Source: Vreelandella subglaciescola (lineage in GTDB: Bacteria > Pseudomonadota > Gammaproteobacteria > Pseudomonadales > Halomonadaceae). Taken from it: DNA of 64,000 nt. Below the pieces are notes generated by a model, which saw nothing but the letters and a program-made list of their open reading frames with translations, was not told the DNA's origin and did not search any database. Where the stretch lies: NCBI RefSeq assembly GCF_900142895.1, contig NZ_LT670847.1:2170001-2234000 (forward strand). Reading direction: 5' to 3'. Shown here one piece after another: positions 1 through 64,000 of the stretch (its first letter is position 1; each line of letters starts with the position of its first letter). The position numbers and the translations under genes were made by a program.

Positions 1-90
1 CGCATTGAATACGTGGGCGACGGCTATATCAACGAGGCGCAGCACATGGGCTGGCTGCAGCGCTTTTTCCTGAACGTGTCGCCTTTCTAA
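1..90 (+). CDS. flgH: FlgH, flagellar L-ring protein (3' end only)
   Basis: This open frame runs in from the left edge and stops with TAA. The 29 visible residues (RIEYVGDGYINEAQHMGWLQ, then RFFLNVSPF) match the conserved C-terminus of FlgH, the outer-membrane lipoprotein that forms the L-ring bushing around the flagellar rod. The protein ends in Phe, as many outer-membrane proteins do. The gene directly precedes flgI, the usual order. The N-terminus and lipobox lie outside the window. Confidence 0.85.
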   Translation, partial: RIEYVGDGYINEAQHMGWLQRFFLNVSPF

Positions 91-129
91 CCCATTGGTG
101 CAAGCGGCAGACGAACAAACGGGCAAGCA

Positions 130-1260
130 ATGCGACCTTACGCAACACGACTGAAAAACGCCTGGCGCTGGCAACTGAGCCTGCTGTTGGTGCTATCTAC
201 GCTGACGCTGCCGGCACATGCCGAGCGCATTCGCGAGCTGGCCGGTTTTGCCGGCGTGCGTGATAACCAGCTGAGCGGCTATGGCCTGGTAGTAGGGCTG
301 GATGGCAGCGGTGACCAGACCACCCAGGCACCGTTTACCAGCCAGAGCCTGACCAACATGCTCTCGCAGCTGGGCGTGAGCGTGCCGGCCGGCACCAACC
401 TGCAGCTGCGCAATGTGGCAGCGGTGATGATCACTGCCGACCTGCCGCCGTTCGCCCGCCCGGGGCAGCGGCTGGATATCGTCGTGTCGTCGATTGCCAA
501 CGCGCGCAGTCTGCGCGGCGGCACGCTGTTGATGTCGCCGCTGAAAGGTGCAAACGGCGATACCTATGCGCTGGCCCAGGGCAATATGCTGGTCGGCGGC
601 GCGGGTGCACAAGCCGGCGGCAGCAGCGTACAGATCAACCAGCAGGCGGCGGGCCGCATTCCCGGCGGTGCGCTGGTAGAAAGAGAAGTCCCGCTTAACC
701 TGGGTGCCAACGGCGGCACGCTGGAGCTGCAGCTGAACGAAGCAGACTTCGGCACCGCGCAGCGCATGGTCACCGCGATCAATAACGAATTCGGCCGCGG
801 CGTGGCCTATGCGCGCAACGGCGGCGTTATAGCGCTGGACGGCCCGGCCAACGATAACGCGCGGGTCAATTTCATGGCGCGGGTAGAGCGCGTCAACGTG
901 ACGCCGACGCAAGCGCCCGCACGCGTCGTGATCAACGCCCGCACCGGTTCGGTGGTGATGAACAGCGCCGTTACGCTGCGCAAGGCGGCGGTGGCGCACG
1001 GTAATTTGTCCATCATGATCGATACCCAGTTCGGCGTCAGCCAGCCCAATGCGTTCGGCGAAGGCGAAACCACCGTGGTGCCCGATGCCAATATCAATAT
1101 CGAGCAGCAGGAAGCGTTTTTGCAGATCGTGGAAGGTGCGCAGCTTAACGAGGTGGTTAACGCGTTAAACGCGCTGGGTGCCACGCCCCAGGATTTGATG
1201 TCGATCCTTGAAGCGCTCAAGGCAGCCGGGTCGCTGCGCGCCGAGCTGGAGATTATCTGA
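130..1260 (+). CDS. flgI: FlgI, flagellar P-ring protein
   Basis: FlgI is the periplasmic P-ring subunit that surrounds the flagellar rod at the peptidoglycan layer. The 376-residue product has the usual family length. A Sec signal peptide covers about residues 1-31 (basic start, hydrophobic LLLVLSTLTLP core, AHA cleavage site), followed by the diagnostic ERIRELAGFAGVRDNQLSGY start of the mature protein and later GLVVGLDGSGDQT. The C-terminus (ALGATPQDLMSILEALKAAG) is also typical. The gene sits between flgH and flgJ, and its TGA overlaps the flgJ ATG (ATGA), so translation is probably coupled. Confidence 0.97.
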   Translation: MRPYATRLKNAWRWQLSLLLVLSTLTLPAHAERIRELAGFAGVRDNQLSGYGLVVGLDGSGDQTTQAPFTSQSLTNMLSQLGVSVPAGTNLQLRNVAAVMITADLPPFARPGQRLDIVVSSIANARSLRGGTLLMSPLKGANGDTYALAQGNMLVGGAGAQAGGSSVQINQQAAGRIPGGALVEREVPLNLGANGGTLELQLNEADFGTAQRMVTAINNEFGRGVAYARNGGVIALDGPANDNARVNFMARVERVNVTPTQAPARVVINARTGSVVMNSAVTLRKAAVAHGNLSIMIDTQFGVSQPNAFGEGETTVVPDANINIEQQEAFLQIVEGAQLNEVVNALNALGATPQDLMSILEALKAAGSLRAELEII

Positions 1261-2285
1261 TGAGCGTCAATCAAGACATGACGGGCCAGTTCGCGCTGGA
1301 TATGCAAGGCTTTCAGCGCATGCAGCACACGGCGCGGACCAACCCTGAAGAAGGGGTGAAAGGCGCGGCCCAGCAGTTTGAAGCGCTTTTCGTGCAGATG
1401 ATGGTCAAAAGCATGCGCGAAGCCATTCCCGAGTCGGGGTTGATGAATAGCCAGGCGACCCAATCCTACCAGTCGATGATGGATCAGCAGTGGTCGCAGG
1501 TCATCGCTTCCCGCGGGGTGGGGCTTGCCGACGCGCTGGTGGCACAGCTTGAACGCCAGGGTGCCGTGCCGTCGGGAAGTTCAGGTGGGCCGTCCGATAC
1601 GGCCGCGCTGATTGCCGGTATTCCCCGCGGGACACCTCGCGTACTGGAGAACCCGCTGCCGGTGGGTAAAATGAACGAAACGCCGCGCTCAACGCCTGCC
1701 GGCGATGGCTTTTTCAGCGAGCTGGAGGCCATTCGGCATACGCCTGAGCGCGTTGATTCAATACCGCCCTCCGGCGGCAATAACGCCCCTGAACCCGGCA
1801 ACCACGTACAGCAATTCATGCAGGCGTTAGGCACACCGGCACAGGCGGCCAGCGAGACAACCGGCGTGCCGGCGAAGTTGATTCTTGCCCAGGCGGCGCT
1901 GGAAACCGGCTGGGGCCGCCATGAAATCCCCACTGAAAACGGGCGCAACAGCCACAACCTGTTCGGCATCAAGGCCGGCAGCAGCTGGCAGGGCGATACC
2001 ACCGATATCACCACCCACGAATATATCGACGGGCGGCGCGTGCAGAAAGTAGATACCTTTCGCGTTTATGAGTCTTTCGAGCACGCCTTTACCGACTATG
2101 CCGGCCTGATCGGTAACAATCCGCGCTACGCTGGCGTGGTTAACGCGCCCGATGCCCAGCGCGCCGCGCTGGCGCTACAGCAGGGCGGCTACGCCACTGA
2201 TCCGCGTTATGCCGCCAAGCTGGTGGCCGTGATGGATACCATGGGGCCGCTGTCAGATAACAGCCTGCTGGCCCAAGCACGCTAA
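1260..2285 (+). CDS. flgJ: FlgJ, rod-cap protein with peptidoglycan hydrolase domain
   Basis: FlgJ caps the growing rod and cuts peptidoglycan so that the rod can cross the periplasm. The product has 341 residues. The N-terminal rod-cap domain is about residues 20-100 (FEALFVQMMVKSMREAIPES). A low-complexity linker follows, then a beta-N-acetylglucosaminidase-type domain from about 175 to 330, with AQAALETGWGRHE carrying the catalytic Glu and NLFGIKAG after it. This is the bifunctional two-domain form found in beta/gammaproteobacteria. It starts inside the flgI stop codon. A separate promoter for flgK follows it. Confidence 0.96.
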   Translation: MSVNQDMTGQFALDMQGFQRMQHTARTNPEEGVKGAAQQFEALFVQMMVKSMREAIPESGLMNSQATQSYQSMMDQQWSQVIASRGVGLADALVAQLERQGAVPSGSSGGPSDTAALIAGIPRGTPRVLENPLPVGKMNETPRSTPAGDGFFSELEAIRHTPERVDSIPPSGGNNAPEPGNHVQQFMQALGTPAQAASETTGVPAKLILAQAALETGWGRHEIPTENGRNSHNLFGIKAGSSWQGDTTDITTHEYIDGRRVQKVDTFRVYESFEHAFTDYAGLIGNNPRYAGVVNAPDAQRAALALQQGGYATDPRYAAKLVAVMDTMGPLSDNSLLAQAR

Positions 2286-2320
2286 GGCCCGGGCTTGCCG
2301 ACGAGGCGTTAATTTGGCAT

Positions 2321-2347
2321 TCAAGTTTTGTCGCGCACTGCCGATAC
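2321..2347 (+). promoter_or_regulatory. Sigma-28 (FliA) promoter for flgKL
   Basis: TCAAGTTT at 2321-2328, an 11-base spacer and GCCGATAC at 2340-2347 closely match the FliA consensus TAAAGTTT-N11-GCCGATAA. The site lies 28 bases upstream of the flgK ATG. Hook-associated genes are class 3 (or class 2/3) genes in FlhDC systems, so the position fits. Confidence 0.85.
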
Positions 2348-2375
2348 CATAGCCATCGGCTTAAAGGATGACACC

Positions 2376-4286
2376 ATGAGCATGTTTTCTACCGGGCTAA
2401 GCGGCCTCAATGCGGCGCAGAATGCTCTGCAAACCACCAGCAATAACATCAGCAACATATTTACGCCGGGCTATAACCGCGAAATTACCCAGCTGGGCGA
2501 AGGCTCGGCGGGATCCGGCGGCGTGCAGGTCAACGACATTGAACGCCAGTTCAACCAGTACGTGGCGACCCAGCTCAACAGCGCCAAGACCGAGTCCAGC
2601 GCGCTGGAAACCTACGCCTCGCAGGTGTCACAAATTGACAACCTGCTGGCCGACCGCGATGCCGGCCTGGCGCCGCTGATGCAGGGCTTTTTCTCGTCCA
2701 TGGAAGATCTGGCCAGCGCGCCGTCCGACCCGGCAGCGCGTCAGGGCGTATTGGGTAGCGCTGATACGCTAAGCGCCCAGTTCCGTTCCTTTGACGGCTA
2801 CCTGCAGGATATGCAGGACAACCTCAACGGCCAGATCAAGGATGAAGTCACCCAGATCAACAACACCGCCACACAAATTGCGGACTTCAACCGCGAGATT
2901 TCGCTGGCACGCGCGCGCAACGGCGAGGCGCCCAACAGCCTGCTGAATCAGCGCGATGAGCTGGTTTCCCAGCTTAACGAACGCATGGATGTGCGCCTGA
3001 ACATTCAGGACGGCAAGACCTACAACATCAGCCTGCCCAACGGCCAGCCACTGGTGACCGGTACCGATTCGTTCAAGCTCGAGGCGGTGAAGTCCGAGAG
3101 TGACCCGCAGCGTACCGTGGTGGGCTACCGCGACGGCGGCGGCAACCTGGTGGAGCTTGAAGAAGACACCATCAAGGGCGGCTCGCTTGGTGGGCTGATG
3201 TCATTCCGCTCAGAAACGCTGGATAAAACCCAGAACCAGATTGGTCAGCTGGCCGTATCGCTGTCGGTAGCGTTCAACGAGCAGCACAAGCTGGGTGCCG
3301 ATCTTGACGGCGAGCAGGGCGAAGACTTTTTTAATATCCGTGAGCCGCAGGCCTATGGTAATGCAGGCAATAGCGCTAAGGACCTGCTGACCTCAGCGGA
3401 GTTTGATACCGAGAATATCGACGATCTAGAGGCTACCGATTACACGGTTAGTTTTGAGAATGATGGCACCGGCACCGCTGTTCCTGTGGTGACGCGTAAC
3501 GATAATGGGGCTGCGGTAGCGGCCGATTGGGATAATGGTAGCAACACGCTGTCTTTCGGCGGTGTCGAAATGACGCTCTCTGGTGCACCCGCGGCCGACG
3601 ATACGTTCGAAGTAAAGCCCGTGCGCCGCGCCGGCGCGGGCATGGAAACTGAGTTTAGCGATCTCGATAAGATTGCGGCGGGTAGTTTTGTCGTAGCCGA
3701 AGGCGAGCTGGATGTGAGCAGCCTGCACGCGGCAAACGATCCATTCTCTCCCAATGCGGAATATAAGTTGACCGTCGAGGAGAGCGGTAACATGACTACG
3801 CTAGAGCCAACGGGGGCTAGCGTAGAAGTGGATGGCCAGCCCTTTAACCCCGCTACCGATGTATTGAGTGCTGGTGACAAGATTAGCATTGATGGCTTTA
3901 GCTTTACGCTGGACACGCTGCCAAGCGCGGGGGAAGAGGCGACTTTGACCATTAGCCAGGGCGACGCCGGCTCGGGCGATAACCGCAATGCGCTGGCGCT
4001 GCAGGATCTGCAAAGCGAAAACCTGGTAGGCGGCAGTGCTTCGTTCAGCGGTGCCTACGGCGCCATGGTCAGCGATGTGGGTAATCGCACCAATATCACT
4101 CAGGTCAATCTGGATGCCCGTCAGGGGCTGACCGATCAGCTTGAGGCCGTGCAGCAGTCGGAATCCGGCGTTAACTTTGATGAGGAAGCCGCCAATCTGA
4201 TCAAGTTCCAGCAGTTCTACCAGGCCAACGCCAAGGTCATCAATACGGCGTCCACGGTGCTGGATACCATTCTCAACCTGCGTTGA
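2376..4286 (+). CDS. flgK: FlgK, hook-filament junction protein (HAP1)
   Basis: FlgK forms the first junction ring between hook and filament and leaves the cell through the flagellar export apparatus. The ATG at 2376 is chosen because the protein then begins MSMFSTGLSGLNAAQNALQT, the conserved D0 helix, and AAGGA lies 8-12 bases upstream. A longer in-frame start would lie inside the promoter. The C-terminus (EAANLIKFQQFYQANAKVIN, ending LDTILNLR) is the other half of the D0 coiled coil. At 636 residues it is longer than enteric FlgK (about 547). The extra length is in the central region coded by about 3420-3960, which is less GC-rich and carries two related beta-type modules. Confidence 0.97.
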   Translation: MSMFSTGLSGLNAAQNALQTTSNNISNIFTPGYNREITQLGEGSAGSGGVQVNDIERQFNQYVATQLNSAKTESSALETYASQVSQIDNLLADRDAGLAPLMQGFFSSMEDLASAPSDPAARQGVLGSADTLSAQFRSFDGYLQDMQDNLNGQIKDEVTQINNTATQIADFNREISLARARNGEAPNSLLNQRDELVSQLNERMDVRLNIQDGKTYNISLPNGQPLVTGTDSFKLEAVKSESDPQRTVVGYRDGGGNLVELEEDTIKGGSLGGLMSFRSETLDKTQNQIGQLAVSLSVAFNEQHKLGADLDGEQGEDFFNIREPQAYGNAGNSAKDLLTSAEFDTENIDDLEATDYTVSFENDGTGTAVPVVTRNDNGAAVAADWDNGSNTLSFGGVEMTLSGAPAADDTFEVKPVRRAGAGMETEFSDLDKIAAGSFVVAEGELDVSSLHAANDPFSPNAEYKLTVEESGNMTTLEPTGASVEVDGQPFNPATDVLSAGDKISIDGFSFTLDTLPSAGEEATLTISQGDAGSGDNRNALALQDLQSENLVGGSASFSGAYGAMVSDVGNRTNITQVNLDARQGLTDQLEAVQQSESGVNFDEEAANLIKFQQFYQANAKVINTASTVLDTILNLR

Positions 4287-4304
4287 TAACCGGGAGTTTC
4301 AGTC

Positions 4305-5561
4305 ATGCGTATTAGTTCGGTCACCATGTATGAACAAAGCGCTGCGTCGATCAACCGGCAGCAGGGTGAGTTTCTCAAGATTAGCCAGCAGATGGCGAGC
4401 GGCCGCCGGGTGGTTAATCCGTCTGACGACCCTCAGGCTGCATCGCGTGCCGTGGGCGTGGATCAGTCCAGGGCGGTGACCCAGCAGTATGCCGATTCGC
4501 GTATTTCGGCGCGCAACTCGCTGTCGCAAACCGAAAGCATCCTCAACAGCGTCAGTGACGCGGTCACCAGCGCCAAAACGCTGCTGATACAGGCATCCAG
4601 CGATACGCTGAGCGACGTTGACCGCGAGTCCATTGCCAGCGAACTGCACGGCGTTTACGAAACCATGATTGGCCAGGCCAATGCCACTGACGGCAACGGC
4701 CGCTACCTGTTTGGCGGCTACGCCGATAACGCCCCGCCGTTTGTTAAAGAGGCTAATGCCGATCCTGATGCCGCTCCTAATGTGAAGTACAAGGGCGACA
4801 GCAACGCCCGCGAGCAGCGCATCGACGCCTCGCGCAAAATGCCGGTCACCAGCAACGGCGAAGATATTTTTATGAGCGTCCCCAGCGGCGCGGGCTACGT
4901 GGCCGATGCACCCTCAAGCAATGAGGGTAGCGTTACCTTTGGTGGCCCCCAGGTAGCCGATGTCAACGACGATAATTACGGCGATAACTTTGCCGTCAGC
5001 TTCGATGATAGTAGCGGCGCAATGGAAGTGATCGTCAATAATCTAGATGACACCACGAATAATCCGGTAGTAAAGCAGGCTTATACCGGCAATGGTGAAG
5101 ACAGCCAAACGGTTTCTTTCGGCGGCCTGGATATTACGCTTGAGGGCGAGCCGAAGTCTGGTGACACCATCGCCGTTTCAAAAGCGGGTAGCGATCAGCA
5201 TCCGCCGGATCTTTTCAAGACGATGGAAGAGGCGATCCGCGTGCTGGAAGCGCCCAATGAAGACCCGCAGGCAACGGCCGATTTTCGTAATACGGTGAAC
5301 ACCGCGATGCGTGACCTGGATAACGCGCTGGATAACGCGCTGACCGTGCGCGCCTCGGCCGGTGCGCGCCTCAATGAGCTGGACGTGGTCGACGGCGTAG
5401 GCGCCAACCGCATGCAGAATTACGACCAGACGCTATCGAATCTGGTGGATCTGGACTACGTTGACGCGATTTCCGAGTACAGCCTGCGCCAGGTTGGCAT
5501 GCAGGCCTCGCAGCAGGCGTTCGTGAATATCAAGGGCAGCTCGCTGTTCGACTATCTCTAG
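4305..5561 (+). CDS. flgL: FlgL, hook-filament junction protein (HAP3)
   Basis: FlgL is the second junction protein, exported to the hook tip, and carries flagellin-like helical termini. The product has 418 residues. The N-terminus (MRISSVTMYEQSAASINRQQ) and ASGRRVVNPSDDPQAASRAV are conserved, and the C-terminus resembles flagellin (YSLRQVGMQASQQAFVNIKG). A central module at about 4980-5190 (SFGGLDITLEGEPKSGDTI) resembles modules in the neighbouring FlgK. It starts 18 bases after flgK with GGGAG as ribosome binding site, and a strong hairpin follows, so flgKL is a two-gene unit. Confidence 0.97.
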   Translation: MRISSVTMYEQSAASINRQQGEFLKISQQMASGRRVVNPSDDPQAASRAVGVDQSRAVTQQYADSRISARNSLSQTESILNSVSDAVTSAKTLLIQASSDTLSDVDRESIASELHGVYETMIGQANATDGNGRYLFGGYADNAPPFVKEANADPDAAPNVKYKGDSNAREQRIDASRKMPVTSNGEDIFMSVPSGAGYVADAPSSNEGSVTFGGPQVADVNDDNYGDNFAVSFDDSSGAMEVIVNNLDDTTNNPVVKQAYTGNGEDSQTVSFGGLDITLEGEPKSGDTIAVSKAGSDQHPPDLFKTMEEAIRVLEAPNEDPQATADFRNTVNTAMRDLDNALDNALTVRASAGARLNELDVVDGVGANRMQNYDQTLSNLVDLDYVDAISEYSLRQVGMQASQQAFVNIKGSSLFDYL

Positions 5562-5588
5562 TGGCCGCTAGCCGTTGACGATTCGCCC

Positions 5589-5625
5589 GCAAAAAGCCCC
5601 GACTTGATAAAGCCGGGGCTTTTTG
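5589..5625. terminator. Bidirectional intrinsic terminator between flgL and fliR
   Basis: GCAAAAAGCCCCG and CGGGGCTTTTTGC form an inverted repeat around a 12-base loop. There are T-runs on both strands, so it can end transcription from flgL (+) and from the fli operon (-), which converge here. Confidence 0.92.
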
Positions 5626-5649
5626 CTGTGGAACGTTCTGGCGACGCGG

Positions 5650-6441
5650 TTAATTGACCTGTGCGAGCAGTTCGATCAGCTCCTGCATAAAGGCCAACCC
5701 CTGGCTGAACAGGCGTTCCAGGAAATGCCCCAGATCCGTCATCAGCACCATCATCAGGGTCAGCCCCACGGTGAGCGAGGTGGGGAAACCGATATTGAAG
5801 ACGGTCAGCTGGGGAGCCGAACGATTCAGAATGCCCAGCGCCAGGTTGATAATCAACAGCGCCCCGACCAGCGGCAGGGCAAGCAGCATCCCCGAGGCAA
5901 AGATGGTGCCGCCATAGCGTGCCAATAGCTCAAAGGCGTTGGCGTTGAGCGTATCCAGGCCGATGGGCAGCGTTTGAAAGCTCATCACCAGCGTCTCAAG
6001 CACCATCAGGTGGCCGTTTACGGCGAGAAACATCAGCAGCGTCACCATATAAAGAATGCGCGACAGGATCATGATATTGGTGCCGCTTGATGCATCAAAA
6101 AAGCTGGCGAAGGCAAGGCCCATCTGCAGGCCGATAAACTCGCCGGAAGCCTGCACCACGGCAAAGACGATGTGCATGACCAGACCGATGGCCAGGCCGA
6201 TGACAATCTGCTCAACCATGATGCCAAACCCGGCCCACGACATCACCGCTATGTTCGGCATGGGCGGGAGAATCGGGGCAATGGTGATGGTGATAAGTAC
6301 GGCCAGCCCCACCTTGACCCGGTTAGGGACGCTTGAGTGCCCCCATAAGGGCGATGCAGCCATAAACGCGGTAATGCGTGCGAACGGCCATAAAAATGCG
6401 ACCAGCCAGCCCTGCAGCTGGTCAAAGGTGACTTCGATCAC
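5650..6441 (-). CDS. fliR: FliR, flagellar export gate protein
   Basis: FliR is an integral membrane part of the FliPQR export gate of the flagellar type III system. The 263-residue product has about six hydrophobic segments and the family signature region MGLAFASFFDASSGTNIMIL. It starts with GTG at 6441, giving MIEVTFDQLQG as in other FliR proteins, 3 bases after the fliQ stop. It is the last gene of the - strand fli operon and ends just before a bidirectional terminator. Confidence 0.95.
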   Translation of the reverse strand: MIEVTFDQLQGWLVAFLWPFARITAFMAASPLWGHSSVPNRVKVGLAVLITITIAPILPPMPNIAVMSWAGFGIMVEQIVIGLAIGLVMHIVFAVVQASGEFIGLQMGLAFASFFDASSGTNIMILSRILYMVTLLMFLAVNGHLMVLETLVMSFQTLPIGLDTLNANAFELLARYGGTIFASGMLLALPLVGALLIINLALGILNRSAPQLTVFNIGFPTSLTVGLTLMMVLMTDLGHFLERLFSQGLAFMQELIELLAQVN

Positions 6442-6444
6442 GCG

Positions 6445-6714
6445 CTACATCACCATGCTGGGAATATTGGTGAACAGCCGGAAGGTAAAGTCGGTAATCA
6501 ACCCGACCAGCCAGGGGCCGGCAATCACCAGTACCGCGAAGACGGCGAGAATCTTGGGAATGAACGTCAGGGTCATTTCGTTAATCTGGGTGGCGGCTTG
6601 AAACAGGCTGATCAACAGCCCGGTCAGCAGCGCGGCCAGCAGCATGGGGCCGGCAAGAAACAGCGTAACGCGCATCCCTTGATACGCCATGCTCATTACC
6701 ATTTCCGGGGTCAT
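6445..6714 (-). CDS. fliQ: FliQ, flagellar export gate protein
   Basis: FliQ is the small two-helix membrane subunit of the export gate. It has 89 residues, the usual length, with the conserved start MTPEMVMSMAYQGMRVTLFL and ATQINEMTLTFIPKILAV in the loop between its two membrane helices. It lies between fliP and fliR in the standard PQR order. Confidence 0.96.
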   Translation of the reverse strand: MTPEMVMSMAYQGMRVTLFLAGPMLLAALLTGLLISLFQAATQINEMTLTFIPKILAVFAVLVIAGPWLVGLITDFTFRLFTNIPSMVM

Positions 6715-6750
6715 GGCAAGCCCTCCTTGAACGATAAACGCGGCGGCGCG

Positions 6751-7563
6751 CTACACCATGTAGAAACTTTCCGCCATTGAGCCAATGATAAGCTGCCAGC
6801 CGTCGACCAGCACAAACAGCATGAGCTTGAACGGCAGGGAAATGGTGATGGGGGGAACCATCATCATGCCCAAGGCCATCAGCGTACTGGCGACCACCAG
6901 ATCAATAATCAGAAACGGAATGAAAATCGTGAAGCCGATCTGAAACGCCGTTTGCAGTTCGCTGGTGACAAAAGAGGGCAGCAGAATGCGCATGGGCAGA
7001 TCTTCAGGGCCCTGCAGCGGGCCAATATCGGCCAGCCGGGCGAACAGCGAAATATCGGCTTCGCGGGTTTGCGCTAGCATAAACTCGCGAAACGGCTCCT
7101 GCGCCAGACGTAAAAAGTCTTCGAGGTTGATGCTGCCGTCGGTGAGCGGCACCCAAGCGGTATTGTAGACTTGGTCCAGCACTGGCGACATGATGAAAAA
7201 GGTCAGAAACAGCGCAATGCCGAGCATCACCTGGTTAGGTGGGGTGGCCTGGGTGCCCATGGCGGTGCGCAATAGGCTGAGCACGATGATGATGCGCGTA
7301 AAGCTGGTCATCATCAGCAGCATCGCCGGAAGAAACGCCAGCGAGCTCAGCAGCAGTAGCGTCTGCAGCGATAGCGACCACTTCTGGCCGCCGTCATCCA
7401 GCGGCTGGCTGACCATGCCGGGAATGGTCTGCGCGATGGCGGCGGTTGAAACCGCAAGCCCGGCCAGCAGCAGCATGACAAGCCCGGTGCGTCGGAGTAT
7501 CAGCCCGGCCGGCGTATTGACGTGAAAGATGCGCGACAAGCGCGCAGGCACCCGAGTATTCAT
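6751..7563 (-). CDS. fliP: FliP, flagellar export gate protein
   Basis: FliP forms the core pore of the export gate and carries a cleavable signal peptide in many species. The product has 270 residues. A hydrophobic leader ([17 protein letters not shown]) comes first, followed by family motifs such as [39 protein letters not shown] and the C-terminal [17 protein letters not shown]. The ATG overlaps the fliO stop (ATGA at 7560-7563). Confidence 0.97.
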
Positions 7564-8006
7564 AGTGAAGTGTGAGTCGTTGAGCGGGGTGAGCCCGGAT
7601 CGGCAGGGCGGGAAGCATGGCCTGACTGGCGCAACGCCTGGGCGAAGCGCGCGGAAAAACCCGATGCCGGCGGCGGTGCGCTGTGCGGCGTCTGCGCGGG
7701 TGCGGGGCGCTCGTGCAGTTTGTTAACGCGCCCGTTACCCACGCCCAGCACCAGCCAAGTGCCGTCAAGCTCCACAATCACCACACGCTCGCGCGTGCCG
7801 ACGGCGGTACTGCTGATGACTTCCAGATGAGCACCGTGTTTTGCTTGTCGCTTGTTAAAGCGCTTGAGCAATACCGTACACACGAGAATGAGGGCAATAA
7901 CAAACGCGAGGGCCGCGGCCGTCTTGCCCAGTGCCGCCATGCCCAGCAGCGCATCGCTGCTGCCAACGGCATTCAGCGTGTCACTTGACGCGGTGTCGGC
8001 GCTCAT
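7560..8006 (-). CDS. fliO: FliO, flagellar export gate assembly protein
   Basis: FliO is a membrane chaperone that helps FliP oligomerise. The product has 148 residues: a single membrane segment at about 29-47 ([18 protein letters not shown]), then a small cytoplasmic SH3-like part ([20 protein letters not shown], then [18 protein letters not shown]) and a Pro/Ser-rich tail. It overlaps fliN upstream and fliP downstream by ATGA junctions. FliO is poorly conserved, so the call rests on both position and the [11 protein letters not shown] motif. Confidence 0.92.
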
Positions 8007-8581
8007 CGATTCAGCTTGTGTATACGCTCTGAGGGCGTAATGATTTCGGTGATGCGGATGCCGTACTTGTCCTCGATCACGACCACTTCACCCTGGGCAA
8101 TCAGATAGCCGTTGATCAGAATATCCATCGGTTCGCCGGCCAGGCCATCAAGCTCGATGACTGACCCCTGGGCAAGCTCCAGCAGCTGCTTGATGGTCAG
8201 CCGGGTACGCCCCAGCTCAACGGTCAGTTTGACCGGAATATCCATGATCATCTCAAGATCACGGGATACGCCGGAGGCGTGTTCGGCGTTCAGCGGCGGA
8301 AATACATCGCTGCTGGCTTCTCTGGCCTGGGGCGCTTCAGTCGTTGCCTCAGGGGCGTCATCGCTTGCGGACGGCTCATCGGCAGCCTCCTGCTCGGCCA
8401 TGGCGGCCGCCCAGGGGTCATCTTCTTCGGCAGCGCCGGTATCCTCGTTGACATCCTGTTCGGACATGGCGGCCGCCCAGTCGTCATCAGACACGTTCTG
8501 CGGGTCTTGAGCGCTGGCGTCGTCAGCGGAGTTCTGGTCGTCAGAAGGTGTCTGATCGTCAGGCTTGTTGGGATCAGTCAT
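8003..8581 (-). CDS. fliN: FliN, C-ring switch protein with duplicated N-terminal motif
   Basis: FliN sits at the bottom of the flagellar C-ring, where it takes part in switching and docks the FliH-FliI export complex. The start at 8581 (MTDPNKPDD) is chosen because it overlaps the fliM TGA as ATGA; a longer frame would run far into fliM. The C-terminal SpoA domain (IMDIPVKLTVELGRTRLTIK, then GEVVVIEDKYGIRITEIITP) is almost enteric. The acidic N-terminal 100 residues carry two copies of a DxWAAAMxEQ motif (residues 33-42 and 55-64), whereas enteric FliN has one. The product has 192 residues against about 137 in E. coli. Confidence 0.95.
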   Translation of the reverse strand: MTDPNKPDDQTPSDDQNSADDASAQDPQNVSDDDWAAAMSEQDVNEDTGAAEEDDPWAAAMAEQEAADEPSASDDAPEATTEAPQAREASSDVFPPLNAEHASGVSRDLEMIMDIPVKLTVELGRTRLTIKQLLELAQGSVIELDGLAGEPMDILINGYLIAQGEVVVIEDKYGIRITEIITPSERIHKLNR

Positions 8582-9633
8582 GCTTTGGATTCCTTGGCTT
8601 TCTGTCGCACCGACTGGGTGAAAGAGTCGTTGGACGATACGTTGTTCATGGCGGCATGGTCGAGCATTCGCTGGACGCGCAGAGCGCGTTGCTGGTTCTG
8701 GCTGCCAAACTTGCATTCCATCACTGGCACACCGTCAACGTTGGCCGTGACGGTGTCGGGAATCTCGACCGGCAGTACGTCGCCTTTCTTGAGCCCCATG
8801 ATCTGGCCAATACGGCTGGAAATATGAGCGAACTCAGCGACCAGATCCACCTCGGGATGGCGTAGCTCGCTGGCCATGCGCCGGGTCCATGAGCCATCCT
8901 GGTCCTGATTGCTGTCGTTGATCGGGTTGGCGAGCAGGTCGCGCAGCGGCTCGATCATGGCGTAGGGCATGCACACCTGAAAGCTGCTGGCCAGATTGCC
9001 GACTTCAAGATTGAACTTGGTATTCACCACGATTTCATTGGGCGAATTGGTAATGTTGGCAAATTTTGACTGGACTTCAGAGCGCAAAAAGCTGATATCC
9101 AGCGGGTACACCACCTGCCAGGCTTGCTGGTAGGCGTCAATGGCCAGGTTGAGCATACGCTGGATAATGCGCTGTTCGGTGTTGGTAAAATCGCGCCCGT
9201 CGGATTTCGTCACAAAGCGCCCGTCACCACCGAACAGGTTGTCCACCACCATGAACACGAGGTTCGGGGGAAATACCACCAGGGCCGAGCCGCGCAGCGG
9301 CTTCATGGCGACGAGGTTCAGGTTGGTGGGCACCGGCACGTTGCGCGAAAACTCGCTAAAGCTCTGGTAGCGCACGGATTCAACGGTAATATCGGCGCTG
9401 CGCCGGATAAGATTGAACAAACCGGTGCGAAAATAACGCGCGAAGCGTTCGTTGATGAAATCCAGCGCGTGCAGACGCTCGCGTATAACGCGATGCTGGG
9501 TCGACGGATCGTAGGGACGAATACGCGATTCGTCGCTCTGCTGGGTGGCTGATGCCGCGGGTTCATCGTCACCGCTGACCCCTTTCAGCAGAGCATCAAT
9601 TTCTTCCTGGGACAGTAAATCGTCCTGCGACAT
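8578..9633 (-). CDS. fliM: FliM, C-ring switch protein
   Basis: FliM links FliG to FliN in the C-ring and binds phosphorylated CheY through its N-terminal peptide. The product has 351 residues. The N-terminus MSQDDLLSQEEIDALLKGV is the CheY-P binding peptide, the CheC-like middle domain includes DFINERFARYFRTGLFNLIR, and a C-terminal SpoA domain follows (EIPDTVTANVDGVPVMECKF). It lies between fliL and fliN, overlapping fliN by 4 bases. Confidence 0.97.
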   Translation of the reverse strand: MSQDDLLSQEEIDALLKGVSGDDEPAASATQQSDESRIRPYDPSTQHRVIRERLHALDFINERFARYFRTGLFNLIRRSADITVESVRYQSFSEFSRNVPVPTNLNLVAMKPLRGSALVVFPPNLVFMVVDNLFGGDGRFVTKSDGRDFTNTEQRIIQRMLNLAIDAYQQAWQVVYPLDISFLRSEVQSKFANITNSPNEIVVNTKFNLEVGNLASSFQVCMPYAMIEPLRDLLANPINDSNQDQDGSWTRRMASELRHPEVDLVAEFAHISSRIGQIMGLKKGDVLPVEIPDTVTANVDGVPVMECKFGSQNQQRALRVQRMLDHAAMNNVSSNDSFTQSVRQKAKESKA

Positions 9634-9654
9634 GATGGCTCCGGATGCGCGGGG

Positions 9655-10131
9655 TTATTGCACGATAAATTCGGTGAACAGCACTTCACGGAGATCCAGG
9701 TCGGGCTGGTTTTCCGCAAACGGCTTGTTCAGTCGGGCGATGATCGACTGTGAGAGCTGTTCTTTGCCGTCGGGCGTCGCAAGCTCGCTGGCCTGCTTGT
9801 TCGAGAGCAGCAACAACAAGCGGCTGCGTACCTGGGGCATGTGTTCGGCGAGGATCTCTTTGCTCTGCTCGTCACCGACCCTCAGGGTAATGCCGGTATA
9901 CAGCAGGCGTGAACCGGTGCGATCTCCCGCGAGATTAACGGTAAACGGTTCAACCTTGAGAAAAATAGGCGTCTGGCGCACGGCCACTTCCTGAGCGGCG
10001 GCGTTGCCGCCCGCATTTTTATCCTGGCTCATTACCATGTAAATAGCTGCGGCTGCCCCGATTGACGAGAGCAGCACAAGAACCACCATGATCCAAAGCA
10101 GTTTTTTTGATCCGCCGCTTGATTCTGCCAT
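9655..10131 (-). CDS. fliL: FliL, stator-associated basal body protein
   Basis: FliL is an inner-membrane protein around the stator units that supports torque under load. The product has 158 residues: one membrane segment at about 11-32 (LWIMVVLVLLSSIGAAAAIY), then a periplasmic stomatin-like domain with FLKVEPFTVNL and a conserved C-terminus (LDLREVLFTEFIVQ). It is separated from fliK by about 150 bases that hold a hairpin, and is followed by fliM. Confidence 0.94.
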   Translation of the reverse strand: MAESSGGSKKLLWIMVVLVLLSSIGAAAAIYMVMSQDKNAGGNAAAQEVAVRQTPIFLKVEPFTVNLAGDRTGSRLLYTGITLRVGDEQSKEILAEHMPQVRSRLLLLLSNKQASELATPDGKEQLSQSIIARLNKPFAENQPDLDLREVLFTEFIVQ

Positions 10132-10204
10132 TTATGTATCCTGTGTTCTCCGTGCGCAGGTAGAAGCATTATGCCCAATGCGCCAACGCTTGATGAAATG
10201 AACA

Positions 10205-10221
10205 GGCTCGCTAAGCGAGCC
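10205..10221. other. Hairpin between fliK and fliL
   Basis: GGCTCGC and GCGAGCC pair around TAA in the 149-base gap between fliK and fliL. In the direction of fli transcription no T-run follows, so it is not a standard terminator. It may be a processing or stability element, or attenuate partly. The rest of the gap shows only a weak CATAAT-like -10 element on the - strand. Confidence 0.45.
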
Positions 10222-10280
10222 CATCTTTTAGCTTAGTGCGATTCGTCAAAAAAACGTGTGATGGCCTTCATGCTGGCGCA

Positions 10281-11627
10281 TCAGGCGTACAGATCAACGC
10301 GCCCGTCAATGGCCAGCGTTTGTGCGCTGACGGGGAGTTCGTCGCTGCCGCTTTCGCCGTCACCGCTGATGCCGGATCCTTGCCCGGGCTGGCCGCTTTC
10401 AGCAAACGCCGATTCATCCTGGGTCTGCTGCTCGCCCACTGATGTATCACCCAGCGAGATACCCTGTTCGGCCAGCGCTTCGCGCAGCTGAGGGATCGCC
10501 TGTTCAACCACCTGGCGCACCTGAGCGTGGGCCGACAGGAAATGTGCCTGGGTGCCGCCGTGCTCGCTGACCTTCAGCGAAATGGACAGCGGCCCCAGCT
10601 CGGCCGGATGTATCTGCAGCTTTACCTGCTGCTCGCCACTGCGCTGGGTAAACTGCGCCAGCTGTTGACCAAGCTGCTGCGGCCAGGCGGCGCTGGTCAG
10701 GGGCGCAGTAACGCTTGCCTGAACGGGGGCTGCACCGGGCGTGGCATTGACTGATGCGCCCGCCAGTGCCGGCGGCATTGCGCCGGCCAACGGTTGCTGC
10801 GACTGTTGGCTGGACTCCGCGTTGGCCGTGGTCAACGCGGCCATGAGTGCATCCCCACTCACGGGGGATGCCGACACGTTAATGCTGGAAGGTGCCGGCG
10901 CGGCGGTGTTTAACATGGCGGTGCCGTCGGACGTTCCTGCCTGCCTGGCATCAGGCTGTGCCGAGCTCGCCTGAGCTGAGGTCTGGGCGGAAAGTAGCGC
11001 GCCACGCAACGCACTCGCGGATAGCGCCTCGCTACCAGTACCGACGTTCGCGGGTGCCTGAACCATCGCGGCAAGCAGCCCGGCCAGCGGTTCGGCCGGT
11101 GAGTCCTCAGCCTGCAGCAGGTCGTTCAGTGCCTGGCGCCACTGCGTCGCGTCAGCGTCTGTATCAGTGGATTCGCCGAACGTGGCCAGCAGATCCATAC
11201 GCCGGGCGATTTCATCCAGCGCGGAGGCATCGGCCGGTGCCGTTGATTCGGTGCTGTCTGTGAGCGGCGGCAGCGCCCCGGCATCTTGCTCAAGCGTCGC
11301 GACCAGCGTTTGCAACGATTGCGCCATGTCGGGCTGCTGGCGGATTTTCTCGATCAGCGCCTGCATGTCGGTGCCTTGCAGCTGGGCGTCGCTAAGCCCC
11401 AGCGCCTTGAGCTGCTCGGTGGTCTGTTGACGAGTCGCTTGAGTATCGGGCCTGCCCTCACCGGCCAGCGGCCGTGAGCGGCTTATGTGTCCTTCGCCCG
11501 ATAGCGAAGCCTGTCCTAACGCTTGCAAAAAACCGCCCGCCTCCGTGTTGGCTGATGGACTACTCTGACCAGACGTCGACGACTGCCCCTGGGGTGGCTG
11601 GGTAGCGAGCAAAGCATGAATGTTCAT
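10281..11627 (-). CDS. fliK: FliK, hook-length control protein
   Basis: FliK is secreted during hook assembly, measures hook length and triggers the substrate switch through FlhB. The start is the ATG at 11627 (MNIHALLATQPP). A TTG two codons upstream is possible but unnecessary. The product has 448 residues: a long Gln/Ser/Ala/Thr-rich N-terminal ruler region and the compact C-terminal switch domain at about 330-410 (VKLQIHPAELGPLSISLKVS, then ALAEQGISLGD). It lies between fliJ and fliL. A second FliK-like C-domain protein is encoded at 21043-22362. Confidence 0.93.
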   Translation of the reverse strand: MNIHALLATQPPQGQSSTSGQSSPSANTEAGGFLQALGQASLSGEGHISRSRPLAGEGRPDTQATRQQTTEQLKALGLSDAQLQGTDMQALIEKIRQQPDMAQSLQTLVATLEQDAGALPPLTDSTESTAPADASALDEIARRMDLLATFGESTDTDADATQWRQALNDLLQAEDSPAEPLAGLLAAMVQAPANVGTGSEALSASALRGALLSAQTSAQASSAQPDARQAGTSDGTAMLNTAAPAPSSINVSASPVSGDALMAALTTANAESSQQSQQPLAGAMPPALAGASVNATPGAAPVQASVTAPLTSAAWPQQLGQQLAQFTQRSGEQQVKLQIHPAELGPLSISLKVSEHGGTQAHFLSAHAQVRQVVEQAIPQLREALAEQGISLGDTSVGEQQTQDESAFAESGQPGQGSGISGDGESGSDELPVSAQTLAIDGRVDLYA

Positions 11628-11646
11628 AGACAAATCCCTGTCGCCG

Positions 11647-12099
11647 TTAGTGCGACGTTTCTGAAGACCGGCGTGCCGTACGGCTGTTGACGAAATCGTC
11701 GTTGCTTTTTTGTTCTTGACGGCTGCGGCGTTGCTGAGCCTCGCGCAAGCGGCGTGCCGTCAGGGTGTCGTAGGAAGATAGCTTGCGCTGCTGCTGCCGC
11801 CAGTGTTCCTGGCTTTGCTCAACGCGCTGGTGCTGCTCGCCCAGCGCCTGACGCGCGCGCGCCAGCGCGGTATCCAGCGAGGCGAGAAACTGTTGATAAT
11901 TGTACATGCTGGCGGGGTCGATACCCTGGCGCATGGCGGCTTGAAAGCGCTCGCTGTATTCGGCGCGGTAGCGCGTCAGCGCCTCAAGCTGGGCGTTGGT
12001 CTGCTGCTCGGATTGGCGTTCCTGGGCCAGCGTTTGCCCAGCCTGATCGCGGGCCTGCTGGGCCAGGTCGGTTAGCATTTCCAGCTGCGAACTGCTCAT
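11647..12099 (-). CDS. fliJ: FliJ, flagellar export chaperone/ATPase stalk
   Basis: FliJ is a coiled-coil protein in the centre of the FliI ATPase ring that couples it to the FlhA export gate. The start at 12099 ([20 protein letters not shown]) overlaps the fliI stop as ATGA. Upstream codons belong to fliI in another frame. The 150-residue product is almost all Gln/Arg/Glu-rich helix with heptad character, as expected. It is followed closely by fliK. Confidence 0.92.
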
Positions 12100-13514
12100 C
12101 CTTGCCCTCCTGGTGCTGCCTGCGCCTGCTGGCCGGCCACGGCGGCAAGCGCGTGTTGCGCGTTTTCTATCGTCGCACATTCATCAATATTCTGCTGGAG
12201 GAAGTGCTCCAGTTCGGGGAAGCGGTTGACGGCCTCGTCAAGCTGGGGATCGTGCCCCGGCGTGTAGGCGCCGACGCTGATCAGGTCACGATTGCGCTGA
12301 TAGCGTGAAAACAGCTGTTTGAAACGCCGTGCCTGACGCTGCTGCTGAGCGCCGGTAATGGCCGTCATCGCCCGGCTGATGGAGGCTTCGATATCAATCG
12401 CGGGATAGTGCCCGGCTTCGGCAAGGCTGCGCGAGAGGACGATATGGCCGTCGAGAATAGCCCGGGCCGAATCGGCAATCGGGTCCTGCTGGTCGTCGCC
12501 CTCGGTCAGCACGGTATAAAAGGCGGTGATCGAGCCGCCGCCACGCTCGGCGTTACCGGCACGCTCGACCAGACCGGGCAGCTTGGCAAAGACCGACGGC
12601 GGATAGCCCTTGGTGGCCGGCGGTTCGCCAATGGCCAGAGCAATTTCACGCTGAGCCATGGCGTAGCGGGTCAGCGAATCCATGATCAGCAGCACGTTGC
12701 GGCCTTCATCACGAAAGTTTTCCGCCAGGCGCGTGGCGTAAGCGGCGCCTTGCAGACGCTGTAGCGGCGAGGTATCCGCCGGGGCGGCGACCACCACGGC
12801 GCGCCGACGGCCTTCGGGGCCGAGAATGTTGTCGATGAAATCCTGCACCTCGCGCCCGCGCTCGCCGATCAGCCCCACGACGATAACATCGGCCCGGGTG
12901 TAGCGTGCCATCATGCCCAGCAGCACCGATTTGCCCACGCCGGAACCGGCAAACAGGCCCATACGCTGGCCGCGTCCCACGCTTAACAGCGCGTTGATGG
13001 CGCGAATGCCCACGTCGATCTGGGTGTCGATCGGGGCGCGCGAAAGCGGGTTGAGCGGTGCGACGTTGAGCGTGGCGCGGGGGGCATCTTCGAGGCTTTC
13101 ATAGCCGTCCAGTGGCGCGCCGTTGCCGTCCAGCACACGGCCCAGCAGGCTGTCGCCCAGCGGAAAACGCCGGGCGCTATGGCCGCTGTTTTCCCCCAGC
13201 GGAGATACGCGTGCGCCGGGCATCAGGCCGGAAATTTCTTCCAGCGGCATCAGGTAAAGTTTGTCGCTGGCAAAGCCGACCACTTCCGCTTCGGCCTGCT
13301 GGCGGCGGTTGCCCAGGCGGCCATCCATGCTGGGCAGCTCAATGTGACAGGCGCTGCCGACCGCGACCTTCAGGCCGACCACTTCAATCACCATGCCGGT
13401 CGCACGCACCACGCGACCGCTGATGCGATTGCGCGGCAGGCGTTCGACCCGCTGCCGGGTGCGGCGCAGCGCGGTATGCCAGCGGTTTTGGTGAGGGCAA
13501 GTGGTGCTTGTCAT
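12096..13514 (-). CDS. fliI: FliI, flagellar export ATPase
   Basis: FliI is the F1-beta-like hexameric ATPase that energises and orders flagellar protein export. The ATG at 13514 ([12 protein letters not shown]) is chosen, 13 bases after fliH; the longer frame overlaps fliH. The product has 472 residues. The Walker A motif [17 protein letters not shown] is followed by [14 protein letters not shown], Walker [21 protein letters not shown], and the type III ATPase signature [18 protein letters not shown]. Its partners fliH and fliJ flank it. Confidence 0.97.
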
Positions 13515-13527
13515 GGCATTAAAAGGC

Positions 13528-14313
13528 TTAAAGGCTCGAGTGTGTGGGGGAGGCGTCGCGCTTGCGCTTGCGCGTATTGATCGCCTGCCAGCGGCTTTCA
13601 AAGGTGGCGTCAAGGTCGCCCTGCGCGCTGGTCACGCGGCAGCTGCCGCGCCCCAGCTGGGCATCGGGCTGTAGTTTCCAGCCGGCTGCGTTCAACTCAT
13701 CGCCGAGATGCCGGGCGACAAGATCATGATCGTCGGCATTCAGCCAGAGCCGTTGCTGGCCGACCAGCGGCGGCTCGGTGTGCAGCAGGTCTCGCACCAC
13801 CCGCAGGATATACTCGGGGGATGCATCAAGCGCGTCGCCGGCCAGGTGCTTGCCGGTTTCCAGCGCGAGTTCGACGAGGCTTTGTGCAATGCCGTCGTCA
13901 AGCTGTTCAAGCGCGTCGGTAAATTGACGTGCAAGCGGCTCAAGAGGGGCAACGGCTTGCTGTATCTGCTGTTCAAGTTCTTGCTGTGCCTGCTCGCGCC
14001 CGGCGTCAAGCCCCTGCGCCTGACCCTCCTGACGGCCGCGCTCAAACCCCGCCTGGTAGCCCTCTTCTTCGGCTTTCCGGCGGACTTCGTCGTACAGCGC
14101 CTGACGTTTTTCGGCGTCGCGCTTGCGCGCCTGCTCTGCGGCTTGCCGGGCGGCGGCAGCGCGCTGCTGATGCTGCGAGGTCTGACTGCTTTGCCGGGGC
14201 TGAGGCGGCTGTTGCAACTCATCCATCTGCCAGCGCTGCCAGCTGCCATCGCGGTCAAACTCGGCAGCGGGGCGGTCGGTCTTGTGTCGATTAAATGCGC
14301 CCGATTTAGACAT
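13528..14313 (-). CDS. fliH: FliH, negative regulator/anchor of the export ATPase
   Basis: FliH dimers link FliI to FliN on the C-ring and restrain the ATPase. The product has 261 residues: a central charged coiled coil ([20 protein letters not shown]) with the family's Gly-rich repeat pattern, and a C-terminal domain with [18 protein letters not shown]. The start at 14313 (MSKSGAF) is favoured over 14319 because GGAG then sits 9 bases upstream. It overlaps the fliG 3' end by 8 bases. Confidence 0.92.
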
Positions 14314-15310
14314 AGGCATCGTCTCCGCCGGCCAGTACGACTTCGCCGGCGTCGGCGAGTCGGCGCACGACTTGCAGAATGGCTTTCTGCTCGGTTTCTA
14401 CCTGAGACACGCGGATCGGGCCGCGGGCTTCCATGTCTTCGCGGATCAGGTCGGAGGCGCGCTGAGACATGTTGCGCAGGAACTTGTCGACCAGCACGTC
14501 TTCGGCACCCTTGAGTGCCACCACCAGCGAGTTGGTGTCGACTTCCTGGAGCACCATCTGGATCGCGCGGTTGTCGAGGTCGAGCAGGTTCTCGAACAGG
14601 AACATTTCGTCGATAATTTTCTGTGCCAGATCTTCGCTGTGCGAGCGCACGGTCTCGATGGCGACCTCTTCCTGAGACGTGTTCATCAGGTTGAGAATTT
14701 CGGCTGCGGTACGCACCCCGCCCATCTTGCTGCGCTTGAGGTTCTGGCCGTCCAGCATGCTGCTGAGCACTTCGGTCAGTTCCTGCAGCGCGGCGGGCTG
14801 GACGCCGCTGAAGGTGGCTACACGCAAGACGACGTCGTTGCGCAGCTTTTCGTCGAACAGCTCGAGAATGTCGGCCGCCTGATGGCGTTCCAGATGCACC
14901 AGAATGGTGGCAATGATCTGGGGGTGTTCGTCGCGGATCAGCTCGGCGACCATCGAGGCTTCCATCAGGTTGAGCGCATCAATGCCTGAGTTTTCCCCGG
15001 TGGTTTCGAGAATGTCCTCGATCAGGCTGGTGGCACGCTCGCTGCCCAGCGCCTTGGTCAGCACTGAACGGATGTGTTCGCTGGAGTTGAGATTCAGCGC
15101 GACGAAGTCTTCGGTTTCATGCTGGAAGGCTTCAAGCACGGCTTTCATGTCTTCGTGGGAAACCTGCTGGAGACGCGTCATCTCCAGGCTGATTTCCTGT
15201 ACTTCGTTGGCGCCCAGATATTTGAAGACTTCAGCGGCGCTGTCTTCATCCAGGGCGAGTAACAGAATGGCGCTTCTACGTGCGCCGCTCATTGCTTCGA
15301 CTGCGCTCAT
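14306..15310 (-). CDS. fliG: FliG, rotor/switch protein
   Basis: FliG joins the MS-ring to the C-ring and takes torque from the stators through charged C-terminal residues. The 334-residue product contains [20 protein letters not shown] at the N-terminus, the [20 protein letters not shown] middle-domain motif and the C-terminal torque helix region with [20 protein letters not shown]. The ATG overlaps the fliF stop (ATGA). Confidence 0.97.
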
Positions 15311-17091
15311 TGGGAATTCATCCAGCTGCGAATGATCATGGCGACCATGCGGGGGTCTTCCTGGGCCATTTCGCGAAGATCATTGAGGTTGTGCTCGTAA
15401 AGCGATGTTTTACGCTTGCGTTGCGGCTTCTCGTAGGTTTCCTCGTCGCTCTCGGCGTTGTCGTCGGCGTCCGCCGCGTCGTCGTCCCCTACGCTGGTGC
15501 TGAGTGTGCCACCGGGTGCGGCGGCAACCAGCGGCTGCTGCGTGTAGCGCTTGATTAGCGGGCGCAGAATCAGCAGGTAAAGCAGCAGGGCGGCAAGCCC
15601 GACCAGCAGGTAGCGGCCAAGACTGGCGGCCATGGCCAGAATCTCGCGCTGCTGCCACCACGGCGTCACCGTCTCGTCTTCGACGAGCTCGGCGAAGGGC
15701 GTATTGACCACTTCGATGGCGTCGCCGCGCACCGGCGTGAAGCCCATGGCCTGGCGTACGAGGCTTTCAATCTGGCGCACTTCGTCGTCGGTCAGCGCGG
15801 TTTGTTCCCACTCGCCTTCGTCGTTCATTTCATCGCGGTAGTCGACGACCACGGCGGCGGTCAGGCGCTCGACCTGGCCGCGGCGATATTTGACGTGCTC
15901 AACGTTGCGGTCAACCTCGTAGTTGATCACGTCATCCTGATTGAGACGGCGCACCGCGTTGTTATTGGCATTGTCGGTTGCCTGAGCGTTTTGCTGATTG
16001 CCCTGCGGGTCGTCCTGTTGATCATCTGTCTGAGCATCGGCGCCATTGATCGGCGATATGGCCGTGCCCGGCGGGGTGTTGCTTAGCGCACCGGGAACGC
16101 CGGACGCCAACGGGTCGTCGCCGTCGAGCGAAACGCTGAACTGACGGCTGCGCACCGCGGCCTCGTTGGGCGGCTGATTGGGGCCGTAGGTTTCCGAAGT
16201 TTGTTCACGATGGGAAAAGTCGATCTGTGCGGCAACCTGCGCACGCACGTTCTCCGCGCCCAGAATGGGGGTGAGGATATTTTCGATACGCCGCTGGTAC
16301 GAACGTTCGACCTCAGTGATGTATTTCAGCTGAGAGCCGTCGAGGTCGTTGTTTTTGCCGGTGTCGGCGGAGAGCAGCAGCCCGTCCTGATTGACCACTG
16401 TAACGTCGGCCGCGGCAAGCTCGGGGACGCTGCTCGACACCATATGCACGACGGCGCTGACCTGCCCCTGGCCCAGCACGCGGCCGGGTAGCAGCGTCAG
16501 TACCACCGAGGCTTTGGCCGGCTCACGATCACGGATGAAGACCGAGGGCTTGGCCATGGACAGGTGCACGCGCACGTCTTCCACGGGGCCGAGCGATTCA
16601 ATCGAGCGGGCAAGCTCGCCTTCCAGGCCGCGCTGGTAGTTTACCTGCTCGGCAAACTGGCTGATGCCGAAGGCCTGATCGTCCAGCAGCTCGAGTCCGA
16701 CGTTGCCGCCGCGTGGCAGGCCCTGTTCAGCCAGCTGCAGCCGCAGCGCGTGGACGTTTTCGCCGGGCACCATCAGCGCCTGGCCGTTATTGCTGAAACG
16801 GTAAGGTATGCCGCGGGTGTCCAACTCGGTAATGATGCGGCCGCCGTCAGTCTCGTCCAGGTTGCTGTACAGCACGCGATATTCGGGGCTGCTTGCCCAC
16901 ATCAGCAGCGCTGCCACCACGGCAATGCTTGCCGCCCCGGCAATAAGCAGGGCAACAAGCGGATTGCGACGTAGCTGCTGCATGAAGCGGCCAGCGGGTG
17001 ACGCAGCGCTTTCGTTGTTCGCTGCGTTGGCGCTGTTTGAAGATGCTGTTGTCGTGTTCTGACGGCCTGCCGTTGCACCGGTTTCGCTCAT
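15307..17091 (-). CDS. fliF: FliF, MS-ring protein
   Basis: FliF builds the inner-membrane MS-ring, the platform for rotor and export apparatus. The ATG at 17091 ([12 protein letters not shown]) has a strong GGAGG 6-10 bases upstream and is preferred over an upstream in-frame start. The product has 594 residues: TM1 near 50-70 ([20 protein letters not shown]), ring-building domains with [20 protein letters not shown] and [14 protein letters not shown], a Gln/Asn-rich loop, TM2 near 455-475, and the C-terminal FliG-binding tail ending [13 protein letters not shown]. It is the first gene of the - strand fli operon, divergent from fliE. Confidence 0.97.
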
Positions 17092-17295
17092 GCTACCCTC
17101 CGGGTAAGCAAACAAAACCGGTGATGGTCAAGGCGCATCACCAAAGAAAGCATAGGCTATATCCGTCAATCGCGATTGTCCGCAAGCGTGAGTATCCGTA
17201 AGCATGAATATCTGCACGCTTAGTGGGGCGGAATTATGATGAACGCCATTATCCGGCGGTGCGTCCACCCCGAAGTAAGGAAAAGCCCCGGTTTT

Positions 17296-17315
17296 TATAC
17301 GCATTTGTTCGTATA
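17296..17315. promoter_or_regulatory. Dyad in the fliF-fliE divergent intergenic region
   Basis: TATACG, an 8-base spacer and CGTATA form a perfect dyad of operator size, 64 bases upstream of the fliE ATG, in the 288-base region between fliF (-) and fliE (+). It could be a regulator site or a -10-like element. No convincing sigma-28 or sigma-54 match was found in the region, which would instead be expected to hold FlhDC-activated class 2 promoters. Confidence 0.35.
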
Positions 17316-17379
17316 AGACTCATCCTACCGGTGTTAAACTTCCCCTATTATTCCATCTTTCAGCGTTTAAGGCATGTTT

Positions 17380-17715
17380 ATGACGTCGCCCGCGATTCAG
17401 TCAGCGCTACAGCAAATGCAAAGCCTCGCTTCCCAGGCCAGTCAGTCGCCGTTGCAGGGCGCTCAGGCAGCGGATGCCGTGGATACGAAGCAGGGGAGTT
17501 TTGGCAGTGAGCTGGCGGCTTCGCTGCATCGCATCAACGAGCTGAAGCAAACCGCGGCAAGTCAGGCGCAGGCGTTTCAGTCGGGGGATTCAAACCTCGA
17601 GCTCAACGATGTCATGATGGATATGCAGAAGGCCAGCGTCGCATCCGAGATGGGGCTTCAGGTGCGCAACCGGCTGGTTTCCGCCTATCGCGACGTGATG
17701 AACATGCAGGTCTGA
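17380..17715 (+). CDS. fliE: FliE, MS-ring/rod junction protein
   Basis: FliE connects the MS-ring and export gate to the proximal rod. The product has 111 residues, close to the usual 104, with the conserved C-terminus (DVMMDMQKASVASEMGLQVR, then NRLVSAYRDVMNMQV). The ATG at 17380 is chosen over 17374 because AAGG would lie only one base from the earlier ATG. It is divergent from fliF, as in enterics, and is followed by a terminator. Confidence 0.95.
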   Translation: MTSPAIQSALQQMQSLASQASQSPLQGAQAADAVDTKQGSFGSELAASLHRINELKQTAASQAQAFQSGDSNLELNDVMMDMQKASVASEMGLQVRNRLVSAYRDVMNMQV

Positions 17716-17762
17716 GTAGGCTTGCTGCCTTTCGGCAACGCTGTAAAGCACAAAAGTTGTCA

Positions 17763-17793
17763 GGCGCTGCGTGATTCACGCGGCGCCTTTTTT
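17763..17793 (+). terminator. Intrinsic terminator after fliE
   Basis: GGCGC-T-GCGTG, loop ATT and CACGC-G-GCGCC form a long near-perfect stem followed by six T residues on the + strand. It ends the monocistronic fliE transcript and faces the flaG 3' end. Confidence 0.9.
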
Positions 17794-17810
17794 GTGGCGT
17801 GAGTGGAAGA

Positions 17811-18176
17811 TCAGGCCTGTGAGGACAGGAGGTTGCCTTGCATTTCTCCCAGGCGTTCGGCAATGCGCAGGACTTCTTCAGCGGGAATCTGGCGAATCAC
17901 CTCGCCTGACTGGCTATCTACTACGCGGGTGACAACGCGGGTGCGCTCGTCGCTGAGATCAAACTCCAGACCGTGCTGGCGCATGACGTCATTGATGCGT
18001 TGAATGGGCTCAACCAGCTCGGCAGGATTGATCGGCCGGTCCTGTGCTTCCGGAGAGCGCTGAGTCCCCGGTGCCGGCAGTTTTTCCAGCACGCCTTCCA
18101 GGCGCTGTCGCGCTGTGACGTCTTGCCGGGCGGGGGTCGAGAGCGTACTCGACGCATCAATAAACGGTGGGTGCAT
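17811..18176 (-). CDS. flaG: FlaG family protein
   Basis: FlaG proteins affect filament length and structure; their mechanism is not settled. The ATG at 18176 (MHPPFIDASST) is preceded by AGGAAGGAAT and gives 121 residues. The conserved C-terminal half is seen: LEFDLSDERTRVVTRVVDSQ, then SGEVIRQIPAEEVLRIAERL. flaG usually sits next to fliC or fliD. Here neither is present; the gene stands between fliE and a c-di-GMP protein. Confidence 0.9.
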   Translation of the reverse strand: MHPPFIDASSTLSTPARQDVTARQRLEGVLEKLPAPGTQRSPEAQDRPINPAELVEPIQRINDVMRQHGLEFDLSDERTRVVTRVVDSQSGEVIRQIPAEEVLRIAERLGEMQGNLLSSQA

Positions 18177-18374
18177 GATTCCTTCCTCTTGGATTTCCGT
18201 CTCGACAGTCAGGTGATTGAGTAACGTATCGCCAGACTGTCGCAAATAGGCTGTTTTTTATCGCGCAGCCGCATGAAACATATCGGCAGCGCTATCAAAA
18301 AGCTTTAGTATAAAACGTTTTTTTTGACAAGCTCGGGTTTATTGCTTTAGGGCATATGAGAGGCGGGGCAAGGG

Positions 18375-20066
18375 ATGGAAGCGCGGGATAAACAGTACGA
18401 AACAGTGGGTGGAACGACGGAAATCGCTACGCTATTGAATGCGTTGATTGAAAGTGGCGGCGTGCTGCTGTGTCTTGACGAGCCAGAGACGCGGCCAGAG
18501 CCGATCGTACTGATGGAGCAGCATCCCGACCACATGCTGGTGATGGACTTGTCATCGGTTGAGCACTTGGTCATACGCTTGCAGGAAGGCGAAGGGTTTT
18601 TCCTGCGCGGGCAGGTCAAGGGCAAGATGGTGCGCACGCCACGGCTTACACTGACGGAGGTGCGCCGCGTTGGCGGGCGCTATTTGTGCTGCAGCGACTA
18701 TCCCGCCTCACTGGGAGTGCTGCAACAGCGCGAGTCGTTTCGCGCTGAGCTGCGCATGGGCATGAAAGTGACGGCCACGCTGCTGGGGCAAAGCCATGAG
18801 GCGGTGCAGGGCGAGCTGCGTGACCTGTCACAGGCCGGCTGTCAGCTTGAGCTGCCGCTGGCGGCGAGCGGTATACTGACCGAGGCGCAGAGCTACCCCC
18901 TCAGGCTGGAGCTGGGCTTTCCGGACGGTACCCGTTTTGCCGTGCAGGGAACGGTGCGGCATCAGAACACCGACCCGGAGCAGCAGCTTTTGCGCGCCGG
19001 CCTGCGCTTTGCCCAATGCAGCGCCGATCAAGAGCGCCAGATATGGTATTTCGTCTGTGAAATTGAGCGTGAAGCCTCGCGCTACCATAAGGAAGCCAAA
19101 GGCGAGCGTCAGCCTTCCCCGCTATTTGAAACGCCGCAGAAGCGCCTGGCCGGTGACCATGTCGGGCGCCGCGAGTTTGCGCACTATGCAACGCCCGTGG
19201 CGCGGCGTCTGGCCAAGGTGGCGGCGTTTCTGGATGCGCAGATGCTGCTGTTGCAAAGCGGCAGTAACGTCGATTCGCGCCAGCTTTCACACTATGCCGA
19301 CCGGCTGCTGTTGCTCCATGAAGAAGATCGCGAAGCGTTGCTGTTTGCCACGCGCTGCATGACTCGCGAACCGCTGCTGGTGCGCCATAGCCTGGCGGTA
19401 GCGGTGCAGCTGCTGGATTTGACCGGCGCCAATATGCCACGAGACGTGCGCAAGGCCATTGCCGCCAGCGGCATGGTCCACGACCTGGGCAAGGCGCTGG
19501 TGCCGCAGGTGCTGTTTCAGGCGGCCGCGTTTGATGCGCCGCATCGCCAGACGTTGCAAGAGCACGTGCCGCTGCTGCTGGAACGCCTGCGCGGCTGTCA
19601 CTGGTTATCAGCCAATATTGCCCAGGCCGTGATTGGCGGCATTAATGAACGGATGGACGGCAGCGGCTATCCTCAGGGGATAACCGGCGAGCAACTCAAC
19701 GAGCTGGCGCGCGCCGGCGCCGTGGTAGACGTAGTGGAGGCCATGCGCCGTGATCGCGCGGACCGTCCGGCGCGTACGGTGCAGCAAATTTATCGTCATC
19801 TGCTGCGCCATCCGCACCAGTTTGATCCGCGCTGGATCAAGCGCTATGTCGCACATTTCAAAACGCTGCCGGTAGGATCGCTGGTACGTTTTTCAAGCGA
19901 CCAGCTCGCCTGGGTGCTGCGCGTGAATCAGCAGGGCAATCCGGTTGAAGTGCAGATCACGGCACGGCCGGAGCCCCCGACATCGAAGAATCTGGGCGAG
20001 ATGGTCCGCGCCAACGTCACCGAGCGGCTGGGTCAGCCGGTGGGTGAAGTGGCGGTATCCACCTGA
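18375..20066 (+). CDS. YcgR-like PilZ protein fused to a degenerate HD-GYP domain
   Basis: The 563-residue product joins three parts. Residues 1-115 resemble the YcgR N-domain. Residues 116-230 are a PilZ domain with the c-di-GMP binding arginines in RESFR (119-123) and DLSQAG (150-155). Residues 330-520 form an HD-type phosphohydrolase domain with VHDLGK (369-370 HD), EHVPLL (H397) and DGSGYP (428-433). In HD-GYP enzymes the last motif reads HHExxDGxGYP; here it is INERMDGSGYP, so two metal ligands are missing and activity is doubtful. YcgR binds c-di-GMP and slows the flagellar motor, which fits this position. A TTGACA lies at 18324-18329 without a good -10. It is followed by the fliS promoter. 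Confidence 0.85.
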   Translation: MEARDKQYETVGGTTEIATLLNALIESGGVLLCLDEPETRPEPIVLMEQHPDHMLVMDLSSVEHLVIRLQEGEGFFLRGQVKGKMVRTPRLTLTEVRRVGGRYLCCSDYPASLGVLQQRESFRAELRMGMKVTATLLGQSHEAVQGELRDLSQAGCQLELPLAASGILTEAQSYPLRLELGFPDGTRFAVQGTVRHQNTDPEQQLLRAGLRFAQCSADQERQIWYFVCEIEREASRYHKEAKGERQPSPLFETPQKRLAGDHVGRREFAHYATPVARRLAKVAAFLDAQMLLLQSGSNVDSRQLSHYADRLLLLHEEDREALLFATRCMTREPLLVRHSLAVAVQLLDLTGANMPRDVRKAIAASGMVHDLGKALVPQVLFQAAAFDAPHRQTLQEHVPLLLERLRGCHWLSANIAQAVIGGINERMDGSGYPQGITGEQLNELARAGAVVDVVEAMRRDRADRPARTVQQIYRHLLRHPHQFDPRWIKRYVAHFKTLPVGSLVRFSSDQLAWVLRVNQQGNPVEVQITARPEPPTSKNLGEMVRANVTERLGQPVGEVAVST

Positions 20067-20089
20067 TCCGCGAAAACTCAGGCAGTGGC

Positions 20090-20116
20090 TAAAGTCATAA
20101 CGTAATCTGCCGATAT
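20090..20116 (+). promoter_or_regulatory. Sigma-28 (FliA) promoter for fliST
   Basis: TAAAGTCA at 20090-20097, an 11-base spacer and GCCGATAT at 20109-20116 match the FliA consensus almost perfectly. The site lies 92 bases upstream of the fliS ATG. The leader also holds CCGCC/GGCGG able to form a small hairpin at 20166-20180. Confidence 0.88.
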
Positions 20117-20208
20117 ATTCTTGAAGCCGGCGCGGGAGCGTCTGCCGGCATCAGTATTTTCCGGTCCGCCATTGTGGCGGCGGGTCTGACCCTCAGGAGG
20201 CGATGTTT

Positions 20209-20625
20209 ATGACTTATTCTCGCGGTGCCACCGCCTATGGGCAGGGAGCCAGCGCCTACGCGCGGGTTGGCGTGGAAAGCGGCGTCATGTCAGCAAACCC
20301 CCATCAGCTTATCGTCATGCTGTTTGACGGTGCCAATACCGCCATGCGTGCGGCGCGTATTCACATGCAGGCGGGTAATACGGTGGAGAAGGGCAAGTCC
20401 ATCTCCAGGGCGCTGGATATCATCAACAACGGTTTGGTGGCGGCGCTTGATCAGGAAAAAGGCGGAGAAATCGCCGAGCGGCTGGGCGCGTTGTACGACT
20501 ATATTGCCCGACTGTTGCTGACGGCCAATCTGCGTAACGATGAAGCAAGCCTGGACGACGCCGAGCGGCTGCTTGACGATATCGCATCCGCCTGGCGCGA
20601 CATTGGCCAGCCGCAAAGTGCATGA
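20209..20625 (+). CDS. fliS: FliS, flagellin export chaperone
   Basis: FliS binds flagellin in the cytoplasm, prevents its polymerisation and hands it to FlhA. The ATG at 20209 (MTYSRGATAYGQ) is chosen because AGGAGG is 8 bases upstream; an earlier ATG at 20203 would leave only 2 bases. The product has 138 residues with the family motif MSANPHQLIVMLFDGANTAM and RALDIINNGLVAALDQEKGG. No fliD precedes it, unlike the common fliDST order. Confidence 0.96.
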   Translation: MTYSRGATAYGQGASAYARVGVESGVMSANPHQLIVMLFDGANTAMRAARIHMQAGNTVEKGKSISRALDIINNGLVAALDQEKGGEIAERLGALYDYIARLLLTANLRNDEASLDDAERLLDDIASAWRDIGQPQSA

Positions 20626-20632
20626 GGCACCC

Positions 20633-21046
20633 ATGAACCCGTCTACGTCCGCCGATGATGCAATGACTCAGCAAACGCTGCTTGATGCCTATGCCACGCT
20701 GCTGGATAGCGCCGCGCATATGCACGAGCTGGCCAGCGCCGAGCAGTGGGCCGAGCTTATCGAGCAGCGCACCCAATACGTCATGCTGGTCGACAAGCTG
20801 CGGCACCTGGATGCCGGCGTTGCCCTGGATGCCGACGGGCAACAGCGCAAGGCCGAACTTCTCGAACGTATTCTGGAGCACGATGCCACGGTGCGTCGCC
20901 AGCTCGTGGCCAGGCGCGACGAGCTCAGCAAGCTGATTGACGTGTCTGAGCGCGAGCGTCGGCTGCATCGTGCCTATGGTCCGCAACAGGGAGCTACTGA
21001 CGCTTTTTATACGCATCATGAAGATGATGTGAAGAGGACGACGTGA
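20633..21046 (+). CDS. fliT: FliT-like export chaperone
   Basis: FliT is a small helical chaperone for the cap protein FliD and in enterics also inhibits FlhDC. The ATG at 20633 (MNPSTSADDAM) follows the fliS stop by 7 bases and gives 137 residues. The protein is mostly helical, with a FliT-like pattern (LLDSAAHMHELASAEQWAEL, then IEQRTQYVMLVDKLR). FliT sequences diverge strongly, so the call leans on position after fliS and on helix pattern. Its stop overlaps the GTG of the next gene. Confidence 0.78.
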   Translation: MNPSTSADDAMTQQTLLDAYATLLDSAAHMHELASAEQWAELIEQRTQYVMLVDKLRHLDAGVALDADGQQRKAELLERILEHDATVRRQLVARRDELSKLIDVSERERRLHRAYGPQQGATDAFYTHHEDDVKRTT

Positions 21047-22362
21047 GTACCATCACGCCGCTGATTGATACCCTCCTGCATCAGGTGCTGGGCAAGGGCG
21101 GCAACGTCGCGCCGAAAGAGCTCAATGTGCCGGTGAGGCCGATCGATCCGGGGGACGGGCCACGCGCGCTACGCAGCGACTCGCGTCTGGACGCGCGCGC
21201 GGATCCACGGCTTGGCGAGCTCAACCGGCTGCCCCCACAGCCTGATGCCTTGCGCACTGCCGGGCGCGGAGATGGCACCGCAGCATCGGCGCCGGGTTCC
21301 ACGCAGACCCACTTCAGCCCGGCGGCGCGCAGCATTGCTGACCTTCTGGTGCGTTTTCCTGCGCCGCCTTCCGTTCTGCGCACTCCGGCACCGCTGATGT
21401 CCACGGCAGAGCCGCCTGCCCCGCAGGTGCTGGCGCAGCGTATTGAAGCCAGCGTGCGCGACAGCGGTCTGTTTTACGAAGCGCATCTCAAGCGCTGGTT
21501 TCAGGGCGACATGCCGCGTCAGCAGCTGCTGCGTGAGCCGCAAATGCAGCCCGGTGTGCGTCCACTGCCGATGGCCGATCCCGCCGCAGCTGGCGCAAGG
21601 GCTGTGGCCCCGGCCAGCAGTGCGAGTGCTGCGCCTGCGCTGATACAAAATCCTCTGGTGGCCAATGCGCCACCGCTGTTGCTGCCGACACCGGTGCCGT
21701 TTATCTTGCCCGGCCACTCCCTGCCTGCCGCCGCATTGCCGACGTCAGCAGCCGGTGCGCAGGGCGGTTCGGGGCCCGTGCTGCCCGGCAGCGTATTGTT
21801 GCCGACGGTGGCAACGGCCAGTGGCCACACCGCGACAACTACCGCAGCGGCGATGCCTCCCCCGCAGAGCGCAGTGCCTCCTATGGAAGGCGCGCGTGCT
21901 GAGGTTGCGGGCATGCGGGATATGCTGGAAATGGCCGCGGCGCATAAATCACGCGACGTGGTGCATGAAAGCCTGCAAAGCCTGGTGCGCCAGCAGCTGG
22001 AAATGCTGGTGGCGCCCACTATCCGCTGGGAGGGCGATGTATGGGCCGGCATTTTTATGGCGTTGGTGGTCAATTTGCCCAAGCGTCCTGACGAGCAGAA
22101 CGCTGAACAGGAATCCGCGCGGGATGAGTCCCAGGAGGGCTGGCAGTCGGACATACGGCTGGAGGTGCCCAGTCTGGGTGCTTTCGAAGCCTCCCTGCGC
22201 CTGTATAAAAACACGTTAAGCGTGGACTTGACCACGTCCAGCGCGGAGGTCCACGAGTGCCTGGAGGAGGGGTTGTCTCGGCTGGAAAACCGGCTGTCTG
22301 CGCTTGACCTGCAGCGCGTTAGCGTAAGCGCGCACTATCTGAGCGAGGCTGATGATGAGTAA
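21043..22362 (+). CDS. Second FliK-like protein (hook-length control C-domain)
   Basis: The product has 439 residues and starts with GTG overlapping the fliT stop (GTGA). The N-terminal 280 residues are Pro/Ala-rich low complexity. The C-terminal part, about 305-435, has a FliK C-domain-like pattern: DIRLEVPSLGAFEASLRLYK, then a helix with LSRLENRLSALDLQRVSVSA. This parallels LQIHPAELGPLSISLKVSEH in the true FliK of this window. It is immediately followed by a gene for an FlhB tail-like protein, so the two mirror the FliK-FlhB switch pair. Function is not established; it may be annotated simply as FliK family. Confidence 0.7.
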   Translation: MSTITPLIDTLLHQVLGKGGNVAPKELNVPVRPIDPGDGPRALRSDSRLDARADPRLGELNRLPPQPDALRTAGRGDGTAASAPGSTQTHFSPAARSIADLLVRFPAPPSVLRTPAPLMSTAEPPAPQVLAQRIEASVRDSGLFYEAHLKRWFQGDMPRQQLLREPQMQPGVRPLPMADPAAAGARAVAPASSASAAPALIQNPLVANAPPLLLPTPVPFILPGHSLPAAALPTSAAGAQGGSGPVLPGSVLLPTVATASGHTATTTAAAMPPPQSAVPPMEGARAEVAGMRDMLEMAAAHKSRDVVHESLQSLVRQQLEMLVAPTIRWEGDVWAGIFMALVVNLPKRPDEQNAEQESARDESQEGWQSDIRLEVPSLGAFEASLRLYKNTLSVDLTTSSAEVHECLEEGLSRLENRLSALDLQRVSVSAHYLSEADDE

Positions 22363-22636
22363 CGGTGAGGGGCGTCGTCAGGCCGTTGCGCTGGCGTATC
22401 AGGATCATGAAAGCGCGCCGCGGGTGGTCGCCAAGGGCTATGGTGAGCTGGCCGAGCGCATTATGTCGGAGGCAACGCGTCAAGGCATTTATGTTCACGA
22501 TGCGCCAGAGATTGTCGCTTTGCTGATGCAGCTCAATATTGACGAAGAAATACCCGCTAGCCTTTATCAGGTTGTCGCTGAGCTTCTGGTGTGGGTGTTT
22601 GAGCTTTCCGGGGAGGGCGTGGCGCCGTTACGTTGA
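22355..22636 (+). CDS. fhlB: FhlB-like protein: free-standing FlhB C-terminal domain
   Basis: The 93-residue product aligns with the part of FlhB that follows its autocleavage site. Compare RQAVALAYQDHESAPRVVAK here with HYAVALKYQEGQMGAPRLIA in FlhB of this window, and EEIPASLYQVVAELLVWVFE here with AEVPAQLYTAVAEVMAWAYR there. It has no membrane segments and no NPTH cleavage motif. The ATG at 22355 is favoured by an AGG 7 bases upstream. It overlaps the preceding FliK-like gene by 8 bases, which suggests coupled synthesis. Such proteins can partly replace the FlhB cleaved tail in some species; a role in substrate switching is an inference. Confidence 0.82.
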   Translation: MSNGEGRRQAVALAYQDHESAPRVVAKGYGELAERIMSEATRQGIYVHDAPEIVALLMQLNIDEEIPASLYQVVAELLVWVFELSGEGVAPLR

Positions 22637-22653
22637 CACTTGGTGGTTAGCCC

Positions 22654-22684
22654 TTGCATTGTAGGCCGCGTTTAAGGACATAAT
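22654..22684 (+). promoter_or_regulatory. Possible sigma-70 promoter for flhDC
   Basis: TTGCAT at 22654-22659 and CATAAT at 22679-22684 lie in the 103-base gap upstream of flhD. The 19-base spacing is longer than ideal, so support is weak. As master regulator genes, flhDC would be expected to have a sigma-70 promoter. Confidence 0.3.
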
Positions 22685-22739
22685 GTGCACGAACGCGCAA
22701 TGACAAGAGCAAAAATAGCGCCAACTCCCATAGGACATC

Positions 22740-23072
22740 ATGAGTCATACGAGCTTTTTCGACGAAATACAGGAAATGAACCTGGCCTACCTGCTGCTGG
22801 CTCAGCGCCTGCTGGGTGAAGATCGCGAGGCGGGCATGTTCCGCCTGAAAGTCGATGCCGATATGGCTGACCTGCTGCTGTCACTCAATGCCCGGCAGCT
22901 CACCCAGCTGGCCCGCAGTAATCAGCTGCTGTGCCGGTTCGGCCCCGTCAGCGCCGAGCGTCTGCGTCAGGTCACGCACAACCCTCGCGATCAGGGGCTG
23001 ACCGGGCTGCATGCCTCGCTGCTGCTGGCCGATGCGTCGTTTGAAACGTTGACGGAAAGAGGCAGCAAGTGA
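22740..23072 (+). CDS. flhD: FlhD, flagellar master regulator subunit
   Basis: FlhD and FlhC form the FlhD4C2 activator of class 2 flagellar promoters. The product has 110 residues with the enteric-like pattern FFDEIQEMNLAYLLLAQRLL and LSLNARQLTQLARSNQLLCR. The stop overlaps the flhC GTG (GTGA). An FlhDC hierarchy suggests an enteric-type cascade, while the linked flhF is more typical of polar flagellates. Confidence 0.96.
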   Translation: MSHTSFFDEIQEMNLAYLLLAQRLLGEDREAGMFRLKVDADMADLLLSLNARQLTQLARSNQLLCRFGPVSAERLRQVTHNPRDQGLTGLHASLLLADASFETLTERGSK

Positions 23073-23611
23073 GTCAGAAAAGCCTGATGGATGAAATGAA
23101 CCAGGTACAGCTGGCCATTGAGCTCATCGAATTGGGAGCGCGACTTCAGGTGCTGGAAACGGAAACCGAGCTGAGCCGTACGCGGCTGATCCGGCTTTAC
23201 AAGGAAGTGCGCGGCATGTCGCCGCCCAAAGGCATGTTGCCCTTTTCCGCTGACTGGTTTGTGACCTGGCTGCCCAATATTCACTCATCGCTTTTCTATA
23301 ATATATACGTCAGCTTTTTAACCCGGACCTGCTGTGAGCGCATTGACGCTTTCGTCAAGGCGTACCGGCTTTATGATGAGCAGATAGCGCTGGATGGCGT
23401 GGAGCCCGTGCTGGGATTGACCCGGGCATGGACGCTGGTGCGCTTTTTTGAAAGCGATATATTGCAGCTGGCAACGTGCACGCGCTGCGCCGGACACTTT
23501 GTCACCCATGCCCATACGCCCACGCAGGAATATGTCTGTGGTATTTGCCAGCCGCCATCGCGGGCCGGCAAGACGCGCAAAACAAAAAATACCGTCCGAT
23601 GCGATAAATAA
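23069..23611 (+). CDS. flhC: FlhC, flagellar master regulator subunit
   Basis: FlhC is the main DNA-contacting subunit of FlhD4C2. The product has 180 residues and starts with GTG inside the flhD stop. The four zinc-binding cysteines are present at residues 137, 140, 157 and 160 (CTRC and CGIC), as in the enteric protein. LPFSADWFVTWLPNIHSSLF is a conserved core. The motAB-che unit follows on the same strand behind its own promoter. Confidence 0.97.
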   Translation: MSQKSLMDEMNQVQLAIELIELGARLQVLETETELSRTRLIRLYKEVRGMSPPKGMLPFSADWFVTWLPNIHSSLFYNIYVSFLTRTCCERIDAFVKAYRLYDEQIALDGVEPVLGLTRAWTLVRFFESDILQLATCTRCAGHFVTHAHTPTQEYVCGICQPPSRAGKTRKTKNTVRCDK

Positions 23612-23612
23612 T

Positions 23613-23639
23613 TCAAGAACGGCGGCGTGAGGCCGACTT
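23613..23639 (+). promoter_or_regulatory. Probable sigma-28 promoter for motAB-che
   Basis: TCAAGAAC at 23613-23620, an 11-base spacer and GCCGACTT at 23632-23639 resemble the FliA promoter, with a weaker match than those before flgK and fliS. The -35 begins just after the flhC stop. The site is 84 bases upstream of motA, where enterics also have a FliA promoter. Confidence 0.7.
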
Positions 23640-23663
23640 TATAGAGTAGAGCGCTATAGCAGA

Positions 23664-23681
23664 CGAGCAGGGCGCTGCTCG
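23664..23681 (+). other. Hairpin in the motA leader
   Basis: CGAGCAG, loop GGCG and CTGCTCG form a perfect 7-bp stem between the sigma-28 promoter and motA. No T-run follows, so it is probably a leader-RNA structure, not a terminator. Confidence 0.4.
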
Positions 23682-23722
23682 CTGCGGCGTCGTTTCATGA
23701 CAAGGGCTAAAGGATACCGCCT

Positions 23723-24592
23723 GTGATTCTTCTTTTAGGTTATGTAGTGGTACTGCTGTCGGTATTCGGCGGTTATGTGCTGTCCGGCGGGAGTCTGGGT
23801 CCCATCTACCAGCCACTTGAACTTTTGATCATCGGTGGGGCAGGGGTAGGGGCCTTTATTGCCTCCAATAACGGCAAGGCCATCAAGGCCACGTTCAAGA
23901 TATTCCCCAAGCTCAAGCGTACCAAAAAATACAACCGTGCCATGTACATGGAGCTGATGGCGCTGCAGTTCAAGCTGCTGTCCAAGATTCGTCGCGAGGG
24001 TATGCTGGGCATCGAACGCGATATTGATAACCCTCAGGACAGCGCGCTGTTTCAGGAACACCCGCTATTGCTGGCTGACCCGCATATTCTGAACTTTCTG
24101 ACCGACTATCTGCGCCTGATGGTCAGCGGCGGCATGGAGCCGATGGAAATCGACGAGCTGATGCTGCACGAGATCGAAGTCTTTGAGCAGGAAGCACATA
24201 TTCCCATTGATGCCATTCACAAGGTGGGCGACGCCATGCCGGCGTTTGGTATCGTGGCGGCGGTCATGGGGGTGGTCAAGGCGCTGACCTATGCCGATGC
24301 CAGTGCGGCAGAGATGGGCGAAATGATCGCCCACGCACTCGTGGGCACCTTTCTGGGCATTCTGCTGGGCTATGGCTTTGTGATGCCGGCGGCCAGCCAC
24401 CTGGGCTGTCAGGCCAAGGAAGCCGAAAAAATGCTCCAGTGCATTCGCGTCACCCTGCTGGCAAGTCTGCACGGCTATGCGCCACAAATTGCCGTTGAGT
24501 TCGGGCGCAAGGCGTTGCATAACGCTGAGCGGCCTTCGTTCTCCGAGCTTGAAGATTACGTCCGCGAGGCCAAGAAGGCAGGCAGTGCATGA
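23723..24592 (+). CDS. motA: MotA, flagellar stator subunit
   Basis: MotA4-5 with MotB2 forms the ion channel that drives rotation. The product has 289 residues and starts with GTG (MILLLGYVVVLLSVFGGYVL). It is of the enteric MotA type, with membrane segments near the start and around residues 170-220 (DAMPAFGIVAAVMGVVKALT, then HALVGTFLGILLGYGFVMPA). Its stop overlaps the motB ATG. A second, more PomA/MotC-like stator gene is at 42075-42875. Confidence 0.96.
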   Translation: MILLLGYVVVLLSVFGGYVLSGGSLGPIYQPLELLIIGGAGVGAFIASNNGKAIKATFKIFPKLKRTKKYNRAMYMELMALQFKLLSKIRREGMLGIERDIDNPQDSALFQEHPLLLADPHILNFLTDYLRLMVSGGMEPMEIDELMLHEIEVFEQEAHIPIDAIHKVGDAMPAFGIVAAVMGVVKALTYADASAAEMGEMIAHALVGTFLGILLGYGFVMPAASHLGCQAKEAEKMLQCIRVTLLASLHGYAPQIAVEFGRKALHNAERPSFSELEDYVREAKKAGSA

Positions 24593-25512
24593 GTCAGGGA
24601 GGAGACCGGCGCCCGATTATTATTCGGCGTAAAAAGGTGGTTCACGCGCATCATGGCGGTGCCTGGAAAATCGCCCTGGCGGATTTCATGACGGCGTTGA
24701 TGGCGCTCTTTCTGGTCATGTGGATCCTCAGTTCGGCAAGTGAAGAGCAGCGTATTGGAGTAGCGGAATACTTCAGCACGCCGTTGGTCACTGCCATTAC
24801 GGGCGGCGATGGCTCGGGCAGCACCAGCGTCATACCCGGCGGTGGCCCCGACCCTTCGCACAGCGCCGGTGAGCGCGCACGCATCGACGCCTTGCAGCGC
24901 ACGCGGCCAAGCCTTGAAGAGCGGCGTTTTGTCCGCAACCTTCAGGAGCGCATAGAGCGCGCCATTGCCGAGGATGAAGAGCTGCGCCAGCTGCGCGACC
25001 AAATGCGCTTTGATCTCACCCGGGAAGGGCTGCGAATACAGCTTTTTGATACCGAACGGCGGCCGATGTTCAAACTCGGCAGCGATCAGGTGGAGCCGTA
25101 TATGCGTAACCTGCTGCGCACCATGGCGCCACTGCTCAATGAATTGCCCAATGATCTGAGCATCAGCGGCCATACCGACAGCGTGGCCTATGCCGGTGGC
25201 TATCGCGGTTACAGTAACTGGGGGTTGTCCAGTGATCGTGCCAACGCCTCGCGGCGTGAGTTGCTTGAAGGGGGGCTGGATCCTGATCAACTGCTGCGCG
25301 TTTCAGGTTTTGCCGATCGTGTCATTTTGCCGGACACCAAGCCAAATGATCCGGCCAACCGGCGCATCGAACTTTTGGTACTGCTGCCGGAAATTGCCGA
25401 GGCCATTCGTCATCCGAACGTTATGGCGGAAATGCCTTCGCCGCTGCTGCCGTCAGAGCAGGAAGGCGTCGACGAATCCGGCGCGGCACAACAGGACGCG
25501 CCTGAGCCGTAG
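24589..25512 (+). CDS. motB: MotB, flagellar stator anchor subunit
   Basis: MotB anchors the stator to peptidoglycan and carries the ion-binding aspartate. The product has 307 residues: one membrane segment at about 28-50 (ALADFMTALMALFLVMWIL) with Asp32 in the E. coli position, a plug region, and an OmpA-like peptidoglycan-binding domain (DLSISGHTDSVAYAGGYRGY, then SNWGLSSDRANASRRELLEG). It overlaps motA by ATGA and precedes cheA. Confidence 0.97.
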   Translation: MSQGGDRRPIIIRRKKVVHAHHGGAWKIALADFMTALMALFLVMWILSSASEEQRIGVAEYFSTPLVTAITGGDGSGSTSVIPGGGPDPSHSAGERARIDALQRTRPSLEERRFVRNLQERIERAIAEDEELRQLRDQMRFDLTREGLRIQLFDTERRPMFKLGSDQVEPYMRNLLRTMAPLLNELPNDLSISGHTDSVAYAGGYRGYSNWGLSSDRANASRRELLEGGLDPDQLLRVSGFADRVILPDTKPNDPANRRIELLVLLPEIAEAIRHPNVMAEMPSPLLPSEQEGVDESGAAQQDAPEP

Positions 25513-25589
25513 CCGGGCTTTGTGAGCAACGCCTCTTTCAGCATAAGCCTCTTTTGGCATAAAAAGATGACCTAGCAAGGTGGAGCAGC

Positions 25590-27893
25590 ATGGATATAAC
25601 GGATTTTTATGACACCTTTTTTGAAGAAGCCGAAGAGCTGCTGGCCGATATGGAGCAGCACCTGCTGGATCTGGATGTTGACGATCCGGACAGCGAGCAG
25701 CTGAACGCCATTTTCCGCGCCGCCCACTCGATCAAGGGCGGCGCAGGTACTTTCGGTTTCAGCGTGCTGCAAAAAACCACGCATATTTTTGAAAACCTGC
25801 TTGATTACGCGCGTAAAGGTGAGCTTGCGCTGCGTACCGACCTCGTTGATACGTTTTTAGAGGCTAAAGACATCATGCACGAGCAGCTCAATGCCTACCG
25901 CAGTGAGGCAGAGCCCGACCACGACACCTTCGAGCGTATTTGCCGGACCCTGCAGCAAATTGCCGTTGACGAAATGGGCATGGAGCTGGACGCCGGCGGT
26001 GCGCCTGCCGCCAGTGCCCCGCCCCAGGCCGAGCCGGAACCCGCTGCCTCCGCTGACGATCACGGCAGCAGCGCAACGCTACAGGTGGTGCTGCTGGGCG
26101 TGGGTGACAAAGATCGCATGCCACTGGTTGAAGAGCTTGAGCAGCTGGGTGACGTGCTGGCGCAGTCGGGCGATGACACACGCTATGAGGTGACGCTTGG
26201 CACCACCGCCAGCGCGGACGATATTGAAGCCGTGATGTGCTTTATTATCGAACCCGAGCAGATAGAAATAACGTCCTCTGCTGCACCCGAAACGAGCGCG
26301 CAGGCACTGCGGGTGCTGCTGCTGGGCGTGGATGAACACGACCGCACGCTGCTGGTTGAAGAGCTGGAGCAGCTGGGCAGCGTGCTTGAACAATCGGGTG
26401 ATGACGCACGTTACGAGATAGTGCTAAGCGGCTCGACCAGCGCTGACGATATCGAAGCCGTGATGTGTTTTATCATCGAGCCCGGGCAGATCGAGATTAC
26501 GTCGGCGGCGTCATCGGCCGACGATACGCCGCCGCCCGCACCTGCGCCGCCCGAGCCAGAGCCGCAAAGTGCTCAGCCGGAACCAACAGCAGCCCCCAAA
26601 GAGGCGCCGACGAAAGAAGCGCCGGCGAAAAAAACCAAGCCGAAAAAGAAAGCCGCAGCCGAGTCGTCGATTCGCGTCTCGGTCGACAAGGTGGACCAGG
26701 TCATCAATCTGGTGGGCGAGCTGATCATTACCCAGTCGATGCTTGATCAAACGGTCAGCGATCTCGACGACCAGTCAGTCGGCAACAGCGCGCTGCAAAA
26801 CGGCATGAGCCTGCTGCAGCGCAACGCCCGCGACCTGCAGGAATCGGTGATGTCGATCCGCATGATACCGATGGAATTCGTCTTCAGCCGTTTTCCCCGC
26901 GTGGTGCGCGACACCGCCAGCAAGCTCAACAAGGACATCGAGCTGGTTACCGAGGGCAAGTCCACCGAGCTGGATAAAAGCCTGGTTGAGCGCATTACCG
27001 ATCCGCTCACTCACCTGGTGCGCAATAGCCTGGATCACGGCATTGAAATGCCGGATGTGCGCGAAGCCGTGGGCAAGCCGCGCACCGGCAAGCTAACGCT
27101 TGCAGCGCGTCATCAGGGCGGCAACATCCTGATCGAGGTGAAAGACGACGGCGCCGGGATGGACCGCGACGTGCTGCTGAAAAAGGCGCGTGAGAACGGC
27201 CTGAACGTCAGCGATACCATGGCGGATGAAGATGTCTGGCAGCTGATTTTTTCACCGGGCTTTTCTACCGCCAAGGAAGTCACCGACGTCTCGGGCCGCG
27301 GCGTCGGCATGGACGTGGTCAAGCGTAATATCCAGGGCATGGGCGGGCGCGTCGAAATCCAGTCGAAAAAGGGCGAGGGCACCAACACGCGTGTGGTGCT
27401 GCCGCTGACGCTGGCCATTCTTGACGGCATGTCCATCAAGGTGGGCGCGGAAACCTTTATTCTGCCGTTGACCGCCGTGCTGGAATCGCTGCAGCCGACC
27501 AAAGAAGACATGTACGCGATGGCCGGCGATGACGTGGTGCTCAAGGTGCGCGACGAATACCTGCCGGTCATCGCCATTCACGAAGTGCTCGACGTGCAGG
27601 GCGCCATTACCGACCCGACCAAAAGCATTGCGGTCATCGTGCAGGGCGAAGGCCATCGCTACGCCATGCTGGTCGATGAGTTGATCGGCCAGCAGCAGGT
27701 GGTGGTGAAAAACCTGGAAGACAACTACCGCAAGGTGCCCGGCGTTTCGGCCGCCACCATCCTTGGTGACGGTAGCGTGTCGCTGATTCTGGACATCACC
27801 GCCCTGCACCGCCTGAACCGTGATCAGAAAGAAGCCGGCAAAATTGCCAATCACCCCACCCCGGTCTTGTCAAAGGAGGCTGAGCCGTCATGA
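25590..27893 (+). CDS. cheA: CheA chemotaxis kinase with two P2 domains
   Basis: CheA autophosphorylates in response to receptors and passes phosphate to CheY and CheB. The product has 767 residues, longer than the about 650 of enteric CheA. P1 is residues 1-130 with phospho-acceptor His46 in [14 protein letters not shown]. Two tandem P2-like response-regulator-docking modules lie at 164-228 and 240-304. A Pro/Glu/Lys-rich linker is followed by P3 dimerisation from about 360, the P4 kinase with N box [14 protein letters not shown]1 DDGAGMD and G2 [10 protein letters not shown], and the P5 CheW-like domain. Its stop overlaps cheW by ATGA. Confidence 0.97.
26079..26501 (+). repeat. Tandem duplication encoding CheA P2 modules
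   Basis: Copy 1 is 26079-26273 and copy 2 is 26307-26501, 228 bases apart. Both encode the pattern LLLGV, then [20 protein letters not shown], then [20 protein letters not shown]. The similarity is clear at DNA level too (for example gatattgaagccgtgatgtg against gatatcgaagccgtgatgtg), so the duplication looks fairly recent or is kept similar by conversion. Confidence 0.9.
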
Positions 27894-28390
27894 GCCAAGC
27901 GAATAACGATGCAGTGCTGGCCGCTGCAGAAGCGGACAACCGCGAATTTCTGGTGTTTTCCCTGGGCGAAGAAGAATACGCCATCGATATCCTCAAAGTG
28001 CAGGAAATCCGCGGCTATGAAAACGTCACGCGGATTGCCAACGCGCCGGACTTCATCAAGGGCGTGACCAATCTGCGCGGCGTGATCGTGCCGATTGTCG
28101 ATTTGCGCATCAAGTTTCGCCTGGAGAATGTCGAATACGGCGGTCAGACCGTGGTGATCGTGGTCAACGTGGGAGATCGCATCGTGGGTATCGTGGTGGA
28201 TGGCGTTTCCGATGTGATGACGCTGACGCCTGACCAGATCAAGCCGGCGCCGGAGTTCGGGGTGACGCTGTCGTCCGACTTCCTTAGCGGCCTGGGCAGC
28301 CTGGATGACCGCATGCTGGTGCTGGTGGATATCGACAAGCTGCTGACCAGTGAAGAAATGGCGCTGGTTGACAGCACCCGCGAGCACTAG
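27890..28390 (+). CDS. cheW: CheW, receptor-kinase coupling protein
   Basis: CheW couples CheA to chemoreceptors. The product has 166 residues with the characteristic [40 protein letters not shown] and [18 protein letters not shown]. It overlaps the cheA stop by ATGA. The following gene is a chemoreceptor. Confidence 0.97.
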
Positions 28391-28476
28391 CGTTACGGCC
28401 GTTGCCACAGCAGGTCAAGCAATGGAACTGACGGACAAGGCGGTACTTCAGTGCCGTCATGCAGGGGTAAAGGCGG

Positions 28477-29718
28477 GTGATAGAGTTGATACGCAGCATA
28501 ATGTACAACATGACGGTGCGGCTCAGCTGGGTGCTGGTGCTGGTCGCTTTTTCGCTACTGATCCTGCTCGCCTGCGGAGTAGGGTTTTATGCCCTTGACC
28601 AGAGTACGGAACTGCTGGCGGATGCGAGTGCGGCACGCCAGGCGGCGTTTGCTGAGCTGGCCGGGCGGATGCGCTGGCTGCTGGCGGGCGTGCTGGTGCT
28701 GACGGCGTCAACGGCCGTGATTGTGCTCTGGGGTGTGGTCGCCAACGTGCTGCGCCCGCTGGATCGTTTAGTGGGCTATTTCGAAAAGATGGCGCAGGGC
28801 GATTTAAGCCAGCAAGTGGCGTCGCCGGGCAACAATGAAATCGGCCGCCTGTATACCGCCATGCAGCATATGCAGGCGTCGCTATCGCAAACGGTGGGCG
28901 TGGTGCGCGACAGCAGCGGCTCGATTTATGCCCGCGCGGAAACCATTGCCGGAGGTAATAACGACCTCTCCGCCCGCACCGAACAGCAGGCCTCATCCCT
29001 TGAGCAGACGGCGTCCAGCATGGAAGAGCTGGCTTCTACCGTTGAGCACAACGCCGGTAATGCACGCCAGGCCAGCCAGCTGGCCGGCGATGCGACCCTC
29101 ACCGCGCGGCGCAGCGGGGAAGAGGTCGGCGAGATTATTGATACCATGCAGGACATTAGCCAAAGCTCGCATCAGGTCGCGGATATTATCACCCTGATTG
29201 ACAGCATTGCTTTTCAGACCAACATTCTGGCGCTTAATGCGTCGGTAGAAGCCGCGCGTGCCGGCGAGCACGGCCGTGGCTTTGCCGTGGTAGCCCAGGA
29301 AGTGCGTAGCCTGGCCGGACGCAGTGCCGATGCCGCGCGTGAGATCCGTACGCTGATCGATACGTCGCTTGGCAAGGTGGATGCCGGTGCCGAGCGCGTC
29401 AACCGCGCGGGCGATACCATGCAGACGCTGTTGGCGGCGGTGCAGCAGGTGAGCGACATCATGGATGAAATCGCCGCGGCCTCTGAGGAACAGAGCAACG
29501 GCATTCGCCAGGTCAATCAGGCCGTTACGCAGATGGATCAGGCCGTACAGCAAAATGCCGAGCTGGTGCAGCAGGCCTCGCACAGCGCCAACGAGCTTGA
29601 GCGCGATGCCTCGCGCCTGCGGGAAACCGTGGAGCGCTTTCGTATTGAGACATGCGAGCAGGATGCCCGGGAGCCCCGGCAGCTGCCGGTGCCCGCTACG
29701 CTACAGGAGTCTTTTTGA
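28477..29718 (+). CDS. Methyl-accepting chemotaxis protein with minimal periplasmic part
   Basis: The 413-residue receptor starts with GTG at 28477, behind GGGGTAAAGG. TM1 is about 17-38 and TM2 about 64-88, with only some 25 residues between them, so no usual ligand-binding domain fits in the periplasm. A HAMP domain (LRPLDRLVGYFEKMAQGDLS) and a methyl-accepting signalling domain follow, with the hairpin tip [20 protein letters not shown]. It ends in LQESF without a CheR-tethering pentapeptide. It may sense membrane state or act with other receptors. It overlaps the TTG start of cheR. Confidence 0.93.
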   Translation: MIELIRSIMYNMTVRLSWVLVLVAFSLLILLACGVGFYALDQSTELLADASAARQAAFAELAGRMRWLLAGVLVLTASTAVIVLWGVVANVLRPLDRLVGYFEKMAQGDLSQQVASPGNNEIGRLYTAMQHMQASLSQTVGVVRDSSGSIYARAETIAGGNNDLSARTEQQASSLEQTASSMEELASTVEHNAGNARQASQLAGDATLTARRSGEEVGEIIDTMQDISQSSHQVADIITLIDSIAFQTNILALNASVEAARAGEHGRGFAVVAQEVRSLAGRSADAAREIRTLIDTSLGKVDAGAERVNRAGDTMQTLLAAVQQVSDIMDEIAAASEEQSNGIRQVNQAVTQMDQAVQQNAELVQQASHSANELERDASRLRETVERFRIETCEQDAREPRQLPVPATLQESF

Positions 29719-30599
29719 GCGAATTTTCTGCCAAAGCGGATGCTGGCGCCTGGGGAAGCGGTAGCCATATCGAGCGCGACCTTATCCTCACCGATGCTGA
29801 CTTCCGACGTATCCGCGAGCTGATTTATCAGCGTGCGGGCATCGTGCTTGCCGAACACAAGCGCGAGATGGTCTATAGCCGTCTGGCAAAGCGCCTGCGG
29901 CATCACGGCCTGACGCGCTTTAGCGATTACCTGTCGCGCCTGGAGCAGCATCCCGAATCCCGCGAGTGGGAAGCGTTTACCAACGCGCTGACGACCAACC
30001 TGACGGCGTTTTTCCGTGAGGCGCACCACTTTCCCCTGCTGGCCGACCACCTGAAGCAGGCCAGCGGCCCGGTGAAAATATGGTGCGCGGCGTCGTCTAC
30101 CGGTGAAGAACCCTACTCGCTTGCCATGACGTTGCAGGAAGCGCTGGGTGCGCGTGCCAGTCAGTCGAAAGTCGTCGCCACCGATATCGACACCGATGCG
30201 CTGCAAAAGGCACGCACCGGCGTATACCCGCTTGAGCAGGTGCGCAAACTTGATGAAGCACGTATCAAGCAGTTTTTCCAGAAGGGCACGGGGCAGCGCG
30301 CCGGCTTTGCCCGGGTGCGTGCCGAAGTGGCCTCGCTGGTGGAGTTCATGCCGCTTAACCTGCTGGCGCCGGGCTGGCCGATAGAAGGGCCGTTTGACGC
30401 CATTTTCTGCCGCAACATAATGATTTATTTCGATAAAAAAACGCAGGCGGAGATTCTTCGACGCTTTGCCCCGCTGCTCAAGCCCAACGGGCTTTTATTT
30501 GCCGGGCATTCGGAGAATTTTTCCTACATCAGTCCCGAGTTCAAGCTGCGCGGGCAAACCGTTTATACCCTGGCCGCCCATTCGTCGGCAGCCAGGTAG
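29715..30599 (+). CDS. cheR: CheR, chemoreceptor methyltransferase
   Basis: CheR uses S-adenosylmethionine to methylate receptor glutamates. The TTG at 29715 is proposed as start because AGGAG lies 6-10 bases upstream and it overlaps the receptor stop (TTGA). Upstream ATG codons are inside the receptor gene. The product has 294 residues, with N-domain LTDADFRRIRELIYQRAGIV, SAM-binding IWCAASSTGEEPYSLAMTL, and FDAIFCRNIMIYFDKKTQAE and FAGHSENF near the end. Confidence 0.95.
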   Translation: MSEFSAKADAGAWGSGSHIERDLILTDADFRRIRELIYQRAGIVLAEHKREMVYSRLAKRLRHHGLTRFSDYLSRLEQHPESREWEAFTNALTTNLTAFFREAHHFPLLADHLKQASGPVKIWCAASSTGEEPYSLAMTLQEALGARASQSKVVATDIDTDALQKARTGVYPLEQVRKLDEARIKQFFQKGTGQRAGFARVRAEVASLVEFMPLNLLAPGWPIEGPFDAIFCRNIMIYFDKKTQAEILRRFAPLLKPNGLLFAGHSENFSYISPEFKLRGQTVYTLAAHSSAAR

Positions 30600-30692
30600 G
30601 CCGTCTGACAGACAAGCCGGGATTATTTCAGGGCATTTTTACCTGAGGTGGTCGTGAGTCTTGTCAGGTGCCCAAGTGAAAGGAGGCGTGCA

Positions 30693-31754
30693 TTGAGCGC
30701 AACGAAAATAAAAGTATTGTGCGTCGATGACTCGGCGTTGATCCGTGATCTGCTGACCGAAATCATCAACACCCAGCCGGATATGGAGGTTGTCGCCGTC
30801 GCGCCGGATCCGCTGGTGGCACGGGATCTGATCAAACAGCACAACCCCGACGTCATCACGCTGGATGTGGAAATGCCGCGCATGGATGGCCTGGATTTTC
30901 TCGAGCGGCTGATGCGCCTGCGCCCGATGCCGGTGCTGATGGTCTCATCGCTGACCCAGTCCGGCTCGGAAATCACGCTGAAAGCGCTGGAGCTGGGCGC
31001 GCTGGATTTTGTCGCCAAGCCCAGTCTGGGTATTCGCAACGGCATGATGGAGTACGCCAACGAAATTGCCGAGAAGCTGCGCGCCGCCGCCCGCTCGCGC
31101 CCGCGCCAGGCGCGGCACAAGAACACGCCGGCCAAACAAGAGCTCAAAGCGCCGCTGACCTCGAGTGAAAAGCTGCTGATCATCGGCGCCTCCACGGGCG
31201 GTACCGAAGCGATCCGCGCCGTGCTTGAGCCTCTGCCGGCCAACGCGCCGGCCATTTTGATTACCCAGCATATGCCCGGCGGCTTTACTCGCTCGTTTGC
31301 CGAGCGGCTGAACCGCCTGTGCCGGATTACGGTGAAAGAAGCCACGGACGGCGAGCGCGTACTGCCCGGCCACGCCTACATTGCCCCGGGCGACCAGCAC
31401 CTCAAGCTTGCCCGCAGCGGCGCCAACTACGTCGCACGGCTCGACAACGGCCCGCCGGTCAACCGGCATCGCCCGTCGGTGGACGTGCTGTTTCAATCGG
31501 CGGCCCAGCAGGCGGGCAAAAACGCCATCGGCGTCATCCTGACCGGTATGGGCAAAGACGGTGCTCAGGGGCTTGTGGAAATGCGTCGGGCCGGTTCGGC
31601 GACGCTTGCCCAGAACGAAGAAACCTGCGTGGTGTTCGGCATGCCGCGTGAGGCGCTGGCCGTGGGTGGCGCCGCGGAAGCGGTGGCGCTTGACGACATT
31701 CCCGGACGGTTGATGTCGCTGGTGGCGGCATCCGGTCAAGCTCAGCGCGTTTAA
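30693..31754 (+). CDS. cheB: CheB, chemoreceptor methylesterase/deamidase
   Basis: CheB removes receptor methyl groups when phosphorylated by CheA. The TTG at 30693 is chosen because AGGAGG lies 7-12 bases upstream and the protein then begins with the receiver domain ([20 protein letters not shown]). A GTG at 30648 is the alternative. The product has 353 residues: receiver with Asp58 ([13 protein letters not shown]), linker, and catalytic domain with [11 protein letters not shown] (Ser), ITQHMPGGF (His) and [11 protein letters not shown] (Asp). It lies between cheR and a receptor. Confidence 0.96.
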
Positions 31755-31779
31755 CCCCCCGGCCAAGGAGAGCCACCTT

Positions 31780-33285
31780 ATGCTTACGTTGCTACGCAAA
31801 TTTCGCATCAGTCAGGTCATTAACGGCGTCATGCTGTGCTTCCTCGTTTGTCTGGCGATTATCGCCAGCCTGGGCTGGCTGGCCAGTCAGTCAGCGAACG
31901 ATAGCCTGACGGCGCTGAGAAGCATCAATGCCGAGCATGTGGTTGCGGTGAACGAGTCGGGTGCCCGCATCGGCCAGACACGTGATGCGCTGGCCGACAT
32001 GCTCGCCCGCCCGGACGCAGCCAGCCGCACCGCTATCAATAACGCCCTGACGCAGCTGGATGCAGCCGAGCAACAGCTGACGGCGATAACCGGCGGCCGG
32101 GGGGCGCAGCTGGTGACCGGTTATCAGGCTTCCCGGATGAATTTCGGGTTCGTGGGGCTTGCCGTGCTGGTGATGGCTTTCGCACTCATCCTGATGTTCT
32201 ATCGAGGTATCCGCAAGGTGTTGGTGGTGCCGTTGCGCCAGGCTGTTGCCCGCCTGGAAGCGATTGCCCAGGCTGATTTGAGCGAAGATATCAAGGTGCT
32301 GAGCAGTAACGAAATTGGTCAGCTGTTTGCCACCATGCAAAAGATGCAGGCCAGTCTTGCCGGTATCGTCGGCGACGTGCGTGAGGGCAGCGGCGCCATT
32401 TACGGACGTGCCCGGGAGATCGCCGGCGGCAATGCCGATCTGTCCTCGCGTACCGAGGAGCAGGCAGCGTCGCTGCAGCAAACCGCGGCGAGCATGGAGC
32501 AATTGACCGCCACCGTGCGCCAGAACGCCGACAACGCGCGTCAGGCCAACGGCCTGGCACAGGAAGCCACGCAAACGGCCGAGCGCGGGGGCGAAGTCGT
32601 CGGCCACGTGGTCAAGACCATGCACGGCATTTCCCGGAGTTCGCAGCAGGTTGCCGACATTACCGGACTGATCGATTCCATTGCCTTTCAGACCAACATT
32701 CTGGCGCTGAACGCCTCGGTTGAAGCGGCCCGCGCCGGTGAGCAGGGGCGCGGTTTTGCCGTGGTAGCGGGCGAGGTACGCAACCTGGCCAGCCGCAGCG
32801 CCGACGCCGCCCGGGAAATCAAAACGCTGATCGACACCTCGGTCACGCAAATCAACGAAGGCTCGACGCTGGTGGAGCAGGCCGGTACGACCATGGACGA
32901 AACGCTGAAGTCGGTGCGCCGGGTGACCGACATCATGGACGAGATATCGGCGGCCTCGCAGGAGCAGAGCGACGGCATCGAGCAGGTGAGTCAGGCCGTG
33001 GGGCAGATGGATCAGGTCACCCAGCAAAACGCCACGCTGGTGCAGCAGGCCTCCATTGCCGCCGCGGCGATGGAAGATCAGGCCGGCCGGCTGGAAGACG
33101 CCGTGGCGGTATTCCGCCTGGCCGGGCAGGGCGCCATGCTGGCGCCTCAGGCTGGCTCGCCGACGTCGTTGCCGGGCGCGGAAACGTCCCGCGGGACGTC
33201 CGGTAATGTGAGAAACAATGCTAAAGTGGCGCGCAATGAGAACGGCGCGTCAACGGATGACCTTGACGAGTGGGAAGCGTTTTAA
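31780..33285 (+). CDS. Methyl-accepting chemotaxis protein with C-terminal tether
   Basis: The 501-residue receptor has TM1 at about 14-36 ([20 protein letters not shown]), a periplasmic segment of about 90 residues, TM2 at about 125-145, HAMP, and a full signalling domain with [20 protein letters not shown]. The last residues, EWEAF, match the NWETF-type pentapeptide that tethers CheR and CheB to high-abundance receptors. It is the only receptor in this island with that tail. The ligand cannot be predicted. A hairpin and short direct repeats follow before cheY. Confidence 0.95.
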
Positions 33286-33323
33286 CGACGTGTATACAAG
33301 ACAGCCCGCTTGATTGAACGATG

Positions 33324-33350
33324 GGCGCCGGACGCGATGCGGCGCCTTTT
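33324..33350 (+). terminator. Possible weak terminator after the second receptor gene
   Basis: GGCGCCG and CGGCGCC pair around a 9-base loop, followed by only four T residues. It may lower read-through from the che genes into cheY, or process the mRNA. Efficiency is uncertain. Confidence 0.45.
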
Positions 33351-33365
33351 CATGTCATGAATGCC

Positions 33366-33407
33366 GAGCCACAAATACCGGGTCATAAAAACCAAGCCAT
33401 AAATACC
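33366..33407 (+). repeat. Three tandem 14-base imperfect repeats upstream of cheY
   Basis: The units gagccacaaatacc, gggtcataaaaacc and aagccataaatacc follow each other without gaps, ending 13 bases before the cheY ATG. The shared core is YCAYAAAWACC. They fill the cheY leader between a hairpin and the ribosome binding site. Confidence 0.7.
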
Positions 33408-33420
33408 AAGAGGATGAACA

Positions 33421-33810
33421 ATGGCAGACAAGAACATGAGCTTTTTGGTGATAGACGACTTTCCGACCATGCGCCGCATTGTGCGTAGCCTGCTCAAGGA
33501 GCTGGGGTTTACCAATGTTGAAGAGGCAGAGGACGGTCAGGACGCGTTGAACAAGCTGCGCGCCGGCAACTTTGAATTTGTCGTTTCCGATTGGAATATG
33601 CCCAATCTGGACGGCCTGGAGATGCTCAAGGAAATCCGTCAGGATGATGCGCTCAAGGAGCTGCCGGTACTGATGGTGACCGCCGAGGCCAAGAAAGAAA
33701 ACATCATCGCTGCGGCACAGGCCGGTGCCAACGGCTATGTGGTCAAGCCGTTTACCGCCGCCACGCTTGAAGAAAAGCTGAATAAAATCTTCGACAAGAT
33801 GGGCAAGTAA
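33421..33810 (+). CDS. cheY: CheY, chemotaxis response regulator
   Basis: CheY-P binds FliM and FliN to change rotation direction. The product has 129 residues, and all key residues are at E. coli positions: Asp12 and Asp13 ([13 protein letters not shown]), phospho-acceptor Asp57 ([11 protein letters not shown]), Thr87 (MVTAEA), Tyr106 and Lys109 (GYVVKPF). AGAGG lies 8-12 bases before the ATG. cheZ follows. Confidence 0.97.
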
Positions 33811-33852
33811 CATCGCGATGATACGGCGCCGGAAGAACAGGGAGACAACACC

Positions 33853-34548
33853 ATGAGTCCGAATGAGCAGACCGGGTCTGCCCCGCTGTCCGACGAGGCC
33901 TCCGATGAGCTGATTCACCGCATTGGCAAGCTGACGCGCATGCTGCGTGAGAACATGCGTGAGTTGGGTCTGGATAAAGAGATCGAAAAGGCCGCTGAAG
34001 CCATTCCCGATGCGCGCGACCGCTTGCACTACGTGGCGGCGATGACCGAGCAGGCCGCCGAGCGGGCGCTCAACGCCGTCGATCGCGCCCAGCCCATGCA
34101 GGATCAGCTCACCGAGCGTGCCGAGGCGTTGGATACCCGCTGGGCGGAGTGGTTTGCCGCGCCGCAGGAGCTCGACCACGCCAAGGCACTGGTGAAAGAT
34201 ACCCGCACCTATCTTGGCGAGGTGCCCGACATGACCGCGGCGACCAGCAAAGAGTTGCTCGAGATCATGATGGCCCAGGATTTTCAGGATCTGACCGGCC
34301 AGGTGATCAAGAAGATGATGGACGTCATCCGCGAGATCGAGCAGCAGCTGGTTCAGGTGCTGATTGACAGCATGCCCGAGGCCCAAGCACGGCAAAGCAT
34401 GCAGCGCAAGGCCGAGGATCAGTGGAAAAGCGACAGCGCGCGGCGCAACGAAGAGCTTTTGAATGGGCCACAAATCAACGATGATGCACCGGATATCGTT
34501 TCCGGTCAGGATCAGGTAGACGACTTGCTCGACGACCTGGGTTTTTAG
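33853..34548 (+). CDS. cheZ: CheZ, CheY-P phosphatase
   Basis: CheZ dephosphorylates CheY-P. The product has 231 residues and is mostly a long helical hairpin. The catalytic region MAQDFQDLTGQVIKKMMDVI contains the conserved Asp and Gln pair, and the C-terminal peptide QVDDLLDDLGF is the CheY-binding helix. AGGGAG lies about 12-17 bases before the ATG. A long hairpin follows before flhB. Confidence 0.96.
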   Translation: MSPNEQTGSAPLSDEASDELIHRIGKLTRMLRENMRELGLDKEIEKAAEAIPDARDRLHYVAAMTEQAAERALNAVDRAQPMQDQLTERAEALDTRWAEWFAAPQELDHAKALVKDTRTYLGEVPDMTAATSKELLEIMMAQDFQDLTGQVIKKMMDVIREIEQQLVQVLIDSMPEAQARQSMQRKAEDQWKSDSARRNEELLNGPQINDDAPDIVSGQDQVDDLLDDLGF

Positions 34549-34580
34549 CATCAAAACGACGATTGCGTCTGCTGGATGAC

Positions 34581-34620
34581 CACGTGCTCAGCCGCCTTTA
34601 TGGCGGCTGAGCACGTGTTT
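34581..34620 (+). terminator. Long 16-bp hairpin between cheZ and flhB
   Basis: CACGTGCTCAGCCGCC at 34581-34596 and its perfect complement at 34602-34617 flank a 5-base loop. Only three T residues follow directly, with another T-run at 34629-34633. It may act as a partial terminator or as an mRNA-stabilising hairpin that sets the flhBA level relative to the che genes. Confidence 0.65.
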
Positions 34621-34658
34621 AGCGGCCTTTTTCATGGTGCACGTCAAGGCAGATAGCG

Positions 34659-35816
34659 ATGGCAGATAGCGATAGCGACGACGAAAAAACCGAAGATGCC
34701 ACGCCCCGACGCGAGGAAAAAGCGCGTGAAGAAGGGCAGGTGCCGCGCTCCCGCGAGCTGACCACGTTTCTGATGCTGCTGGGCGGGGTGATTGGCCTTT
34801 GGACCATGGGGTCGACGCTTTACAATCAGCTGGCCATGGTCATGGAACATGCCTTCGTGTTTGATCGCCGCCAGGCGTTTGACACCGCATCGATGCTGGT
34901 GGCCGCGCTGGATGCCGGCGAGCGCATGCTGTATGCCATGATGCCGCTGTTTCTGCTGCTCGTGGTGATTGCGCTGGTGGCGCCGGCGCTGCTGGGCGGC
35001 TGGCTGGTGTCAGCCAAATCGATGCAGCCCAAGATATCCAAACTCAATCCGGTGAAGGGTATCAAGCGTATTTTTGCCCTGCAGGCATTGATCGAGCTGG
35101 CCAAGGCGCTGGCCAAGACGGTGCTGGTGGGCAGCGTTGGCGCGGCCTTTCTGTACTTCAACATCGGCAAGTTTCTCGCGCTGATGAACCTGCCGGTCCA
35201 TCAGGCGCTGGCCACCGCCCTGATGATGGCCGCTCAGGCGGCCGGACTGATGGTACTCTCGCTGATCGTGGTGATCCTGATCGACGTGCCGTTTCAGCTT
35301 TACAGCCACGCCAAGAAGCTGCGCATGAGTAAAGATGAGGTCAAGCGCGAACACAAGGAATCCGAGGGTGATCCGCAGGTCAAGGGACGCATTCGACAGC
35401 AACAGCAGGCCATGGCGCGCGGACGCATGATGAGCCAGGTCCCCGAGGCCGACGTGATTATCACCAACCCGACCCACTACGCGGTGGCGCTGAAGTATCA
35501 GGAAGGCCAGATGGGCGCGCCCCGCCTGATTGCCAAGGGCGCCGACGCCGTGGCCGCGAAAATACGCGAAGTGGGGGAAGCGTCGCACATCCCCCGGCTG
35601 GAGGCCGCGCCGCTGGCGCGCGCGCTGTATCAGCATGTGGATCTGGACGCCGAAGTTCCCGCGCAGCTGTATACCGCCGTCGCTGAAGTCATGGCCTGGG
35701 CGTATCGCTTGAAGCACGTAGCAGACCAAGGAGGCGATGTGCCCCCCACACCCGATAATCTTCCGGTACCGCCGGAAATGGACAGCCGCCAGAGCGGCGG
35801 CGAGGCATCGCCATGA
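34659..35816 (+). CDS. flhB: FlhB, flagellar export switch protein
   Basis: FlhB is the export-gate protein whose cytoplasmic domain cleaves itself and sets substrate specificity. The product has 385 residues: EKTEDATPRREEKAREEGQV at the start, four membrane segments between about 30 and 210, and a cytoplasmic tail with the self-cleavage site NPTH (in VIITNPTHYAVALKYQ). The C-terminal tail is Pro-rich. It overlaps flhA by ATGA. A free-standing copy of the post-cleavage domain is encoded at 22355-22636. Confidence 0.97.
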   Translation: MADSDSDDEKTEDATPRREEKAREEGQVPRSRELTTFLMLLGGVIGLWTMGSTLYNQLAMVMEHAFVFDRRQAFDTASMLVAALDAGERMLYAMMPLFLLLVVIALVAPALLGGWLVSAKSMQPKISKLNPVKGIKRIFALQALIELAKALAKTVLVGSVGAAFLYFNIGKFLALMNLPVHQALATALMMAAQAAGLMVLSLIVVILIDVPFQLYSHAKKLRMSKDEVKREHKESEGDPQVKGRIRQQQQAMARGRMMSQVPEADVIITNPTHYAVALKYQEGQMGAPRLIAKGADAVAAKIREVGEASHIPRLEAAPLARALYQHVDLDAEVPAQLYTAVAEVMAWAYRLKHVADQGGDVPPTPDNLPVPPEMDSRQSGGEASP

Positions 35817-37897
35817 GAAGCTTGACCCAGCTGTTGAATCAGCGCGACTGGATGGGCGATGTGCAGATGAAGCTGCTCGCCGGGCCGCTGCTGATCCTGA
35901 TGATCCTGGGCATGATGATTCTGCCCCTGCCGCCTTTCGTGCTCGACCTGCTGTTTACCTTCAATATTGCGCTGGCCATTCTCGTGCTGCTGGTCAGCAT
36001 GTTTGCTGCCAAGCCGCTGGATTTCGCGGCTTTCCCGGCTGTCTTGCTGTTTACCACGCTGCTGCGGCTGTCGCTCAACGTGGCCTCGACCCGCGTGGTG
36101 CTGATGAAGGGCCACGAAGGCGGCGACGCCGCAGGCAAGGTGATCGAAGCGTTTGGTACCTTTCTGGTCGGCGGCAACTTTGCCGTAGGGCTGGTGGTGT
36201 TTTTGATTCTTGTGGTGATCAACTTCATGGTCATCACCAAGGGTGCCGGACGTATCGCCGAGGTGGGCGCGCGTTTCATGCTCGACGCCATGCCCGGCAA
36301 GCAGATGGCCATCGACGCCGACCTGAACGCCGGGCTGATCGGCGAAGAAGACGCCAAAAAGCGCCGTGAGGAAGTCGCCCAGGAAGCGGATTTTTACGGC
36401 TCCATGGACGGTGCCAGCAAGTTTGTCCGCGGTGACGCCATGGCCGGCCTGGTGATCATGGTGGTCAACGTGATCGGCGGGCTGTTGATCGGCATGCTGC
36501 AGCACGGCATGAGCTTTGCCGACGCCGGTGAGACCTATACGCTGCTGACCATTGGTGACGGTCTGGTCGCGCAGATTCCGGCGCTGGTGATTTCTACCGC
36601 CGCGGGCGTCACCGTGTCCCGGGTCAACACCGATCAGGACGTTGGCCAGCAGATGATCAGCCAGCTGTTCAACCCGCAGGTGATGATTCTGGCCGCCGTG
36701 GTCATGGGGCTGCTGGGCATTATTCCCGGCATGCCCAATCTGGTGTTTCTCATCTTTACCCTGCTGCTGGCAGGGCTCGCCTGGTTTTTGATCAAGAACA
36801 AGGATCAGCAGCTGGTCGAACAGGACATGGCGGCCGCTGAACCGCCGCCGGCTCAGGAAACCCCGGAAGCCAGCTGGGACGATGTGCAGCTGGTGGATAC
36901 GCTGGGGCTTGAAGTCGGACACCGCCTGATCCCGCTGGTCGATTCGCGCCAGCAGGGCGAACTGCTGGGGCGGATCAAGAGCGTGCGCAAGAAATTTGCC
37001 CAGGACGTCGGCTTTCTGCCGCCGGTGGTGCACATTCGCGATAACCTTGAGCTTGACCCGAATATCTACGTATTGACGCTGAAAGGCGCCGAGATCGGCC
37101 GCGCCGAAGCGCAGCCGGGCAAGTGGCTGGCGATTGACCCGGGGCAGGTGTCCGGCGAGCTGCAGGGTACGCCCACGCAAGATCCGGCCTTTGGCCTGCC
37201 CGCGGTGTGGATCGACAGCGGCCAGCGCGAGCATGCGCAGGTTTACGGCTACACCGTGGTGGATGCGAGCACCGTTATCGCCACCCACCTGAACCACCTG
37301 CTGCACCGCCACTCCCCGGAGATGCTGGGGCGTCAGGAAGTGCAGAAGCTGCTCGACAAGCTGGGCGACGAACAGAAGTCGCTGGTCGAGGAAGTGGTGC
37401 CCAAGGCGATTTCGATTACCGTCCTGCAGCGCATTTTGCAGCATCTGCTGGATGAAGACGTCTCCATCCGCGACATGCGCACCATTCTGGATACGCTGGC
37501 GGAATACGCGCCGCAGCAGCAGGACGCCGCCGAGCTGACCTCGCTGGTGCGGGTGGCGCTGGGGCGTGCGATTACCCAGCAGTGGTTTGCCGGTCAGGAA
37601 GCGCTCAGCGTGATGGGGCTGGATACCCAGCTCGAGCAGATTCTGCTGCAGGCGATGAACGGCAACGGCGCCATGGAACCGGGACTTGCCGATACGCTGA
37701 TGAGCCAGACCGAGCAGGCACTCGCGCGTCACGAAAGTGCCGGCGAGCCGCCGGTGCTGGTCGTGCAGCATTCGCTGCGCGCGGTGCTGGCACGCTTCTT
37801 GCGCCGTCGCCTGCGCCATCTGGTGGTCATGTCTCAGGCAGAAATCCCCGATGATCGCACGCTACGCGTGGCCACGGTCGTGGGCGGCCAGCAATAA
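35813..37897 (+). CDS. flhA: FlhA, flagellar export gate protein
   Basis: FlhA forms the nonameric export gate ring that binds chaperone-substrate complexes. The product has 694 residues. The N-terminal half has about eight membrane segments, including LLFTTLLRLSLNVASTRVVL and the FHIPEP-family region with DADLNAGLIGEEDAKKRREE. The cytoplasmic half begins near 340 and includes PLVDSRQQGELLGRIKSVRK. It follows flhB with a 4-base overlap; flhF is next. Confidence 0.97.
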   Translation: MRSLTQLLNQRDWMGDVQMKLLAGPLLILMILGMMILPLPPFVLDLLFTFNIALAILVLLVSMFAAKPLDFAAFPAVLLFTTLLRLSLNVASTRVVLMKGHEGGDAAGKVIEAFGTFLVGGNFAVGLVVFLILVVINFMVITKGAGRIAEVGARFMLDAMPGKQMAIDADLNAGLIGEEDAKKRREEVAQEADFYGSMDGASKFVRGDAMAGLVIMVVNVIGGLLIGMLQHGMSFADAGETYTLLTIGDGLVAQIPALVISTAAGVTVSRVNTDQDVGQQMISQLFNPQVMILAAVVMGLLGIIPGMPNLVFLIFTLLLAGLAWFLIKNKDQQLVEQDMAAAEPPPAQETPEASWDDVQLVDTLGLEVGHRLIPLVDSRQQGELLGRIKSVRKKFAQDVGFLPPVVHIRDNLELDPNIYVLTLKGAEIGRAEAQPGKWLAIDPGQVSGELQGTPTQDPAFGLPAVWIDSGQREHAQVYGYTVVDASTVIATHLNHLLHRHSPEMLGRQEVQKLLDKLGDEQKSLVEEVVPKAISITVLQRILQHLLDEDVSIRDMRTILDTLAEYAPQQQDAAELTSLVRVALGRAITQQWFAGQEALSVMGLDTQLEQILLQAMNGNGAMEPGLADTLMSQTEQALARHESAGEPPVLVVQHSLRAVLARFLRRRLRHLVVMSQAEIPDDRTLRVATVVGGQQ

Positions 37898-37960
37898 CGG
37901 CCACCCGCCGCTAACCGCGGGCCGATAAGAATACAGGTTCACCCAGGCAAAGGATAAAGC

Positions 37961-40219
37961 ATGAGCGTAAGACGTTTCGTTGGAGCCAGCAGCCGCGAGG
38001 TTATGCGCCAGGTGCGCGATGCGCTCGGCGATGACGCGCTGATTGTCGCTAATCGCCGCACGGAAGGCGGCGTGGAAATTCTGGCCATGGCCGATGCGGC
38101 CGTCGCCGGGCTGGAGCCGGCTGCTGCCGCGCCCGAAAAGACCGCACCTGTCGCCGACCATTCCACCACGGATCATTTCAGCACGGAACATTCGACCAAG
38201 GACTATGCCCGGCTTCACCGCCAGGCCCGCGCCGCTCAGGAGGAAAAGTCCCCCGCGCCGGCCGATCCGATGGCCGCCATGAGCGAGCGGCTGCTCAAGG
38301 AAATGCAGGACATGCGCGAGCTGCTGGCCAGTGGCGTGGCAAGCGCCCCCGAGGGCTGGGCCGCGCGCCTGCGTCAGCTGCTGTTTGATATCGGCTTCAG
38401 CGGGGAAATCGCCAGCGAGCTGCTGGCCACGCTGCCGCCGGACATCGCCGCGCTGCCTGACGACAGCGATCAGCCGCTGGCCTGGCTGCGCGAGCAGCTG
38501 ATCAATAAGCTTGCCGTGCTGAACGAGGAAAACGCCTTTTTTGATCAGACCGGCATTGTCGCGCTGGTCGGCCCCACCGGCGTGGGCAAAACCACCACCA
38601 CGGCCAAGCTTGCCGCGCGGTTTGTCATGCGCCACGGCACCGAGCCGGTAGCGTTGGTGACCACGGACAGCTTTCGTATCGGCGCCCACGAGCAGCTGCG
38701 CATTTACGCCCGCCTGCTGGATATCCCCATGTTCGCGCTGGACGCCGAACAGTCCATTGACGAACTGCTGGCGCAGCTGGCCGACAAGCGCTGGGTGATT
38801 ATCGACACCGTCGGCATGAGCCAGCGGGATCAGCGCGTTATCGAACAGATCGCGCACCTGCAGGGCGGCCGCTCGCAGGTGCGCATGGCGCTGTTGCTCA
38901 ACGCCGCCAGCCAGCCCGAGACGCTGGAGGAAGTGGTGCTGCGCTATCGTCAGGCCGCCCGCGCCGCAGGAGCCGGGCTTGACGACTGCATCATCAGCAA
39001 GCAGGACGAAGCCGGCCGGCTGGCGCCGGTGCTGGATATCATCATGCGTCACGGTATGCGCGTGCTGTTTGGCTCCCACGGCCAGCGGGTGCCCGAAGAT
39101 ATGGCCCTGGCCAGCGCTCCGGCGCTGATAGCCCAGGCGCTGGACAGCGCCGCGCCCCGTGTTGTCGGAGGCGATTCGGCGCCGCCCGCCGCGATTCGGC
39201 TGCCGCGCTGGTCGCAGGACGTACTCGGGCAGGGGCGGCGGCTGTCCTCGCTGCTCGAACGTTTGCGCGCCCGGGTGGGTGGCTTTGACGCGCTGGAACG
39301 CTGCTGGGATCTGGCGGCGTTGCCCAAAGCGGTGCAAGAGCCGCGCCTTGAACAGCTGCTTGATGACTATCCACCGGCCGGTGCGGCGCTGGGCATGCGC
39401 TGGTCGGCGCGGCGCAACGAGCGCGGCTGCGACTGGGCGATGCCCGACGTCGGCCTTGATCCGGACGGCGCCACGCTGGCGCTGCCCTGGTTGCAGCATC
39501 GCCAACCCGCCGGCTGGCAGGCGCGGCTGGAAGCGCTGACCGAACACAACGGCATTGCCGTGCATCTGCTGCCGGCGCTGCCCGATGCGCCAGCGCGAGA
39601 CTGGCTGGAAGAAGGGCGGCTGACCTGGGTCAGCCAGGTCAGCGGCGCTCAGCGGGTCCACGCTGATGATCAGCGCACGACCCTGCGCAAGCTGTTCATG
39701 GAAAGCACGCTGACCCATCAGGTGGGCGTGCGGTTTCGCGCCCAGGCCATGCAGCTGTGGAATGTTTACGCTGAAGTGACCGACGACAACGGCACCGCCA
39801 TGCTGGCGTGGTACGGCGAAGTGCGCGACCCGGAAAGCGCCCGCACCGTGGTGCGCCGCTACTGGCTGACGCCGCGCCGGCTGGGCGTCGAGGCGCTGTC
39901 GCTGCTGCTCACCCAGCTTCAGGGCGAAGGCCTTGCACCGCTGACCAAGCGCGCGTTCCAGCAGATCAAGGAGGACGACGGCGGCGATGTCAGCGCCGAA
40001 GTGCGCCTGCTGATGGCCAGCGGCGCGGCGGCGGTGGTCGGCCATCTGGACGCCGGCGAAGACGACGAAGCGGCAATCTTGCGCCGCGAGCTGCTGGCAC
40101 TGCTTGGGTCCCGTCGGCGGCGGCGCGATACCGCGCTGCTGGATGCGTTGCTGTATGCGCTGATGGCGCGCGATGCCATTCGCCAGCTGGGTAGCGTCAG
40201 CCGGGAGGGCGTGGCGTGA
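37961..40219 (+). CDS. flhF: FlhF, SRP-type GTPase with long C-terminal extension
   Basis: FlhF is an SRP-like GTPase that sets the place and number of flagella. It begins VRRFVGASSREVMRQVRDAL, as the family does. The NG domain runs to about residue 398, with G1 GPTGVGKT (204-211), TTDSFRIGAHEQL (234-246), G3 DTVGMSQ (282-288) and G4-like SKQDE (346-350, often TKxDE). The product has 752 residues against the usual 400-500. Residues 399-752 have no match I recognise and contain no obvious membrane segment. The frame is open throughout and overlaps the next gene (GTGA), so it looks like a true fusion or extension. Confidence 0.9.
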   Translation: MSVRRFVGASSREVMRQVRDALGDDALIVANRRTEGGVEILAMADAAVAGLEPAAAAPEKTAPVADHSTTDHFSTEHSTKDYARLHRQARAAQEEKSPAPADPMAAMSERLLKEMQDMRELLASGVASAPEGWAARLRQLLFDIGFSGEIASELLATLPPDIAALPDDSDQPLAWLREQLINKLAVLNEENAFFDQTGIVALVGPTGVGKTTTTAKLAARFVMRHGTEPVALVTTDSFRIGAHEQLRIYARLLDIPMFALDAEQSIDELLAQLADKRWVIIDTVGMSQRDQRVIEQIAHLQGGRSQVRMALLLNAASQPETLEEVVLRYRQAARAAGAGLDDCIISKQDEAGRLAPVLDIIMRHGMRVLFGSHGQRVPEDMALASAPALIAQALDSAAPRVVGGDSAPPAAIRLPRWSQDVLGQGRRLSSLLERLRARVGGFDALERCWDLAALPKAVQEPRLEQLLDDYPPAGAALGMRWSARRNERGCDWAMPDVGLDPDGATLALPWLQHRQPAGWQARLEALTEHNGIAVHLLPALPDAPARDWLEEGRLTWVSQVSGAQRVHADDQRTTLRKLFMESTLTHQVGVRFRAQAMQLWNVYAEVTDDNGTAMLAWYGEVRDPESARTVVRRYWLTPRRLGVEALSLLLTQLQGEGLAPLTKRAFQQIKEDDGGDVSAEVRLLMASGAAAVVGHLDAGEDDEAAILRRELLALLGSRRRRRDTALLDALLYALMARDAIRQLGSVSREGVA

Positions 40220-40773
40220 GCAGCAAAACGACGGATCAGGCCGCCGGGCTGCGCCAATGGGCCAGCTTGCAGCGTCAACAACAGGCTGAAGACGGCGGGC
40301 ACGAGGCACTCATGCCAGCTACGCCGGCAGCCGAAGCGTCTTCAACTGCAGTGGCTCCAGCGGCGCCTCCGGTAGCGTCAACCCGGGCCAAAACCGTGCT
40401 GATGGTGGTCGGGCTGCCCGGCCGTGGCCCGCGCCAGGCAGAGCGCGTCAAGGCGCGCCTTGAGCAGTGGGCGGCGCTGGGCCGGCGCTGGGCGGGCACG
40501 CCGGACGCCTGGGATGTGCGTCTGGTGATGCCCGATGATCCGGCGCTGCCCCGTTTGGCGCGCGAGCATGCGCGCTGGGCGCTCTGGGTCGACAGCAGCG
40601 CCGATGCTTTTTCCGATACTTACCGCACGCTGTGCCAGCTGGCGCGCGGCGGCGGCCCACGGCGATTGCTGGCGCTGCACGAGCCGCACTTGCCACGCGC
40701 CGGTTTGCTGGATAATTTACATGATGCGGCTCATGCTTACGTGGGGATAGAACTGCTTATTCTGGCTCAGTAG
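40216..40773 (+). CDS. Unknown protein in the flhG position
   Basis: The 185-residue product starts with GTG overlapping the flhF stop. In polar flagellates the gene after flhF is flhG, a MinD-like ATPase. Here residues 1-55 are low complexity and the rest reads AKTVLMVVGLPGRGPRQAER, then WALWVDSSADAFSDTYRTLC and GGGPRRLLALHEP. The pattern faintly recalls the C-terminal half of MinD/FlhG, but there is no KGGxGKT Walker A motif. It may be a degenerate FlhG remnant or an unrelated FlhF partner. Function unknown; the gene is clearly part of the flhF unit. Confidence 0.75.
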   Translation: MSSKTTDQAAGLRQWASLQRQQQAEDGGHEALMPATPAAEASSTAVAPAAPPVASTRAKTVLMVVGLPGRGPRQAERVKARLEQWAALGRRWAGTPDAWDVRLVMPDDPALPRLAREHARWALWVDSSADAFSDTYRTLCQLARGGGPRRLLALHEPHLPRAGLLDNLHDAAHAYVGIELLILAQ

Positions 40774-40827
40774 GTGCAAGCCCAAGAGAGATGCAAGCAT
40801 CGGGTCGGCGAGCAAGGAGAGCACTTC

Positions 40828-41232
40828 ATGCACTTGAAGCTGGCACGAGCTTTAATCGGCATCTGGCTGCTGCTGGCAGGGTTGCCCGCAGCGTTTGCAG
40901 CCACTGGCAGCTGGGTCGCCTCGGTGCCGGGCACCATGGTGGCGATGAGCGATCGCCCGGGCGCGTCGCAAAACGCCGTACCGCCTTCGGGTAACGCCAC
41001 CGGCCGCGCGATAGAGCGCGTGCAATGGCGCTTTTCGCCCCCCGCCGGCAAGGCCGTGGAGGCCTGGCTATGTCATCCGCAAGGCTGCCTGGCGCTGGCG
41101 CAGCAACGCGGCACGACCCGGGCGTTTGCCGGCTATCGTGCCGATGTGCCGCTGCACTTTCGCTTTCGCTTGCCGTCCGGGCAACGGCCTTTTCGCGTGA
41201 CGGGGTTGCAGGTCATCGTTAACTATCAATGA
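40828..41232 (+). CDS. flhE: FlhE, periplasmic flagellar protein
   Basis: FlhE is a periplasmic protein of flhBAE operons, thought to limit proton leak or chaperone in the periplasm. The ATG at 40828 has AAGGAG 9-14 bases upstream and starts a clear signal peptide (MHLKLARALIGIWLLLAGLP, then AAFA). The product has 134 residues. The mature part has the family features GSWVASVPGTMVAMSDR, a Cys pair in LCHPQGC and the C-terminus LQVIVNYQ. In enterics flhE follows flhA; here flhF and an unknown gene are in between. Confidence 0.88.
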   Translation: MHLKLARALIGIWLLLAGLPAAFAATGSWVASVPGTMVAMSDRPGASQNAVPPSGNATGRAIERVQWRFSPPAGKAVEAWLCHPQGCLALAQQRGTTRAFAGYRADVPLHFRFRLPSGQRPFRVTGLQVIVNYQ

Positions 41233-41280
41233 TGTGGACGGAATCCAGGCAATACGTATCAAGGGCTTTGAGGCGAGTCG

Positions 41281-41985
41281 ATGTATACAGCACAGGGCAG
41301 ATACAAACAGCAGGATCAGCTGGGTCAATACATGCCGCTGGTCAGACGTCAGGCGCTGAGCCTGCAGGTCAGGCTACCGGCAAGCATCGAGCTTGATGAT
41401 CTGATACAGGCCGGCACTGTCGGCCTGTTGGAGGCGCTGGGTCGCTTTGACGCCACCCAAGGAGCAAGCTTTGCCACGTTCGCCAGCCAGCGGATTCGCG
41501 GTGCGATGATGGATGAGTTGCGCACTCGCGACTGGCTGCCGCGCAGCGTGCGCCGGGCGGCACGCTCGATGGATGACGCGGTGCGTCGGCTCGAACAGCG
41601 GTTGGGCCGCGCGCCCGACGAGGCCGAGATTGCCGCCGCGTTGGATATGCCGCTGGCCGACTATCAACAGCTGCTGCACGACACCAACAGCGGCTATCTG
41701 CTGCCCTACGAAGAACTGGCGGTGGATACCGGCGAGCCGGCCGGCGGTGGTGGGAGCATCGGCCTGCCGTTTGAGGAGCTGCTCAGCCATCAGCAGCGCG
41801 CCGGGCTGACGGCCGCCATCGAAGCACTGCCCGACCGTGAAAAGCTGCTGATGGCGCTGTATTACCAGGAAGAGCTGAACCTCAAGGAAGTCGGGGCGGT
41901 ACTCGGCGTGACCGAGTCCCGCGTCTCCCAGCTGCACAGTCAGGCGGTCAGCCGCCTGCGCGCCAAACTGCACGACCCGGCTTAG
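41281..41985 (+). CDS. fliA: FliA, flagellar sigma-28 factor
   Basis: FliA directs RNA polymerase to class 3 flagellar promoters. The product has 234 residues: region 2 with LDDLIQAGTVGLLEALGRFD and FATFASQRIRGAMMDELRTR, then DWLPRSVRR, region 3, and region 4 with ALYYQEELNLKEVGAVLGVT and ESRVSQLHSQAVSRLR. Three matching promoters are seen in this window, before flgK, fliS and motA. The anti-sigma gene flgM is not in the window. Confidence 0.97.
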   Translation: MYTAQGRYKQQDQLGQYMPLVRRQALSLQVRLPASIELDDLIQAGTVGLLEALGRFDATQGASFATFASQRIRGAMMDELRTRDWLPRSVRRAARSMDDAVRRLEQRLGRAPDEAEIAAALDMPLADYQQLLHDTNSGYLLPYEELAVDTGEPAGGGGSIGLPFEELLSHQQRAGLTAAIEALPDREKLLMALYYQEELNLKEVGAVLGVTESRVSQLHSQAVSRLRAKLHDPA

Positions 41986-42074
41986 CCCTGTCGAGGAATA
42001 GCCGGCCGTGCAATGTATGCCAGCGTGCCCCGCGCACGCGTTTTGATCTTCAAGTACCCGGCGAGGAGCCGTCG

Positions 42075-42875
42075 ATGAATCCTTCAACGCTGATTGGCAT
42101 AGCTGCCAGCATTGTACTGCTGGTAAGTGTGCTGTTTTTCACCGCAGAATCCCCCGAAAGTTTTATTAACCTGCCGGGGTTTGCCATCGTCATCACCGGC
42201 ACGCTGGCGGCAACGTTTATCAGCTACCCGCTGCGCGAAGTGCTGCGCGTGGTGCGCCTGGTGGCGGTGGTGTTCCGGCGCGAAAACACCTACGTGCGCG
42301 ATGACATCAAAGAGCTGGTGGATATGTCGCGGCTGTGGTTCAAGGGTGACGTGCGCGCGGTGGAGGAGCAGCTGCAGTACACCCGCAACCCGTTTTTGCG
42401 CTCGGGCATCCAGCTGGTGATTGCCAACACCAAGGAACAGGAAATTTTCGACATGCTGCGCTGGCGCATCGCCCGGCTGAAAGCCCGGGAACACGCCGAA
42501 GCGCAGATTTTCCGCACCATGGCGACCTATGCGCCGGCGTTCGGCATGATCGGGACGCTAGTGGGGCTGGTCAACATGCTGGAAGTCATGGACGCCGGTG
42601 ATCTGGACGTCATCGGCCCGCGCATGGCCGTGGCACTGCTGACCACTTTCTACGGCATTTTGCTGTCCAACCTGATTTTCAAACCCATCGCGGTCAAGCT
42701 TGAACGGCGCACCGAAGAGCGGCTGATCACCATGAACATGGTGCTCGAAGGGATTTCGCTGATCACCAAGCGCCGCCTGCCGTCGTTTATCGAAGAAACG
42801 CTGAACTCCTTTGTAGCCGACTATCACGACGAAATCCGCGACCCCGGAATGAAAGCCCAGACCCAGAAGGAATAG
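42075..42875 (+). CDS. motC: Second stator A subunit (MotC/PomA-like)
   Basis: The 266-residue product is a MotA/TolQ/ExbB-family protein with four predicted membrane segments. The signature APAFGMIGTLVGLVNMLEVM, then IGPRMAVALLTTFYGILLSN, is closer to the PomA/MotC group than to the MotA at 23723. It starts at ATG 42075 behind GGCGAGGAGC and is followed after 5 bases by a MotB-like gene. fliA followed by motCD recalls the pseudomonad cluster. A second stator could use a different ion or serve swarming, but the ion cannot be read from sequence alone here. Confidence 0.9.
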   Translation: MNPSTLIGIAASIVLLVSVLFFTAESPESFINLPGFAIVITGTLAATFISYPLREVLRVVRLVAVVFRRENTYVRDDIKELVDMSRLWFKGDVRAVEEQLQYTRNPFLRSGIQLVIANTKEQEIFDMLRWRIARLKAREHAEAQIFRTMATYAPAFGMIGTLVGLVNMLEVMDAGDLDVIGPRMAVALLTTFYGILLSNLIFKPIAVKLERRTEERLITMNMVLEGISLITKRRLPSFIEETLNSFVADYHDEIRDPGMKAQTQKE

Positions 42876-42880
42876 CGACC

Positions 42881-43573
42881 ATGCTGGATCGTGATACACA
42901 GCGCACACTCGAAGCGTCGCCCGTCAGCGGCGGCGATGAGGAAAGCTGGCTGACCAGCTATCTGGACGTGCTGACGCTGTTGATCACGCTGTTCGTGCTG
43001 CTGCTGGCGCTGACCCCGCCCGGCGGCGGTGAAGACCGGGATACCCAGCGTCGGCACACCGCAAGCGCTATGCCGACGCTGTCGCTGGCTTCGCTGGCCA
43101 CCGGCATCAAGCCGCGTCATAGCGGCCTGAGCCCGGCTTTTGCCGGCCTGAGCATCCCCGGCGTTGACGTTAGCGAGGGCCGTGAAGGCGTGACTTTGCG
43201 GATCGACGACAGCCTGCTGTTTTCCAGCGGGCGGGCGCAGCTTACCGATCAGGGGCGCGGAGTGGTGGCAAGCCTGGGCGAGGTGCTGGGGTCCTTCGAT
43301 GGCCAGATCTCGATTGAGGGCCATACCGATAACGTGCCCATTGCCACGGTGCGCTTTCCCTCGAACTGGGAGCTTTCCGCCGCACGCGCCATTGCCGTGC
43401 TGCGCTATCTGAAAACCCGGGGGCTGGCGGTCACGCACATGCGCGCCGTGGGCTACGCCGATACCCAACCCATGCAGAATAACGCCACGCCGGACGGCCG
43501 CGCCGCCAACCGGCGCGTTGAGCTGGTGCTGCGCAAGCCCTCAGGGCCGGGAAGCGCGACGGCAAGCCTGTAG
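42881..43573 (+). CDS. motD: Second stator B subunit (MotD/MotB-like)
   Basis: The 230-residue product has one membrane segment at about 24-44 (WLTSYLDVLTLLITLFVLLL) with Asp29 as the likely ion-binding residue, and a C-terminal OmpA-like peptidoglycan-binding domain (ISIEGHTDNVPIATVRFPSN, then WELSAARAIAVLRYL). It is shorter than the MotB at 24589. It pairs with the upstream PomA-like gene. Its last 33 bases overlap the 3' end of a convergent gene. Confidence 0.92.
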   Translation: MLDRDTQRTLEASPVSGGDEESWLTSYLDVLTLLITLFVLLLALTPPGGGEDRDTQRRHTASAMPTLSLASLATGIKPRHSGLSPAFAGLSIPGVDVSEGREGVTLRIDDSLLFSSGRAQLTDQGRGVVASLGEVLGSFDGQISIEGHTDNVPIATVRFPSNWELSAARAIAVLRYLKTRGLAVTHMRAVGYADTQPMQNNATPDGRAANRRVELVLRKPSGPGSATASL

Positions 43574-44161
43574 CGTTTTGTCAATGGCGTCGTCCGCGCC
43601 GTCCAGGCTGAAGATCATGTACCAGGGCTCGTCTGCGCCCTGCTCAAAGCCGAGGAATATCTGCTCTCCGGCATGCATGTCGTCCAGCAGGCTGTCTGCA
43701 TCGTTCAAGTAGAAATGTGCGTAAAAGCCGTTGTTTTCCGGCTCGGTAAAAAACTCGGCCACGGCGGTGTGCAGCGTTTTGTCATCCACCCGTAGCCGCG
43801 CCGGTACGGTAGCCACCGTTTGCTCTTCCCCCTCCAGCGTCACCCGCATCTCCAGCCAGGGCATATCGCACACGCCGGGCGTGGCGTTGACGCTTAGAGT
43901 GGCATCGGCATAGCTTGTGCTTTCCACGGCGCGGAAATGGCGCTCGCCGCTCTCGAACTCAGCCCCCTTCTCAGCCCCGTTCTCAACCCCTCGCGCAGCG
44001 CCCCGCGAAAGCGTGACCGACTGCCAGTCGTCGTGCTGCACGGCATCGCTTACGTCAAACGACGCTGCCTGCTCCGCCCCGGCGATTAACGTACCGACCA
44101 TCAGCGCAGCGACGGTCAGCCCCCGTGTCTTGAGTGTTGCCTGCTTTCTGCGTTGCCCCAT
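43541..44161 (-). CDS. Secreted protein of unknown function
   Basis: The product has 206 residues with a Sec signal peptide (KTRGLTVAALMVGTLIAGAE) and a mature part of mixed beta character, including two cysteines (GVCDMPW and LQACRRA). I recognise no family. It overlaps motD by 33 bases tail to tail. No ribosome binding site stands out. Upstream lies the nrdJ control region on the other strand. Coding is supported by the signal peptide and by codon use like its neighbours. Confidence 0.65.
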   Translation of the reverse strand: MGQRRKQATLKTRGLTVAALMVGTLIAGAEQAASFDVSDAVQHDDWQSVTLSRGAARGVENGAEKGAEFESGERHFRAVESTSYADATLSVNATPGVCDMPWLEMRVTLEGEEQTVATVPARLRVDDKTLHTAVAEFFTEPENNGFYAHFYLNDADSLLDDMHAGEQIFLGFEQGADEPWYMIFSLDGADDAIDKTLQACRRASRP

Positions 44162-44302
44162 TGCCCTTGCTGCCTGTGTTGTCGTGTGAGTCTGGTTCAG
44201 GCGTCGGTTTCCGCGCCTGCGATGAGATAGCGGGACAAGCCTATAACGCGGCGCGTCAGGACAAAAGCCAAGCGATTGTTTTGTCGGGCGATATTTCCAA
44301 AA

Positions 44303-44349
44303 TACCTATATGTGGTAGTAAGTAGGTAATAAAATAGCTTATATAGTTA
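44303..44349 (+). promoter_or_regulatory. Candidate NrdR box pair and promoter upstream of nrdJ
   Basis: Two 16-base sites, TACCTATATGTGGTAG at 44303-44318 and ATAGCTTATATAGTTA at 44334-44349, partly match the NrdR box (ACACWATATATWGTGT, about 9-10 of 16 each). They are 15 bases apart, the three-turn spacing known for NrdR box pairs. The second overlaps a possible -35 (TTATAT at 44339) of a promoter with -10 TATACT at 44362-44367. The region is much more AT-rich than its surroundings. Confidence 0.55.
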
Positions 44350-44440
44350 TCGGGGCGCGGCTATACTTCACCGCGCTACACCTTATATCGCCCGCCATTC
44401 GGACCCACCCTGACTCCCCACGGGGAAGGAGTATTGCGCC

Positions 44441-47400
44441 ATGAGTACTGCTGCCAAGGCTGTTACAACATCCAACGATGTGCCGCTGCAGGTACCTTCG
44501 CGGGAAATCTGGGATGCCAAATACCGCCTCAAGGATCGTCACGGCGTGCCGGTAGACGCCGATGTAAATGCCACCTTCGAGCGGGTCGCGCGGACACTTT
44601 CCGCGGTAGAAGGCGACGCGGCCAGCCACTGGCTACCCAAGTTTCGCTGGGCGCTTGCCAACGGCGCGGTACCCGCCGGGCGGATTCTCTCCAACGCCGG
44701 CGCAGAGGCCTACAAGCCGGCGGTGAGTTTGATCAACTGCACCGTGTCGCGCACCATCCGCGACTCCATGCGCGATATTCTGGATTCCGTGGTCGACGCC
44801 GGCATGACGCTGAAATCCGGCGCCGGCATCGGCTATGACTTTTCCACGCTGCGCCACAAGGGCGCGTTCGTATTTGGCGCTGGTGCGGGCACCAACGGCC
44901 CGCTGGCGTTCATGGATATCTACGACAAGATGTGCTTCACCGTCGCCTCGGCCGGTGGGCGGCGCGGCGCGCAGATGGGTACCTTCGACGTCGGCCATCC
45001 CGACGTGCGCGAGTTTATTCAGGCCAAGCGCGAAGCCGGCCGCCTGCGCCAGTTCAACCTGAGCCTGTTGATCACCGACGAGTTCATGGAAGCGGTCAAG
45101 CAAGGCGCTGACTGGCCGCTGGCATTTCCGCTGCATCCCGGCGAAAAAGACGATGTTCAGGCCGAGGATCTCATCTACCGTGACTGGCCGGTTATCGAAG
45201 ACGGCTACAGCGTGGACGGCGAAGGCCGCGTGGCTTGCCGTATCGTTGAGGTGGTTCGCGCCCGCGAGCTGTGGGACACCATCATGGCCTCCACCTACGA
45301 CTACGCCGAGCCGGGCTTTATCCTGATCGATCAGGTCAACCGTATGAACAACAACTGGTTCTGCGAAGACATCCGCGCGACCAACCCCTGCGTCACGGCG
45401 GATACGCGGCTGCATACCCAGTTCGGTCAGGTGCCGATTGGCGAGCTGTATCAGCGGGGCGAAGCGCTGCGGGTCAGCGTCGATAAAAGGGCGTTGGACA
45501 CGGGCGATAAGGGCACCGAAACGCGCCCGGCCGTCGCGGTGTTCAAGACCGCCGATCAGGCTGACGTCTATCGCGTGACGACCCGCGAGGGCTATGAAAT
45601 AAAGGCGACGGAGTGGCACGACTTTTATACCCAGCGAGGAAAAATTCCGCTGAAGGAGGTAAAGGTCGGGGATCAGCTCTGGGTGCAGTCGGGTAAAGGC
45701 CAGTTTGGCCCCGAAGGTAACGCGAAGCTGGGCACCTTGCTCGGGCTTATTGCCGGCGATGGTCATTTCACAAATCGCGGGAAGGGCAATGAAGCCGTGA
45801 GCGTCAACTTCTGGGGCGCGGATCGGACACTTGCCGCCGCGACGGCCGAATACGTCAACGAGTTGATCGCCCACTCCGCTAAAAACGGCCGTCAATGCCA
45901 GGTGGCGCCGGTCGCCGTCGCCGAGCGTCAACATGTGTTTATCCGCTCGGTCATTCTGGCACGGCTGCTGGAGCATTACGGCTTTACCAAGAATACCAAG
46001 CTCAAGGTTCCCGAAGTGGTCTGGCGCGGCAGCGAGGCTTGCGTCAAGGGCTACCTGCGCGGCTTATTTCAGGCGGATGGTACGGTACAGCGCGATGACA
46101 AGAATGCTTATTGCACGATTCGCTTGGCATCAGGTGAGCCGCAACTGCTTAAAGATGTGCAGATGCTACTCAGTAACATGGGTATCTTCTGTCGAATTTT
46201 GAAGCGCCGTAATGCGGGTAAGAGATGGCTTCCGGATGGGCGCGGTGGCCAGAAGGCGTATCAGTGTAAAGCCGATCATGAACTACTGATTGGATCAGAT
46301 TCGCGAGACCGTTTCATGCAGGAAATCGGTTTCCTGACTGATACCAAGAATCAGAAGTATCAGGAGTGGCATAGCATGCGTTCGAGCGCCGTCAAAACGT
46401 CTTATACGACGACGGTAAAATCGATTGAATATATAGGGCGCGAGGCCGTTTTTGACACGACGCAAAATGATAAAAATAATCTAATTTTCAATGGGTTAGT
46501 GACAGGTAATTGCGGTGAGCAGCCATTACCGCCGGAGGGCGCCTGCCTGCTGGGGTCGATCAATCTGACGCGCTTTGTGATCGAGCCGTTTGGTGAGGCG
46601 CCGCGGTTTGACTGGGAGCGCTACCGTGAAGTCGTGGCGATCTTCACCCGCATGCTGGATAACGTGGTGGAAATCGCCGGCCTGCCGCTGCCCGAGCAGC
46701 AGCGCGAGATTGAAGCCAAGCGCCGCCATGGCATGGGATTTTTGGGGCTGGGCTCGACGATGACCATGCTCAGGATTCCCTACGGCTCGCAAGCGTCGCT
46801 TGAGTTCACCGAGGAAGTCAGCCGTCACCTGGCCATCGAAGGCTGGAAGCAGGCGCTTGAGCTTTCCCGCGAAAAGGGCATGGCGCCGGTGCTCGAGGAA
46901 GAGCATACGCTGACACCCAAGATGCTGCGCGAACGCCCGCAGCTGAAAAAAGACGGCTATGAGGTCGGCGACAAGGTGCCCGGGCGCATTCTTCACGCGC
47001 GCTATAGCGCCTACATGAAAAAAGTTGCCGCGCTCGAGCCTGAGCTGGTCAGCGCGCTGGCCGAGCACGGCGCGCGCTTTACCCATCACAGCTCGATTGC
47101 GCCCACCGGCACGATCTCGCTGTCCATGGGCAATAACGCCTCCAACGGCATTGAGCCGTCGTTTTCGCACCGTTACTACCGCAACGTCATCCAGACCGGT
47201 AAAAAGACCAAGGAACAGGTGGAAGTGGTCTCGTTCGAGCTGGCCGCCTACCGCCACTTCATCACCGCCGACGCAGTGGAAAGCGATCTGCCGGATTATT
47301 TCATCACCGCCGACAGCGTCACACCCGAGCAGCACGTCGCCGTGCAGGCCGCCGCCCAGCAGTGGGTGGACTCGGCCATTTCGAAAACGGTCAACGTGCC

Positions 47401-47674
47401 CACTGAGTTCCCCTTCGAGCAGTTTCAAGACCTGTACCTCCAGGCTTACGAAAGCCGCCTGAAGGGCTGCACGACCTTCCGCTTCAACCCCGAAGCGTTT
47501 CAAGGCGTGCTGGTACGCGAAGACGACCTGAAAAATACCACCTACGAGTTCGAGCTGGAAAACGGCGAAACCGTTGCGCTCAAAGGCAATGAAACGGTGC
47601 TTTACGACGGCGAGGAACACAACGCTGCCAACCTGTTTGATGCGCTGAAAGAAGGCACCTATGGCAAGTGGTAA
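44441..47674 (+). CDS. nrdJ: NrdJ, class II (B12-dependent) ribonucleotide reductase, with intein
   Basis: NrdJ makes deoxyribonucleotides using adenosylcobalamin and works with or without oxygen. The open frame encodes 1077 residues; removing the intein (317-690) leaves 703, a normal size for this enzyme. The extein shows SLINCTVSRTIRDSMRDILD, GGRRGAQMGTFDVGHPDVRE, the interrupted NP/CGEQPLPPEGACLLGSINL active-site loop, HHSSIAPTGTISLSMGNN, and GCTTFRFNPEAF near the end. AAGGAG lies 9-14 bases before the ATG. The downstream nrdJb supplies the remaining C-terminal part, as in the split NrdJa/NrdJb of Pseudomonas aeruginosa. Confidence 0.95.
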   Translation: MSTAAKAVTTSNDVPLQVPSREIWDAKYRLKDRHGVPVDADVNATFERVARTLSAVEGDAASHWLPKFRWALANGAVPAGRILSNAGAEAYKPAVSLINCTVSRTIRDSMRDILDSVVDAGMTLKSGAGIGYDFSTLRHKGAFVFGAGAGTNGPLAFMDIYDKMCFTVASAGGRRGAQMGTFDVGHPDVREFIQAKREAGRLRQFNLSLLITDEFMEAVKQGADWPLAFPLHPGEKDDVQAEDLIYRDWPVIEDGYSVDGEGRVACRIVEVVRARELWDTIMASTYDYAEPGFILIDQVNRMNNNWFCEDIRATNPCVTADTRLHTQFGQVPIGELYQRGEALRVSVDKRALDTGDKGTETRPAVAVFKTADQADVYRVTTREGYEIKATEWHDFYTQRGKIPLKEVKVGDQLWVQSGKGQFGPEGNAKLGTLLGLIAGDGHFTNRGKGNEAVSVNFWGADRTLAAATAEYVNELIAHSAKNGRQCQVAPVAVAERQHVFIRSVILARLLEHYGFTKNTKLKVPEVVWRGSEACVKGYLRGLFQADGTVQRDDKNAYCTIRLASGEPQLLKDVQMLLSNMGIFCRILKRRNAGKRWLPDGRGGQKAYQCKADHELLIGSDSRDRFMQEIGFLTDTKNQKYQEWHSMRSSAVKTSYTTTVKSIEYIGREAVFDTTQNDKNNLIFNGLVTGNCGEQPLPPEGACLLGSINLTRFVIEPFGEAPRFDWERYREVVAIFTRMLDNVVEIAGLPLPEQQREIEAKRRHGMGFLGLGSTMTMLRIPYGSQASLEFTEEVSRHLAIEGWKQALELSREKGMAPVLEEEHTLTPKMLRERPQLKKDGYEVGDKVPGRILHARYSAYMKKVAALEPELVSALAEHGARFTHHSSIAPTGTISLSMGNNASNGIEPSFSHRYYRNVIQTGKKTKEQVEVVSFELAAYRHFITADAVESDLPDYFITADSVTPEQHVAVQAAAQQWVDSAISKTVNVPTEFPFEQFQDLYLQAYESRLKGCTTFRFNPEAFQGVLVREDDLKNTTYEFELENGETVALKGNETVLYDGEEHNAANLFDALKEGTYGKW
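45389..46510 (+). mobile_element. Intein with LAGLIDADG homing endonuclease inside NrdJ
   Basis: The 374-residue insertion splits the NPCGEQPL motif. It begins with Cys317 (block A, CVTADTRLHTQFGQVPIGEL), has block B with TEWH at 390-393, two LAGLIDADG motifs (LLGLIAGDG 433-441 and LRGLFQADG 539-547, both acidic residues kept), and ends FNGLVTGN before the +1 Cys691. The last residue Asn690 is present, but the penultimate residue is Gly where His is usual, and the block F His is replaced (NDKNNLIFNG). The reading frame is intact. Base use toward the 3' end (about 46180-46510) is more AT-rich than nrdJ, a sign of transfer. Confidence 0.93.
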
Positions 47675-47724
47675 GCAGGGCGTTATGACTTTGTCCGTTA
47701 ATCCAGATTTTGTGGGGGAGCATC

Positions 47725-48498
47725 ATGGCCGTTGAAATTACTTCAAAAATTGTCGGTTATCGCATCAAGCCGGACGCCGCGCCAGAACCTGAGCCGGCCT
47801 TGCAGGACGAAAACCCGCTGACGCTACGGATTGCGTCGCGCCCCGAAGGCACGCTGGAAGCCGTCTCAGAGAAAATCTCCTATGTCGGCGCGGAAGGCCG
47901 CAAAAAAGTCTATTTGCTGGTGTCGTTCATGCCGGTGGAAGGCGTGGTGGGCGGCAAGCGCGTGGTGATCGAGCGCCCGGTAGAGTTTTTCTTCCCCTCG
48001 GGCCAGCTCTCAAGCGAACACCAGTGGATCACCGCGACCATGCGCAGCCTGTCGCTGGCCGCCCGGGGCGGCTACGCCACCCAGGCGGTGGCGGATTTGC
48101 GTAAGGTAGCGTGGGATAAAGGCCTGGTGCGTTGCGGCTGGAACCGCCACGGCAAGCCGGTGTTTCACGACTCCGAAGTGGCGGCGATCGCCTGGTCGAT
48201 CCAGCAGATTCTCTATCGTCGCGGCTTTCTGGATCAGGACGGCCATCAGGTGCCGGTGGAAGCGCTGGTCGAGCGCTACGCTCACCGCATGACCCACGGC
48301 CATGCCTGGCAGCCGCCTGCTGAAGATGCCGAGGCGCCGGTGGCGGACCCATTAGAGCCGAGTGACGGCGCCGACAAAAAATCGGCGGGAGCAGGCCCCG
48401 CCGTGGTGGGCCACTGCCCCGAATGTCGCGGTGAGCTGATAATGATGGACGGCTGCCCCACCTGTTACGCCGGCTGCGGCTGGTCGAAGTGCGGCTAA
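47725..48498 (+). CDS. nrdJb: NrdJb, C-terminal subunit of class II ribonucleotide reductase
   Basis: In Pseudomonas aeruginosa class II reductase is split into NrdJa and NrdJb, and this gene fits the second part. The ATG at 47725 has GGGGGAG 5-11 bases upstream; a TTG at 47710 is less likely. The product has 257 residues with a conserved N-terminal part (VEITSKIVGYRIKPDAAPEP) and a Cys-rich end (CPECRGEL, then CPTCYAGCGWSKCG) that probably holds the cysteines reducing the active site and may bind zinc. It lies 50 bases after nrdJ and is followed by a terminator. Confidence 0.9.
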   Translation: MAVEITSKIVGYRIKPDAAPEPEPALQDENPLTLRIASRPEGTLEAVSEKISYVGAEGRKKVYLLVSFMPVEGVVGGKRVVIERPVEFFFPSGQLSSEHQWITATMRSLSLAARGGYATQAVADLRKVAWDKGLVRCGWNRHGKPVFHDSEVAAIAWSIQQILYRRGFLDQDGHQVPVEALVERYAHRMTHGHAWQPPAEDAEAPVADPLEPSDGADKKSAGAGPAVVGHCPECRGELIMMDGCPTCYAGCGWSKCG

Positions 48499-48519
48499 CG
48501 CGTTAATCTCTGCGTTCTT

Positions 48520-48551
48520 TTCCCCTCGCCCCGGCGGGGGGAAGCTTTTTT
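48520..48551 (+). terminator. Intrinsic terminator after nrdJ-nrdJb
   Basis: TTCCCCTCGCC and GGCGGGGGGAA form an 11-bp stem (one G-U pair), with a T-run at 48546-48551 following. It lies 22 bases after the nrdJb stop. Confidence 0.88.
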
Positions 48552-48583
48552 ACCCCCTGAGTCCGCGCCGGCCCGAGCGATGA

Positions 48584-49555
48584 ATGCAACGATTACCCCA
48601 CCTGGCCCGAGTGTTTCTGCTTCCCTTTCTGCTGGTTTCCCCGTGGCTGGCGGCGGATACCCTGTGGCTTGAAAACGGCGATCGTGTGACCGGCACGATA
48701 GTGGACAAGACGTCGGCGCGCTGGCGTATAGACACCGACTACGCCGGCGAGATCGAGATCGACGCCCGGCGGGTCGAGCGCGTAGCGCTTGACGAGCCGC
48801 CGTCGCCCAGCGTCAAGGCGATGAACGCGCTGGGCTTTGCCGTCCAGCCCAAGCCGCCCAGACCCGAACCGGCCGGGGATGACGCCGCCGCGTCGCCGAC
48901 CGAGCGCCCGTTCAACGCCACCGGCGGCGTAGACGTGGCCTTCGAGTACGAGCACAGCACCGCCGATACCCGAGAGCTGGAGCTTGATCTGCGCCAACGC
49001 TTAGAGGTGGGGGCTTGGCGGCATAAATGGCAGGCCAGCTATCACCGCGAATATCGCGATGGCAAGCGGCGTGAAAACGACTGGCATCTGGCGTACTCGC
49101 CCGAGCGATTTTTCTCTGAGCGGCATTTTTGGCAGGGGCGTGTCAGCACCAACCGAGATTGGAACGAAGCGCTTGAGCGGCGTTTTTCCGTTGGCGTGGG
49201 GCCGGGTTACCAGCTGTGGGATAACGAACGCGGGGCATTTTCGCTGTCGGCATTGCTCACGCGCAACCGCTATCAGTACGCCGATCAGCCCGATGACAAC
49301 TTCCAGACCGGCGTGCTGCAGTGGCAGTTTAATCGCTACCTGTGGGCAGACCTGCTGGAGCTTTACGCCAACGGCCGCGCGGGCCGTGCGCTTTCCCAGG
49401 CCACCAGTTTTTTGCTCGACGCGGAAACCGGCATGCGCTACCCGCTGACCGACTGGGCCTCGCTGCAGATGTCGGTGGAAACCGACTGGGTCGAAAACAG
49501 CGCCGAAGACCTGAGCGACACCACCTATAACGTGGGTATCGGCCTAAACTGGTAG
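48584..49555 (+). CDS. DUF481 family outer-membrane protein
   Basis: The 323-residue product has a signal peptide (RVFLLPFLLVSPWLAA) followed by TLWLENGDRVTGTIVDKTSA, the N-terminal module common in this family, and a C-terminal half of about 200 residues with alternating beta strands ending in Trp (NVGIGLNW), typical of an outer-membrane barrel. The family's role is not known; E. coli YdiY is a relative. The start lies 33 bases after the nrdJb terminator. Its last 12 bases overlap the 3' end of the convergent LysR gene. Confidence 0.85.
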   Translation: MQRLPHLARVFLLPFLLVSPWLAADTLWLENGDRVTGTIVDKTSARWRIDTDYAGEIEIDARRVERVALDEPPSPSVKAMNALGFAVQPKPPRPEPAGDDAAASPTERPFNATGGVDVAFEYEHSTADTRELELDLRQRLEVGAWRHKWQASYHREYRDGKRRENDWHLAYSPERFFSERHFWQGRVSTNRDWNEALERRFSVGVGPGYQLWDNERGAFSLSALLTRNRYQYADQPDDNFQTGVLQWQFNRYLWADLLELYANGRAGRALSQATSFLLDAETGMRYPLTDWASLQMSVETDWVENSAEDLSDTTYNVGIGLNW

Positions 49556-50500
49556 CCCCGGGCGCTGGCTGAGCGTGCGGTGGCGCGCTTTCAGGCCGTC
49601 AAACAGGGCGTGGCGCAGCCAGCGGTGGCCGGCATCGGCGTGGTGGCGCTCGTGCCACACCAGCCAGTAGGCAAAGGAGGGTACCGCAAGCGGCAGCCGG
49701 CGCAGGGCCAGTGGCCAGTGGTCGGCCACGCTGGCCGCCAGGCAGCCCGGTACGCAGAGCAGCAAATCGCTGTGCTGGGTGGCGGAAAAACCGGCGAGAA
49801 AATGCGGCTGGCGCAGGCTCACCCGGCGTTTCAACCCGCGTTTGGCCAGCGCCAGATCCACCGCCCCGCGATCATCCCCGCCCATACTGATCAGTTGATG
49901 GTCGGCGTGCAAAAACGCCTCCAGGGTAAAGTCTGCCTCCGGCTGCAGCGCCAGCGGATGATCCTCACGCATCACGCAAACAAAGTGATCATGGCCGACT
50001 TCACGGCCGTGCACGCTGGCCGGCACCCGCTCGCCGGGCACGCACAGCGCCAGCTCCGGCCCGCCTTCATCCAGCTGCTGCTCGACTTCCCCGCTGCCGG
50101 ACTGCACGTCCAGGCGCATATGCGGCGCCTGATGCTTCACGGTTTGCCACTGCGGCGCGAGGAAGGCGTGCATGCCATAGTCGGTGGTGGCGATGTGAAA
50201 ACGGCGCGTGGTGCTCGCCGGGTCAAACTCGGGCGGTGCCAGCAGCGCGCCGAGTTCTTCCAGCAGCCGGGAAAGCGGCGGCCCCAACGCCTGTGCCCGC
50301 GCCGTGGGACGCAGGCCGCGGTGGGTACGGACAAACAGCGGGTCGTCAAAGGCCTGACGCAGCCGTGAAAGCGTGCGCGATACCGCCGGCTGGCTCAGGT
50401 TTAACCGCTGGGCGGCGCGGGTCACACTGCGCGAATCCAGCAGGGCGTGCAGGGTCACCAGCGCGTTGAGATCGTGGCGAGCCAGGTCGGCAAGGTGCAT
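49544..50500 (-). CDS. LysR family transcriptional regulator
   Basis: The 318-residue product has an N-terminal winged helix-turn-helix (LNALVTLHALLDSRSVTRAA, then LNLSQPAVSRTLSRLRQAFD and DPLFVRTHRGLRPTARA) and a C-terminal effector-binding domain from about 95. The NodD/SyrM-like start (HDLNALVTL) places it in a known LysR subgroup. It is divergent from the oxidoreductase at 50684, 183 bases away, so it probably regulates that gene. The inducer is unknown. Confidence 0.93.
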   Translation of the reverse strand: MHLADLARHDLNALVTLHALLDSRSVTRAAQRLNLSQPAVSRTLSRLRQAFDDPLFVRTHRGLRPTARAQALGPPLSRLLEELGALLAPPEFDPASTTRRFHIATTDYGMHAFLAPQWQTVKHQAPHMRLDVQSGSGEVEQQLDEGGPELALCVPGERVPASVHGREVGHDHFVCVMREDHPLALQPEADFTLEAFLHADHQLISMGGDDRGAVDLALAKRGLKRRVSLRQPHFLAGFSATQHSDLLLCVPGCLAASVADHWPLALRRLPLAVPSFAYWLVWHERHHADAGHRWLRHALFDGLKARHRTLSQRPGLPV

Positions 50501-50583
50501 AGCGGTATCGCCTTGAGGTAGTGGAAGAGCGTTTCAAGCCCTGTCTTATCAGCATAACGCATAGTGCTTTTAAGTGTCTTGCA

Positions 50584-50612
50584 TTGGCGTGATATGACGC
50601 TGCGGGCATAAA
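50584..50612 (+). promoter_or_regulatory. Possible sigma-70 promoter for the oxidoreductase
   Basis: TTGGCG at 50584-50589 and CATAAA at 50607-50612 are 17 bases apart, 71 bases upstream of the gene. A CCGGCG/CGCCGG hairpin at about 50632-50649 lies in the leader. A LysR T-N11-A box could not be singled out. Confidence 0.4.
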
Positions 50613-50683
50613 GTGTTGGCATTCACGCAGCGCCGGCGCTTAGTCGCCGGTGCCTGTGTTCTTGTCAATGCAAGGAGTGACCC

Positions 50684-51682
50684 ATGCAAAGCCGCTATTT
50701 CACCATTAATGAACATCCGCAAGGATTGCCGACACGCGAGCTGTTCCAGCTGGAAGCTCTCGAGTTGCCCGCACTGGCAGACGGCGAAGTGCTCATCCGC
50801 AATAGCTGGCTGTCCGTTGACCCCTATATGCGCGGCCGCATGGACGGCGTGACCACCTACATCGAGCCGTTCACTCTGGGCGAGCCGCTTGACGGTGCTG
50901 CCGTGGGCGAGGTGATCGAGTCCCGCAGCGCGCGTTTCAACGCGGGCGACAAGGTGCGCCACATGGGCGGCTGGCGCGATATCGCCCAGCTCCCCGCCGA
51001 GCAGGTCGAGCCGCTGCCCGAATTTGACGTCCCCGAGCAGGCGTATCTGGGCGTGCTGGGTATGCCCGGCACGACGGCCTGGGTGGGGCTTAACGTGATT
51101 GCCGACATGCAAGACGGCGACAACGTGCTGGTGAGCGCGGCAAGCGGCGCGGTGGGTTCGCTCGCAGTGCAGCTGGCCAAGGCCAAAGGCGGCACCGTGG
51201 TGGGCATTGCCGGCGACCAGCACAAGCTCGACTGGCTGGAATCCAAAGGCATCAAGGCCGTGAGCTACAAGGGCAAGAATGCCCGCGAGCTGAGCGCGGC
51301 GCTGAAGGAGGCCTGCCCCGAGGGCTTTGACGTCTACTACGAAAACGTCGGCGGCGACTGCCTCGAAGCGGCGCTGGATAACCTGCGCGTTGGCGCGCGC
51401 ATCGCCGTGTGCGGCATGATCGCCCGCTACAACGACGACGCCCCGGCCGCCGGCCCCGGCAACCTGGCCATGCTGCTGATCCGCCGCGCGCGTATGCAGG
51501 GCTTTATCGTGTTTGACCACTGGGAGCACCACGTTGATTTCGTCAACGAGTTTGGCCCGCGGGTGGCCAGCGGCGAGATCGACTATCAGGAAACCGTGAT
51601 GAACGGGCTGGAAAGCCTGCCGGACGCTTTCCTCGGGCTCTTTTCCGGCGGCAATCAGGGCAAAATGCTGGTCAAGCTCTAA
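50684..51682 (+). CDS. NADP-dependent oxidoreductase (CurA/leukotriene dehydrogenase-like)
   Basis: The 332-residue product belongs to the zinc-free medium-chain dehydrogenase/reductase group that reduces activated double bonds such as those of 2-alkenals. It has the YncB/CurA-like start (FTINEHPQGLPTRELFQLEA, then WLSVDPYMRGRMDG) and the cofactor motif SAASGAVGSLAVQLAKAKGG, then FDVYYENVGGDCLEAALDNL. AAGGAGTGACCC precedes the ATG. It probably forms a regulatory pair with the divergent LysR gene, and an Old Yellow Enzyme follows. Confidence 0.93.
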   Translation: MQSRYFTINEHPQGLPTRELFQLEALELPALADGEVLIRNSWLSVDPYMRGRMDGVTTYIEPFTLGEPLDGAAVGEVIESRSARFNAGDKVRHMGGWRDIAQLPAEQVEPLPEFDVPEQAYLGVLGMPGTTAWVGLNVIADMQDGDNVLVSAASGAVGSLAVQLAKAKGGTVVGIAGDQHKLDWLESKGIKAVSYKGKNARELSAALKEACPEGFDVYYENVGGDCLEAALDNLRVGARIAVCGMIARYNDDAPAAGPGNLAMLLIRRARMQGFIVFDHWEHHVDFVNEFGPRVASGEIDYQETVMNGLESLPDAFLGLFSGGNQGKMLVKL

Positions 51683-51721
51683 ATTCAGGGCGCCAACGCC
51701 CTGCGCTTGACCTTTTATGCA

Positions 51722-51751
51722 GCCCGCCTCTATCGGGGCGGGTTTGGTTTT
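51722..51751 (+). terminator. Terminator after the oxidoreductase
   Basis: CCCGCC at 51723-51728 and GGCGGG at 51737-51742 pair around an 8-base loop, followed by TTTGGTTTTT. Another small GC hairpin (CAGGGC/GCCCTG) lies just before it at 51687-51704. Confidence 0.65.
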
Positions 51752-51788
51752 TCCTGTTTTTCCTGTTTCTACTTCTCAAGGACGCCTT

Positions 51789-52928
51789 ATGGCACACGAA
51801 TCGCTACTGACGCCGGTGAATCTCGGCAGCCTGACGCTACCCAATCGGATTCTCATGGCACCGCTGACCCGCGCGCGCACCCCCGAGAGCATTCCCGGCA
51901 CGCTGCAGCAGACCTACTACGGCCAGCGCGCCGGCGCGGGGCTGGTCATCAGCGAGGCCACCAATATCTCGCCCACCGCCAAGGGCTATGTGTATACCCC
52001 CGGCATCTGGACCGACGCCCAGGAAGCCGGCTGGAAAGGCGTGGTCGACGCGGTTCACGCCAAGGGCGGACGCATGGCGCTGCAGCTGTGGCACGTGGGT
52101 CGCGTCTCTCACGAGCTGGTGCAGCCCGACGGTCAGGCGCCGGTGGCGCCCAGCGCGCTGAAGGGCGAGGGCGCCCAGTGCTTCGTCGAGTTTGACGACG
52201 GCAGCGCCGGCCAGCACCCCACCAGCACGCCGCGCTCGCTCGAGACCGAGGAGATTGCCGAGGTGGTGGATGACTATCGCCAGGCGGCGGTACGCGCCAA
52301 ACGCGCCGGTTTCGACATGATCGAAGTGCACTCGGCCAACGCCTATTTGCTCAACCAGTTTCTGGCCACCGGTAGCAACCAGCGCAGCGACCGCTACGGC
52401 GGCTCGCTGGAAAACCGTGCGCGCTTCCCGCTGGAGGTGATCGACGCGGTGGCTGAAGTGTTCGGCGCTGAGCGCACCGGCGTGCGTCTATCGCCGTTTA
52501 TCGAAATCTTCGGCCTGACCGACGATGAACCCGAAGCGATGGCGTTTTATCTGGCCGAGGAATTTGCCAAGCGCGGGCTCGCCTACCTGCACATCAACGA
52601 GCCCAACTGGGCGGGCGGCGATATCACGCTGACCGATGAATTTCGCCGCGGCTTGCGCGAGCGCTTCACCGGCAGCCTGATCTTCTGCGGCCATTACGAC
52701 GCCGAACGCGCCGAGCGGATTATCGACGCGGGCATTGCCGATGCCGTGGCCATCGGCCGCTCGTACATTGCCAACCCGGATCTGGTCGAGCGTTTCCGCG
52801 AAGATGCGCCGCTCAACGAACCCGATCACGCCACCTTCTACGGCGGCGGCGCGGAAGGCTACACCGACTATCCGTTTTTGACTGACTCGCCGCTCTTACC
52901 GGCGAAAGAGCCCGCTACCGCTGACTAA
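51789..52928 (+). CDS. Old Yellow Enzyme family alkene reductase (NemA-like)
   Basis: This FMN-dependent enzyme uses NADPH to reduce activated alkenes, nitrate esters or N-ethylmaleimide. The ATG at 51789 (MAHESLLTPVNLGSLTLPNR) has AAGGA 8-12 bases upstream; upstream in-frame codons fall in the preceding terminator. The product has 379 residues with NRILMAPLTRART, the substrate-binding HxxN (HSANAYLLNQFL) and the C-terminal FMN phosphate site FCGHYDAERAERII, then DAVAIGRSYIANPDLVER. It may work with the neighbouring alkenal reductase in electrophile detoxification. Confidence 0.93.
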   Translation: MAHESLLTPVNLGSLTLPNRILMAPLTRARTPESIPGTLQQTYYGQRAGAGLVISEATNISPTAKGYVYTPGIWTDAQEAGWKGVVDAVHAKGGRMALQLWHVGRVSHELVQPDGQAPVAPSALKGEGAQCFVEFDDGSAGQHPTSTPRSLETEEIAEVVDDYRQAAVRAKRAGFDMIEVHSANAYLLNQFLATGSNQRSDRYGGSLENRARFPLEVIDAVAEVFGAERTGVRLSPFIEIFGLTDDEPEAMAFYLAEEFAKRGLAYLHINEPNWAGGDITLTDEFRRGLRERFTGSLIFCGHYDAERAERIIDAGIADAVAIGRSYIANPDLVERFREDAPLNEPDHATFYGGGAEGYTDYPFLTDSPLLPAKEPATAD

Positions 52929-52931
52929 CGC

Positions 52932-52959
52932 ATAGCGCCCCGCGGGGCGCTATTTTTTT
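52932..52959. terminator. Bidirectional terminator between the OYE gene and uvrA
   Basis: A perfect palindrome, ATAGCGCCCCG then CGGGGCGCTAT, is followed by TTTTTT on the + strand. The genes on both sides converge. The uvrA stop codon at 52950-52952 lies inside the right arm. Confidence 0.9.
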
Positions 52960-55814
52960 GTCGCCGTCTTTTTTGTCGTGCGGGCGGCTTGCCGCTCGAG
53001 CATCGGTGCGAGGAAGCGGCCGGTGTGGGAGGCCTCCACCTTGGCCACCTGCTCGGGCGTGCCTTCAGCGATGATTTGGCCGCCGCCGGCGCCGCCTTCG
53101 GGGCCGAGATCAATCAGCCAGTCGGCGGTCTTGATCACGTCAAGGTTGTGCTCGATCACCAGCACGGTGTTGCCGTGGTCGCGCAGGCGGTGGAGCACTA
53201 CCAGCAGCTGGCGGATATCCTCGAAGTGCAGCCCGGTGGTGGGCTCGTCGAGGATGTACAAGGTTTGTCCAGTATCGCGCTTGGCCAGCTCACGGGCGAG
53301 CTTGACGCGCTGCGCCTCGCCGCCGGAAAGCGTGGTGGCGCTTTGCCCCAGCTTGACGTAGGAAAGCCCCACGTCGAGCAGCGTTTGCAGCCGCCGGGCA
53401 ATCGCCGGCACGGGGCTGAAAAATTCCAGCGCCTCTTCCACCGTCATCGCCAGCACCTGGTGAATGGTCTTGCCCTTGTAGTGAATATCCAGGGTTTCGC
53501 GGTTGTAGCGCTTGCCCCGGCAGACGTCGCAGGGCACGTAGATATCCGGCAGAAAATGCATTTCCACCTTGATCATGCCCTCGCCCTGGCAGGCCTCGCA
53601 GCGCCCACCCTTGACGTTGAAGGAAAAACGCCCGGGCTTGTAGCCCCGGGAACGCGCCTCTTGCGTGCCGGCAAACAGCTCGCGGATCGGCGTGAAAATA
53701 CCGGTATAGGTCGCCGGGTTGGAGCGCGGCGTGCGCCCGATAGGGCTCTGGTCAATGTCGATGACCTTGTCCAGCTGGTCGAGCCCGTGAAGCGCCGTGT
53801 ACGCCGCGGGCTTGAGCGTGGTGGCGCGGTTGAGGTCGCGCGCGGCGATCGGCATCAGGGTGCCGTTGATCAGCGTCGACTTGCCCGAGCCGGACACCCC
53901 GGTGACGCAGGTCAGGCAGCCCAGCGGCAGCGTCAGGGTGACGTCTTTCAGGTTGTTGCCGGTCGCCCCTTCGAGCACCAGCTGCTTTTCCGGATTGCCG
54001 GGAATGCGGTACGGCGGCACGGCAATTTCGCGCTCGCCGCGCAGGTACTGGCCGGTGAGCGAGTCGGGGGTGTTCATCACCTCCTCGGGGGTGCCCTGGG
54101 CGACGATTTCGCCGCCGTGAACGCCGGCGCCGGGGCCGATATCCAGCACGTGGTCGGCCGAGCGGATGGCGTCTTCGTCGTGTTCGACAACGATCACGGT
54201 GTTGCCCAGATCGCGCAGGCGCTCCAGCGTTTTCAGCAATCGGCCGTTGTCACGCTGGTGCAGGCCGATGGACGGCTCGTCGAGAACGTACATCACTCCG
54301 ACCAGCCCCGCGCCGATCTGGCTGGCCAACCGAATGCGCTGGGCTTCGCCGCCGGAGAGGGTGTCGGCGCTGCGCTCAAGGTTAAGGTAATCCAGCCCGA
54401 CGTTGACCAGAAACTCCAGCCGCGAGTGAATCTCGGTGACAATCTTTGAGGCAATTTCGCCGCGCCGGCCGGAAAGCTTCAGCTGGGCAAAATAGTCCCA
54501 GGCGTCGCCAATCGGCAGGCGCACCATGTCGGCGATGGTGTGATCGTCAACGAAGACGTTGCGCGATTCCTGACGCAGCCGCGAGCCGTGGCAGCGGGTG
54601 CAGGGCCTGACAGCCACGTAGCGGGCCAGATCATCGCGCACCATGCTGGATTCGGTTTCGTGGTAGCGGCGCTTGAGGTTGGGCAGCACGCCTTCGAAGG
54701 GGTGCTCGCGGGTGACCTTGCGCCCGCGGTCGCTGACGTAGGCAAACGGCACGGCGTCATCGCCGGTGCCGTTGAGGATAATCTCGCGCTCGTTCGAGCC
54801 AAGCTCCTGCCACGGCGTTTCCAGGGCAAAGTTGTAATAGCCGGCCAGCGCCTGAAGCTGGGTGAAATAGTAGATATTGCGTCGGTCCCAGCCCTTGATC
54901 ACGCCTTCGGCGAGTGACAGCTCGGGATGACTGATGAGCTTGTCGGGATCAAAATACTGCTGCATGCCCAGCCCGTCGCAGCCCGTGCAGGCGCCGGCAG
55001 GGTTGTTGAACGAGAACATCCGTGGCTCGAGCTCGGCCAGCGAATAGCCGCACACCGGGCAGGCAAAGCGCGAAGAAAACGCCAGATCTTCCTGCCCGCC
55101 GTCCATGTAGTGGATCATCGCCGTGCCGTCGGCCAGCGTCAGCGCGGTCTCGAACGATTCGGCCAGCCGCTGGGCAATGTCGTCGCGTACCTTGAAGCGG
55201 TCGACCACGACGCTGATGTCGTGCTTTTTGCGCTTGTCCAGCGGGGCAATGTCGTCAAGTTCCAGCACCTGGCCGTCGATCAGTACGCGCACAAAGCCCT
55301 GAGCGCGCAGCTCGGCGAGCAGCTGCAGATGCTCGCCCTTGCGGCCCTTGACCACCGGCGCGAGTAGCATCAGCTTGGTGCCGGCGTCGAGGTTCATCAC
55401 CTGATCGACCATCTGCGAGACGGTCTGCGCTTCGAGGTCTTCGCCGTGCTCGGGGCAGCGTGGCGTACCCGCGCGGGCAAACAGCAGGCGCAAATAGTCG
55501 TAGATTTCGGTGATGGTGCCCACGGTGGAGCGCGGGTTGTGCGAGGTGGATTTTTGCTCGATGGAAATAGCCGGCGAGAGCCCTTCGATGTGATCCACGT
55601 CGGGCTTTTCCATCATCGACAGAAACTGGCGCGCGTAGGTCGACAGCGACTCCACGTAGCGCCGCTGGCCTTCGGCATAGAGCGTATCAAAGGCCAGCGA
55701 CGATTTGCCCGAGCCGGAAAGCCCGGTGATCACGATCAGCTTGTTGCGGGGCAGCGTTACATCAATCTGCTTGAGGTTGTGGGTACGAGCGCCCCTGACC
55801 AGAATGCTTTCCAT
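52950..55814 (-). CDS. uvrA: UvrA, excinuclease ABC subunit A
   Basis: UvrA recognises DNA damage with UvrB in nucleotide excision repair. The ATG at 55814 ([20 protein letters not shown]) with GAGGT upstream is chosen over a start 20 codons earlier. The product has 954 residues with two ABC ATPase units: Walker [21 protein letters not shown] and [15 protein letters not shown], signatures [16 protein letters not shown] and [16 protein letters not shown], and two zinc modules (CPVC with CTGC, CEAC with CDVC). It has a Lys/Thr-rich tail. No clear LexA box was found upstream, though uvrA is SOS-controlled in enterics. Confidence 0.98.
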
Positions 55815-55844
55815 CAATACCTCATAACGCGCGGCAAAAGAGCG

Positions 55845-55874
55845 AGTATACGGTTTGCCAAGGCGTTGGGGCAA
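55845..55874 (-). promoter_or_regulatory. Possible promoter for uvrA
   Basis: On the - strand TTGCCC (55874-55869) and TATACT (55850-55845) are separated by 18 bases, about 30 bases upstream of the uvrA start. This is a plausible sigma-70 site. No inverted CTG/CAG LexA-type element overlaps it. Confidence 0.4.
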
Positions 55875-56013
55875 AGCACATTGGCCTGTGCGGCGTATCG
55901 GCGTTTTCAGCGGCGGCGAAGCGCGCTAGAATGGAACGCTTTTCCTCTTTTTGCGCGCGGCGCGGTGGTACTGCCACTGGCGCACGCGTCTGATTCATCA
56001 ACGTCGAGGCACT

Positions 56014-57399
56014 ATGGCCAAGGTTTCTGCACTGCTGCTGCCCTCTGAGCGCCGCGCGATCAGCGGTTTGGCGGGGCTTTATGCCTCGCGCATGCTCGGG
56101 CTTTTCATGGTGTTGCCGGTGCTGGCGCTGTATGCCGACGGGCTGGCCGGAGCGACGCCGCTGCTGGTGGGTCTGGCGCTAGGCATTTACGGGCTGACCC
56201 AGGCCTGCCTGCAGATCCCTTTCGGGCTGATGTCGGATCGCTTCGGGCGCAAACGCATCATTGCTATCGGCCTGGTGCTGTTTGCGCTGGGCAGCACGGT
56301 GGCGGCGCTGTCCGACTCGATTGTCGGGATTATTGCCGGGCGCGCGCTGCAGGGCAGCGGGGCGGTGGCAGCGGCCATCATGGCGCTGCTGGCCGACCAG
56401 ACCCGCGAGCAGGTGCGCACCGCCGCGATGGCCACTATCGGGCTGTCCATCGGCGTGGCCTTTGCCGTGGCCATGGCGTTGGGGCCCTGGCTTGCCGCCG
56501 AGGCCGGGCTTTCCAGCGTGTTCTGGTTTACCACCGGCCTGACCGGTGTGGGGCTGATCGTGCTGTGGCGCTGGGTGCCGGCCGCGCCGCGCCGTGTGAA
56601 ACACCAGGACGTGGGCATGGACCGCCGCCAGCTGCGCAGCGTGATTACCCGGCCTGATCTGTGGCGCATTGATATCTCGATCTTCGCGCTGCACCTGGTG
56701 CTGATGGCAAGCTTCGTCGCGGTACCGCTGCGGCTGGTGGATGCGGGCATCGAGGCATCCTGGCATGGGCTGGCATATCTGGCGATCATGGGCGGGGCCT
56801 TTGTGCTGATGGTGCCGCTGGTGATCGTGGCGGAAAAAAAGCACTGCATAAAGCCGATCTGCCTGCTGGCGATCGGTACGATCACGCTAAGTCTGGCGGG
56901 GCTGGGGCTGCCGCTGTCTCACGGGACGGGGCTGTTTGTGCTGCTGCTGGCGTTTTTCACCGGCTTTAACCTGCTGGAGGCCACGCTGCCGTCAATGCTC
57001 AGCAAGCTGGCGCCGGCGGGCGCGAAGGGTACCGCCATGGGCGTGTATTCTACCGGGCAGTTTCTGGGCGCGTTTCTGGGCGGTACCCTGGGCGGCTGGC
57101 TATCTCACGCGTTCGGGTTGGATGCGGTGTTTCTGGGCTGCGCGGCGCTGGCGCTGGTCTGGTGGGTTATCATGTGGTCGATGCCCAATCCGCCACCGCT
57201 ATCCAGCGAAATCGTGTCGCTTGACGCGGCCCACGGTGATGCGCTGGATACGCTGCTTGAGCGACTGGCCGAGGTGGCCGGGGTGGAAGACGTGATGCTG
57301 GCCTCCGAAGAGCGTCTGGCCTATCTCAAGGTCAACCGCCAGCAGCTCGACGAAGCGGCGCTGTCACGCCTTTTGACGCCGCCGGAAAAACATTCGTGA
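56014..57399 (+). CDS. MFS transporter, YajR-like with C-terminal domain
   Basis: The 461-residue product is a 12-helix major facilitator carrier. The ATG at 56014 (MAKVSALLLPSERRAISGLA) has GAGG upstream. Family motif A-like sequence FGLMSDRFGRKRIIAIGLVL follows helix 2. The last 65 residues (DALDTLLERLAEVAGVEDVM, then LAYLKVNRQQLDEAALSRLL) form a soluble ferredoxin-like domain as in E. coli YajR. The substrate is unknown. It is divergent from uvrA and followed by ssb, a common order in gammaproteobacteria. Confidence 0.9.
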   Translation: MAKVSALLLPSERRAISGLAGLYASRMLGLFMVLPVLALYADGLAGATPLLVGLALGIYGLTQACLQIPFGLMSDRFGRKRIIAIGLVLFALGSTVAALSDSIVGIIAGRALQGSGAVAAAIMALLADQTREQVRTAAMATIGLSIGVAFAVAMALGPWLAAEAGLSSVFWFTTGLTGVGLIVLWRWVPAAPRRVKHQDVGMDRRQLRSVITRPDLWRIDISIFALHLVLMASFVAVPLRLVDAGIEASWHGLAYLAIMGGAFVLMVPLVIVAEKKHCIKPICLLAIGTITLSLAGLGLPLSHGTGLFVLLLAFFTGFNLLEATLPSMLSKLAPAGAKGTAMGVYSTGQFLGAFLGGTLGGWLSHAFGLDAVFLGCAALALVWWVIMWSMPNPPPLSSEIVSLDAAHGDALDTLLERLAEVAGVEDVMLASEERLAYLKVNRQQLDEAALSRLLTPPEKHS

Positions 57400-57454
57400 T
57401 GCGTCCCGGTAACGCCGGTGCGTCACCCTTACATGACTCGTCAAGGAGCACCTG

Positions 57455-58066
<612 letters not shown>

Positions 58067-58095
58067 CAAAGACTTGGGTATCGTGTTTTAGATCA

Positions 58096-58123
58096 AAAAA
58101 AGCCCCGCTTTGCGGGGCTTTTT
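58096..58123. terminator. Bidirectional terminator between ssb and the phosphodiesterase gene
   Basis: AAAAAGCCCCGC, loop TTT and GCGGGGCTTTTT form a strong stem with A/T-runs on both sides. It can serve ssb (+) and the convergent gene on the - strand. Confidence 0.93.
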
Positions 58124-58138
58124 GGTGGGTGCGAAAAA

Positions 58139-60202
58139 TCATGTTGCGCGCGTTGATGGCGATTTGAGGTAGCGGATAAAAGCGTCAATATCCATCGGCT
58201 TGGCGTACAAATAGCCCTGCCCCAGCGTGGCCTCGTGCTGTTGCATCAGCGCTTCCTGCGCGGGGGTTTCAATGCCTTCAATCACGGTGCGGCAGCCAAG
58301 CTCGCGGGCCAGCGTCAACACGGCGCGGCAAACCCGCAGGCTGTTGGCGTCTTCCGGCAGGTCCTTGACGAACTGGCGGTCGATCTTGAGAAAGTCAAAG
58401 CCGATAAACAGCAGGTATTCGATAGAGGCGTAGCCGGTGCCAAAATCGTCCAGCGAGAAACTGATGCCGAGATCGCGTAGCCGGCGGTGATTGTCCTTGA
58501 AGGCGTGATTATTGATGAGCTGGGTGGCTTCGGTGATTTCCAGGTCCAACCTGCCGGCGGGAAAGTGATGGTGCTGCAACAGTTGTTCCAGCCGCTGGCT
58601 GAAGTCGGGCTCGACAAGCTGCTGCGGCGAGATATTGATGCCCAGCCGGAAATCATCGTCAAGGGCGGGCAGCAGCGGGGCAAAGTCGGTCAGCGCCCGG
58701 CAGATGATTTCCAACCCAAGGGGGATGATAAGCCCGGTCGCTTCGGCTTCCTGCAGCAACTCGTAAGGGGCGGAGAGCTCGCCCCGGTTCAGGCGGAACA
58801 ACGCTTCGCAGCCTTTGAGCGAGCCATCCTTCAAGCACACCTTGGGCTGGTAGGCGAGAGCAAAATTGCCGTCGGCAAGGCGTTCTTTCAGCAACAGCAG
58901 CGCCGCAACCTTGCGTTTTTGCCGATCGCCGGCCTCGGGGGAATAGGTGCGCAGGCACTGTTGCCCGGCGTGCTTGGCATTGGCAAGGCCGATGTGGGCA
59001 GCATGCAGCAGGGATTCCGGCGTGGCGGCATGCTCAGGTGCCAGCGCCATGCCGGCGGATAGCGTCAGCTCGATGGACGAGCAGCTTTTTTCGGCCTCAA
59101 GCGTGGTTTCGACGCGCAGCGTACCCGACAGCCGCGCTGCCAGGTTCTCCATATCGCGGCTGCGAAAACACATGGCGAAGATGTCGGCCTGCAGGCGATA
59201 CAGCGGCGCGCCGTCATTGAACGCATGGCGCAGGCGGGCGGAGACTTCTTTCAAGGCGGCATCGCCAATGTCCTGGCCGTAGCGGTCGTTGACGCGGGAA
59301 AAGCCGTCGATATCCCAGATGACCAACGCCAGCTGGCCGCTACTCGATTCCAGCCCGGCCAATGCCGTGGCGAGGCGCTGAACCAGTTCGCGGCGGTTGT
59401 AGTCCTGGGTCAGCGGATCGAGCCGGGTTTGCTCGTCCAGCACGCGGTTGGCCTCGGTCAGCTCGTTCAAATAGCGCTCGCCACGGCTGGCGTGCTCGTT
59501 GTAGTGACGCACGAGCTGCTGGAGCTCGAACCCGGAGACGTCGAGATCAAGGGTGGCGAACGGCTGCCCGCGCCGCGCGTGCCGGCGAATGGTCTGGGTA
59601 ATGGCTTGCAATGGGCGCCCCACCGAGGCGTAAAACACTGCGGCGACGAGAATGCCCAGCACCAGCGCCTGAATGCAGGTTAGCCAGAAGGTATTGAATA
59701 GCGCCGCGGTGGCCTTGTTGATCATGTGATCGAGATCAAAGTCGGCCTGCAGGCGGCCGACGTAGACCCCTTTCCGGGTGTTAAACGGCGAGGTGTAAAA
59801 CAGGCGCTCGTCGCGCTTGGCCGGCAGGGCGCTAAAAAAGGCGCGCCTGATCAACGGCGTCAGAAACGCCGGTTCGGCCGGCTCGTGCCTGACGTGGCCG
59901 AATTTTTGTCCCTGATCGCTGATCAGGTCAATACGGCGGTAGGCCGGATCCTGCTGAAAGCTTTGCAGCAGGGCACGAACCGTTTCCGTATCAAGGTGAT
60001 ACAGCGCGAAGCGGGCCGGCTCCTGAATGAAATCAAGACGCTGATTGGCGATCTGATACTGTTCGTGGACTTCGTCGCGCATGTTGCCAAAGCCCAGCAG
60101 GCCGCCAAACACCAGGCCGCTGACGACCGTGAGCATAACCACCAAAAAGGTGAAGCGCGCGGTAAGCGAGCGGGTCTCCCGCCGATGTTCAGCGCGCTTC
60201 AT
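58139..60202 (-). CDS. Membrane c-di-GMP phosphodiesterase (degenerate GGDEF plus EAL)
   Basis: The 687-residue product has TM1 at about 17-38, a periplasmic sensor of about 130 residues, TM2 at about 171-193, a HAMP-like linker, GGDEF domain at about 255-415 and EAL domain at about 425-680. The GGDEF signature is replaced by LQADIF, so cyclase activity is unlikely. The EAL domain keeps EALFR, NIS, EITEA, LDDFGTGYAS, KIDRQF, EGIET and GQGYLYAKP, so c-di-GMP hydrolysis is likely. Its ATG overlaps the stop of an upstream periplasmic binding protein gene, which suggests one sensing unit. Confidence 0.92.
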   Translation of the reverse strand: MKRAEHRRETRSLTARFTFLVVMLTVVSGLVFGGLLGFGNMRDEVHEQYQIANQRLDFIQEPARFALYHLDTETVRALLQSFQQDPAYRRIDLISDQGQKFGHVRHEPAEPAFLTPLIRRAFFSALPAKRDERLFYTSPFNTRKGVYVGRLQADFDLDHMINKATAALFNTFWLTCIQALVLGILVAAVFYASVGRPLQAITQTIRRHARRGQPFATLDLDVSGFELQQLVRHYNEHASRGERYLNELTEANRVLDEQTRLDPLTQDYNRRELVQRLATALAGLESSSGQLALVIWDIDGFSRVNDRYGQDIGDAALKEVSARLRHAFNDGAPLYRLQADIFAMCFRSRDMENLAARLSGTLRVETTLEAEKSCSSIELTLSAGMALAPEHAATPESLLHAAHIGLANAKHAGQQCLRTYSPEAGDRQKRKVAALLLLKERLADGNFALAYQPKVCLKDGSLKGCEALFRLNRGELSAPYELLQEAEATGLIIPLGLEIICRALTDFAPLLPALDDDFRLGINISPQQLVEPDFSQRLEQLLQHHHFPAGRLDLEITEATQLINNHAFKDNHRRLRDLGISFSLDDFGTGYASIEYLLFIGFDFLKIDRQFVKDLPEDANSLRVCRAVLTLARELGCRTVIEGIETPAQEALMQQHEATLGQGYLYAKPMDIDAFIRYLKSPSTRAT

Positions 60203-60936
60203 GAAGCGTCCCGTGGCGGCGTGGCCAGCCGTTCAATACCGTGGTTGATAAAGCGCAGCAGCTGTTTGGCATTGGGCATATTGCGCGACACCATGATGTA
60301 GTAGCGCTCAAGGCTGGCGTGAGGAATCGCGCGCAGTTCCAGCGCCGCCGGCGAGGGAATCCGACCGTGTTCCCGAAGCCCCTGAATAATCTCGGAACGG
60401 GAGAGGGCGATATCGCAGCGTCCGGCAATCAGTTTGTCAATCAGCTGTGAGAGATCTTTGGCGCCCCGGTCTATGCCTTTGCCGGAAAGGTTAAACCCGA
60501 CGTAGTTGAAGCCGGCGACGCCGCACACGCGATAACGATAGAGGTCTGTGGGGCGCGTGATTTCAGGGGCTTTCTTGTCGGCGCTGGCCATATAGAGGTA
60601 CGCCGGAGTGTGGGAATAGTAGCTGTTACTGAAGTAATAATGTTTGGCTCGGGCGACGCTGTAAGTTGCGCTTAACACGGCCTGATGTTGCTTGCCTGAC
60701 TGGGTACTTTGCAGGCAGCGCCGCCAAGGGATGGCGTCGAGCCGATAGCGCCAGGGGCTATCGGCAAACAAGCGGTCAAGCACGTCAATATCACGGCCTT
60801 GCCACTCACCGTCGCGCACATAAAAACGTGGCGGCCGGTCTTCGTTATCATGACAAAAGGTGATCTGGGTCGTATTGCTGCCAAACGTCTGCGACGCGGT
60901 TAGTGCGAGCAGGGCGGCGATAAGCCAACGGCGCAT
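60199..60936 (-). CDS. Periplasmic solute-binding protein (SBP family 3-like)
   Basis: The 245-residue product has a signal peptide (MRRWLIAALLALTASQTFGS) and a two-lobed binding fold of the amino-acid type (WQGRDIDVLDRLFADSPWRY, PWRRCLQSTQSGKQHQAVLS, DLSQLIDKLIAGRCDIALSR). The ATG at 60936 has AGGAG 8-12 bases upstream. No ABC permease or ATPase genes are near. Its stop overlaps the c-di-GMP phosphodiesterase start (ATGA), so it probably feeds ligand information to that sensor and is not a transporter part. The ligand is unknown. Confidence 0.85.
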   Translation of the reverse strand: MRRWLIAALLALTASQTFGSNTTQITFCHDNEDRPPRFYVRDGEWQGRDIDVLDRLFADSPWRYRLDAIPWRRCLQSTQSGKQHQAVLSATYSVARAKHYYFSNSYYSHTPAYLYMASADKKAPEITRPTDLYRYRVCGVAGFNYVGFNLSGKGIDRGAKDLSQLIDKLIAGRCDIALSRSEIIQGLREHGRIPSPAALELRAIPHASLERYYIMVSRNMPNAKQLLRFINHGIERLATPPRDAS

Positions 60937-61030
60937 CCTTGTCTCCTGCGGTGCAAACACGCACTGCGACTATAGCGCATCCTGCCCCTGTCACGCACGT
61001 TCTCTGCGCTGCTGATCCTTGGCCAAGGTC

Positions 61031-61804
61031 TTAGTCCAGCGTTTGCACGCCACCGCCGTTGACGAACAGCACCTGCCCGCTGACCCAGCGGGAAATGGGC
61101 GCGGCAAAGTAGAGCACCGCACCGGCGATATCGTCGGGTTCGCCCAGCCGCTCAAGCGGGGTATGCGTGAGCATGGCCTTTTCGATATCCGGCGTGAGAA
61201 CCGAAGCCAGCGCATCGGTGCGCACCGCGCCGGGGCCCACCGCGTTGACGCGGATCTCGGGGCCGTAGTCGTGGGCGAGATTCGCCGTCATGTGGTTGAT
61301 CGCCGCTTTGGACGAGGCGTAGGCGCTGATCGCCGGACTCTTGTTGACCGAGCTCATGGAGGACATGTTGACGATGGAGCCGTCGCCCGCGGCGCGCATG
61401 TGTGGCGCGCACAGTTGGCACAGCCGCCAGATGCTGAACACGTTGAGCTCAAACACGCTGGCAAAGCGCTCAACGTCGATATCGTCGGGGCTTTCTTTGC
61501 CCGCGCCGCCGCCGCCGGCGTTATTGACCAGAATATGGAGGCCGCCAAAGGCCTCGAGGGTCTTGTCGATCAGCGCGCGCCGGTCGTCATCGTCGGTGAC
61601 GTTGCAGGTAACCGCCAGCGCGTGGCCGCCCCGGGCTTCAATTTCATCGGCCACGCGGCGGGCGTTTTCCATCTTCAGGTCGGCAATCACGACGCTGGCG
61701 CCGTGGTCGGCCAGCATCAAACTGCTGGCGCGGCCGATACCGTTGCCGCCGCCGGTGACGATGGCAACCTTGTGGTTCAAATTCAGCAGATTAGCAGCGC
61801 TCAT
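61031..61804 (-). CDS. Short-chain dehydrogenase/reductase
   Basis: The 257-residue product is a classical SDR with Rossmann motif VTGGGNGIGRASSLML, NNAGGGG after strand 4, catalytic Ser in MSSMSSVNK and the YASSK motif (Tyr and Lys), then GPGAVRTDAL. It resembles glucose 1-dehydrogenase or 7-alpha-hydroxysteroid dehydrogenase-type enzymes, but the substrate cannot be told. It stands alone on the - strand, without a clear operon partner. Confidence 0.92.
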   Translation of the reverse strand: MSAANLLNLNHKVAIVTGGGNGIGRASSLMLADHGASVVIADLKMENARRVADEIEARGGHALAVTCNVTDDDDRRALIDKTLEAFGGLHILVNNAGGGGAGKESPDDIDVERFASVFELNVFSIWRLCQLCAPHMRAAGDGSIVNMSSMSSVNKSPAISAYASSKAAINHMTANLAHDYGPEIRVNAVGPGAVRTDALASVLTPDIEKAMLTHTPLERLGEPDDIAGAVLYFAAPISRWVSGQVLFVNGGGVQTLD

Positions 61805-61884
61805 GGGCGGCTCCCTGGGGCGAGTAGATAATAGGGGTGGAAAGAGCCGTAAAACGGCGGATGGCGTCTAGTGGCGAATGGCGA

Positions 61885-62358
61885 CTAGTACAGGTGCACG
61901 GCCTCAAAGTGGGCAAGCGGCGCGTTGTTCTCACCGCTTAGCGTCAGCGTCTCGCCGTCGATGTCCCAGCCGCTGGCCTGATTGAGGGCATTGAGAAACG
62001 CGCGCTCCGACCCTTGGCTGTCCGGGCAGGCCATCATGGTGGTGGCGACTTGTTTAAAAGCGATCTGCTCGCCGTTCATGGTGTAGCTTCCCATCAGCTG
62101 GTTGCAGCCGGTGGCACCGGCCACGCGGTGTTCCTCTTCATGCAGGACAAAATGCGCTTCGCGCTCGTTGTCCTGTGTGGCGGCCACGGTGCCCTGTTCA
62201 AGCGTTGTGAGCTTCCAGTAGGTGTTGGCAAGCGTGACATCCGGCGTGGCGGTATCGTCGGCGGGTGATGAATTGCCGGTGGAAGCGGCGCAGCCGGCCA
62301 AGGTAAGGGCAAGCCCAAGGCCCAGGGTGTAGCCCAGCGGTTTGATCATTGATGTCAT
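61885..62358 (-). CDS. META domain lipoprotein
   Basis: The 157-residue product has a lipoprotein signal peptide (LGYTLGLGLALTLAGCAAST) with lipobox LAGC, then a META/HslJ domain (LANTYWKLTTLEQGTVAATQ, CNQLMGSYTMNGEQIAFKQV, MMACP). HslJ relatives are linked to stress or novobiocin resistance in E. coli; the role here is unknown. The ATG at 62358 has AAGGAT 6-11 bases upstream. It is divergent from thiC. Confidence 0.88.
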   Translation of the reverse strand: MTSMIKPLGYTLGLGLALTLAGCAASTGNSSPADDTATPDVTLANTYWKLTTLEQGTVAATQDNEREAHFVLHEEEHRVAGATGCNQLMGSYTMNGEQIAFKQVATTMMACPDSQGSERAFLNALNQASGWDIDGETLTLSGENNAPLAHFEAVHLY

Positions 62359-62511
62359 GGTGATCCTTATTGTCGTATAGGGTCGATTAGATTAAGTAAG
62401 TTGCCCTTTATTAGAGCTTTTTTGCGGCCCAAGTTCAAAATATGGCGATAAGAATAGCCAGAAAAGTTATTTTGCCTGCTTGTCCGCTGTTTACTTTTTT
62501 GTCACAGAAAG

Positions 62512-62541
62512 TTGCCAGCGCTGCTGGCTCTGGCTTAGAGT
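62512..62541 (+). promoter_or_regulatory. Probable promoter for thiC
   Basis: TTGCCA at 62512-62517 and TAGAGT at 62536-62541 are 18 bases apart. Transcription would begin near 62548, just before the TPP aptamer. The rest of the 62359-62511 stretch is AT-rich and holds nothing else I can name. Confidence 0.5.
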
Positions 62542-62551
62542 AGCGGCTCTC

Positions 62552-64000
<1,449 letters not shown>

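Follow-up and report, generated by a model that had tools for sequence, protein, structure and literature searches.

The class II ribonucleotide reductase gene nrdJ in the window (the whole 64,000-nucleotide stretch of Vreelandella subglaciescola DNA that was analyzed) is interrupted by an intein, and we consider it likely that this is a class 1, endonuclease-bearing element that targets the codon for the catalytic cysteine of NrdJ and is itself a mosaic with a swapped 3' cassette. Comparison with its relatives shows that approximately residues 230 to 374 of the intein represent one of two old cassettes, ending in either Asn or Gln, and that these cassettes have been exchanged several times onto resident 5' parts. 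A sequence-only reading of this DNA had already recognized the intein, its insertion site, and its reading frame, all of which stand, but it mentioned neither the mosaic structure nor the Pro at position -1 nor the absence of a penultimate His.

The nrdJ precursor is encoded on the forward strand, as are all features described here, by an open reading frame at 44441..47674 (1077 amino acids including the intein) that, scored as a whole, matches NCBIfam NrdJ_Z TIGR02504 (528.3 bits; cut-off, 399.95) and also PF02867. The N-extein, delimited from the sequence, spans 44441..45388 and ends in EDIRATNP, with the -1 codon at 45386..45388. The intein (45389..46510; CVTADT...FNGLVTGN) was delimited by profiles and reading frame, and its 1122 nucleotides make up 374 stop-free codons in frame with the surrounding ORF. 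Its first Cys is encoded by TGC at 45389-45391 and its last Asn by AAT at 46508-46510, and the TGC that follows at 46511..46513 encodes the +1 Cys (Cys691 of the precursor), the first residue of the C-extein (CGEQPLPP..., 46511..47671, likewise delimited from the sequence). The class 1 termini C1, N374, and +1 Cys are all present, and the earlier placement of an in-frame intein of about 374 residues that splits NP/CGEQPL proved exact to the codon. The intein matches Pfam Intein_splicing PF14890 (51.4 bits; cut-off, 35.8), Pfam LAGLIDADG_3 PF14528 (80.4 bits; cut-off, 22.5), and NCBIfam intein_Nterm TIGR01445 (52.2 bits; cut-off, 24.5), and it is the single place in the whole 3.1-Mb genome that PF14890 matches.

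Residues 1-229 (45389..46075) extend from the N-terminal splicing part through the first half of the endonuclease and into the second LAGLIDADG helix, most of which they include. The exchangeable cassette, of the Asn type in the window (residues 230-374; 46076..46510), carries the strands that belong to the second half of the endonuclease, together with the C-terminal splicing strands. The intein retains Cys1, the block B TxxH motif (TEWH, 45608..45619; T74 and H77 kept in 307/307 distinct inteins), the block F Asp, and the C-terminal Asn. The first LAGLIDADG motif, LLGLIAGDG, lies at 45737..45763 and the second, LRGLFQADG, at 46055..46081, with the left edge of the exchanged tract in or just after the latter. 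Both motifs had been said to keep their acidic residues, and indeed D124 and D230 are present in the window and each is found in 306/307 distinct relatives, the window included. Structural statements refer to a predicted model of the intein alone; a model of the full-length 1077-residue precursor was poor in its reductase part (pLDDT below 50 at residues 108-181 and at the C-extein junction, 691-702) and was set aside.

The insertion site is the active-site loop of the host enzyme. N315-P316 directly precede the intein and C691-G692-E693 directly follow it, and precursor residue 691 aligns with Cys322 of Thermotoga maritima NrdJ (1xje), which we take to be the thiyl-radical residue. The earlier claim that the intein sits at the radical Cys of a class II reductase is supported by this alignment. 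Since Cys691 is the aligned radical Cys, the anatomy of the precursor implies that the active-site loop is split and that the catalytic Cys doubles as the +1 splicing nucleophile. The precursor would be inactive as a reductase before splicing unites NP with Cys, and a single Cys would serve first as splicing nucleophile and afterwards as radical carrier. Splicing would thus join NP to the catalytic Cys and release active reductase, and the endonuclease would cut intein-free nrdJ and drive homing. Because the target encodes a catalytic Cys, the host can hardly mutate the homing site. Since the genome also carries class I NrdA and NrdB, the cell does not have to rely on NrdJ, the activity of which is probably dispensable in air. 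Directly 3' of nrdJ, a small ORF at 47725..48498 has a Cys-rich C terminus (CPEC...CPTC) resembling the C-terminal end of PRK08665 (27.6 bits, under the model cut-off of 961); we take it to be an NrdJb-like second subunit, and the pair would probably form a two-gene class II reductase (NrdJa/NrdJb). Rfam gave no match at gathering thresholds across 40000-50000, and thus nothing there points to a B12 riboswitch near nrdJ.

Within the genus the intein is sporadic. We surveyed nrdJ in 58 genomes, namely the window's own and 57 relatives, of which 37 (own included) belong to one genus; the genome tallies that follow were counted by hand from lists. An nrdJ gene is present in 29/37 genus genomes, and 26 of these 29 are intein-free and read straight through NPCGEQPL, with an intein at NP/CGEQPL in just three of the 37 (the window, G005, and G014). 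The other eight gave no nrdJ match apart from a weak class I one. That the insertion might be a normal part of every related NrdJ, the outcome that would have overturned the earlier interpretation, is ruled out by the 26 intein-free genomes, and this comparison shows the intein to be a dispensable insertion in the genus. A wider intein search of 82 genus genomes found the window type only in the window and in G069 (74% identical). A 60-base piece of the G069 nrdJ locus also occurs in the V. jeotgali locus L052, and the genus of the window appears, on sequence grounds, to include Vreelandella jeotgali.

The same 82 genomes hold a second, unrelated intein (G005, G014, G066, and G091) at the identical NP/CGEQPL site and of similar length (373-377 residues), with LAGLIDADG-like motifs in G005 and G014. 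It differs from the window type in being only 27-32% identical and in having the canonical HN end, which marks it as an independent occupant of the site; two unrelated intein lineages therefore use one position within one genus. Three further observations concern this genus. Locus L041 (G074) carries a broken intein of the second, HN type at the same nrdJ site, with stops and frame changes, in an assembly that is 86% complete with 6% contamination, so that decay and sequencing error are indistinguishable. In L030 (G016; genome 89% complete), one of the 26 intein-free nrdJ genes has its frame broken shortly past NPCGEQPL. Distantly similar inteins (L042-L049) lie elsewhere in the genus, apparently in a gene that, by the look of its sequence, we presume to be that for DnaB helicase.

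To place the intein among its relatives, we drew on several searches. A protein search with the intein scored the 7996 candidates with the most shared words and returned 1347 relatives, of which the 120 listed were examined; two further searches, which select Gln-type and Asn-type cassettes, respectively, returned 903 and 437 matches, with 120 listed from each. After 13 of 264 proteins that could not be cut to the intein were left out, the collection held 307 distinct inteins. A genome scan gave 130 loci (best 80 kept), mostly gamma- and betaproteobacterial plus one Opitutaceae MAG, and a viral scan gave six phage contigs with related inteins (L130-L135; 36-46% identical). Residues at the splice junctions were surveyed in 90 rows, made up of 86 loci, the window, G069, G005, and G014. 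The 79-row set leaves out G005, G014, G069 (taken as equal to L052), L071, L117, and the phage inteins L130-L135; the 80-row whole-intein tree makes the same exclusions and also omits L073, but keeps L130 and L131. The 72 of 79 rows with both flanks were used for distance correlations and the extein tree.

The splicing junction is unusual throughout this family. The -1 residue is Pro in 88/90 rows (Leu in the other two, phages L134 and L135), and the +1 residue is Cys in all 90. The penultimate intein residue is usually, not by definition, His; here it is Gly373 in the window and Gly or Ala in 307/307 distinct inteins. At the block F His position, 300/307 have Asn and 7/307 have His. Of the 307, 142 end in Asn and 165 in Gln; because these totals come from type-selecting searches, they are no guide to natural frequencies. 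Published papers reportedly deal with splicing at a C-terminal Gln and with splicing in which the penultimate His is absent. In the NrdJ-1 intein, a Pro at -1 reportedly disrupts the first acyl shift (PMC13123727). Judged from these residues, namely the -1 Pro and the lack of two assisting His residues (penultimate and block F), splicing of the window intein might conceivably be slow.

Two readings take this junction further. The first holds that the element is a dead, non-splicing remnant and nrdJ is silenced, for which only the unusual -1 and penultimate residues speak. It is highly improbable: the frame is open, C1, D5, T74, H77, and D356 are present in 265/265 distinct inteins, and dN lies far below dS in relatives. 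Thirteen close pairs of relatives, none including the window, show strong purifying selection of this kind on both endonuclease parts, and together with the conserved acids this indicates that the endonuclease is probably maintained. The second holds that splicing is a regulated step, slow or redox-sensitive, with the intein acting as a switch that frees NrdJ under suitable conditions. The near-invariant -1 Pro, the penultimate Gly or Ala, and the catalytic +1 Cys are compatible with such a switch, NrdA and NrdB would provide the host with a fallback, and there is a parallel in the Aquifex aeolicus R2 intein, which lies between metal ligands and for which higher iron loading and activity of the enzyme once spliced are reported (PMC8772380). 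We nevertheless regard a switch as unlikely, since most nrdJ-bearing genomes of the genus (26/29) lack the intein and purifying selection on the endonuclease in relatives fits a homing element and not a domesticated switch.

The mosaic structure of the intein emerges when the C-terminal residue is followed through the alignment. In the 79 members, the states at positions 234-236, 241, 302, 303, and 365 fully predict whether the intein ends in Asn or Gln (0.82 bits, the whole entropy of the label), and residues 1-220 carry a mean of only 0.02-0.08 bits per 20-residue block. At 302, 365, and 374, none of the 307 distinct inteins mixes the two states. Between-type distances exceed within-type distances by 1-5% in 30-residue segments up to residue 225, some of them slightly above all 200 shuffles, then by 58-99% in two segments over 211-255 and by 10-40% from there to the intein end.

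Phylogenetic comparisons were made with quick trees that carry SH-aLRT support only. On the tree of residues 1-229, the Asn/Gln label changes 17 times against a shuffled mean of 18.0, with 164/500 shuffles as low and at least 11 changes forced by starred branches. The extein tree (n = 72) gives 15 changes against 16.9 shuffled (82/500 as low). With label changes near the shuffled values on both, the cassette types are spread nearly randomly over the 5' parts and the exteins. The tree of residues 244-372, built on 116 columns with the linked ones removed, needs just 3 changes against 17.9 shuffled, and 0/500 shuffles were as low. The whole-intein tree (n = 80) has only 6 label changes, 5 of them forced, and this counts against repeated swapping. 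Distance correlations are less informative: the extein correlates with the 5' part at r of 0.35-0.37 and with the 3' part at 0.15-0.20 (n = 72), the second endonuclease half correlates with the C-terminal splicing part at 0.42 and either with the 5' parts at 0.34-0.43, and the correlation between adjacent segments is as low at 250 (0.14) as at 230 (0.17). The joint travel of the block consequently rests on the linked states and not on distances.

Could the two ends have arisen without recombination, by many point mutations between N and Q, with the linked residues following for functional reasons? The pairings L365/N374 and V365/Q374 also hold in four aligned distant phage inteins, which would fit a functional coupling. 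Phage L131 combines an Asn end with the Gln-type pair at 302-303, which counts against the cassette account insofar as the linked states can come apart in distant relatives. These phage inteins, in which 365 and 374 are coupled and 302-303 are uncoupled from them in L131, suggest a functional tie between 365 and 374 but linkage through common descent for the endonuclease residues. Point mutation as the whole account is very unlikely, since the unlinked 3' columns on their own still part N from Q, codon identity at identical residues falls from 92% to 37% at the cassette edge, and the composition of the window gene shifts at that same edge.

Cassette exchange is resolved most clearly in Halomonas smyrnensis (Asn) and H. 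getboli (Gln). The two genes have about 90% of their codons in common over the N-extein, over residues 1-228, and over the C-extein, whereas the block 229-374 differs from end to end. At identical residues, their codon identity is 92 and 91% before the edge and 37 and 47% within the block, and a two-edge fit places the borders at residues 229 and 374 (dlnL of 126). Across 58 close pairs, which are not independent and represent few events, mainly in Halomonas and Methylococcales, a fitted left edge at 220-235 was obtained for 13/29 Asn/Gln pairs and 0/29 same-type pairs (also counted by hand). The remaining 16 of the 29 Asn/Gln pairs gave other tracts; five of them involve L078, whose C-extein is abruptly divergent far downstream in every pair. 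Also among these 16 is the pair of the window and V. jeotgali, in which divergence extends to the 5' parts and the best-fitting tract, -8 to 367, covers almost all of the intein; the 16 pairs count against a bounded cassette. In the best-resolved pairs, the sharp edges are the second LAGLIDADG motif and the intein end.

The window gene by itself records the same borders in its composition. GC3 is 77.8% in the N-extein, 73.8% in residues 1-229 (GC 60.8%), 49.7% in residues 230-374 (GC 46.7%), and 78.0% in the C-extein. Change points fitted over the ORF fall at residues 226 and 380 (2-lnL intervals, 222-239 and 373-384), with a dlnL of 23.2, whereas 20 shuffles, scanned on a 3-codon grid that slightly lowers their maxima, reached at most 10.1. 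The change points, found from the window alone, coincide with the cassette defined from relatives, and the window cassette is most simply read as coming from an AT-richer donor in the recent past. Block GC3 lies more than 10 points under that of the 5' part in 3 of 12 intein-bearing genes, those of the window, H. smyrnensis, and V. jeotgali, the last of which is of the Gln type; the low values in the two Vreelandella may thus have a shared cause other than recent foreign origin. The best-fitting deviating tract (46064..46528) runs from residue 226 to the sixth C-extein codon, so it may reach up to six codons into the C-extein, and the interval also allows none. The codons CCA TTA at 46523-46528 are shared by the window, V. 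jeotgali, and H. getboli and are lacking in four other Halomonadaceae carriers, and they follow the NP/CGEQPL site in 0/26 intein-free genomes. Co-conversion would leave such a trace, and these codons are possibly a mark of it. The nearest cassettes among the matches listed are those of P0002 (94%) and P0003 (83%), and next come H. smyrnensis and P0004 at 78% and several at 74%, including Methylotuvimicrobium.

For the exchange itself, we weigh two candidate causes. In the first, an incoming endonuclease of the other type would break the DNA near the 3' junction of the intein, and repair would start in the C-extein and copy leftward until it reached a stretch that again matches well, the second LAGLIDADG helix. 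If a break near this junction is repaired from a donor that carries the other cassette, the right edge follows. In the intein-only model, the cassette begins where the second LAGLIDADG helix (predicted residues 216-230) passes into strands and ends at the last intein residue, and from the fold the strands after the helix would be expected to contact DNA. We put this cause at somewhat under an even chance. In the second, the two cassettes would be old alleles kept together in populations (trans-species polymorphism) and reassorted by ordinary recombination in conserved flanks, with no need of an endonuclease. In its favor, the block types are too different to recombine easily, whereas good matching is found in residues 205-233 and in the C-extein; there are no hybrids among the 307 inteins; and AT-richness marks the Asn as well as the Gln cassette of Vreelandella, as long co-residence might give. 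Against it stand the GC3 of the window cassette (50% against 74-78% around it), which a long-resident allele might have lost, and the tightness of both edges (229 and 374) in the best-resolved pair, which recombination predicts less sharply. As AT-richness also marks the Gln-type cassette of V. jeotgali, we give the two causes equal weight.

A bolder version of the endonuclease-driven account sees the 3' cassettes as competing half-elements, each bearing half of the endonuclease along with the C-terminal splicing residue, with each nuclease cutting alleles that hold the other cassette and half an intein homing into an already occupied site. We think this improbable. Besides the homing of whole inteins, of introns, and of WHO elements, it would add a further kind, one that acts inside an intein and switches the splicing terminus between Asn and Gln. 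Two other candidates found no support. Against a switch in half-site specificity, the cassette type shows no dependence on the target nucleotides; over 72 flanking nucleotides there were only two weak signals (-15 and +6), which does not exceed the chance expectation for so many positions. A silent second cassette, allowing shufflon-like switching, is not supported by the intein search, which finds a single place in the window genome and a single one in G069.

The window intein is of a known kind, probably a member of an already published family of nrdJ inteins, and its placement is not new. The R. fulvus intein is 62% identical at the same site, and the nrdJa intein of Azotobacter chroococcum NCIMB 8003 (Achr_580, residues 321-690; PMC4465626) shares the host gene, the place, and the LAGLIDADG_3 type, a likeness drawn from its published position; the passage that describes it speaks neither of the catalytic Cys nor of -1 Pro, Asn/Gln ends, or a mosaic. 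Inteins at catalytic sites are likewise a known pattern. The NrdJ-1 intein (8ubs; PMC13123727) is split and inserted one residue downstream, with exteins NPC and SEI and a +1 Ser, and it reportedly does not tolerate the -1 Pro that is native in the window intein. PI-PfuI (1dq3; 454 residues) has 19% identity to the window intein. The A. aeolicus NrdB (R2) intein also splits a ribonucleotide reductase active site, but it does so in the small subunit, where it separates two metal ligands and is not placed at the radical Cys (PMC8772380). For the cassette swap, the nearest published analogue found is the WHO elements of Torulaspora, in which homing replaces the 3' end of a gene; these differ in being from yeast, in targeting FBA1, and in the absence of protein splicing (PMC7282813), and what the sequences of the window family show is the replacement pattern. 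Phage T5orf172 homing endonucleases naturally exchange DNA-binding and nuclease parts, but they belong to another nuclease family and the exchange is unlinked to a splicing residue (PMC10448857). Our search of the openly licensed literature, as far as its texts were accessible, found no account of -1 Pro or of mosaic inteins for this site, nor one that links an Asn/Gln dimorphism to half an endonuclease and repeated exchange; such accounts may exist elsewhere.

New here are the family-wide -1 Pro with the penultimate His replaced and the two-version exchangeable 3' cassette. If the cassette picture is true, it offers a natural series in which a near-identical 5' half bears an Asn or a Gln end, with -1 Pro and no penultimate His. 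It would then be a way to study splicing at a junction rejected by a well-studied laboratory intein and could be of use in Pro-Cys protein ligation. It would also suggest that homing elements are renewable piecewise, half an endonuclease per step.

Two minor observations extend to other sites. Several proteins of about 1500 amino acids, among them P0018, P0020, P0035, P0045, and P0050, could by their length accommodate a second NrdJ intein, with the extra length upstream of the studied site in these five and downstream of it in P0062 and P0079. The phage inteins L134 and L135 lie at an NL/CSE site, apparently in another reductase type, and the catalytic-Cys position may, judging from these sequences, be used by inteins across reductase types.
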